DNA from: a bacterium
Lineage (GTDB): Bacteria; RBG-13-66-14; B26-G2; WVWN01
Reading direction: 5' to 3'
Length of the DNA: 33,996 nt
Assembly (NCBI GenBank): GCA_035529855.1
Contig: DATKVX010000042.1
Coordinates: forward strand, 72,653 to 106,648
In this document: positions 1-33,996 of the stretch, in pieces
How positions within the stretch are numbered: the stretch's first letter is position 1
Layout: every line of letters begins with the position of its first letter
Notes under the pieces: model-generated
The model's input: only the letters and a program-made list of their open reading frames with translations
The model's database searches: none
Told to the model about the DNA's origin: nothing
Program-made: the position numbers and the translations under genes

Positions 1-632
1 GGGAACCGCAACGCCGCGGCCGTGTGGTAAGTCGGTATGACGGTCATATCGCCGATTTTGTGAGAGGCGCCGCGCAACCGCGCCATCGACTCCTTAACGT
101 TCAATATCGCTTGGGCCGCGTATAAACCCAAACATACGATAACCCGCGGCTTAATGACGGCGATTTGCTTGTCGAGGTAGGGGCGGCAGGCCGCGAGCTC
201 CTCCGGTAGAGGGTCCCGGTTCTCGGGAGGTCGGCACTTTAAAAGATTGCAGATGTAAACCTCCGACCGCTTCAAACCGACTTGCTCGAGCAAGCGATTC
301 AGCAATTGTCCGGCCCTCCCGACGAAAGGCAAGCCCTGGCGGTCTTCTTCCGCCCCCGGCGCCTCGCCTACGAACACTATCTCGGCGTATTCATTACCGT
401 CGCCGTACACGGCGTGAGTCCGCTGGGAACCCAAACCGCACTTCCTACACTTTTCCACTATGCCGGCCTCTTTTCGAATAAGGCCCTCCCGCGAACGGTC
501 CTCTTCCGGAGAAGTATCACCGGCCGCGCCTTTCCCCAACAACGTCGACGCATCCGTTTCGACGATTACCTCCCTCACCCCTAAAGCCCTTAGGTTCTCC
601 GCCACCGCTCTTACGATTCGCTTAGCCGTCAT
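1..632 (-). CDS. Family 4 (type 4) uracil-DNA glycosylase, 3' end cut by window
   Basis: Removes uracil from DNA as the first step of base excision repair, in the cytoplasm. I translated the minus strand from the ATG at 632. The protein starts MTAKRIVRAVAENLRALG and shows the family 4 pattern: an iron-sulfur pair CRKCG, motif GEAPGAEEDRQGLPFVGRAG, then YICNLLKCRPPENRDPLPEE with further cluster cysteines, and a late TYHTAA segment. The usual late motif in this family is HPAA or HPSA; here threonine replaces the proline. About 210 residues are visible and the frame is open at base 1, so the C-terminus lies outside. The ATG directly abuts the TAA stop of coaBC, so the two are probably translationally coupled as the last visible members of the purine operon. 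A residue-long N-terminal extension precedes the first cluster Cys, as is common in this family. Confidence 0.9.
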   Translation of the reverse strand, partial: MTAKRIVRAVAENLRALGVREVIVETDASTLLGKGAAGDTSPEEDRSREGLIRKEAGIVEKCRKCGLGSQRTHAVYGDGNEYAEIVFVGEAPGAEEDRQGLPFVGRAGQLLNRLLEQVGLKRSEVYICNLLKCRPPENRDPLPEELAACRPYLDKQIAVIKPRVIVCLGLYAAQAILNVKESMARLRGASHKIGDMTVIPTYHTAAALRF

Positions 633-1817
633 TTAAGGTACTCCCCACAAACGCTCAAGCTCGTCGAGGATTTTTTCCGCGAGCTCCGCTTTCGAAATTT
701 CGCCTATGTCTTCTACCCCATCGGCCGATATAATCGCCGCTTCCGCGTTCTCCGAGCCGAAACCAACGCCGGCACGGCCTACGACGTTCGCGACGACCAA
801 GTCGACCTTCTTTTTCAACAGCTTATCCTTAGCGTTCTGAACTATATTATCCGTTTCGGCGGCGAACCCTACTATCAACCTATCACCCTTATTTACAGCT
901 AGTTCCGAAATTATATCTACGGTAGGGGTTAAAGTAACATTAATTTTATCCCTGGTTTTCTTAACTTTATGGTCATGGGATTCGTCGAACCGGTAATCGG
1001 ATACGGCGGCGGCCATTACCAGCGCGTCCGCGTCTTCGAACGCCGCCGCGGTCGCCTCGTACAATTCGGCCGCCGATTCCACTCTGATTACTTTAACCGT
1101 GCTCCCAAGCGCGGCCCGGTCGTCGCGGGCGCCCGAGAGCAACGTAACGACCGCGCCTCGCCGCGCCGCGCGCCGCGCGATTTCGTACCCCATCAGGCCG
1201 CTCGAGGGGTTGGTGAGTATCCGGACCGCGTCGAACCGCTCCCGCGTCGGGCCCGCCGTTACGACGAGTTTTTTACGGTCCAGCGCGGTTTTACCGTGGG
1301 CCAACCGGAGGATATCCTCGCCTACTACGGCTACGTCCGCCAACTTCCCTACGCCGACGTCGCCGCATGCCGTCCGTCCCTCTTCCGGCGGGACGACGAC
1401 GTAGCCGAATTCGCGCAGCGTCGAGACGTTACGCTGAACCTCGGCCTTGGCCCACATCTTCGGGTTCATCGCGGGAGCGACCAGGCGGCCGCAACCGACC
1501 GCGAGCGCCACCGTAGTGAGAGCGTCGTCCGCGATGCCGGCGCTGAGTTTTCCGAGCACGTTGGCGGTAGCGGGCACGACCGCGAAAGCGTCCGCCCCCT
1601 CGGCGGCTTCCAGGTGGGCGAACGCGTGTTCGCGGGCGAACAAGTCCGTTATCGTGGGGCGGCCGGTTACGGCGTCGAAGAGACGCGGGTCGACGAGTTT
1701 AGCGGCGTTCGACGTCATCACGACCGTTACGTCGGCCCCCTCGCGGATAAGTAGGCGCGCCAGTTCGGCCGCCTTATAGATAGCCACGCTCGCCGATACG
1801 CCTAAAATTATCTTCAT
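633..1817 (-). CDS. coaBC: Bifunctional phosphopantothenoylcysteine decarboxylase / phosphopantothenate-cysteine ligase
   Basis: Catalyses two consecutive steps of coenzyme A synthesis: ligation of cysteine to 4'-phosphopantothenate and decarboxylation of the product. The 394-residue length is normal for the fused enzyme. The N-terminal CoaC (HFCD flavoprotein) half shows GVSASVAIYKAAELARLL, a His in AFAHLEAAEGAD, the substrate-clamp motif PAMNPKMW near residue 115 and the flap cysteine in ACGDVGVGKLAD. The C-terminal CoaB half begins near residue 185 with VTAGPTRERFDAVRILTNPSSG and contains the KKTRDKINVTLTPTVDI and FAAETDN motifs and the lysine-rich KDKLLKKKVDLVVANVV segment. The ATG overlaps the TGA stop of gmk by four bases (ATGA). 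It is part of the minus-strand purine/nucleotide operon. Confidence 0.96.
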   Translation of the reverse strand: MKIILGVSASVAIYKAAELARLLIREGADVTVVMTSNAAKLVDPRLFDAVTGRPTITDLFAREHAFAHLEAAEGADAFAVVPATANVLGKLSAGIADDALTTVALAVGCGRLVAPAMNPKMWAKAEVQRNVSTLREFGYVVVPPEEGRTACGDVGVGKLADVAVVGEDILRLAHGKTALDRKKLVVTAGPTRERFDAVRILTNPSSGLMGYEIARRAARRGAVVTLLSGARDDRAALGSTVKVIRVESAAELYEATAAAFEDADALVMAAAVSDYRFDESHDHKVKKTRDKINVTLTPTVDIISELAVNKGDRLIVGFAAETDNIVQNAKDKLLKKKVDLVVANVVGRAGVGFGSENAEAAIISADGVEDIGEISKAELAEKILDELERLWGVP

Positions 1818-2443
1818 CGGACGCCGAGCCTCCTACTTAAACTATGACGTTCGGCCTCGATTATGCTCTTCGCCGCGGCGACCGCGTCTTCCAGGCTGTC
1901 GTTTACGACGAAATAATCGAAATCGACCGCTTCCCGGACCTCGAGCTCCGCCTGGGAGATACGGCGTTCGATGTCCGCCGGGTCGTTTTGCCCCCGAGCC
2001 ACTAGACGGGCCCGCAACTCGTCCAACGAAGGAGGCAGGATAAAAACCGACGGCGCGGAGGGATAACGGGCCCTAATTTGACTTGCCCCTTGGACGTCGA
2101 CGTCGAGTAGGGCGTCGCCGCGGCCCAGTTTTTCTTCCAGCTGGTCGCGGGACGTGCCGTACCGATAACCGTGCACCGCGGCGTACTCGACGAAACGGCC
2201 CTCTTTTACTAACGATTCGAAATCCTTTTCCGAAACGAAATAATAATCGCGGCCGTCGACCTCGTCGGGGCGGGGTTGCCTCGTCGTGTGGGAAACGGAA
2301 AAACTTATACCGGAAACGTCCTTTAAAACGGCGCGGCAGATCGTGGATTTGCCGGTGCCGGACGGCCCCGTGAACACGAACAGGCAACCCGGCCTCTTTT
2401 TTCTTATCAACGTAAATATATCCGCTGCGCCCTTTATTCCCAA
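1814..2443 (-). CDS. gmk: Guanylate kinase
   Basis: Phosphorylates GMP to GDP with ATP, which fits its place after the purine synthesis genes. The 209-residue frame carries a P-loop FTGPSGTGKSTICRAVL near residues 24-40, the GMP-binding SVSHTTRQPRPDEVDGRDYYFVS segment, and the lid/ARL region RARLVARGQNDPADIERRI. The full frame begins with TTG at 2443, overlapping the upstream YrdC-like gene by 10 bases. An internal TTG at 2410 (before IRKKRPGCLF) is an alternative that would leave a short gap; neither has a strong ribosome site, so the start is uncertain. The stop overlaps the coaBC start. Confidence 0.95.
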   Translation of the reverse strand: MGIKGAADIFTLIRKKRPGCLFVFTGPSGTGKSTICRAVLKDVSGISFSVSHTTRQPRPDEVDGRDYYFVSEKDFESLVKEGRFVEYAAVHGYRYGTSRDQLEEKLGRGDALLDVDVQGASQIRARYPSAPSVFILPPSLDELRARLVARGQNDPADIERRISQAELEVREAVDFDYFVVNDSLEDAVAAAKSIIEAERHSLSRRLGVR

Positions 2444-3105
2444 AACTGTAGCAAAGCCTCCTCGAGCTCCTTTCCTCCCCTCAGCGGCCTGGGCGGGTCG
2501 ACCGTAAAATCCACTATAAAGGACGGCTTCCGCAACGGCGAATACCCGGCGTCTAACGCGAGGGTCGACCGTTTCAATATCGTCGCCGGAACTTGCCCCA
2601 GGAGATAGGGCTCCTCCCCCCGCGCGTAATTCGCGCTCACCGAAAAAGCGAACTTACAGAATTTGAGGATGATTTTAATGAAGCCGCCTTTGGGGACGCG
2701 GAGCGCGACGCCGCCGCGGGCGTTGGTAAACGGCGGCCGCCAATCCCATTTGGCGTTGACGACCGCCGAAACCGGGTTGGAGACGCGACGGCAGAACTCC
2801 TCGATACGGTCCAAATTCTGCCGCGCCAGCAAACGGGCATATTGCCAGTCGGGCGCCAAGATGATGGACGGCTGGCGTCCCGGCCGGCCCTTGAGCGCGT
2901 ATAACTTCCCCACCGGCTCGCGCCACGGCGTGACTTCGTTTCCGTCTCTTATTTTTGGAATATCTTGGGGGCGAAAAACCGCGGCCGTCAAGCTGTATAC
3001 GGTATCGGCGGGCAATATTACCAGGTACCCGGCGTTTATCGCCGCGGCCACGAGGCCCACGCCACCGGCTACCCCCACCTTATCCAATTTAACGATTTCG
3101 GCCAT
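2434..3105 (-). CDS. Divergent YrdC/Sua5/YciO-family protein (threonylcarbamoyl-AMP synthase-like)
   Basis: YrdC-domain enzymes make L-threonylcarbamoyl-AMP for the t6A modification of ANN-decoding tRNAs. The 223-residue protein keeps recognisable fold motifs: ILPADTVYSLTAAVF (family PTETVYGL), KLYALKGRPGRQPSIILA (family KGRP..PL, holding the K-x-R nucleotide contacts), GGVALRVPKGGFIK (family VAVRVP), SVSANYARGEEPY (family SAN) and a C-terminal SFIVDF. It is divergent: there is an insertion around VTPWREPVG before the KGR motif, and the glycine after TVY is serine. There is no C-terminal Sua5 domain. It lies 5 bases after purE and overlaps gmk. It could be the sole t6A enzyme or a YciO-like paralogue; the sequence alone does not decide. 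Confidence 0.75.
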   Translation of the reverse strand: MAEIVKLDKVGVAGGVGLVAAAINAGYLVILPADTVYSLTAAVFRPQDIPKIRDGNEVTPWREPVGKLYALKGRPGRQPSIILAPDWQYARLLARQNLDRIEEFCRRVSNPVSAVVNAKWDWRPPFTNARGGVALRVPKGGFIKIILKFCKFAFSVSANYARGEEPYLLGQVPATILKRSTLALDAGYSPLRKPSFIVDFTVDPPRPLRGGKELEEALLQFWE

Positions 3106-3110
3106 AGTCT

Positions 3111-3602
3111 TTAACCCGCGCCGTCCTGCCCCTCGAGCGCGGTTGCCATTTTCTCGCGATATTCACGAAGCCGGACCGCGAGCTGCGCGTCCTGGAGGGC
3201 GAGGATGCGAGCGGCCAACAGCGCGGCGTTGACCGCCCCCGCTTTCCCGACGGCAACGGTCGCGACCGGGACCCCGGCCGGCATCTGCACCGTCGAGAGC
3301 AGCGCGTCGAGGCCGTCGGCGACGCCGCCCGGCATCGGCACGCCGATTACGGGCAACTCCGTCAACGCGGCAACCGCGCCGCCCAAATGAGCGGCCATCC
3401 CGGCCCCGCAAATAATAACCTTAACGCCGCGACCCGCGGCCTCTTCGGCGTACGCCCTTACCCGGGCCGGCGTCCGGTGCGCCGAGGCGACGCGTAACTC
3501 GTAACCGACGCCCAATTCCTCGAGCGTCGCCGCGGCGCTCTTCATTACGTCGAGGTCGGAATCGCTTCCCACCAAGATACCGACTGGAGACGTCTTGCCC
3601 AT
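3111..3602 (-). CDS. purE: N5-carboxyaminoimidazole ribonucleotide mutase (class I PurE)
   Basis: Converts N5-CAIR to CAIR in de novo purine synthesis. The 163-residue protein has the class I signatures GILVGSDSDLDVMKSAAATLEELG at the N-terminus, VASAHRTP near residue 40 with the catalytic His, CGAGMAAHLGGAVAALTELPVIGVP, and STVQMPAGVPVATVAVGKAGAVNAALLAARILAL. The ATG start at 3602 is 5 bases after the purD stop. No purK is visible in the window; class I PurE normally needs PurK for its substrate, so purK should be elsewhere in the genome. Confidence 0.97.
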   Translation of the reverse strand: MGKTSPVGILVGSDSDLDVMKSAAATLEELGVGYELRVASAHRTPARVRAYAEEAAGRGVKVIICGAGMAAHLGGAVAALTELPVIGVPMPGGVADGLDALLSTVQMPAGVPVATVAVGKAGAVNAALLAARILALQDAQLAVRLREYREKMATALEGQDGAG

Positions 3603-3607
3603 TGTCG

Positions 3608-4915
3608 TTATCCCCTCCTCCGCGCCACGGCTTTGTAGCCTATATCGCGACGGTATTGTATTCCGGCGAACCGTACGTGCCCCATAGCTTCGTACGCTTT
3701 CTTGATGGCGTCGGCAACGGTAACGCCGAGCGCGGTTACCGCTAACACGCGGCCGCCGGCGGTCACTACCTTATCCCTTTCCTCCGCGGTACCGGCGTGG
3801 AAGACGATGACGTCTTCCATCGCGGCAACCTTATCCAATCCCTTGATGACGAGGCCTTTGTCGTATTCGCCGGGATAGCCCTTCGACGCGGCGACGACCG
3901 CCACGGCCGCCCCCGGCCTCCACTCGAAATGATTAAACCCAAGGTTGCCGGCCGTCGCGCTCGCGCACACCTCGTAAAGGTCGTCCTGGAGCAAAGGGAG
4001 CACCGCCTGCGCTTCTGGGTCGCCGAAGCGGCAGTTAAACTCCAACAATTTCGGCCCTTCGAAATCCACGATCAAACCCGCGTAAAGGCAACCCTGATAA
4101 GGGGTCCCCTCGGCGGCCAGAGCGACAATCGCCGGTTCAATAATGGTTTCGGTAACCGTTTTGAGCGTCTTCCCGTCGATGACGGGCGCCGGCGCGTACG
4201 CCCCCATCCCGCCCGTATTAGGCCCGGCGTCGCCGTCTTTTAGACGTTTGTGGTCCTGCGACGGAATCATCACCGCTATATGCTCGCCGTCCGTGACGGC
4301 CAAAATAGACGCCTCTTCGCCGCCTATATAATCCTCGATAAGGATTCTATCTCCGGCCGGACCGAACTTCCTCTCGACCATAGCCGCCTCGACCGCGGCG
4401 TACGCTTCCTCCTCCGTCATCGCGACGGTAACCCCTTTACCCGCGGCGAGGCCGTCCGCTTTAACCACGCACGGCGCGCCGCTTATGTCGATATAGCGCC
4501 GAGCGGCTTCCGCGTCGTCGAATATCTCCGCCGGCGCCGTCGGTATGCCGGCCTTGAGGGCTAGTTCCTTCGCGAAAATTTTCGAGGATTCGATGAGCGC
4601 GGCTTGCTTGGTGGGCCCGAAGATGGGTAATTTGGCGGCGCGGAACCGGTTGACGATACCTTCTGCTAACGGCGCCTCCGGGCCTACGACCGTCAGGTCG
4701 ACTTTCTCTTTCTGTGCGAATTTCGCGAGAGCTTCTATGTCGCCCGTGCCGACGGCGACGTTCTCGGCTATTTGCGCCGTACCGGCGTTCCCGGGCGCCG
4801 CGAACACCCTCCCGACCTGGGGAGATTTATGGAACGCCCACGCGAGCGTATGTTCGCGGCCGCCGCCGCCGACGACGAGGACCGATTTCTTTTTCTTCGA
4901 CGCTTTGGCGACCAT
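3608..4915 (-). CDS. purD: Phosphoribosylamine-glycine ligase (GAR synthetase)
   Basis: Second enzyme of de novo purine synthesis: joins glycine to phosphoribosylamine using ATP. The 435 residues match the usual length. Visible motifs are the N-terminal VLVVGGGGREHTLAWAF, PEAPLAEGIVNRF, the ATP-grasp segment APCVVKADGLAAGKGVTVA near residues 145-165, the PurD signature GPNTGGMGAYAPAPV, and LLEFNCRFGDPEAQAVLPLL with metal/ATP ligands. The start ATG at 4915 follows a purine-rich AGAGGATAGGG stretch on the minus strand. A Lys-rich head (MVAKASKKKKS) precedes the domain. It lies 49 bases after purH. Confidence 0.97.
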   Translation of the reverse strand: MVAKASKKKKSVLVVGGGGREHTLAWAFHKSPQVGRVFAAPGNAGTAQIAENVAVGTGDIEALAKFAQKEKVDLTVVGPEAPLAEGIVNRFRAAKLPIFGPTKQAALIESSKIFAKELALKAGIPTAPAEIFDDAEAARRYIDISGAPCVVKADGLAAGKGVTVAMTEEEAYAAVEAAMVERKFGPAGDRILIEDYIGGEEASILAVTDGEHIAVMIPSQDHKRLKDGDAGPNTGGMGAYAPAPVIDGKTLKTVTETIIEPAIVALAAEGTPYQGCLYAGLIVDFEGPKLLEFNCRFGDPEAQAVLPLLQDDLYEVCASATAGNLGFNHFEWRPGAAVAVVAASKGYPGEYDKGLVIKGLDKVAAMEDVIVFHAGTAEERDKVVTAGGRVLAVTALGVTVADAIKKAYEAMGHVRFAGIQYRRDIGYKAVARRRG

Positions 4916-4964
4916 AATACCCTATCCTCTTAGACGACGCAGAAATCCGACTTCCCTATTTTCC

Positions 4965-6494
4965 TCAATGCCTGAAATGGCGCCTGGCCGCGAAGAACAG
5001 CGCGACGCCGTACTCCTTCGCGAGCTCGACGACGGCCTCGTCGCCTTTGGAACCCGGCGGTTGAACGATGGCCCGCACCCCGGCGCGACAGAGGGCTTCC
5101 GGCGTATCCGGCTTGGGGAAAAAGCCGTCCGACGCCGCTACCGCGCCCCGGGCGGCCTCGCCGGCGCGGCGAACCGCGTCTTCCGCCGGCCACAGGCGGT
5201 TGACGGACCCGGCGCCTATAGCCAACGTAACCGAGTCCTTAGCTATTACCACGGCGTTGGAGCGCGCGTACTTGGCCACGGTCCACGCGAACCGCAAATC
5301 CTCTATTACGTCCGGCGGCACCTCCGGCCCGGCCACCTGCTCCCACCGATCGCGCGCCGCGGGCCGCCGGTCCGTATCCTGGACCAATAGGCCGCCGAGG
5401 ACGCTTCGGTACTCGAGGCGAGGCCGCGTGTATTTCCCCGCGAAAACGCGCAAGCGGTCGGTCCAACGCTTGGCGGTCCGTAAATACTCCACTACGCCTT
5501 TCTTAAACGAGGAAGCCGCGCAGATGTGGAAAAAGGTCCCCTTGGCCATCATGGCCGCCGCGGCGTCGTCGTCCACGGCTTTGTTAAACGCGACAATGCC
5601 GCCGAAAGCCGACAACACATCCGCGGCCCAGGCGCGCCGGAAAGCCTCCGCCGGCGTATCCGCCAGTGCGACGCCGCAGGGGCTGTTGTGCTTCACGACG
5701 ACGCACGCCGGCCTTTGGAACTCGTTCGCCAAATCGACGGCCGCGGCCAGGTCGAGGAAGTTGTTGTACGAAGGCGCCGGCCCGGCGAGTTGTTTAAAGC
5801 CGGCAGCCCCGCCACCGTAGAGAGCGGCCCGCTGGTGGGGGTTTTCGCCGTACGTTGCTTCCGTTATCTTCTCGTATTCTAAAAGTAGATGGTCCGCGAA
5901 CCTCTTCCGCCGCGGCGTCCACCCGCCGAAGTAGTTGGCGACGGCCGCGTCGTAGCGCGCCGTCACGCCGAAGGCCTCGCGCGCCAGCTCCCATCGCCAA
6001 CCCACGTCGTTGCCGCCGGACCGTAAACGCTCGAGCGCCTCCTCGTACTGCGACGGCGACGACAGGGTGACGACGCGTTCGAAATTCTTGGCCGCGGCGC
6101 GCAGCAGCGCGACGCCGCCGATATCTATTTGTTCCACCGCCTCCCGTTCGGAAACGCGCGCGCCTTTCACCGTCTCCTCGAAAGGGTACAGGTTGACGGC
6201 GACGACGTCGATGGCCTTGATGCGCTTTTGGGCGAGCTGTTTGCGGTGGCCGGGCGTAGGCCGGGCGAGGATGCCGCCGAATATCTTCGGGTGCAGCGTC
6301 TTGACGCGGCCGCCCAAGATTTCGGGGAAGGCCGTTACGTCGGCGACTTCGACCGCTTCGACGCCGGCGCGGCGCAGACGGCGCGCCGTGCCGCCCGTGC
6401 TGATTATTTGATAGCCGAGCTCGGCCAAGCCCCGCGCCAATTCTACCGCGCCGGTTTTATCGTAAACCGCGACCAACGCCGCGCGCGCCGCCAT
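4965..6494 (-). CDS. purH: Bifunctional AICAR transformylase / IMP cyclohydrolase
   Basis: Performs the last two steps of IMP synthesis: formylation of AICAR with 10-formyl-THF and ring closure. The ATG at 6494 (MAARAALVAVYDKTGAVELA) gives 509 residues. The open frame extends further upstream, but that part is an overlap with the dCMP deaminase gene in another frame. The N-terminal MGS-like cyclohydrolase domain shows GYQIISTGGTARRLRRAGVE, VTAFPEILGGRVKTLHPKIFGGIL and AVNLYPFEET. The transformylase domain shows VVVKHNSPCGVA with the catalytic Lys-His pair, AFGGIVAFNK, and ends in RHFRH as is typical. The start overlaps the upstream stop by one base (TAATG). Confidence 0.97.
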   Translation of the reverse strand: MAARAALVAVYDKTGAVELARGLAELGYQIISTGGTARRLRRAGVEAVEVADVTAFPEILGGRVKTLHPKIFGGILARPTPGHRKQLAQKRIKAIDVVAVNLYPFEETVKGARVSEREAVEQIDIGGVALLRAAAKNFERVVTLSSPSQYEEALERLRSGGNDVGWRWELAREAFGVTARYDAAVANYFGGWTPRRKRFADHLLLEYEKITEATYGENPHQRAALYGGGAAGFKQLAGPAPSYNNFLDLAAAVDLANEFQRPACVVVKHNSPCGVALADTPAEAFRRAWAADVLSAFGGIVAFNKAVDDDAAAAMMAKGTFFHICAASSFKKGVVEYLRTAKRWTDRLRVFAGKYTRPRLEYRSVLGGLLVQDTDRRPAARDRWEQVAGPEVPPDVIEDLRFAWTVAKYARSNAVVIAKDSVTLAIGAGSVNRLWPAEDAVRRAGEAARGAVAASDGFFPKPDTPEALCRAGVRAIVQPPGSKGDEAVVELAKEYGVALFFAARRHFRH

Positions 6495-7015
6495 TACTGA
6501 TTCCCTCCTATCACCTTGGTTTCGATTCCGGCCTCTTCCATAATGGCCAACCCGAGCTCGTCCGGGTACTTCTCGGTCGCGACGACGCGCCGCACGCCGG
6601 CGTTGACCAGCATCTTCGCGCAAATCACGCACGGCGTACCGCCGTACACGTATATCGCCGCGCCGTTGCTGGAGACGCCGTTGCGGGCGCACTGTATTAA
6701 GCAGTTCTGTTCGGCGTGCAGGCCGCGGCACAACTCGTGTCGCTCGCCGGAAGGGACGTTGCTTAATTTCCGGATGCAAAAAGGGCAGTGCGGCAAGCCC
6801 GCCGGCGCGCCGTTGTACCCGGTGGCCAGGATGCGCCGCTCGCGAACCAGAACGGCGCCGACGTTCCGGCTCAGGCAGGTCGAGCGCTCCGCGACGAGCG
6901 CGGCGATGCCCGTAAAGTACTCGTCCCAGCTCTTCCGCGTCCGGAGGCGCACCGGCGGCGTCTCCGAGATGCCGAGCTGCTCGAGTAAAATGGCTATATC
7001 TTTAGGAAGGTCCAT
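6494..7015 (-). CDS. dCMP deaminase (ComEB-type cytidine/deoxycytidylate deaminase)
   Basis: A zinc deaminase of the CDA fold that most likely converts dCMP to dUMP, feeding thymidylate synthesis. The start is taken as the ATG at 7015 (MDLPKDIAILLEQLG, 173 residues); a longer frame to 7126 exists but would run into the preceding gene. Signatures are SWDEYFTGIAALVAERSTC, VGAVLV, LATGYNGAPAGLPHC, GERHELCRGLHAEQNCLIQCA (HAE with zinc ligand and proton shuttle) and TPCVICAKMLVNAG (PCxxC zinc ligands). An extra CPFC motif near the middle is common in dCMP deaminases of this type. It is co-directional with purH. A late-competence role is not implied. Confidence 0.9.
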   Translation of the reverse strand: MDLPKDIAILLEQLGISETPPVRLRTRKSWDEYFTGIAALVAERSTCLSRNVGAVLVRERRILATGYNGAPAGLPHCPFCIRKLSNVPSGERHELCRGLHAEQNCLIQCARNGVSSNGAAIYVYGGTPCVICAKMLVNAGVRRVVATEKYPDELGLAIMEEAGIETKVIGGNQ

Positions 7016-7032
7016 ACGGTATCTCGCGCAAA

Positions 7033-8337
7033 TTAGGGCGTTAGGGGGAACGGGTAGTCTCGGAACGCGCCGAGTATTTGGTATAAAAACCGTAAGTTGT
7101 TGGCTAGCTCTAAAACCAAAAAGCACGTTAACGCGCCCGCGAGTACGTAAAACGCTTTGGTCCCGGGCCGGCCGTACGGACGCAGCGCCAAAGCCGCCGA
7201 AGCCAGCAACGGAAACGCGGTGCTTATCGCGTACACGTATAAAGTCGTTCCGTAAAAAAAATAAAATGCTACGTTAAACGCCAACGTCAACAGCAACCCG
7301 ATTAAAACGGGCGTCCGGTTTTCTTTGTGTCTGATAAAAGAGTACGCGGCCCAAATTATTAACCCGAGCCAAAACGCCGCCGCGATAAATCCCACCGGGC
7401 CGAACCGCGCGAAATCGACGTCGACGAAAGGTTTAAGCGGAAGGCAGAATTCGCCCGCGGAATACCACCGGACGACGGCCTGGGGCGCGACGACGTTATA
7501 CAGGAACAAAACCCCCGCCACCGCCCTTAACCTCGCCCACAGGTAATTTAGTTCTAAGCCGCCGAAGTACTTGACGATAGGCGAGTAGGTGCTGAATTCG
7601 TAACGGTAAACCTCCGGGAGAAAGAAAACCGTCGAGCGCGGATACAGGAGCTTTTGTGCTACGCTGAGAACCGCTACGCAACCGGTTACGACCAGGCCGA
7701 AAACTATTGTTTTAATTAATACGGCTTTAAGACTAGCGCGTTTGTAAATACCGGCCGCAAACGCGAGGGCCGCGGGTACCAAGTTGGTCGTGGCCATCCC
7801 CGCCGCGAATACGGCCGCCGGCACAAACGCCGACGTACGACCCGGGGTAACGGCCGCCAAGAAGTAGAGTAATATTATCCCCAACGCGGCGAATATCCAC
7901 GTCTCGGGCGTGGCCCCGAAAAAAATATGCGTCGACGATAGCCCCAGTATCGCGGCGTAGAGTACCGCGAAAAGCCACCCGAAACCCGCCCGCCGGAAGA
8001 AAGCACAAGTCAAAACGACGCACGCTGCCCCGGCCGCCGAATTCATCGCTACCGCCGCGACGAGCCTGGAGCCAAACCCTCCGCTGAGCAGTACGCCGAC
8101 GGGATTTAAAAGTAAGACGAAGAGCGGGTGTGCATCCGTCCGGTCGTGATCGCCGGCCACGACCGTAAGATCGCGGACGACGCGTTTGTGGTCGGCGTTA
8201 AGCAGCGCGTTAACGTACTCGTACCCGCCCGCCTTTCCCAGCGCTATACCCCAACCGAAGTACAACCCCCCGAAGAGAACGAAAAGGGTTAAATATATAA
8301 AAAAAGTCTTCGCTAATACGCCGCTTTTACCTCCCAT
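7033..8337 (-). CDS. Polytopic membrane protein, possible GT-C-fold glycosyltransferase
   Basis: I do not recognise a named family. The 434-residue protein is strongly hydrophobic, with about ten or more likely transmembrane stretches. After the first helix (FFIYLTLFVLFGGLYFGWGI) there is a polar loop containing DHKRVV and DHDRTDAHPLFVLLLNP, followed by alternating helices, including FFGATPETWIFAALGIILLYFLAAV. An acidic/His first loop followed by an HP-x-x-x-LL motif is the layout of GT-C polyprenyl-phosphate sugar transferases, but the usual catalytic pattern is not clear enough to assert it. It lies between purM (24-base gap) and the dCMP deaminase in the purine operon, which has no obvious functional logic. 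Confidence 0.75.
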   Translation of the reverse strand: MGGKSGVLAKTFFIYLTLFVLFGGLYFGWGIALGKAGGYEYVNALLNADHKRVVRDLTVVAGDHDRTDAHPLFVLLLNPVGVLLSGGFGSRLVAAVAMNSAAGAACVVLTCAFFRRAGFGWLFAVLYAAILGLSSTHIFFGATPETWIFAALGIILLYFLAAVTPGRTSAFVPAAVFAAGMATTNLVPAALAFAAGIYKRASLKAVLIKTIVFGLVVTGCVAVLSVAQKLLYPRSTVFFLPEVYRYEFSTYSPIVKYFGGLELNYLWARLRAVAGVLFLYNVVAPQAVVRWYSAGEFCLPLKPFVDVDFARFGPVGFIAAAFWLGLIIWAAYSFIRHKENRTPVLIGLLLTLAFNVAFYFFYGTTLYVYAISTAFPLLASAALALRPYGRPGTKAFYVLAGALTCFLVLELANNLRFLYQILGAFRDYPFPLTP

Positions 8338-8361
8338 CGTCTTATCCGCATCCTCGCGAGG

Positions 8362-9369
8362 TCACACCAGCGCTACGCCCTCTCCGCTCGTGCATTCGCC
8401 CACGACCATACCCTCGCCCAACGCCTCGAGCGCGCGCTCCTCCTCGCCGCGGCCCACGACGACCAACATCCCCAACCCCATGTTGTAGACGCCGCACATC
8501 TCTTCTTCCGGGACGCCGCCCCATTCGGCGATCTTCGTAAAAATTTTGGGTACCGGCCAGCGGCTTTTCTCGAGCCGGGCGCCGACCCCCTCCGGCAAGA
8601 CGCGTACGAGGTTGCCCGGGATGCCGCCGCCCGTCACGTGGGCGACGGCGCGAACGTCCACGCCGGCCTCGAGCAGCCGCATTACCTCCGAAACGTAGAC
8701 CCGCATGGGCGTCAAGAGCTCTTCGCCCAGCGTCCGGCCCTCGTCGAAACGCTCGGCGTACTCCAACCCCTGCTCCTCGATGATCTTTTGTATGAGGGTA
8801 AAACCGTTGGAGTGAGCGCCCGACGACGCCAGGCCGACGACGACGTCGCCCGGGCGGACCCTCGAGCCGTCGATTATTTTCGAACGTTCCACTACCCCGA
8901 CGGCGAAACCGGCGAGGTCGTAGCGGCCCGGGCGGTAAAACGTGGGGAGCTGGGACGTCTCGCCGCCCAGGAGCGCGCACCCCGCCTGGCGGCACCCCTC
9001 GACGATGCCCTTGACGATGGCCTCGCCCTGGCCGAGGTCCAAGCGGCCTACCGCCATATAATCCAAGAAGAAAAGCGGCCGGGCGCCGCAGCAGATGACG
9101 TCGTTGACGCTCAGGGCGACGAGGTCGATACCGACGGTGTGGTGATTCCCGAGGGCGAACGCTACCTCCAGCTTCGAGCCCACGCCGTCGGTCCCGGCCG
9201 CCAGCACGGGCTCTTCGTACCCGAGGTCGCTTATGTCCATCAGGCCGGAGAACAAACCGATCTCGCCTATTACGCGCGATTCGTCGAGTACGTGGGAGAG
9301 CCTTTTTATCCGGCCTACGAACTGGTCGGCGCCCGCCTGGTCGACGCCAGCTTCTTTGTACGTAACCAC
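8362..9369 (-). CDS. purM: Phosphoribosylformylglycinamidine cyclo-ligase (AIR synthetase)
   Basis: Closes the imidazole ring of aminoimidazole ribonucleotide with ATP in purine synthesis. The 335-residue protein carries VLAAGTDGVGSKLEVAFALGN, the dimer/active site run GIDLVALSVNDVICCGARPLFFLDY, GCRQAGCALLGGETSQLP, and HVTGGGIPGNLVRVLPEGVGA. The start is GTG at 9369, preceded on the minus strand by CGGAGG with a 10-base spacer. It starts YKEAGVDQAGADQFVGRIK, as PurM proteins do. It is flanked on both sides by membrane protein genes. Confidence 0.97.
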   Translation of the reverse strand: MVTYKEAGVDQAGADQFVGRIKRLSHVLDESRVIGEIGLFSGLMDISDLGYEEPVLAAGTDGVGSKLEVAFALGNHHTVGIDLVALSVNDVICCGARPLFFLDYMAVGRLDLGQGEAIVKGIVEGCRQAGCALLGGETSQLPTFYRPGRYDLAGFAVGVVERSKIIDGSRVRPGDVVVGLASSGAHSNGFTLIQKIIEEQGLEYAERFDEGRTLGEELLTPMRVYVSEVMRLLEAGVDVRAVAHVTGGGIPGNLVRVLPEGVGARLEKSRWPVPKIFTKIAEWGGVPEEEMCGVYNMGLGMLVVVGRGEEERALEALGEGMVVGECTSGEGVALV

Positions 9370-9393
9370 TAAAGTTTAACCTCCGAGCCGCCC

Positions 9394-10170
9394 TCAGAAA
9401 TGCGTAAACCGTTCCGCGGCGTAGCGACGCCGCTTCGCGACGATGAAAATTAAAAACACCCCGACTACTACCACCGAGTAGTAAAAAGGCACGTCTATCG
9501 AGCCGAAGCGATAGTCGCCTTTATAAACCAAAGTAGTCGTCGCGACGAGGTGCTGCAAGGCCGCGGTTAGAATTAAAGACCGCGACCAGAAATAATACAA
9601 CGCGTAGCCGAGGCCGAAAACCGCGAGGACCACTAACTGCGAGATATTACGTCCTTCGGGAAACGCGTGGAACTGGGCCACGTGATATACGACCCAGGCG
9701 AGCGCCGCTAAAGTCGCGGCCGGAGCCACGGGCATCCGCCGTTTGAACGCCGGTAAAAGAACGCCGATCGTCGCGGTCACCGACGCCAGGTGCATCGCCG
9801 CCGGGCCGAAAAACGTCACCGCCGCCGGGCCCCACGCCCGGCCTTCCGCGAAGATGGCGACGAGCATCTCCACCCGGGCGAACAGGAACACCGCCAATAG
9901 TACCGCCAACGCGTTATCGCCGGTACCGGGCGTAGGCCACACCGGCAACGTAAGACGCCCCCGCCCGGCGAGCCACAGCGGCGCGGCCAGGCCGACCAGC
10001 GTTACGGCGCCGACGAATAACAGGACCGCGCCGACGACGGCCCGCCCTTCCCCGACCGCGTCGGGCGGGCCGCCGAAGACGACGTTCGCCGCGGCTACCA
10101 ACGCCGCGAACGCGACGAATATCGCCACCGCGTAACCGAGCGGTTCTTTCGTCTCCTCAGCCGTCATCAT
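9394..10170 (-). CDS. Hypothetical polytopic membrane protein
   Basis: No family recognised. The ATG at 10170 overlaps the purF stop (TAATG) and gives 258 residues; a longer open frame upstream is shadow of purF. There are about seven hydrophobic segments, for example GYAVAIFVAFAALVAAANVVF, VVGAVLLFVGAVTLVGLAAPLWLAG, NALAVLLAVFLFARVEMLVAIF and FYYSVVVVGVFLIFIVAKRRR, with a basic C-terminal tail. A late segment, SLILTAALQHLVATTT, has a His in a helix and superficially resembles the third motif of CPBP intramembrane proteases. The EExxxR motif that defines them is not present, so I do not make that call. Confidence 0.75.
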   Translation of the reverse strand: MMTAEETKEPLGYAVAIFVAFAALVAAANVVFGGPPDAVGEGRAVVGAVLLFVGAVTLVGLAAPLWLAGRGRLTLPVWPTPGTGDNALAVLLAVFLFARVEMLVAIFAEGRAWGPAAVTFFGPAAMHLASVTATIGVLLPAFKRRMPVAPAATLAALAWVVYHVAQFHAFPEGRNISQLVVLAVFGLGYALYYFWSRSLILTAALQHLVATTTLVYKGDYRFGSIDVPFYYSVVVVGVFLIFIVAKRRRYAAERFTHF

Positions 10171-11618
10171 TAGAACATCTTGTCGCCGAACAACCTCGGC
10201 GTCATCATATCCTTCGCGAACTGGTCGTATATCGACGTCGGGTATTCGCCGGTGAAGCAGGCGGAGCAGAACCGCTCGGCGACGCCCTCTTCCGTTAGTA
10301 CGTCGCCGCCGATGGCGCGGCGCAAGCCGCCGAGCGAGAGGTACTTCAGCGAATCGACGCCGATGTAACGCGCGATCTCGTCCACGTCCAACCTCGAGCC
10401 GATGAGCTCCTCGCGCGTTGGGGTATCGATGCCGTAGAAACAGGGCCACCGCCACGGCGGACAACTTATCCGGAGGTGTATCTCGCCCGCGCCCGCGTTG
10501 CGTACGATGTCGATAATTTTGCGCGACGTCGTCCCGCGTACGATGGAGTCGTCCACGATGACCAACGACTTCCCGGCGATTAGGTCTCGCACCGGGTTGT
10601 ACTTCAGCCGCGTCCCGAAAGCGCGGATGCGCTGCTCGGGCTCGATGAACGTTCGCCCGATGTAATGGCTGCGAATGATGCCCAGCTCGAACGGTATGCC
10701 CGATTCGTCGGCGTAGCCGAGGGCCGCGCTGTTCGACGAATCCGGGACCGCTATCACCATATCCGCCGTAAATCCCGGCTTTTCTTCCCGCGCCAACGCC
10801 GCGCCCAGGGTTTTACGCGCTTCGTAGACGCCGCGGCCGAATATGTACGAATCCGGCCGCGAGAAATATACCAGCTCGAAGATGCACATCGACGGCTTCA
10901 CGGCCTCAAACGGCCGAAGCGATTTTACGCCGCGGGACGTTATCTCCACTATCTCGCCGGGCTCGATATCCCGTTCGTACTTGGCGCCGACGAGGTCGAA
11001 GGCGCAGGTCTCCGACGCCACCACGAACGCGTTCCCGAGAGTGCCCAGGCACAGGGGCCGCCAGCCGTGAGGGTCCCGCGCCGCCACGAGCCGGTTTTCT
11101 TCCAAAAAGAGTACGGAATACGCCCCCTCCAAACGCCCCAGGGCGTTGGGGATAGCGGTCGTTAAATCGTGGTTCTCGTCGTGCGCGATGAGGTGGATTA
11201 TAATTTCCGAGTCCGAAGTAGTCGTGAATATCGAACCCCGCTGCTCCAGCTCCTCCCGCAGCGGGAGCGCGTTCACGACGTTGCCGTTGTGGCACACGGC
11301 CAGCGAACCCCGTAAGTAATCTACCTTTACCGGCTGCGCGTTCGCGAGCGACGTGTCGCCCAGGGTCGAGTACCGGACGTGCCCTATGGCGGCATAGCCG
11401 GTCAGCCGCCTGAGCACTTCTTCGCGGAATACGTCGTTCACCAGGCCCAAGGCCCGGTACTGGCGTAGCCTTGTACCGTCCGACGCGACTATGCCGGCGG
11501 ACTCCTGGCCGCGGTGCTGCAGCGCGTATATGCCGAGGTACGTCAACGTCGCGGCCTCGGGATGCCCGAATATGCCGAAGACGCCGCAAGCCTCTTTGGG
11601 ATAATAGCGCTCTTTCAT
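10170..11618 (-). CDS. purF: Amidophosphoribosyltransferase, iron-sulfur type
   Basis: First committed enzyme of purine synthesis: makes phosphoribosylamine from PRPP and glutamine. It begins MKERYYPKEACGVFGIFG, so Cys11 becomes the Ntn nucleophile after removal of a 10-residue propeptide. Other motifs are ALQHRGQESAGIVASDG, AIGHVRYSTLGD, CHNGNVVNA, TSDSEIIIHLI and the PRPP-binding SLVIVDDSIVRGTTSRKIIDIVRNAGA. Cysteines at MCIFELVYFSRPDS, ISCPPWRWPCFYGIDTP and FCSACFTGEYP match the [4Fe-4S]-bearing Bacillus-type enzyme, not the cluster-free E. coli type. This fits an anaerobe. Length 482 is typical. Confidence 0.97.
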   Translation of the reverse strand: MKERYYPKEACGVFGIFGHPEAATLTYLGIYALQHRGQESAGIVASDGTRLRQYRALGLVNDVFREEVLRRLTGYAAIGHVRYSTLGDTSLANAQPVKVDYLRGSLAVCHNGNVVNALPLREELEQRGSIFTTTSDSEIIIHLIAHDENHDLTTAIPNALGRLEGAYSVLFLEENRLVAARDPHGWRPLCLGTLGNAFVVASETCAFDLVGAKYERDIEPGEIVEITSRGVKSLRPFEAVKPSMCIFELVYFSRPDSYIFGRGVYEARKTLGAALAREEKPGFTADMVIAVPDSSNSAALGYADESGIPFELGIIRSHYIGRTFIEPEQRIRAFGTRLKYNPVRDLIAGKSLVIVDDSIVRGTTSRKIIDIVRNAGAGEIHLRISCPPWRWPCFYGIDTPTREELIGSRLDVDEIARYIGVDSLKYLSLGGLRRAIGGDVLTEEGVAERFCSACFTGEYPTSIYDQFAKDMMTPRLFGDKMF

Positions 11619-11643
11619 ACGGGTAGGGACAAAACCAGGTTTA

Positions 11644-12153
11644 TTATTGTATCGTTAATTGCTCGCGCCAAAAATCTTCCACCGCCGAAATAATATTGGA
11701 ATACCTTTTGTCTTCCAGGTCTTCGGGGCCGGTTACCGTAAACGTATTGTCCTTTTTAACTTCTCTTACCCTGACGGTATAAGTAGGCTGGTCCCGGGAG
11801 CCTTCGGGTCCGTCTTCCAACATAAAAGCGCGGTTTTTATTAAGCTCGAGCCAAATCTTCTCGAAGGATTCGAAGTCGACCTTACGCTCCGCTATAACGT
11901 AGTCGCGGCTGTGGTATACGACTATGTACTCGACGTGGACGACCTTGAACTCGACCTCTTTTTCGTATATTTTAACGTTGAGTACTTTTATGGGGGACTT
12001 CCCGCCCGTCCGCGTGACGACGACCGCCCGGCGAGCATCGTCCGGTACGCTCGCATCGCGCGCCTCCACCTCCACCCGCTCGACCGGGTACAACTCCTGG
12101 CGCGGCAGCATAGCCGTCGGCAACAGTAAAAGCGCGATTAGGACGAGGATCAT
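11644..12153 (-). CDS. Hypothetical exported protein
   Basis: Not recognised. The 169 residues start with a short hydrophobic stretch (MILVLIALLLLPTAMLP) that reads as a signal peptide or N-terminal anchor. The rest is mostly beta-type and charged (AVVVTRTGGKSPIKVLNVKIYEKEVEFKVVHVEYIVVYHSRDYVIAERKVDF) and ends with FWREQLTIQ. There are no cysteines after the leader and no catalytic motif that I can see. The ATG at 12153 has a good GGAGG ribosome site five bases upstream. It lies 21 bases after purC and 25 bases before purF, so it is expressed with the purine operon. Confidence 0.75.
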   Translation of the reverse strand: MILVLIALLLLPTAMLPRQELYPVERVEVEARDASVPDDARRAVVVTRTGGKSPIKVLNVKIYEKEVEFKVVHVEYIVVYHSRDYVIAERKVDFESFEKIWLELNKNRAFMLEDGPEGSRDQPTYTVRVREVKKDNTFTVTGPEDLEDKRYSNIISAVEDFWREQLTIQ

Positions 12154-12174
12154 CTTGCCCTCCCGCCGCCGGCG

Positions 12175-12879
12175 TTATGCCGTTAGCCGTCGAACGACCT
12201 CCTCGTAGTGGCTCTCTACTTCGCCTAAATCGAAACGGAACCTGTCTTTGTCGAAGACTTCGCCGGTGGCGGCGTCCCATATGCGGCACGTATCCGGCGA
12301 GATCTCGTCGCCGAGGTATATCTTACGGCCCCGCTCGCCGAATTCCAATTTGAAGTCCACGAGCTCGAGGCCCCGTCTCTTCATGTATCTCGCTAAAAAG
12401 CGGTTCACTTCGGCCGCTTGTTCTTCGACGTGGCTCAACTTCCGCTCCGTCATATAACCCAGGACGAGGACGTGATTGCGGTTCATCATCGGGTCGTGCA
12501 GCTCGTCGTCTTTGAGGTAATATTCCAGCAGCGGTTTCTTCAAGGGCGTCCCCCGCTCAAGGCCGTAACGCTTCGCCAGGCTGCCCGCGATTTTATTTCG
12601 CATCACGATTTCGACCGGATACATCTTGAGCCGTCGCACGAGCAGCGAACGTGCGTCGACCTGCTTTACGAAGTGGGTAACCACCCCCGCGCGCTCGAGC
12701 GCGGCGAATAGCTTGGCCGACATAGCCGCGTTATACTCGCCCTTCCGCTCGATCGTGCCCTTCTTGACGCCGTCGAACGCGGTGGCGCTGTCTTTGAATT
12801 CGGCCCAAAGGACGCCCCCGTCGTCGGTCTCGAATATATGCTTCGCCTTACCCTCGTAAAGGAGTTTGCCTTTCTCCAC
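12175..12879 (-). CDS. purC: Phosphoribosylaminoimidazole-succinocarboxamide synthase (SAICAR synthetase)
   Basis: Ligates aspartate to CAIR using ATP. The 234 residues match bacterial PurC. Motifs are KLLYEGKAKHIFETDDGG (ATP loop), EFKDSATAFDGVKKGTIERKGEYNAAMSA, YPVEIVMRNKIAGSLAKRYG, LVDFKLEFG, and the signature LGDEISPDTCRIWD. The start is GTG at 12879, supported by AAAGGAGGAGC on the minus strand just upstream. It is the first gene of the purine operon, 33 bases or so from the inferred transcription start. Confidence 0.97.
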   Translation of the reverse strand: MEKGKLLYEGKAKHIFETDDGGVLWAEFKDSATAFDGVKKGTIERKGEYNAAMSAKLFAALERAGVVTHFVKQVDARSLLVRRLKMYPVEIVMRNKIAGSLAKRYGLERGTPLKKPLLEYYLKDDELHDPMMNRNHVLVLGYMTERKLSHVEEQAAEVNRFLARYMKRRGLELVDFKLEFGERGRKIYLGDEISPDTCRIWDAATGEVFDKDRFRFDLGEVESHYEEVVRRLTA

Positions 12880-12918
12880 GCTCCTCCTTTGGGTTTGAAC
12901 GTGCGGCCACGATGGGCC

Positions 12919-12947
12919 ATTTTATAGAAACCGCTTGCGCTTGTCAA
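12919..12947 (-). promoter_or_regulatory. Sigma70-type promoter of the purine operon
   Basis: On the minus strand the -35 box TTGACA (12947-12942) is followed after exactly 17 bases by TAAAAT (12924-12919). Transcription would begin near 12912, giving a leader of about 33 bases before the purC GTG. The leader is too short to hold a purine riboswitch. Confidence 0.8.
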
Positions 12948-12977
12948 ACGTTATTTATGGGCCGGTAAATTTTTAAG

Positions 12978-12996
12978 GCCCCGGAATATCCGGGGC
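12978..12996 (-). terminator. Possible weak terminator after the PAS gene
   Basis: Perfect 7-bp inverted repeat GCCCCGG-AATAT-CCGGGGC. Read on the minus strand it lies about 60 bases past the PAS gene stop and is followed by CCTTAAAAATTT, which is not a classic U-run. It sits just upstream of the purC promoter, so it would separate the two units. Confidence 0.4.
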
Positions 12997-13054
12997 TTCT
13001 ATCCCTACCGCGATTACGGCCGACGGCCGTCTGATTTAATACGGCCTTTACCTT

Positions 13055-13459
13055 CTACTCGTACTCCGGTATCGCGGCACCTTCGGTCCGTACTATATTC
13101 CCCCGTTCGTCCAAAATCGGTTTAACGACCGCGTTCAATCGCACGTATCCGCCGTCGCCGAGCCGCAACCGCACTTCGTACCTGATTACTTTCTTTTCGG
13201 TTCGCATGACGTGGTTGGCGGCCGAAACTCTAGCCCGGTCGCCGGGGTGTATCAGCTCGAGCCAAAACGTGGACCGGTCGTAGAATTTTTCCCGGTCGTA
13301 GCCCAGCGCCTCCTCAACCGCCGGGTTGACGTAAATCATACGGCCGTTCACCTCGTCGAACGCCCACAATATCGCCGGGCTATCATCGACCATCCGGCGA
13401 AACCGTTCCTCGAAACGGTCGTCGTTGCGTACTTCAGACCCGTTCGGCACTCCCGCCAT
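13055..13459 (-). CDS. Stand-alone PAS domain protein
   Basis: A single PAS/PAC domain of 134 residues with no output domain. Recognisable features are RFRRMVDDSPAILWAFDEVNGRMIYVNPAVEEALGY (PAS core beta strands and the conserved NPA), WLELIHPGDRARV (HPDD-like helix) and YEVRLRLGDGGYVRLNAVVKPILDERGNIV (PAC). This fold senses small ligands, haem, flavin or redox, but no cofactor residue can be assigned here. The ATG at 13459 has AGGAG touching it, which is unusually close, so the start is not firm. It is the last gene after the flavoprotein and DUF6125-like genes, 50 bases downstream of the latter, which suggests a sensor linked to them. Confidence 0.85.
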   Translation of the reverse strand: MAGVPNGSEVRNDDRFEERFRRMVDDSPAILWAFDEVNGRMIYVNPAVEEALGYDREKFYDRSTFWLELIHPGDRARVSAANHVMRTEKKVIRYEVRLRLGDGGYVRLNAVVKPILDERGNIVRTEGAAIPEYE

Positions 13460-13479
13460 CTCCTATAAGCCCCTTCTTA

Positions 13480-13494
13480 ATCTAACATTTAGAT
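13480..13494. repeat. Small inverted repeat ATCTAA-CAT-TTAGAT
   Basis: Perfect 6-bp arms with a 3-base centre lie in the AT-rich 50-base gap between the DUF6125-like gene and the PAS gene. It could be a binding site or an mRNA structure; nothing else supports either. Confidence 0.3.
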
Positions 13495-13509
13495 ATATTA
13501 CCGTTTTGG

Positions 13510-14022
13510 TTAACCGGGTCTTTCGATTTCAAAGCGCCACGCGCAAAACTCGTCTTCCGCCAGTTCATCCGGAGGGCATTTAATGCATTCGGTTTTGATA
13601 CGTTCGTCCACCGCCCGGGCGAACTCGCCGAACTCCACCTCACCGACCGTTTTACAGGGGAAATCCGGCAACGTTTTCCGCCGCCTCGCCTCTTGGACGC
13701 GGCAACCCTTCATCTCGATTATTAAAGTATTTTCTGATAAGACTATATCTTGTTCATTCAACCAATTATACATACGGAATTTTAAAGCTTCCGCTAGTGC
13801 CGGAAGGCCGCCGCCGGCCTCGATGCCGCGGGCTTCCACCACCCGGCGCGCCTCGAGGGGGGCGAACTTGCGCCACGCCTCGCGGTCGTACCTTATCGCC
13901 TCCTCGGTCCCCAAATCCTCCTCTACCGACAGGAACCAACAACCGTCGTGCGCGAGCCAACATTTCGCGTAAGCCTTAATAAGCGCTATCAACTCTTCCG
14001 TCTTAATGTCCTCATTTATCAA
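13510..14022 (-). CDS. DUF6125-like cysteine-rich protein
   Basis: The 170 residues resemble the DUF6125 family as I recall it: an N-terminal CWLAHDGCWFLSVEEDLGTEEAIRYDREAWRKFAPLEARRV segment, a central acidic/aromatic NWLNEQDIVLSENTLIIEMKGCRVQEARR, and a C-terminal cysteine cluster PDFPCKTVGEVEFGEFARAVDERIKTECIKCPPDEL...FCAW. The ordered Cys residues could bind a metal or cluster, but the biochemical role is unknown to me. The start is TTG at 14022 with GGAG eight bases upstream; no ATG fits. It lies 18 bases after the iron-sulfur flavoprotein gene, so the two are co-transcribed. Confidence 0.75.
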   Translation of the reverse strand: MINEDIKTEELIALIKAYAKCWLAHDGCWFLSVEEDLGTEEAIRYDREAWRKFAPLEARRVVEARGIEAGGGLPALAEALKFRMYNWLNEQDIVLSENTLIIEMKGCRVQEARRRKTLPDFPCKTVGEVEFGEFARAVDERIKTECIKCPPDELAEDEFCAWRFEIERPG

Positions 14023-14040
14023 GCTTTACGCTCCTAAATG

Positions 14041-14616
14041 CTAATTACGAATCTTTTTAATGAGCCAGGCGACGTTTTGGCCTAATTCTTTTACGGTCGC
14101 GACGCCCTCGTCGTCTTGCAACGCTTCGCCCGGGGCGCCGCCGAAGGCGATAGGCCAATATCGGGCGCCGGGCACGACCATCCCGTTAATCAGGAAAAAA
14201 TAATTAAGCTGGGCGACGGTGAAGTTCTGGCCGGCGCGACGCGCTACTACTATGGGGGCGCCGACTTTCCGGTCTAAAAGGCCGCCGTTGGCGCGCGAGA
14301 CGTAGCCGACGCGGTCGACGAAAGCCGTCATCTCCGCGGTCGCGGCGCCGAAATAGACCGGCGTCGCCAGCAACAGGCCGTCGGCGTCGTATATAGCGGG
14401 CAGCGCCGGCGGCAAGTCGTCGTCGCGGCCGTGGCACAGGCCGTCCTTCTCTTCCCTACACTTCAGGCACGCCGTGCACGGTAAAATCCGTTTTCCGGCC
14501 AGTAGGATTTTTTCGGTCTCGATACCTTCGGCGTTGATTACGCCGAGGGTTACGTCGAGCAATTGCTCGCTATTGCCTTGCCGCCTGGGGGAACCGCACA
14601 CACCTATTACCTTCAT
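14041..14616 (-). CDS. Iron-sulfur flavoprotein (Isf-type, NADPH-dependent FMN reductase family)
   Basis: The 191-residue protein has a flavodoxin-like fold: MKVIGVCGSPRRQGNSEQLLD binds the FMN phosphate, DADGLLLATPVYFGAATAEMTAFVDR contributes to the flavin site, and NFTVAQLNYFFLINGMVVPG is the dimer/flavin edge. Between them lies CTACLKCREEKDGLC, a compact C-x2-C-x2-C-x6-C motif like the [4Fe-4S] motif of archaeal Isf proteins, which carry electrons and reduce O2 or peroxide in anaerobes. The start is the ATG at 14616, with AAGGCGG just upstream; the longer frame is not needed. It is first in an operon with the DUF6125-like and PAS genes. Confidence 0.87.
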   Translation of the reverse strand: MKVIGVCGSPRRQGNSEQLLDVTLGVINAEGIETEKILLAGKRILPCTACLKCREEKDGLCHGRDDDLPPALPAIYDADGLLLATPVYFGAATAEMTAFVDRVGYVSRANGGLLDRKVGAPIVVARRAGQNFTVAQLNYFFLINGMVVPGARYWPIAFGGAPGEALQDDEGVATVKELGQNVAWLIKKIRN

Positions 14617-14654
14617 CGCACCGCCTTTTCGGTAACGTCTCCTCAAGCGATCTC

Positions 14655-14683
14655 ATTTTAATAAAGTTTAACGAACCATTCAA
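14655..14683 (-). promoter_or_regulatory. Sigma70-type promoter of the iron-sulfur flavoprotein operon
   Basis: On the minus strand TTGAAT (14683-14678), a 17-base spacer and TAAAAT (14660-14655) precede the flavoprotein start by about 40 bases. Confidence 0.65.
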
Positions 14684-14729
14684 GGGATTTAACGCCGGGC
14701 AATACGTCCCGCCGTTCGGATTAAACAGC

Positions 14730-14743
14730 GGCCGAGCTCGGCC
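14730..14743. repeat. 14-bp perfect palindrome GGCCGAGCTCGGCC
   Basis: It lies between the divergently transcribed flavoprotein and radical SAM genes, upstream of both. It may be a regulator site, but in GC-rich DNA this can occur by chance. Confidence 0.3.
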
Positions 14744-14777
14744 ACCGGCTGCCGCAACGTTACGTCACGGGCAATCT

Positions 14778-15911
14778 ATGTTAAATTATATCCTGCATAT
14801 GGCCGAATGTAAACTTTGCGGAACTAAGTCGCCCGTCGTCTCGGTCGCGCTATCCGTTTGCCGCGAATGTATCGTCACGCGGCACGGCGAAGCCCGGCCG
14901 TACGTCGAGGAAGCGCACCGCCGCGCGCGCGCCCCTTACCCGCTCCCCGCGTTTCCTCCCCGGGAAGGGCCGCCGTGCCCGCGGTGCGGCAACGGGTGCC
15001 GGATAGGCGAAGGCGAACGCGGATACTGCGGCATGGTCGAAAACCGCGGCGGCCGCCTGCGCGTTTTGGCGACCGCCAAAAAAGGATACCTGTCGTGGTA
15101 TTACGACCGGCTGCCGACTAACTGCGTCGGCTCGTGGGTGTGCCCGGCGGAGACCGGCGCCGGCTATCCGGAATACGCGTATCGCGACGGGCCCGAGTTC
15201 GGCTATAAGAACGTGGCCGTCTTCTATCACTCGTGCACGTACGACTGCCTTTTCTGCCAGAACAGTCATTTCCGCGGCCAATACCTCGACGGCGCCGCGT
15301 CCGCGGCCGAGCTCGCGGCCGCGGTAGACGACAAGACGGCCTGCATCTGCTACTTCGGCGGCGACCCGGCCTCGCAACTCGAGCACTCGCTCGTCACGTC
15401 GCGCCTGGCGCTGCGAGAAGCGAACAAAGCGGGTCACATATTGCGGATATGCTGGGAGACGAACGGCTCGGCATCGGCGCGCGGCGCTCGCCAAATGATG
15501 GAAATGGCGCTCGCAAGCGGCGGCTGCGTCAAGGTCGACGTCAAGGCCGCGGACGAAAACCTGCACGTCGCGCTTACCGGGGTGTCCAACAAGCAAACGT
15601 GGGAAAATCTGGCCCGGCTGGCCGAATACGTTCCCCGGCGACCCGCTCCCCCGCCCCTCGTCGCCAGCACCCTCCTCGTGCCGGGATACGTAGACGAAGA
15701 CGAAGTAGGCGTTATCGCGAGCCGGCTTGCCGCGTTGAACGACGATATCCCTTACGGCCTGCTCGCGTTCTACCCCTCCCACCAAATGCGGGACCTGCCG
15801 ACGACGTCGCGCGCGCACGCCGAGCGGTGTTACCGGGCGGCGCGGGGCGCCGGCCTGAAAAGGGTACGGCTGGCCAATGTTCACCTGCTGGGCCCCGGCG
15901 ACTACGCCTGA
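14778..15911 (+). CDS. Cys-rich radical SAM protein related to pyruvate formate-lyase activating enzymes
   Basis: The 377-residue enzyme has the radical SAM motif CTYDCLFCQN (C153, C157, C160), then FGGDPAS, RICWETNGSA and KVDVKAAD, which place it in the PflA/COG1180 group of glycyl-radical-activase-like proteins. The N-terminus holds extra cysteine sets: CKLC and CREC (C11, C14, C28, C31, zinc-ribbon-like), then CPRCGNGCRIGEGERGYC (C67-C84), which may bind a further cluster, and C116/C122. The start is ATG 14778 or the in-frame ATG 14799 (MAECKLCG); no clear ribosome site decides. No glycyl-radical enzyme lies nearby, so its substrate is unknown. It ends convergently with the B12-type radical SAM gene. 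Confidence 0.85.
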   Translation: MLNYILHMAECKLCGTKSPVVSVALSVCRECIVTRHGEARPYVEEAHRRARAPYPLPAFPPREGPPCPRCGNGCRIGEGERGYCGMVENRGGRLRVLATAKKGYLSWYYDRLPTNCVGSWVCPAETGAGYPEYAYRDGPEFGYKNVAVFYHSCTYDCLFCQNSHFRGQYLDGAASAAELAAAVDDKTACICYFGGDPASQLEHSLVTSRLALREANKAGHILRICWETNGSASARGARQMMEMALASGGCVKVDVKAADENLHVALTGVSNKQTWENLARLAEYVPRRPAPPPLVASTLLVPGYVDEDEVGVIASRLAALNDDIPYGLLAFYPSHQMRDLPTTSRAHAERCYRAARGAGLKRVRLANVHLLGPGDYA

Positions 15912-15962
15912 AAGACGCCGCCGTTGCGGTGCCCGCCCGACGGGAGGTTGGGACCTACGAAA

Positions 15963-15989
15963 AACCGGCTCCCTATCGGGGAGCCGGTT
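15963..15989 (-). terminator. Intrinsic terminator of the minus-strand radical SAM gene
   Basis: An 11-bp perfect stem AACCGGCTCCC / GGGAGCCGGTT encloses the 5-base loop TATCG. On the minus strand the stem ends in GGTTTTTCG, a run of five T. It lies 40 bases past the stop of the minus-strand gene and between convergent genes. On the plus strand no T-run follows. Confidence 0.8.
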
Positions 15990-16029
15990 CGACACTCGCT
16001 TTCGGGCGGCGGCGATACCGCCGCGTCGC

Positions 16030-17460
16030 TTATTTTATAGTACTAACGGACACGCGCTCGCCGGTTAAGCCGAGCGGAGTGCTCTTGCCCCGGTTCAGAC
16101 TACGGCGCTCGAGTATCTTAAGCAGGTCGCCCTTCCGCCGCAGCCATTTCTTTACCAAGCGGTGGCCGTAGTACGTCGTCACTGCGGCGAACCAATGGAA
16201 CCGCTGGACTTCGTGTAATACGCGTCGCAAGGAATAAAATTCGCGCGTGGCCTTAATCAAACCCATTTGCAGCTCGAGCGGCGTCATACGCGCCGGCTCG
16301 ATAACCGCGTGATGGCCGTCGTAGAGCGCCCAATCATGGCTGAATACGCGCCGCTCCTCCTCGAGGCGGCTGTAGAGACTCGTCCCCGGTATGGGCGTTA
16401 ACGCCAGGAATTGGACGGAATCGATATTATGGTCCTTGGCGAAGGCCACGGTCTGGGCGGCGGCATCCGGGCCGTCGCCGTCGCCCCCCAGCATAAACAT
16501 ACCGTGGATCCAGATGCCGTACTTATGCAGCGTCTCGATGCAGCGTACGATGTCGTCGCGGGTTTGGCCTTTGCGGTACCCGGCCAGGGTCTCGTCGTTC
16601 ACGGATTCGAACCCGATCGCGACGCGTTCGCATCCGGCCCGTTTCATCAACCGCACGAGCTCTTCGTCCCGGCCGACGTCTACGCCTGCTTGCGCCGTAG
16701 AGCGCGGCGCGCTCTTAAGCCCGGCAAAACCCTCGAGTACCTCCCGTACGTATCGACGGTTCTCCGTAAAATTATCGTCTACGATGAACATATCGCGTTG
16801 GCTTACCCGCCGCACTTCTTCGATCACGTCTTCCGGCGCCCGGCGCCTGACTTTATGGCCGAACAGCGGCGTAACGGCGCAGAAATCGCAATGGCGCGGG
16901 CAACCCCGGCTCGTCGCGATGGGATACACCTTCATCCGTCGCGCGCCCTTCATTAGCGTAAAATCGGGCCAGGGAAGGTCCTCTAGTTTTTGAACCGGCG
17001 GCCGCAGCGGCTCGTGGACCGTTTCTCCGTCCACGCGGTACGACAGGTTCCTAATACCTGCCGGCGAGGCGCCGGCCTCCAGTGCTTCTACGAGTTCGAC
17101 CGCGGCGCCCTCGCCCTCGCCCCGGACGACGTAGTCGCCGTACCGCAACGCCTCGTCGGGGCAATAGGTGGCGTGCGGGCCGCCGATGACCACCGGGACC
17201 TTGGCCAACCTTAAAGTCCGCGCCAACCTGTAACCGGCGGGCGCCGTAGAGGTCGTTATCGAAATACCCACTAAGTCCGAGCGTAGGATGTCGCAAAAAT
17301 CGCGCGCCGTACGTTTCGCGACGCTGTCGCAATAAAAGTCGACGTCGTGGCCGCGCCGCGCCAAAATCGTCCCGATTAACGGGAGTCCTAACCTCGGTTG
17401 AGGGAACTTCGTGTAGATATGAAAATCGGCAGGTTCGGGCTCAATTAACGATATCTTCAT
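16030..17460 (-). CDS. B12-binding-type radical SAM protein
   Basis: The 476-residue protein has an N-terminal cobalamin-binding-like Rossmann domain (residues 1-150: MKISLIEPEP, LGLPLIGTILARRGHDVDFY, DLVGISITTSTAPAGYRLA, VIGGPHATYCPDEAL, VVRGEGEGAAVEL). It is followed by the radical SAM core with SRGCPRHCDFC (C187, C191, C194), then MFIVDDNFTENRRYV and RVAIGFESVNDETLAGYRKGQ. The family includes HpnJ/BchE-like and methyltransferase enzymes, many acting on lipids or complex metabolites; the substrate cannot be deduced. The DxHxxG lower-ligand motif is absent, as in many of these proteins. The start is the ATG at 17460, supported by GGAAGGA upstream. It lies downstream of tRNA-Gln and may be read from that promoter. 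Confidence 0.88.
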   Translation of the reverse strand: MKISLIEPEPADFHIYTKFPQPRLGLPLIGTILARRGHDVDFYCDSVAKRTARDFCDILRSDLVGISITTSTAPAGYRLARTLRLAKVPVVIGGPHATYCPDEALRYGDYVVRGEGEGAAVELVEALEAGASPAGIRNLSYRVDGETVHEPLRPPVQKLEDLPWPDFTLMKGARRMKVYPIATSRGCPRHCDFCAVTPLFGHKVRRRAPEDVIEEVRRVSQRDMFIVDDNFTENRRYVREVLEGFAGLKSAPRSTAQAGVDVGRDEELVRLMKRAGCERVAIGFESVNDETLAGYRKGQTRDDIVRCIETLHKYGIWIHGMFMLGGDGDGPDAAAQTVAFAKDHNIDSVQFLALTPIPGTSLYSRLEEERRVFSHDWALYDGHHAVIEPARMTPLELQMGLIKATREFYSLRRVLHEVQRFHWFAAVTTYYGHRLVKKWLRRKGDLLKILERRSLNRGKSTPLGLTGERVSVSTIK

Positions 17461-17533
17461 CAGAATTCCTTCCAAACGTAAAAAGGTATGAAAATACCCG
17501 GCGCAGGCGCTCGCCCACGCGGGCGCGTATTTT

Positions 17534-17607
17534 TGGCTGGGGAGGGAGGATTCGAACCCCCGCATACGGAACCAGAATCCGCTGTCCTACCCCTAGACGA
17601 CTCCCCA
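17534..17607 (-). tRNA. tRNA-Gln (anticodon CUG)
   Basis: The minus strand folds as a full cloverleaf. The acceptor is TGGGGAG paired with CTCCCCA (U1-A72 is typical of bacterial tRNA-Gln), the D-arm is GTCTAGGGGTAGGAC, and the anticodon stem GCGGA/TCCGT encloses the loop TTCTGGT, giving CUG, which reads CAG. The T-arm is GGGGG-TTCGAAT-CCTCC, with one G-U pair. The discriminator is G73 and the CCA end is encoded (17534-17536). Confidence 0.96.
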
Positions 17608-17619
17608 TTAAGGCACATA

Positions 17620-17648
17620 AGCATAAACTATTTAAGCCGGCCTGTCAA
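17620..17648 (-). promoter_or_regulatory. Sigma70-type promoter of tRNA-Gln
   Basis: On the minus strand TTGACA (17648-17643), a 17-base spacer and TATGCT (17625-17620) end 12 bases before the tRNA 5' end, which is the expected placement. Confidence 0.75.
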
Positions 17649-17662
17649 GGTAAAACCCTATT

Positions 17663-18316
17663 TCACGGTTTAGATAACCGTTCGGTTTCAATAAAAACCG
17701 CGGCGAAAGCCGCCGCGAACGCGGCCAAACCCAGCCCGAATAACGGCCAGGGATACGAAGACAGCCGCGCGCCGCTCACGCACGGCCCGACGTTCCAGAC
17801 GAACGTCGCGAGTATTAAGGCCGCGCCGGCCCCCGCGGCACCCCACTGCCAAAGCCGCGTTCGAACGGCGCCGCGTCTGATGATGCCGTACGCGCCGACG
17901 GCGACGAAACAAACCGCGACCGACGCCGGCGCGAGAACCGGCGCCGACCACGGGACCGGTATCAGGAAAAGCACGTCCCACGTGAAAAGCGACGGCGGCC
18001 AACCCAGAAGTATCTTCAGGCCGACGTAGTAGAATATATCCCATAGGCCGAAGCAGAACAAGAACCGCGCGAGTTTTAAAAGGGCCCGGCCGCCGGTCGC
18101 CAGCGCCGCCGCGGCCAGCATCGCGAGCGTCGCCGCCTCACGGCCCATTTCGGTCCCGAGGATTAAGGGAGGTATCGGCTCAAGCGGAAAAGAATAACCC
18201 CCGGCGTACGCGATCGTCCGGAGGTAAACGACTACGGCGCCTTCCAGGTAACCGAACGCGACGCCGAAGACGGCGAGCCAAAATAGTTCGCGGCCGAATC
18301 CGGATTCCGTATTCAT
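17663..18316 (-). CDS. Conserved-looking hypothetical membrane protein
   Basis: Not assigned to a named family. The 217 residues form about six transmembrane segments: ELFWLAVFGVAFGYLEGAVVVYLRTI, a Glu-containing EMGREAATLAMLAAAALATGG, FLFCFGLWDIFYYVGLKILLGWPPSLFTWDVLFLIPVPW, APVLAPASVAVCFVAVGAYGII, and two C-terminal helices. Conserved-looking charged residues within helices (Glu in GYLEG, Arg-Glu in GREAA, Asp in LWDIFYY) suggest a functional core and not a spacer protein. It lies 49 bases after gltX on the same strand and just upstream of the tRNA-Gln promoter. Confidence 0.75.
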   Translation of the reverse strand: MNTESGFGRELFWLAVFGVAFGYLEGAVVVYLRTIAYAGGYSFPLEPIPPLILGTEMGREAATLAMLAAAALATGGRALLKLARFLFCFGLWDIFYYVGLKILLGWPPSLFTWDVLFLIPVPWSAPVLAPASVAVCFVAVGAYGIIRRGAVRTRLWQWGAAGAGAALILATFVWNVGPCVSGARLSSYPWPLFGLGLAAFAAAFAAVFIETERLSKP

Positions 18317-18365
18317 ACCGCGCGGGAGCGCTATCCTACGGAAGCCGCCCCCCGAAAAGGTTCTC

Positions 18366-19832
18366 TTACCGCTTATAAACCGACGTGGCCTTCATCAACC
18401 GCTTAACGACCCGTTCCTGCCCCATCAGCGCCGCCATCTCGAAGAGCGAGGGCCCGGTCGTCCTTCCCGAGAGCGCGGCCCGTATGGCGTGAATAATCTT
18501 ACCCGCGCTTATACCCTTTTCTTCCGCCAACGCCCGGACGCTCCCCTCCAAAGTCTCCGCCGTGAAATCCGGCAGCGTAGCGCAAAGCTCCGCAACGTCG
18601 CGCAACACATCCACACCCCCCGGAAGTTTCAGCAAGTTCTTAGCGGCGCGGTCGTCGTATTCGATTTCCTCCGTGAAGAAAAATTCGACGAGGTGCGGGG
18701 CTTCGCTAAGCGTTTTCACCTTGTCGTGTTCCAGGGCCAGCGCCGCCCGGGCGAGGGTCGCGCGTTCGTCGTCCTCCGCCCCAACCAACCCCGCCCGCTC
18801 GAGCCAAGGCCGTGCCCGCTGGAACAATTCCTCCGGCGAGAGCTTCCGCAAATAGACGCCGTTCATCCATTTAAGTTTATCGACGTCGAACACGGCGCCT
18901 TTCTTGGTTACGCGCTCGAGCGAAAAAACCTTCTTGAGCTCTTTCAACGTGAACAGCTCGCGCTCGTCGCCATACGACCACCCGAGCAAAGCGAGGAAAT
19001 TAACGAACGCTTCGGGCAAGTACCCCTCCCCCTCGTATTCTAAAACCGCTTTCGCGCCGTGCCGCTTCGACAGCCTGCTCTTGTCGGGCCCGAGGAGAAG
19101 GGGCACGTGGGCGAACGCCGCCGGCTCGAAGCCGAGCGCGCGGGAGACGGCGATCTGGCGCGGCGTGTTCGATATGTGGTCCTCGCCCCTTATGACGTGG
19201 CTTATCGCCATCGTCGCGTCGTCCACGGCGCATACGAAGTTGTACGTGGGCGAGCCGTCCGGCCGCGCTATTACGAAGTCGTCCAGGTCCGCGGCCTTGA
19301 TCTCGACGCGGCCCCGAATGAGGTCGTCGAACGCCAGGTCGGCTTCCTGGTCCAGCCGAAAGCGAAGGCACGGCTTGAGGCCCTGTTGGGTCAGACGTTC
19401 CCGCTCCGCCGGCGAGAGGTTGGCGCAGCGGCCGTCGTACCGCGGCGCCCGGCCCGCGGCGCGCATGCGTTCCCGCCGCCCGTCGAGCTCCTCCGGCGTG
19501 CAGAAGCACTCGTACGCGCCGCCGCTTGCCCGGAGTTTATCCAGGAACTCGTCGTAGACGGCGCGGCGTTCCGACTGGCGGTAGGGGCCGTATTTGCCGC
19601 CCACTTCGGGCCCTTCGTCCCACTCCAGGCCGAGCCAAGTGAGCGCGTCGATTATGGAACGGTAATATTCTTCGCTCGAGCGGGCGGGGTCCGTATCCTC
19701 GAGCCGGAGAATAAAAACGCCCTTGTGCCGGCGCGCGAAGAAGTAGTTGAACAACGCCGTACGGGCGCCGCCGACGTGAAGGTGTCCCGTCGGCGCGGGC
19801 GCGAATCGTACCCGGACAGGCTTCTTCGACAT
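18366..19832 (-). CDS. gltX: Glutamyl-tRNA synthetase
   Basis: Charges tRNA-Glu with glutamate, and in organisms without GlnRS also mischarges tRNA-Gln for the GatCAB route. The 488 residues begin VRVRFAPAPTGHLHVGGARTALFNYFFAR, which holds the HIGH-type signature. Other features are FILRLEDTDPARS, the CFCTPEELDGRR segment, HVIRGEDHISNTPRQI and the KMSKS-type loop DKSRLSKRHG, followed by the helical anticodon-binding domain. The start is the ATG at 19832 (MSKKPVRV); the longer frame adds a sequence not like the family. It lies 11 bases after the small upstream gene, and a tRNA-Gln gene follows about 760 bases downstream on the same strand. Confidence 0.96.
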   Translation of the reverse strand: MSKKPVRVRFAPAPTGHLHVGGARTALFNYFFARRHKGVFILRLEDTDPARSSEEYYRSIIDALTWLGLEWDEGPEVGGKYGPYRQSERRAVYDEFLDKLRASGGAYECFCTPEELDGRRERMRAAGRAPRYDGRCANLSPAERERLTQQGLKPCLRFRLDQEADLAFDDLIRGRVEIKAADLDDFVIARPDGSPTYNFVCAVDDATMAISHVIRGEDHISNTPRQIAVSRALGFEPAAFAHVPLLLGPDKSRLSKRHGAKAVLEYEGEGYLPEAFVNFLALLGWSYGDERELFTLKELKKVFSLERVTKKGAVFDVDKLKWMNGVYLRKLSPEELFQRARPWLERAGLVGAEDDERATLARAALALEHDKVKTLSEAPHLVEFFFTEEIEYDDRAAKNLLKLPGGVDVLRDVAELCATLPDFTAETLEGSVRALAEEKGISAGKIIHAIRAALSGRTTGPSLFEMAALMGQERVVKRLMKATSVYKR

Positions 19833-19843
19833 AGAACTACCCG

Positions 19844-20140
19844 CTAATGCACCGGCCAGGCGTCGCCGTAGAGGTCCGCCCACGCCCGATCCATCAACAA
19901 GAGGAAGGTTAATATGGCCGTCGTGACGGCCTCGACGGTGGCGGCTCCCTCTCCTTTATAGGAACGAGCGATGGCCGCGACGATACTCCTGAGGTCGGGC
20001 CGGTTTAACTCGACGAAGTCCATAAGCTGGTCGAGTCGGGAGCCCAAATCGTCGAGCCCCTCCACGTACGCGAGTAGCCGTTCGACGTCTTCCGCCTCGA
20101 GGGCCGGCAGCATCTTCGATATGCCCGTGAACTCAGCCAT
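19844..20140 (-). CDS. Small hypothetical helical protein
   Basis: Not recognised. The 98 residues are predicted to be mostly alpha-helical (EDVERLLAYVEGLDDLGSRLDQLMDFVELNRPDLRSIVAAIARSYK) with a hydrophobic segment AVTTAILTFLLLMDRAW near the C-terminus. The pattern loosely recalls DUF1641-type small proteins, but I do not claim this. The ATG at 20140 has no clear ribosome site. It lies 11 bases before gltX, so it is co-transcribed with it. Confidence 0.6.
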   Translation of the reverse strand: MAEFTGISKMLPALEAEDVERLLAYVEGLDDLGSRLDQLMDFVELNRPDLRSIVAAIARSYKGEGAATVEAVTTAILTFLLLMDRAWADLYGDAWPVH

Positions 20141-20162
20141 AATACGCCGGATACTTTAACAT

Positions 20163-20197
20163 AAAAAAAGGAGCCTCTACCTTTTTTTCGCGGCTCC
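20163..20197 (-). terminator. Terminator-like hairpin with overlapping alternative stem in the gltX-operon leader
   Basis: On the minus strand GGAGCC (20197-20192) pairs with GGCTCC (20175-20170) across a 16-base loop and is followed directly by seven T. A second, mutually exclusive pairing joins the A7GG and CCT7 tracts (20163-20171 with 20180-20188). It lies between a minus-strand TATAAT-like -10 (20212-20207, no good -35) and the small gene at 20140, so it could attenuate that operon. The 131-base region 20141-20271 separates divergent genes and holds nothing else I can support. Confidence 0.45.
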
Positions 20198-20271
20198 GCC
20201 CGAAATATTATATACTTAGCAAACGCCCCCCCCGTATTCACCCCTGCGGAGGAGGCCACGACGTAACCGCG

Positions 20272-20859
20272 ATGAAATTATTCCTGCGTAAAAGTTGGCA
20301 CTTGCTGGGAGCGGCGTTCCCCGCTTTGTACTACTTCGGCCTCCTTTCCAAATCGCTTACGTTAGCCGTCGTAGGCGCGATAATCGCGGTCGCCGTCGCC
20401 ATAGAGGTTCTCCGCTTCACTAACAGCCGGGTCGCCCGGGCGTTCGGCGCCGTCTTCGGCCTTATTATGCGCGACGCGGAGTACCGACGGGTGAACGCGA
20501 CCATACCGTTCCTGGTTAGCACCTTCCTGGCCGTTTTAATATTCCCCAAGGCAATCGCCTGCGTCTCGCTCTTCTACCTGGCGTTCGGCGACGTAGCCGC
20601 GGCGTTGGTCGGCGGCGCGGTGGGCCGCATCCGTCTCGCGGCCGGGAAGACGTTGGAGGGAACGCTCGCCTGCTTCGGCGTATGTCTGGCCATCGGGATA
20701 TTTTTCCTGGACTGGCGGCTGGCCTTGGCCGGCGCCGCCGCAGCCGCGGCGGCGGAGCTCTTGAGCCGCGGGTGGGCCGACAACTTCTCGATGCCCGTCG
20801 CGGCCGGCGCCGTGATGTGGTCGATGAGCTACCTCGCGCGTATAAACCTTCCCGCTTAA
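20272..20859 (+). CDS. Dolichol/phytol kinase or CDP-DAG synthase-type membrane protein
   Basis: The 195-residue integral membrane protein has the pattern of the SEC59/VTE5/CTP-dependent kinase group. It begins MKLFLRKSWHLLGAAFPALYYF (the RKxxH opening) and continues AVAIEVLRFTNSRVARAFGAVFGLIMRDAEYRRVNATIPFLV. The CTP-transfer-type motif is YLAFGDVAAALVGGAVGRIRLAAGKTLEGTLACFGVCL. These enzymes phosphorylate polyprenols or diacylglycerol with CTP. The exact lipid is not readable from sequence. The AGGAGG upstream is about 17 bases from the ATG at 20272, rather far, but no better in-frame ATG is seen. Confidence 0.8.
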   Translation: MKLFLRKSWHLLGAAFPALYYFGLLSKSLTLAVVGAIIAVAVAIEVLRFTNSRVARAFGAVFGLIMRDAEYRRVNATIPFLVSTFLAVLIFPKAIACVSLFYLAFGDVAAALVGGAVGRIRLAAGKTLEGTLACFGVCLAIGIFFLDWRLALAGAAAAAAAELLSRGWADNFSMPVAAGAVMWSMSYLARINLPA

Positions 20860-20873
20860 CCCCCCGAAATTAC

Positions 20874-20902
20874 TTGACAAAAGCCGACTTTTAGGCTAAT
20901 AT
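20874..20902 (+). promoter_or_regulatory. Sigma70 promoter of the arsenic operon
   Basis: TTGACA (20874-20879), a 17-base spacer and TATAAT-like TAATAT (20897-20902) give a near-consensus promoter. Transcription would start near 20909, inside the adjoining palindrome and about 20-30 bases before arsR. Confidence 0.85.
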
Positions 20903-20903
20903 A

Positions 20904-20925
20904 TATATGATTATATAATCATATA
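20904..20925 (+). promoter_or_regulatory. 22-bp perfect palindrome, probable ArsR operator
   Basis: The left arm TATATGATTAT is followed without a gap by its exact reverse complement ATAATCATATA. It begins two bases after the -10 box and covers the expected transcription start, so a bound dimeric repressor would block initiation. ArsR/SmtB proteins bind such AT-rich dyads with ATA/TAT arms. Confidence 0.8.
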
Positions 20926-20929
20926 GTAA

Positions 20930-21298
20930 ATGATAACCATGAAAAAAGCCGCCGAAATATTCAAAGCCCTCGCTGAGCCCAACCGCGTCCGCATCCTGGC
21001 GGCGCTCGCGTCGCGGCGGGCGTGCGTGTGCGAGCTGTCGCGAGCGTTGGCGCTCAACCAACCGAACGTCTCCCGCCACCTCCGTATACTCAAAGACGTG
21101 GGCCTGCTCGAGAGCCGGCGCCGCGGCGCCTGGACCGACTACTTACTGAATAGGAACGCCGAGAACGCGCCCTTTATACGGTTGATTAAGAATTTAGCCG
21201 CCGCGGGCGACGCCCTTAAAAAGGACGCCGAGGCGCTGGCGAACGCGGACCGGCTGCAAATCCAAAAGTGCAATAAACGACGGCCAAGACGCCGATAG
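20930..21298 (+). CDS. arsR: ArsR/SmtB-family metalloregulator
   Basis: Winged-helix repressor that likely releases DNA on binding As(III)/Sb(III). In the 122 residues, AEIFKALAEPNRVRILAALASRRACVCELSRALALNQPNVSRHLRILKDVGLLESRRRGAWTDYLL spans the domain. The CVCEL segment matches the thiolate site ELCVCDL of the arsenic sensors (Cys-x-Cys in the alpha-3 helix), and QPNVSRHLRIL is the recognition helix. ATG at 20930 or the in-frame ATG at 20939 (MKKAAEIF) could start translation. The promoter and operator lie directly upstream, and a thioredoxin and Acr3 follow, so it most likely autoregulates the operon. Confidence 0.92.
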   Translation: MITMKKAAEIFKALAEPNRVRILAALASRRACVCELSRALALNQPNVSRHLRILKDVGLLESRRRGAWTDYLLNRNAENAPFIRLIKNLAAAGDALKKDAEALANADRLQIQKCNKRRPRRR

Positions 21299-21387
21299 AC
21301 TTACGCCATACCCGTAATGCAACTCCGCCGGCAATCGGCCGTAAGTAATCGTAAGGCCGCCGGTACCGCTTAACGTTCGGAGGAAAG

Positions 21388-21639
21388 ATGAAAGTCGAAA
21401 TTTTCGGGCCCGGGTGCCCCCGCTGCGAGGAGACGTTTCGGACGATAATAAACGCCGCCGCGGAACTCGAAATCCCGGCGGACATCCAACATATCACGGA
21501 CGTCGCGACGATCGCCGAACGCGGCATTATGTCTACGCCGGCTGTGGCCGTCAACGGCGAGGTGGTCCTGCACGGGAAAACGCCCACGCGCGCCCGGGCC
21601 AAAGAAATCCTCCGGCAATACTACGCCGCCGAGAAATGA
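21388..21639 (+). CDS. Small thioredoxin-like redox protein
   Basis: The 83-residue protein has a glutaredoxin/thioredoxin fold of the 'redox-active disulfide protein' type: MKVEIFGPGCPRCEETFRTI with the CPRC active site at residues 10-13, and GIMSTPAVAVNGEVVLHGK with the cis-Pro. Such small proteins often sit beside arsR and permease genes. It could reduce arsenate-linked disulfides or keep the regulator reduced; the reaction is inferred from context only. The ATG at 21388 has GGAGGA seven bases upstream. Confidence 0.87.
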   Translation: MKVEIFGPGCPRCEETFRTIINAAAELEIPADIQHITDVATIAERGIMSTPAVAVNGEVVLHGKTPTRARAKEILRQYYAAEK

Positions 21640-21652
21640 AGACTTCCCCTCC

Positions 21653-21667
21653 CGGTACGACGTACCG
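21653..21667 (+). repeat. Inverted repeat between thioredoxin and acr3 genes
   Basis: CGGTACG-A-CGTACCG, with 7-base arms and a single central base, lies in the 50-base gap. The one-base centre makes an RNA hairpin unlikely without opening a few pairs. It could be a protein site or chance. Confidence 0.25.
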
Positions 21668-21689
21668 CCTCCCGGGACGGTAGACGCTA

Positions 21690-22748
21690 ATGCCCTCCCC
21701 CCGCGCTAAGTCGCTCAGCTTCTTCGACCGCTTCCTTACGCTGTGGATATTCGCGGCGATGGCCGCCGGCGTGGGCGCGGGTTACGTCCTCCCGCGGCTC
21801 GCCGACGTCCTGGGTCGGTTCAGCGTCGGTACGACGTCGATTCCGATCGCCGCCGGCCTCATCCTCATGATGTACCCGCCGCTGGCGAAAGTCCGCTACG
21901 AGGAAATGGGCCGGGTCTTCCGGAACGTTAAAATCCTCGGCCTATCGCTATTTCAAAACTGGGTCTTGGGGCCGATACTCATGTTCGCCCTCGCCGTCCT
22001 TTTCCTCCGGGGCTTCCACGAGTACATGGTCGGCCTGGTTATGATCGGCCTCGCCCGGTGCATCGCGATGGTCATCGTCTGGAACGATCTCGCCGGCGGG
22101 GACGCCGAATACGCCGCGGGGCTCGTCGCGCTGAACTCGCTATTCCAGGTATTCTTCTATTCGGTTTACGCGTACTTCTTCCTCACGGTCGTGCCCCCCT
22201 TACTCGGCCTGCACGGTACCGCCGTCGCCGTAACCATCGGCCAAATCGCTAAGAGCGTTTTCATATATTTGGGGGTACCGTTCCTCGCCGGGATTATCAC
22301 GCGGTTCGCCTTCCTGCGGTTCAAGGACCGTGATTGGTACGAGGCGAAAATCGTACCCCGCCTCGCGCCGATAACGCCGGCGGCGCTGCTTTTCACGATC
22401 ATCGTCATGTTCTCGCTAAAGGGGCGATACATCGTCGCGATACCGCTCGACGTCCTCCGGATCGCGGTCCCGTTGGTTATATATTTCGTCGTAATGTTCC
22501 TCCTGTCCTTCGTCATGAGCAAATGGGCCGGCGCCCCCTACGCCCAGGCGACGACGCTCTCGTTCACCGCCGCCTCCAATAACTTCGAACTCGCCATCGC
22601 GGTAACCGTCGCCGTTTTCGGCTTGAACTCCGGCGCGGCCTTCGCGGCCGTCATCGGACCGTTGGTCGAGGTTCCCGTCCTTATCGGCCTGGTGAACGTG
22701 GCGCTGTGGTTCAAGCGACGATGGCGTCCCCTCCCGAACGCTGTTTAA
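21690..22748 (+). CDS. acr3: Arsenite efflux transporter, ACR3 family
   Basis: Exports As(III) across the cytoplasmic membrane using the proton motive force. The 352 residues form about ten transmembrane helices. The family hallmarks are [71 protein letters not shown] (with the conserved Cys of GLARCIAMV that is essential in Acr3) and the late [48 protein letters not shown]. The short soluble N-terminus is [15 protein letters not shown]. It lies 50 bases after the thioredoxin gene and is the third gene of the ars operon. No arsenate reductase arsC is present in the window. Confidence 0.94.
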
Positions 22749-22772
22749 AAAAGGGCGGCCCGAAGGCCGCCC
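22747..22772 (-). terminator. Intrinsic terminator of the selenoprotein-candidate gene
   Basis: GGGCGGCC-CGAA-GGCCGCCC (22753-22772) on the plus strand reads on the minus strand as an 8-bp stem with a UUCG tetraloop followed by six T (22752-22747). It lies 75 bases past the stop at 22847. On the plus strand the stem is preceded by A6 and followed by CTTCAG, so acr3 gets at best a weak terminator here. Confidence 0.82.
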
Positions 22773-22846
22773 CTTCAGTCATCGTATACTGTAGGGCCTA
22801 CGATTCTCTCCAACGCGTCGGCGACCGGACGCCGCCGGTGCGAGGT

Positions 22847-23590
22847 TTAATTAAACAAACCCTTAATCCGGCCTACGGACGCGGGTTCGACGCCGACTTC
22901 GCTCCACGTCGCCAGCCCCGCCTGGTACACCGCTTTGGTCCCGAGGTTCTGAACCCAAACGACGAAATGAAGGTTGGTCCGCTTCCAGGGACCGGTAAAT
23001 TTACCGTTAACGGTGACTTGCTTGGTCTCGTCGTTATTGATGGTGAACGCCGTCCCGCCGGCGTTGGGGTACATCTTGCGGAGGACGTGGTGATAAGAGC
23101 GGCCGCTATGAATCAAGTTTTGTTCCGTTAAGGCCACGTGGAAACGGAGGCCCGAACTCGGCATCGTGCCCTGTCTTTTAATGGTAGCCTTAACGGTGAA
23201 ATTATCGTCCGAAGTCGTTATCTTCAGCTTTATCTCGAGCGGGCTGGCGACGTTCTTACGCTGGTTGAAAATGGCCGGCCACGTCGGATAAGGTTGACCG
23301 GTCACGGCGCCGTCGAAGGCGGCCGTGGGCGTAACGGTTATGCCGTAATACGCGCAACGGGCATCGGCGTCGGCGATGGCGAAGGGGTCCGAGCCGCCCC
23401 ACGTCGGATGGTACTCCACCGCGGCGAACCTGCCGCGGTTATTCTCGAAAATCTGATGGAACTGCGCTTCCGCAGCCGGGCACGCCGCTCAAGAGGTAGA
23501 CGTGGTGAGTTCGCCTAAAACCACGCGTTGGAAGGCCAACGCCGGGAACGCCGCTGCGATACAAAGTACTAACAACGTTATCTTTTTCAT
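22847..23590 (-). CDS. Candidate selenoprotein: exported thioredoxin-fold (Omp28-like) protein with in-frame TGA
   Basis: Standard translation gives only a 190-residue piece from an internal Met at 23419. Reading from the ATG at 23590 gives 247 residues, with one in-frame TGA at codon 34 (23491-23489). The order is a signal peptide MKKITLLVLCIAAAFPALA, FQRVVLGELTTSTS, then U-A-A-C-PAAEAQFHQIFENNRGRFAAVEYHP, then a cis-Pro loop GITVTPTAAFDGA. In this thioredoxin-like family the site is normally CxxC (tTxCxxCxxAE), so TGA stands exactly at the nucleophilic Cys. The frame reads on without a break into a C-terminal beta domain (NFTVKATIKRQG, RFHVALTEQNLIH, HHVLRKMYPNAGG, FVVWVQNLGTKAVYQAG). Ribosome site AAGGAGG, promoter and terminator are all present. 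A nonsense mutation or sequencing error is the alternative. Confidence 0.82.
23460..23477 (-). promoter_or_regulatory. Candidate bacterial SECIS element downstream of the TGA
   Basis: The minus-strand RNA GGCUGCG-GAAG-CGCAGUU forms a 7-bp stem (five Watson-Crick pairs and two basal G-U) with a 4-base loop whose first base is G. Eighteen bases separate the UGA from the loop. Known bacterial SECIS hairpins have a short upper stem, a G in the first two loop bases and about 16-37 bases from the UGA, so the geometry fits. Confidence 0.6.
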
Positions 23591-23632
23591 CTCGCCCCTC
23601 CTTGGCGTTTATCGGTTGGTTACGTGACCGCT

Positions 23633-23661
23633 ATCATAATAATCTCCGGCGAGTATTGCAA
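23633..23661 (-). promoter_or_regulatory. Sigma70-type promoter of the selenoprotein-candidate gene
   Basis: On the minus strand TTGCAA (23661-23656), a 17-base spacer and TATGAT (23638-23633) precede the ATG at 23590 by about 42 bases. A strong ribosome site AAGGAGGGG follows. Confidence 0.65.
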
Positions 23662-23711
23662 GTAGAAATTACGAATACGCGCGTCGCGTGCGTCCCCTCG
23701 TTTGTTTTACC

Positions 23712-23740
23712 TTGATTTCGCGAAACCGGTTCCATATAAT
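23712..23740 (+). promoter_or_regulatory. Sigma70-type promoter of etfBA
   Basis: TTGATT (23712-23717), a 17-base spacer and consensus TATAAT (23735-23740). Transcription would start near 23747, some 22 bases before etfB. It diverges from the selenoprotein-candidate promoter 50 bases away. Confidence 0.75.
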
Positions 23741-23768
23741 TGCGCGTTTAGCGTCCAAGGAGGTTCCC

Positions 23769-24560
23769 ATGCACGCCATCGTGTGCATAAAACAAGTTCC
23801 CGATACCCAAGAGCTCCAGGTGGACTTCGGCGCCGGCGCAATTAAACGCGACGGCGTCCCCCTTATAATTAACCCCTTCGACGAGTTCGCCGTAGAAGAG
23901 GCCGTCCGCTTGAAGGAAAAGCACGGCGGCGCGGTGACCGCGGTGACGCTGGGGCCCCCCTCGGCCGACGAGGCGCTCCGTGCGGCGCTCGCGATGGGCT
24001 GCGACGGCGCGGTCCATCTGCTGGACGAAGCTTTCGACGGCGGCGATACGTGGGCGACGGCGGTCGCCCTCGCGAAGGCGGTCGAAAAGGTCGGCGCATA
24101 CGACGTCCTCTTCTTCGGCAAAGCGACCTTTGACGGCGACACCGGCCAGGTAGCGCCTCGCGTCGCGGCGCTGCTCGAGCTCCCCATGCTCAACTTCGTC
24201 GCGAAGATCGACGATATCGACTTCGACGCCCAGGCGGTCACGGTGGAGCGGCTGCTGGAGACGGGCCGCGAAGTGGTCCGCGCGCCGCTGCCGGCCGCCA
24301 TCTCGGTGGTAAAAGAAATCAACGAGCCGCGCTACCCGTCGCTCTTGGGAATACGGAAAGCCAAGAAGGTCGAGGTCCCGACGTGGGACGTTGCGGCGCT
24401 GGGCCTCGACGCCGACGGCGTCGGCTCCGCCGGCTCCCTATCCAAGATGGAACGCCTGTACCAACCGCCGGCGCGCGCGGGCGGCGAGATCGTACCCGGC
24501 GAACCCGCCGAAGCCGCTAAAACCGTAACCGAGAAACTTATGGACCAGGGAATTATATAG
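23769..24560 (+). CDS. etfB: Electron transfer flavoprotein beta subunit
   Basis: Small ETF subunit, AMP- or FAD-binding, passing electrons between dehydrogenases and partner redox proteins. The ATG at 23769 is chosen for its AAGGAGG at -13; the longer frame is not family-like. The 263 residues show MHAIVCIKQVPDTQELQVDFGAGAIKRDGVPLIINPFDEFAVEEAVRLKEKHGGAVTAVTLGPPSADEALRAALAMGCDGAVHL, the standard EtfB opening, then DVLFFGKATFDGDTGQVAPRVAALLELPMLNFV and the AIxxVVKEINEPRYPSLLGIRKAKKVEVP signature. The glycine-aspartate run GDTGQV is where bifurcating ETFs bind FAD instead of AMP, but that assignment needs a structural alignment. etfA follows after 14 bases. Confidence 0.95.
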   Translation: MHAIVCIKQVPDTQELQVDFGAGAIKRDGVPLIINPFDEFAVEEAVRLKEKHGGAVTAVTLGPPSADEALRAALAMGCDGAVHLLDEAFDGGDTWATAVALAKAVEKVGAYDVLFFGKATFDGDTGQVAPRVAALLELPMLNFVAKIDDIDFDAQAVTVERLLETGREVVRAPLPAAISVVKEINEPRYPSLLGIRKAKKVEVPTWDVAALGLDADGVGSAGSLSKMERLYQPPARAGGEIVPGEPAEAAKTVTEKLMDQGII

Positions 24561-24574
24561 CCCAGGACGAAGCC

Positions 24575-25573
24575 ATGGCCGACGAATACAAAGGAATTTT
24601 AATTTACATCGAACGCCGACGCGACGGCGCCATAACGCCCGTGGGCGCCGAACTCCTCGGCAAAGGCCGCGAGCTGGCCGACAAACTGGGCGGCGAACTC
24701 GCCGCGGCCATATTCGGCCCGGGCGCGGGCGACGCCGCGGCCGAGCTCTTTCCGATGGGCGCGGATAAGGTCTACGCCGTTGAACACGACATGTTGAAGG
24801 AATTCAGGCCGCGTCCCTACGCCAAAGCGCTCACGCAATTGGCGCAAGAGGCGAAACCGGCCATACTGCTCGCCGGCGCGACTACGCAAGGCCGGGACCT
24901 CGCCGGCGCCGCCGCGACGTATTTAAAAACCGGCCTAACGGCGGATTGCGTCGCCCTGGAGGTAGACGACGCCGGCCTTCTGAAGCAGACGCGCGTGAGC
25001 TGCGGCGGCCGCGTAATGAGCGACTGGATAACGGCCGAAGCCCGGCCCCAGTTCGCGACGGTCCGCCCCAAAATTATGAAACCGCTCGAGCGCGACGCCG
25101 GCCGTACCGGCGAGACGGTCGCCTTTAACGTTGACCTAACGGCCGAAGACGACGTGGGCGAGGTCGTATCGTTTCTGGAAGCGACGGAGACGGTAAACCT
25201 GGGCGAGGCCGATATAATCGTTTCCGGCGGCCGGGGCCTGGGCAACCCGGAAGGTTTTGGGATAATAAAAGAACTCGCCGAAACGCTCGGCGCCGCGGTC
25301 GGTGCCTCGCGCGCCGCCGTGGACGCGGGGTGGATCGAGTACGCGCACCAGGTGGGTCAAACCGGCCGGACCGTTAGCCCGAAACTGTACTTCGCGTGCG
25401 GTATCTCCGGCGCGGTCCAACACCTCGCCGGGATGGGCACCGCGGACGTGATCGTCGCCATAAACAAAGACGAGGAAGCGCCCATATTCAAGATCGCGAC
25501 GTACGGCATCGTCGGCGACCTATACGAAGTCGTACCGGTCCTAATCGAAGAGATTAAGAACCGGCAGAGTTAA
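24575..25573 (+). CDS. etfA: Electron transfer flavoprotein alpha subunit
   Basis: Large ETF subunit that binds FAD. In the 332 residues the N-terminal domain includes GILIYIERRRDGAITPVGAELLGKGRELADKLGGELAAAIFG and PAILLAGATTQGRDLAGAAATYLKTGLTADCVALE. The C-terminal FAD domain contains ADIIVSGGRGLGNPEGFGIIKELAETLGAAVGASRAAVDAGW, HQVGQTGRTVSPKLYFACGISGAVQHLAGM and VIVAINKDEEAPIFKIATYGIVGDLYEVVPVL, all characteristic. AGGA precedes the ATG. There is no acyl-CoA dehydrogenase or FixCX-like quinone reductase next to it; the nearest redox partners are the Hdr/Flx genes 2 kb downstream. Confidence 0.96.
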   Translation: MADEYKGILIYIERRRDGAITPVGAELLGKGRELADKLGGELAAAIFGPGAGDAAAELFPMGADKVYAVEHDMLKEFRPRPYAKALTQLAQEAKPAILLAGATTQGRDLAGAAATYLKTGLTADCVALEVDDAGLLKQTRVSCGGRVMSDWITAEARPQFATVRPKIMKPLERDAGRTGETVAFNVDLTAEDDVGEVVSFLEATETVNLGEADIIVSGGRGLGNPEGFGIIKELAETLGAAVGASRAAVDAGWIEYAHQVGQTGRTVSPKLYFACGISGAVQHLAGMGTADVIVAINKDEEAPIFKIATYGIVGDLYEVVPVLIEEIKNRQS

Positions 25574-25647
25574 CGAATACGAAAGCCGGGAGGGACGGCG
25601 TACATCCCGAACATAACAACTACGGCCGACGCGGCCGCGACTTAGTT

Positions 25648-25676
25648 ATCGGGGGGCATACGCCCCAGCCCCCGAT
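25648..25676 (+). other. Leader hairpin before the radical SAM/DUF4070 gene
   Basis: ATCGGGGG pairs with CCCCCGAT (8 bp, perfect) around a 13-base loop that can itself pair GGGGC with GCCCC in an alternative fold. It ends 8 bases before the AGGAG ribosome site at 25684. No T-run follows, so it is not a classic terminator. It could slow readthrough from etfBA or affect translation. The rest of the 127-base gap shows nothing else supported. Confidence 0.35.
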
Positions 25677-25700
25677 TACGGTTAGGAGATAAAAACCACA

Positions 25701-27323
25701 TTGAACTTATTCACAGCCGAAACGAAGTGCCTTTTAGTACAACCTAAATTCTCTTGCCACAGCTTCTGGAACTATACCGACGTGTGCAAGATCGCAGGGG
25801 CGAAATACCCGGCGCCGCCGTTGGGGCTCTTGACCGTCGCGGCGCTGTTACCCGCCTCCTGGAAAATAAAATTAGTCGACGAAAACGTCGAGAAGCTAAC
25901 CGACGACCACCTCGCCTGGGCCGACGTCGTGATGACCGGCGGGATGTTGCCGCAGCAAGACGGCGTATTACGTATCATCGGGCGTGCCCGGGGCCTGGGT
26001 AAACCGGTGGCGGTGGGCGGACCGGACCCCACTTCCCAGCCCGAGGTTTATAAAGAAGCCGAATATCTGGTATTGGGGGAAGGCGAGGTTACGATCCCGC
26101 TTTTCCTGGCCGACGCAAGACGGGGCGCCCGCGCGGGAGTGTACAAAGCGGAAGAGAAAGCCGACATGACCCGGGCCGTAATCCCCCGCTTCGACCTCAT
26201 CAAGTTTTCCCATTATATGCACGTCGGCGTGCAGTTTTCGCGGGGGTGCCCCTACAACTGTGAATTCTGCGACGTTATCGAACTCTTCGGCCGGAAGCCC
26301 CGTACGAAAACCGCCGACCAGGTCCTCCGCGAGCTCCAATACCTGTATGACTTGGGCTATCGCGGCCACGTCGACTTCGTCGACGACAACCTAATCGGCA
26401 ACCGCACAGAGGTCGTCGCGGTTTTGAGGGCGATGCGGGATTGGCAGGAGGAACGGCGTTACCCCTTCTTTTTCAGCACCGAGGCCTCGCTCAACCTGGC
26501 GAAAAACGAAACGCTCCTCACGCTCATGCAAGACAACGACTTCCGTTACGTCTTCATCGGCATCGAGACGCCGGAAGAACACATCCTGGATAAAACCTCC
26601 AAACAACTCGCCGTCAACGTTACCGTGGCGGAGGCTATTAAAACCATCTCCTCCTACGGGATGATCGTAAACGGCGGCTTCATTATCGGCTTCGACAACG
26701 AGGACGAATCCACGGCCCGCAACCTGATCAGCTGCATTCAAGACACCGGAATATGTATGGCGATGGTCGGCACCCTCTACGCCTTGCCCAACACGCAACT
26801 GACGCGGCGGCTGGAACGCGAAGGCCGGCTATTGTCGAACGGCAGCACGCTGGTGGACGCCGGCCGCGACGTCGACCAAACTTCCAGCGGCCTTAACTTC
26901 GTACCCTCCCGGCCGTGCCTCGATATCCTGCGGGACTACGTCCAAGTGCTGGAGCACATTTATACGCCGAAGAACTACTACGCCCGCGTGGCGCGGACCG
27001 GCGCCAACCTCCGCTCCCGTAACAAATACCGCCCCTCCGGCCGGGCGAAATTGAAAATGTTGTGGGCCTTCGTAAAAACGAGCTCGCACGTCAGCGTAAA
27101 ACCGAGCGTAGCGTTCTTTTATTGGATCACCTTCTTCCGGTTTCTCTTCTTTTCGCCGCGGTCCCTCGTCGCTACCGTAAGCCTGGCGGCAATGTATATT
27201 CATTTCTCCAAACAGTCCCGATTTATAATCGAGGATATAACAAAACGGATCGCCGACTTGCGAACGGTCGGCACGATTCCCCGGGAGCGCGCCGCGTACG
27301 CGGCCGACGCGCGTAAGCCCTAA
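25701..27323 (+). CDS. B12-binding-type radical SAM protein with DUF4070-like C-terminus
   Basis: The 540-residue protein starts at TTG 25701 with AGGAG 12 bases upstream. The cobalamin-type Rossmann domain covers roughly residues 8-160 (CLLVQPKF, PPLGLLTVAALLPASWKIKLVDENVEKL, ADVVMTGGMLPQQDGVLRIIGRARGLGKPVAVGGPDPTSQPEV, YLVLGEGE). The radical SAM motif is SRGCPYNCEFCDV (C183, C187, C190), followed by VDFVDDNLIGNR and FIGIETPEEHILDKTSK. The C-terminal part (from about residue 400, with LRDYVQVLEHIYTPKNYYARV) resembles the DUF4070 extension of the HpnJ-like subgroup, some of which act on hopanoids or other lipids. Hydrophobic stretches near residues 455-515 may contact the membrane. Substrate unknown. 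It differs from the 16-17 kb homologue in length and tail. Confidence 0.9.
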   Translation: MNLFTAETKCLLVQPKFSCHSFWNYTDVCKIAGAKYPAPPLGLLTVAALLPASWKIKLVDENVEKLTDDHLAWADVVMTGGMLPQQDGVLRIIGRARGLGKPVAVGGPDPTSQPEVYKEAEYLVLGEGEVTIPLFLADARRGARAGVYKAEEKADMTRAVIPRFDLIKFSHYMHVGVQFSRGCPYNCEFCDVIELFGRKPRTKTADQVLRELQYLYDLGYRGHVDFVDDNLIGNRTEVVAVLRAMRDWQEERRYPFFFSTEASLNLAKNETLLTLMQDNDFRYVFIGIETPEEHILDKTSKQLAVNVTVAEAIKTISSYGMIVNGGFIIGFDNEDESTARNLISCIQDTGICMAMVGTLYALPNTQLTRRLEREGRLLSNGSTLVDAGRDVDQTSSGLNFVPSRPCLDILRDYVQVLEHIYTPKNYYARVARTGANLRSRNKYRPSGRAKLKMLWAFVKTSSHVSVKPSVAFFYWITFFRFLFFSPRSLVATVSLAAMYIHFSKQSRFIIEDITKRIADLRTVGTIPRERAAYAADARKP

Positions 27324-27365
27324 TTCCGTTTACCCTTTTAACCCCACCGGACAGGTCGAAATTCG

Positions 27366-27394
27366 TTGATTCCCTAAACGGAGGGTTTTATAAT
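27366..27394 (+). promoter_or_regulatory. Distal promoter of the hdr-flx operon
   Basis: TTGATT (27366-27371), 17 bases and TATAAT (27389-27394). The two boxes and the spacing match the etfBA promoter exactly, so etf and hdr may be co-expressed. It starts transcription near 27401, about 110 bases before hdrC. Confidence 0.6.
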
Positions 27395-27432
27395 TACCGG
27401 CCGGTTGAAACGCCGCCTTTATAAAAGGGACG

Positions 27433-27452
27433 AATGTGAAATGTTTCACGTT
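27433..27452 (+). promoter_or_regulatory. Rex/FNR-like inverted repeat upstream of hdrC
   Basis: AATGTGAAATGTTTCACGTT has two near-mirror arms with a single mismatched pair around a TG centre. It holds TGTGAA-N4-TTCACg, close to the Rex consensus TTGTGAA-N4-TTCACAA. Read as TGTGA-N6-TCACg it also resembles a CRP/FNR-family site. It lies after the distal promoter and 11 bases before the proximal -35 box, so it could repress the distal promoter or activate the proximal one. Confidence 0.6.
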
Positions 27453-27463
27453 CTATTTCGCCC

Positions 27464-27493
27464 TTTACAAAGGCGCCGCGGTTTTACTATAAT
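27464..27493 (+). promoter_or_regulatory. Proximal promoter of the hdr-flx operon
   Basis: TTTACA (27464-27469), 18 bases and TATAAT (27488-27493), with start near 27500. AAAAGGG at 27501-27507 is the ribosome site for hdrC. Confidence 0.6.
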
Positions 27494-27513
27494 GGCGACG
27501 AAAAGGGTTGCTC

Positions 27514-28083
27514 GTGATTCGTCTTACCGGAACTCGGGAAAGTAGCGTTGATATAACGCGGATGGAAGCGCATCTCGGCCACCCGCTGAGCCAATGCTAC
27601 CAGTGCGGCAAGTGCTCCGCCGGCTGCCCCGCCGCGTACACGATGGACGAGCCGCCCAACCGCGTTATACGTCTCCTCCAACTCGGCCTGTACGACCGCG
27701 CGCTCGCGCAGAACTCCTACTGGGTGTGCTCCAGCTGCGAGACTTGTACGGCGCGCTGCCCCCGCAACGTCGAAATCAAAGAGATAATGGAGTTGCTCCG
27801 CCACGACGCGTTCCGCCGCGGCGTGACGTCCGGCGAGCGAGCCGTCGTCGTCTTCCACAAAGCTTTCCTCAAAACGGTGGAGTGGTTCGGCCGCCTCTAC
27901 GAGCCCGGCCTTATCATGCTCAATAACCTTTTGAGCGGCCACTTCTTCAAGGACTTCGCCGCCGCTCCCGGTATGGTCTTCAAGGGGAAAATAAAACTCT
28001 TCCCCGGCCGCGGCGCGGACAACGCCGCCGTGCGCCGCATCTTCAAGTACAGCCGCGAGGAGGCGCCGCGCGGTGAAGTTTAG
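27514..28083 (+). CDS. hdrC: Heterodisulfide reductase-type subunit C (HdrC)
   Basis: Small iron-sulfur subunit that passes electrons from HdrA to HdrB. Two cubane [4Fe-4S] motifs, CYQCGKCSAGCP and CSSCETCTARCP, each C-x2-C-x2-C-x3-C with P after the last Cys, lie in the N-terminal half. A helical C-terminus (AFLKTVEWFGRLYEPGLIMLNNLLSGHF) follows and there is no membrane anchor, so it is the soluble type. GTG at 27514 is preferred because AAAAGGG is spaced 6 bases before it; TTG at 27508 would leave no spacing. 189 residues. hdrB starts inside its 3' end. Confidence 0.93.
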   Translation: MIRLTGTRESSVDITRMEAHLGHPLSQCYQCGKCSAGCPAAYTMDEPPNRVIRLLQLGLYDRALAQNSYWVCSSCETCTARCPRNVEIKEIMELLRHDAFRRGVTSGERAVVVFHKAFLKTVEWFGRLYEPGLIMLNNLLSGHFFKDFAAAPGMVFKGKIKLFPGRGADNAAVRRIFKYSREEAPRGEV

Positions 28084-28966
28084 CTATTACCCCGGCTGCA
28101 CCCTCCACTCGACCGCGGTGGAGTACGACCTGTCGGCTCGAGCGGTTTGTAAGACGCTGGGCATCGAGCTCGTGGATATACCGGGGTGGGCGTGCTGCGG
28201 CGCGACGTCCGCGCACTCCGTTAAAGAGCTCGTCGCCTACGCGCTGCCGGCCCACACCATAACCAGCGCGACGGAGGACGCCGTTGTCGCCCCGTGCGCG
28301 GCTTGCTACAACCGCCTGCGCTACACGGACGTGAACCTGCGCGAAGACGCGCACCTCCGCGCCGAGGTCGAGGAAGCCCTGGGGCGGCCGTACCGCGCCG
28401 GCGTCGCCGTCCGCCACCTGTTGGATATAATCGCCAACGACGTACCCCAAGAGGATATAAAGGCCAATCTCGCCGGCACGCTCGGCGGCGTTAAAGTGGT
28501 ATGCTACTACGGCTGCCTGCTCACGCGGCCCAAGGACGTCGCGGCCTTCGACGATATGGAAGAGCCGCGGACGATGGACCGCCTTATGGAGTTGTGCGGC
28601 GCCGAGGTATTGGATTGGCCCCGCCGCGTCGTATGCTGCGGCGCCGCGTTCTCGCTGTCGCGCACCGACGTCGTGTACCACATGACGGGCAAGATCCTCG
28701 CGTCGGCGCTTAAAGCCGGAGCCGACGCCGTCGTCGTCGCGTGCCCGATGTGCCAGTCCAACCTCGACCTGCGGCAGCCGGCTATTCTGAAGAAGCTCGG
28801 CCTGGAAGGCCGCGTTCCCGCCGTCTACTTTACCCAACTGATGGGTTTGTGCATGGGTTACTCGGTGGGCGAGCTCGGCTTCGGTAAAATCATGGTAGAC
28901 ACGTCGCCTTTAATTAAAAAGATAACCGCCGGCCGCGCCCAAGCGGCGGCACCCGCCGAAGGATAA
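28073..28966 (+). CDS. hdrB: Heterodisulfide reductase-type subunit B (HdrB)
   Basis: Catalytic subunit with two CCG domains that hold noncubane [4Fe-4S] clusters in methanogen HdrB. The 297 residues show SYYPGCTLHSTA, GWACCGATS, CAACYNRL for the first set and CYYGCLLTRP, RRVVCCGAAFSLSR, ACPMCQSNL for the second, which gives the C-x(n)-CC-x(n)-C-x2-C pattern twice. It starts at GTG 28073, with GAGGAGG upstream, and overlaps hdrC. In a bacterium the natural substrate is not CoM-S-S-CoB; in Flx-Hdr systems a low-potential acceptor such as the DsrC disulfide or ferredoxin has been proposed. Confidence 0.95.
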   Translation: MKFSYYPGCTLHSTAVEYDLSARAVCKTLGIELVDIPGWACCGATSAHSVKELVAYALPAHTITSATEDAVVAPCAACYNRLRYTDVNLREDAHLRAEVEEALGRPYRAGVAVRHLLDIIANDVPQEDIKANLAGTLGGVKVVCYYGCLLTRPKDVAAFDDMEEPRTMDRLMELCGAEVLDWPRRVVCCGAAFSLSRTDVVYHMTGKILASALKAGADAVVVACPMCQSNLDLRQPAILKKLGLEGRVPAVYFTQLMGLCMGYSVGELGFGKIMVDTSPLIKKITAGRAQAAAPAEG

Positions 28967-30972
28967 TGGCCCGCGTAGGCGTATTCATCTGTTGGTGCGG
29001 CGCCAATATCGCCTCCACGGTCGATACCGAGAAGGTCACCGAGGCGGCGGCCAAGTTCCCCCACGTCGTCTACGCCACCAACTACAAGTATATGTGCTCG
29101 GACCCGGGCCAGAAGATAATCCTGGACGCGGCCCGCGAGCACAAGTTGGACGGCATCGTCGTCGCCGCCTGCTCTCCCCGGATGCACGAGCCCACCTTCC
29201 GCGCCGTCGCCGCCGAGGCCGGCATAAACCCCTACCGCATGCAGATGGCCAACATCCGCGAGCAGTGCTCGTGGGTGCACGCCGACGTCGACGAAGCGAC
29301 GGCCAAGGCGGTAGACGCCGTACGCATGATGGTGGCGCGCGTGGCGCAGAGCGTCGCGCTCGAGCCCATCAAGGTCCCCGTGACCAAACGCGCGCTGGTC
29401 ATCGGCGGCGGCATCGCCGGCATCCAGGCCGCGCTCGACGTCGCGGACGGCGGCGTCGAAACCATCCTGCTCGAGCGGACGCCCTCCATCGGCGGCAAGA
29501 TGGCGGGCCTGGACGAGACCTTCCCCACCCTCGACTGCTCGCAGTGCATCCTCACCCCCAAGATGGTGGACGCGGCGCGCAGCGAGCTTATTAAGCTCTA
29601 CACGTACTGCGAAGTGGAAAAGGTCGACGGCGCCGTCGGCAACTTCAAGGTAACCATCCGCAAGAAGGCCAAGTACGTAAACCACGAGCTCTGCAACGGC
29701 TGCGGCGACTGCTGGCTCAAGTGCCCCTACAAAAAAATCCCCAGCGAGTTCGACTTCGGCGTCGGCAACCGCAGCGCCATCTACGTCCCGTTCCCCCAGG
29801 CCGTCCCCAACAAGCCGGTCATCGACCGCGAGAACTGCGTCTTCTTCAAGACCGGCAAGTGCCGCGCCTGCGAGAAGTTCTGCCTACGCGGCGCCATCGA
29901 CTTCGAGCAAGAGGACGAATTCGAAGAAGTAGAGGTCGGCGCCATAATCGTCGCGACCGGCTACGACCTCCTCGACCACACGCAGATGGGCGAGTTCCGG
30001 TACGGCGCCATCCCGGACGTCATAACGGGCCTGCAGTTCGAGCGCATGTCGTCGGCCAGCGGTCCGACCGAGGGCAAGATCGTACGGCCTTCGAACGGCG
30101 AGGAGCCGAAGGTGGTCGTCTTCGTCCACTGCGTCGGCTCTCGCGACGAAAACTACAAAGAGTATTGCTCGAAGATATGCTGTATGTACAACGCCAAGCA
30201 CGCCATCATCCTCAAGCACCGCATCCACGACGCCCAGGCATATCTTTTCTACATCGACGTGCGCGCGGGCGGCAAGGGGTACGAGGAATTCTGGAAGCGG
30301 GCGTGCGTCGAGGAGGGCGCGGAGTACCTGCGCGGCCGCGTCTCCCGCGTCTACGACGAGGGCGGAAAGGTAATCGTCGAGGGTCAGGATACGCTCTCGG
30401 GCGAACAAGTCGAGGTGGCCGCGGACCTGGTCGTCCTGGCCACGGCCGTAGTGCCGGCCAAGGGCGCCGAGGAGCTCGCCCGGGCCCTCGGCATCTCCAC
30501 CGATAAGGACGGCTTCTTCAACGAAGCCCACCCCAAGCTCAGGCCGGTGGATACCGCGACCGGAGGCATCTTCCTGGCGGGATGCTGCCAGGCGCCCAAA
30601 GACATCCCGGAGTCGGTGGCCCAGGGTTCGGCCGCGGCGGCCAAAGTATTGGGCCTGCTCTCGAAAGAAGTCATCACCCGCGACCCCACGGTCGCCGTCG
30701 TGGACCCGCTCATCTGCACCGGTTGTTGGAACTGCGTCAACGTCTGCCCCTTCGGCGCGCCGGAGAAGTCCGAAATTACGATTACTATCGACGGCAAGAA
30801 AGTGACGCGGCCGGTTTCGGAGATAAACGAGGCCAAATGCGAGGGCTGCGGCCTGTGCGTCGCGACGTGCCCCGGCAACTGCATCGACCAACACGGCTTC
30901 AGCGACGACCAGGTCTACGCCGAAATCGGCGGTTACCTGGACCGGGTGCGGGCGGCGAAGAACAGTGGCTGA
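28966..30972 (+). CDS. hdrA: Heterodisulfide reductase-type subunit A (HdrA), flavin-bifurcating
   Basis: FAD- and Fe-S-bearing core subunit where electron bifurcation occurs in the Hdr complexes. The 668 residues hold, in order: an N-terminal cysteine segment VFICWCGANIAS, an HdrA N-terminal domain (GIVVAACSPRMHEPTFR), the FAD site ALVIGGGIAGIQAALDVADGG near residue 145, the HdrA-specific TLDCSQCILTPKM, a ferredoxin motif CNGCGDCWLKCP near 243, CVFFKTGKCRACEKFC, AIIVATGYDLLDHTQMGE, VHCVGSRDENYKEYCSKICCMY, and two C-terminal [4Fe-4S] motifs CTGCWNCVNVCP and CEGCGLCVATCP near 583 and 625. The ATG at 28966 overlaps the hdrB stop (TAATG). All key motifs look intact. Confidence 0.97.
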   Translation: MARVGVFICWCGANIASTVDTEKVTEAAAKFPHVVYATNYKYMCSDPGQKIILDAAREHKLDGIVVAACSPRMHEPTFRAVAAEAGINPYRMQMANIREQCSWVHADVDEATAKAVDAVRMMVARVAQSVALEPIKVPVTKRALVIGGGIAGIQAALDVADGGVETILLERTPSIGGKMAGLDETFPTLDCSQCILTPKMVDAARSELIKLYTYCEVEKVDGAVGNFKVTIRKKAKYVNHELCNGCGDCWLKCPYKKIPSEFDFGVGNRSAIYVPFPQAVPNKPVIDRENCVFFKTGKCRACEKFCLRGAIDFEQEDEFEEVEVGAIIVATGYDLLDHTQMGEFRYGAIPDVITGLQFERMSSASGPTEGKIVRPSNGEEPKVVVFVHCVGSRDENYKEYCSKICCMYNAKHAIILKHRIHDAQAYLFYIDVRAGGKGYEEFWKRACVEEGAEYLRGRVSRVYDEGGKVIVEGQDTLSGEQVEVAADLVVLATAVVPAKGAEELARALGISTDKDGFFNEAHPKLRPVDTATGGIFLAGCCQAPKDIPESVAQGSAAAAKVLGLLSKEVITRDPTVAVVDPLICTGCWNCVNVCPFGAPEKSEITITIDGKKVTRPVSEINEAKCEGCGLCVATCPGNCIDQHGFSDDQVYAEIGGYLDRVRAAKNSG

Positions 30973-31423
30973 GGGAAAAAAGCAAAAAGCACCCGAGAAG
31001 GCGCCGCCGTGGGAGCCGAACATCGTCGGCTTCCTGTGCAACTGGTGCTCGTACGCCGGCGCGGACCTGGCGGGTACGAGCCGCATCCCGTATCCGTGCG
31101 ACGTTCGCATTATCCGGGTGCCGTGTTCCGGGCGCGTCGACCCCCTTATGATACTCCGCGCCTTCCGCGAGGGCGCCGACGGCGTACTCGTCTCGGGCTG
31201 CCACCCCGGCGACTGCCACTACATCGAGGGCAACTACTACGCCCGGCGTAAGTTCATCGCGCTTAAAAAACTGCTCGACCACGTCGGCATCGACCCGCGC
31301 CGCTTCCGCGTCTCCTGGGTATCGGCGTCGGAAGGCCGCAAGTGGGCCGACGTCGTCGGGGCCGTAACGAAGGAACTGCTCGAGGCCGGGCCGCTCCGCT
31401 ACGAAGAGGATGGCGACGATTAG
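30965..31423 (+). CDS. MvhD/FlxD-type hydrogenase iron-sulfur subunit
   Basis: Small [2Fe-2S] protein that links the electron-entry module to HdrA. In methanogens it is MvhD; in the bacterial bifurcating complex it is FlxD. The 152 residues show IVGFLCNWCSYAGADLAGTSRI near 20-40, VRIIRVPCSGRVDPLMILRAF, and GVLVSGCHPGDCHYIEGNYYARRKF near 75-100, all hallmark. It starts at GTG 30965 and overlaps the hdrA end by 8 bases. A lysine-rich N-terminus (EGKKQKAPEKAPP) precedes the domain. In some methanococci a homologous site carries selenocysteine; here it is an ordinary TGC Cys. Confidence 0.93.
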   Translation: MAEGKKQKAPEKAPPWEPNIVGFLCNWCSYAGADLAGTSRIPYPCDVRIIRVPCSGRVDPLMILRAFREGADGVLVSGCHPGDCHYIEGNYYARRKFIALKKLLDHVGIDPRRFRVSWVSASEGRKWADVVGAVTKELLEAGPLRYEEDGDD

Positions 31424-32294
31424 GGAAGAACTCCAGGCCGCGGTCAAAAAGCTGTTCGACGACGACAAGATCGACTACTTCGTCGGCTACGTGGAGGACT
31501 ACGGCCACACGTTCCCGGCTTTCCTGACCAAGGACTCCGACCTGAGCCGCCTTACTTTCGACCGCAAGTCGTACAACAACCTCGCGAACTTCCTGCCGGA
31601 GCTGCGCGGCTTCCGCGTCGGCTTGATATGCAAACAGTGCGAGGTGCGTACGCTCAACGTCCTGGCCGCGGAGGGACAGCTCGAGCGGGACAAGTTGGTA
31701 GTCGTCGGCGTTCCCTGCCCGGCGATGGTCGACCCCCGGAAGCTACCGGAGGGCGAGGCCGACTTGGCCTCGCTGGACGAGCCCCTCTGGCAGGAGAAAT
31801 GCCGCCGCTGCCTCGAGCGGAACACCCCCTCCTCAGACGTCTTCGTCGGCGAGCGCGTTAGCACGCCCACCCCCGCCGAGGGGTGGCCTTTACTCGACGA
31901 AGTCGAGGCGATGTCGGCGGAGGAACGCCTCGCCTGGTGGCGCCGTCAGATGTCGCTCTGCATACGCTGTTACGCCTGCCGGCTGGCCTGCCCGCTGTGC
32001 TACTGCCACCAGTGCTTCGCGGAAGACAATAAGCCGCAATGGCTCGATAAATCCGTCGCGCCGGAAAACAACCTCCACTACCACATCATCCGGGCCGTCC
32101 ACCTCGGCGGGCGCTGCATAGAGTGCGGGGAGTGCTCGCGGGTGTGCCCGGTGGGAATCCCGGTCGACGTCTTAAACAACGTTCTCGCGCGCGACTTCGC
32201 CGAGCGCTTCGGCTACGTCTCCGGCGAAACCGCCGAGACCCAACCGGCGCTTACGCAATACGAGCGCGACGACAAGGAAGACTTCATCCTGTAA
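31410..32294 (+). CDS. FlxC-like ferredoxin-type protein with two [4Fe-4S] motifs
   Basis: The 294-residue protein belongs to the iron-sulfur partners of the Flx module. The N-terminal half has FPAFLTKDSDLSRLTFDRKSYNNLANFL and VGLICKQCEVRTLNVLAAEGQL, reminiscent of the FrhB/FdhB-type iron-sulfur family, and CRRCLERNTP. The C-terminal half contains CIRCYACRLACPLCYCHQCF near 183-202 and CIECGECSRVCPVGIP near 235-250. It probably relays electrons between the flavin subunit and MvhD/HdrA. The name is inferred from operon position and cluster content, not from a residue-level comparison. It overlaps the mvhD gene by 14 bases. Confidence 0.78.
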   Translation: MATIREELQAAVKKLFDDDKIDYFVGYVEDYGHTFPAFLTKDSDLSRLTFDRKSYNNLANFLPELRGFRVGLICKQCEVRTLNVLAAEGQLERDKLVVVGVPCPAMVDPRKLPEGEADLASLDEPLWQEKCRRCLERNTPSSDVFVGERVSTPTPAEGWPLLDEVEAMSAEERLAWWRRQMSLCIRCYACRLACPLCYCHQCFAEDNKPQWLDKSVAPENNLHYHIIRAVHLGGRCIECGECSRVCPVGIPVDVLNNVLARDFAERFGYVSGETAETQPALTQYERDDKEDFIL

Positions 32295-32298
32295 GCCG

Positions 32299-33351
32299 AT
32301 GGCCGCCGAGTATTACAGATTGAACAAGGACCGCGTCGCCGAGCTCTTCGAGCGCGCCCGGGCCGACTACGACGTCGTCGCGAAGACGCGCGACGCCAAC
32401 GGCAACCTCGTCTACGGCCGCCCCGCCGCTTTCGGCGACGTCGCGTTCGTCGACGAGCAGCCGCCGATGTCGGCCAAGGCGTTCGCGCTCCCCCAGAACG
32501 AAACGTTGGTCCGGTACGAGCGCGTAGACGATAAAATCCGCGCGGAAGGGCCCGAGGCGGAGGCGCGCGACGTCCTCCTCTTCGGCGTCAATATGTGCGA
32601 CGCCGCCGCGTTCGGAATCATCGACCGTGTCTTCGAGTGGGACTACCTCGACGACCCGTACCTGGGCCGCCGCGCCGGGACTACCCTGTTCGCGCTCGCC
32701 TGCTCGGCCCTGCAGCAGGACTGCTTCTGCGACCGGATATCGTACGCCGAGGACGGCGTCGACGCCGTCGCTTACCCGCTCGAGGGTTATTACCTGGTAA
32801 AGGTCCAGACCGAGAAAGGCCGCAAGCTGGTCGAACGCTACGGAGACCTCTTCGGCGCTGAAGACGGCGACGCGGAAGCCGCGATAAAGGCTTTCCGGGA
32901 AAACGCGGGAACCGCGAAGAAGGAACCGCTGCTCGAGAGCGCTCGAGCCGGCCTTGAGAAGTCCTTCGAGCACGCCGACTGGGAGATACTGGCGAGCACC
33001 TGCATCGGCTGCGGGATATGTACGTACTCCTGCCCGACTTGCCACTGCTTCGACATCCAGGACGAGGGCGGCAGCGTCGCAGGGCGCCGCCTGCGTACGT
33101 GGGACCACTGCACGGGGAGGACCTTCACCGCCATGCCGGCGCACCAACCACGCGACCGCCAATACAAGCGCTACCGGCAGCGACTCCTCCACAAGTTCTG
33201 GTATTACCCGGAGCGGTTCGGGCCGCTCCTCTGCACCGGTTGCGGCCGCTGCATAACGTACTGCCCGGTGAAAATTAACATCAAAGAACTGGTCGAATAT
33301 TTCGGCGGCCTGAAGAACACGCCGCCGGGCGGCGCGCGCCATGGGAAATAA
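32299..33351 (+). CDS. FlxB-like / sulfhydrogenase beta (HydB/AsrA-type) iron-sulfur subunit
   Basis: The 350-residue protein resembles the beta subunits of sulfhydrogenase and AsrA-type proteins, as recalled: LLFGVNMCDAAAFGIIDRVFEWDYLDDPYLGRR, then LFALACSALQQDCFC, EGYYLVKVQTEKGRKLVERYGDLF, and two [4Fe-4S] motifs CIGCGICTYSCPTCHCFDI (near 235) and CTGCGRCITYCPVKINIKEL (near 313). In the FlxABCD model it receives electrons from the NAD(H)-binding subunit. The ATG at 32299 is 4 bases after the preceding stop. The next gene starts within its last codons. Confidence 0.85.
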   Translation: MAAEYYRLNKDRVAELFERARADYDVVAKTRDANGNLVYGRPAAFGDVAFVDEQPPMSAKAFALPQNETLVRYERVDDKIRAEGPEAEARDVLLFGVNMCDAAAFGIIDRVFEWDYLDDPYLGRRAGTTLFALACSALQQDCFCDRISYAEDGVDAVAYPLEGYYLVKVQTEKGRKLVERYGDLFGAEDGDAEAAIKAFRENAGTAKKEPLLESARAGLEKSFEHADWEILASTCIGCGICTYSCPTCHCFDIQDEGGSVAGRRLRTWDHCTGRTFTAMPAHQPRDRQYKRYRQRLLHKFWYYPERFGPLLCTGCGRCITYCPVKINIKELVEYFGGLKNTPPGGARHGK

Positions 33352-33996
33352 CTCCGAGCGTCTATACGTCCCGCGGCTCGTCCGCGTGGCCGCCGTCGAC
33401 GACGAGACGCCGACTACGAAGACGTTCCAACTCGCTTTCGACGACGGTTCCCGGCCGGACTTCAACTGCGGCCAGTTCGGCGAGTTCGGCATCTACGGCG
33501 CCGGCGAGTCGACCTTCTGCCTGGCGTCGCCGCCGAGCCGCGACGGCCTGGATATTACGGTCAAAGAGGTCGGCAAGGTCACGCGCGCCTTCCACAACCT
33601 TAACGAAGGGGACCTCGTAACCTTCCGCGGCCCGTACGGCAACTGGTTCCCCTACGACGACTTCAAGGGCAAGAAGCTGTTGTTCATCGGCGGCGGTATA
33701 GGCCAGGCCCCGCTCCGCGGCCTGCTGTGGACCTGCCTCGAGAACCGCGGCGACTTCGACGAGATAGAGCTCATCTACGCCGCCCGGGAAGAGTGCGAAC
33801 TCGTCTACGAACGCGAGCTGCTCGAGCTCGAGGAGCGCGACGACATCACCGTAACGCTGGCGCTGGACCCGGTGTGCCCGGGCGAACCTATTCCCGAATG
33901 GCGAGGGCGGACCTCATTCGTCCCGCCCATCCTGGAGGAAGAGCGCCCCTCTCCCGAGAACCGCGTCGTAATAACCTGCGGCCCACCGATAATGAT
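33341..33996 (+). CDS. FlxA-like NAD(P)H/FAD oxidoreductase subunit, 3' end cut by window
   Basis: The first 218 residues of a ferredoxin-NADP reductase-fold protein (sulfhydrogenase gamma/HydG type). The FAD domain has TKTFQLAFDDGSRPDFNCGQFGEFGIYGAGESTFCLAS, KEVGKVTRAFHNLNEGDLVTFRGPYGNWFPYDDFKGKKLLFIGGGIGQAPLRGLLW (FAD/NAD phosphate site) and VITCGPPIM near the window edge. The usual RxYS is replaced by FCLAS. It is the likely entry point for NADH in the bifurcating complex. A C-terminal CxxC or [2Fe-2S] cluster, common in relatives, would lie outside. The ATG at 33341 overlaps the preceding gene by 11 bases. Confidence 0.9.
   Translation, partial: MGNNSERLYVPRLVRVAAVDDETPTTKTFQLAFDDGSRPDFNCGQFGEFGIYGAGESTFCLASPPSRDGLDITVKEVGKVTRAFHNLNEGDLVTFRGPYGNWFPYDDFKGKKLLFIGGGIGQAPLRGLLWTCLENRGDFDEIELIYAAREECELVYERELLELEERDDITVTLALDPVCPGEPIPEWRGRTSFVPPILEEERPSPENRVVITCGPPIM

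Follow-up and report, generated by a model that had tools for sequence, protein, structure and literature searches.

The window analyzed here is a stretch of 33,996 nucleotides from the genome of an uncultured bacterium related to Candidatus Coatesbacteria. On its minus strand lies a gene (22847..23590) that starts with ATG, runs for 247 codons, and ends in TAA. As the original prediction had claimed, translation of this frame from 23590 down to 22847 yields a single internal stop, a TGA at codon 34 (23489..23491, minus strand), beyond which the frame stays open for another 213 codons. Read as selenocysteine (Sec), this codon provides the first residue of a UxxC redox motif, U-A-A-C (residues 34-37; 23480..23491, minus strand), in the context TSTS-U-AAC-P. 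The predicted product is an exported, thioredoxin-like protein related to Omp28. Its N-terminus looks like a signal peptide when read from the sequence, in agreement with the earlier claim (MKKITLLVLCIAAAFPALA; 23534..23590, minus strand), and the predicted cleavage site lacks a lipobox.

The expression signals described for this gene were likewise found, all on the minus strand. A ribosome binding site, AAGGAGG, is located at 23597..23603, preceded by a candidate sigma-70-like promoter, TTGCAA-17-TATGAT, at 23633..23661 (9 of 12 in a consensus scan, a match that does not prove function). At the other end, a terminator-like element of the intrinsic type, consisting of a GC hairpin and a U-run (22747..22776; folding energy of -23.6 kcal/mol), separates the gene from a convergent permease gene. 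An internal ATG start had also been placed at 23419, where the codon is in fact GTG.

The convergent neighbors on the plus strand (20930..22748), which form the context of the selenoprotein gene rather than part of it, encode an ArsR-type regulator, a Thioredoxin_3 protein with the motif GPGCPRC, and an SBF/ACR3-like permease, as assigned by Pfam; together they likely constitute a metalloid-resistance cluster. This cluster adjoins the selenoprotein gene in all four genomes of the genus, and is not found beside the orthologue with 41% identity described below. On the other side (23760-33351) are genes for electron transfer flavoproteins, a B12-binding radical SAM/DUF4070 protein, and an hdrCBA-like cluster; the etf-hdr cluster adjoins the selenoprotein gene in three of the four genus genomes. 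This conservation of the gene neighborhood may be plain synteny. The HdrA frame in the window has no in-frame TGA and is of the Cys type, not the Sec type.

TGA also terminates ordinary genes here, among them purH, hdrA, and the small thioredoxin, as had been stated. Of the 35 gene models in the window, 8 end with it, and for Trp the codon TGG is used 123 times; TGA thus functions as a regular stop in this DNA. An in-frame TGA that is apparently read through could in principle reflect a lineage-wide recoding of this codon, for example to Trp or Gly. The stop and TGG usage argue against this, however, as do the alignment of the TGA column with Cys rather than with Trp or Gly and the presence of a full Sec pathway in the genome (both presented below). 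We rejected general recoding on these grounds and assign it a negligible probability. When the window was scanned for further in-frame TGAs with UxxC-like surroundings, no other candidate appeared genuine.

Four orthologues were available for comparison: three belong to the genus of the source genome (80, 75, and 70% identity), and the fourth (41%) belongs to its order; in their records, two are named Candidatus Coatesbacteria and two are labeled Candidatus Zixiibacteriota. In each of the four, a single in-frame TGA occurs, in the codon position where the window gene has it; the TGA is thus present in all five genes, and its occurrence by chance is ruled out. Downstream of the TGA, dN/dS among the four genus members (the window gene included) amounts to 0.13-0.26, and the frame after the TGA is under purifying selection. 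Damaged frames in close relatives, which the original prediction had named as evidence against its claim, were not observed, as the relatives have intact frames with the same TGA.

TGA differs from TGC and TGT by a single base, and a lone stop where a Cys codon is expected is also what would remain if a gene with a CxxC motif had acquired a nonsense mutation; a sequencing error or assembly artefact could have the same appearance. Against this, however, the TGA is shared by five assemblies whose synonymous divergence reaches up to saturation, the low dN/dS values within the genus apply to the very part that follows the stop, and TGA recurs in 33 rows of the wider family. The pseudogene and assembly error readings were thus rejected, and we consider either to be extremely improbable.

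The draft genome from which the window was taken (2.62 Mb, 97% complete) encodes the machinery for Sec incorporation. A tRNA-Sec was found with a score of 66.7 bits, above the Rfam cut-off, and ARAGORN concurred, calling tRNA-SeC(tca). SelA (393.8 bits), SelB (327.6 bits), and SelD (345.8 bits) all scored above their curated cut-offs, so that selA, selB, selC, and selD, the four genes for which a search in the same genome had been proposed, are all present. Among the 14 genomes of the phylum that were searched, SelA exceeded its cut-off in 12 and tRNA-Sec in 11. The SelD gene of the source genome (L014:1102-2050; G000:C25:1102-2025) is itself a selenoprotein gene, whose in-frame TGA lies within the motif G-U-A-A-K; this pattern, UxxK, is the Sec motif given for SelD in a recent review (PMC13188914).

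To the orthologues can be added a wider family, collected from loci both within the phylum and beyond it by similarity to the window protein or to NF045500, a model that carries the NCBIfam name 'Omp28-related selenoprotein'. Among its 63 rows, the codon at the Sec column is TGA in 33, TGC or TGT in 28, and GGA in one, with a gap in the last, and TGA or a Cys codon thus occupies 61 of the 62 rows with a residue at this position; as the rows were selected by similarity to these two references, the ratio of TGA to Cys is not a census. Homologues with Cys at codon 34, whose existence the original prediction had left to be checked, are therefore well represented. The exception with GGA is a distant member (L073; G005:C18:50303-50989), which retains the second Cys.

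Four positions are fully conserved in an alignment of 30 members, namely Cys37, Pro88, Gly94, and the column shared by Sec and Cys. Pro88 (23327..23329, minus strand), within TVTPTAAFDG, falls on the cis-Pro position of the thioredoxin fold, where it would presumably adopt the cis geometry. Sec and Cys have been exchanged repeatedly: at least 11 changes were counted on a quickly built family tree. Support is weak for many of its forks, and the starred branches by themselves require a minimum of 4 changes. The most clear-cut exchange is that between two proteins with 87% identity, of which one is encoded with TGA (L042) and the other with TGC (L026).

A candidate bacterial SECIS element follows the UGA. 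In the window gene, this hairpin, GGCUGCG-GAAG-CGCAGUU (23460..23477, minus strand), places its apical loop 18 nt past the UGA, and none of 200 synonymous-codon shuffles reached equal stability. All four genus copies form a hairpin of 7-8 bp with a loop of 4-6 nt that starts with G, located 17-18 nt past the UGA, and for each of the four, at most 1 of 200 shuffles was as stable. The size and position of these hairpins are those of bacterial SECIS elements. One of the pairs varies between GU, GC, and UA among the copies, but covariation over the five sequences was not significant (103 of 500 shuffles scored as high). In the wider family, hairpin energies were lower in TGA genes than in Cys genes (one-sided p 0.03), while overall folding energy did not separate the two groups. 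Since the shuffles support the element, whereas covariation is not significant and the energies in the wider family are mixed, the hairpin is likely a SECIS, short of proof.

At the protein level, Pfam Omp28 (PF11551) matches residues 80-224 with 56.4 bits, above the gathering score of 34.9 (E 4.3e-15). The matched region lies C-terminal to the UxxC motif, however, and is silent on Sec. When the family profile was compared with solved structures, matches were obtained to 2axo (Atu2684, a DUF1223 protein; 7.9e-11), to HBP35 of Porphyromonas gingivalis (5y1a; 7.2e-8), and to thioredoxin 1fo5 (1.4e-7), with thioredoxin 1nho also among the matches. AlphaFold, applied to five sequences, gave a model with beta strands in the Omp28 part that was poor over the N-terminal domain (residues 1-114, mean pLDDT of 50), and the assignment of the thioredoxin fold therefore rests on profile similarity and the motif. 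From these, we infer an N-terminal thioredoxin-like domain in which UxxC replaces CxxC.

Two of these relatives can be compared with the window protein more closely. DUF1223 (PF06764) shares the region of the E-L-F-T-S-x-x-C-x-x-C-P motif, which was aligned in the profile search, but the window protein scores 28.5 bits against a Pfam cut-off of 30.7, and both positions are Cys in 2axo. HBP35 is a thioredoxin-motif protein with weak similarity in the Omp28-like part as well, whose thioredoxin activity is addressed in a published study (PMC2907840). It contains Cys instead of Sec, however, and roles in heme binding and surface attachment are not indicated for the window protein.

Based on these features, the protein is probably an exported thiol/selenol-disulfide oxidoreductase. 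Alternatively, the selenoprotein could serve at the surface in the binding or delivery of heme, a metal, or an arsenic or selenium species, and not as a general disulfide oxidoreductase. HBP35, although distant, is described as a hemin-binding protein (PMC2907840), and the proximity of the ArsR/thioredoxin/SBF-permease cluster in the four genus genomes would fit such a role. That cluster is convergent and offers no operon partner, however, and its absence next to the 41% orthologue further weakens the connection; moreover, a UxxC motif together with a Pro that is invariant where the cis-Pro is expected is typical of redox catalysis. We regard a binding or delivery function as rather unlikely, and favor the oxidoreductase.

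This analysis showed that the frame is intact and constrained by purifying selection beyond the TGA, that the genome encodes the Sec machinery, and that Sec and Cys are exchanged at the motif. Judged from the sequences, the gene very probably encodes a selenoprotein in which UGA at codon 34 specifies Sec; the sel genes, the relatives with TGA in an undamaged frame, and the Cys homologues all support this part of the original prediction. In the mechanism that we infer, tRNA-Sec and SelB would decode the UGA as Sec, directed by the SECIS hairpin within the coding sequence just 3' of this codon, and the signal peptide would export the product. The thioredoxin-like N-terminal domain would be followed by an Omp28-type beta domain. 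Sec34 would assume the role that the nucleophilic Cys plays in CxxC proteins, Cys37 would be the resolving residue, and the protein would thereby act as a thiol/selenol-disulfide oxidoreductase in the periplasm or at the cell surface.

For Sec systems, a mixed outcome with Cys insertion or termination is possible in principle. The Sec pathway could thus read this UGA while the residue is often Cys, or while translation mostly terminates, leaving a mixed or low-level product. The TGA has long been kept, however, even though TGC is one mutation away, and Sec and Cys have been exchanged repeatedly, which suggests that Sec itself has been selected. A predominantly mixed product is accordingly improbable in our view, and the reading of codon 34 as Sec is preferred.

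The original prediction knew of no Sec member of the Omp28-like family, but such a group, though uncharacterized, is already on record. Zhang and Gladyshev (2008; PMC2398784) described a 'hypothetical protein GOS_C' that has a UxxC motif and a Trx-like fold and is represented by 74 Sec and 312 Cys sequences; according to a 2026 review (PMC13188914), it corresponds to NF045500. With this group, the window protein shares UxxC, a predicted Trx-like domain attached to an Omp28-like one, and the exchange of Sec and Cys. The NF045500 model spans 377 positions, however, of which the window protein, with its 247 amino acids, matches only positions 39-265 (residues 21-226; 36.2 bits, E 4.3e-9). Although 28 of the 30 family members match the model, its cut-off of 200 bits was reached in none of the 386 genomes searched. 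Given this low score and the lack of hits at the cut-off, the window protein is, as judged by sequence, a divergent relative of NF045500 and falls, strictly taken, outside the curated family. Among the papers searched, none paired Omp28 with a selenoprotein, or Coatesbacteria with selenocysteine, and the deep-Sep paper made no mention of an Omp28-type selenoprotein group.

These results add a well-supported selenoprotein group for the phylum of Candidatus Coatesbacteria. They also extend Omp28-like Sec proteins well beyond the curated model, and standard annotation therefore likely truncates or misses many of them. The repeated exchange of Sec and Cys among close relatives, in turn, makes the family well suited as a natural experiment on the advantage of Sec over Cys in redox proteins that are exported. 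More speculatively, the Coatesbacteria-type proteins could form a separate selenoprotein subfamily outside GOS_C/NF045500 with a dedicated role, such as the handling of arsenic, selenium, or heme species at the cell surface, in proximity to the ars-like genes. Selenoproteins of the Omp28 type, with as many as five Sec copies in one genome, could at the same time represent a large redox system that is distributed over many bacterial lineages and insufficiently annotated. We put this combined reading forward tentatively, as a doubtful extension of the data.

Copy numbers of these genes vary between genomes. While the source genome shows a single one, close relatives have four or five Omp28-like paralogues with TGA, of which some are arranged in tandem (G002:C1 at 362036, 362926, 1667005, 1688919, and 1768680; G003:C90 and C25). 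Outside the phylum, one genome (G118) carries four TGA-containing NF045500-like copies (L088 and other loci).
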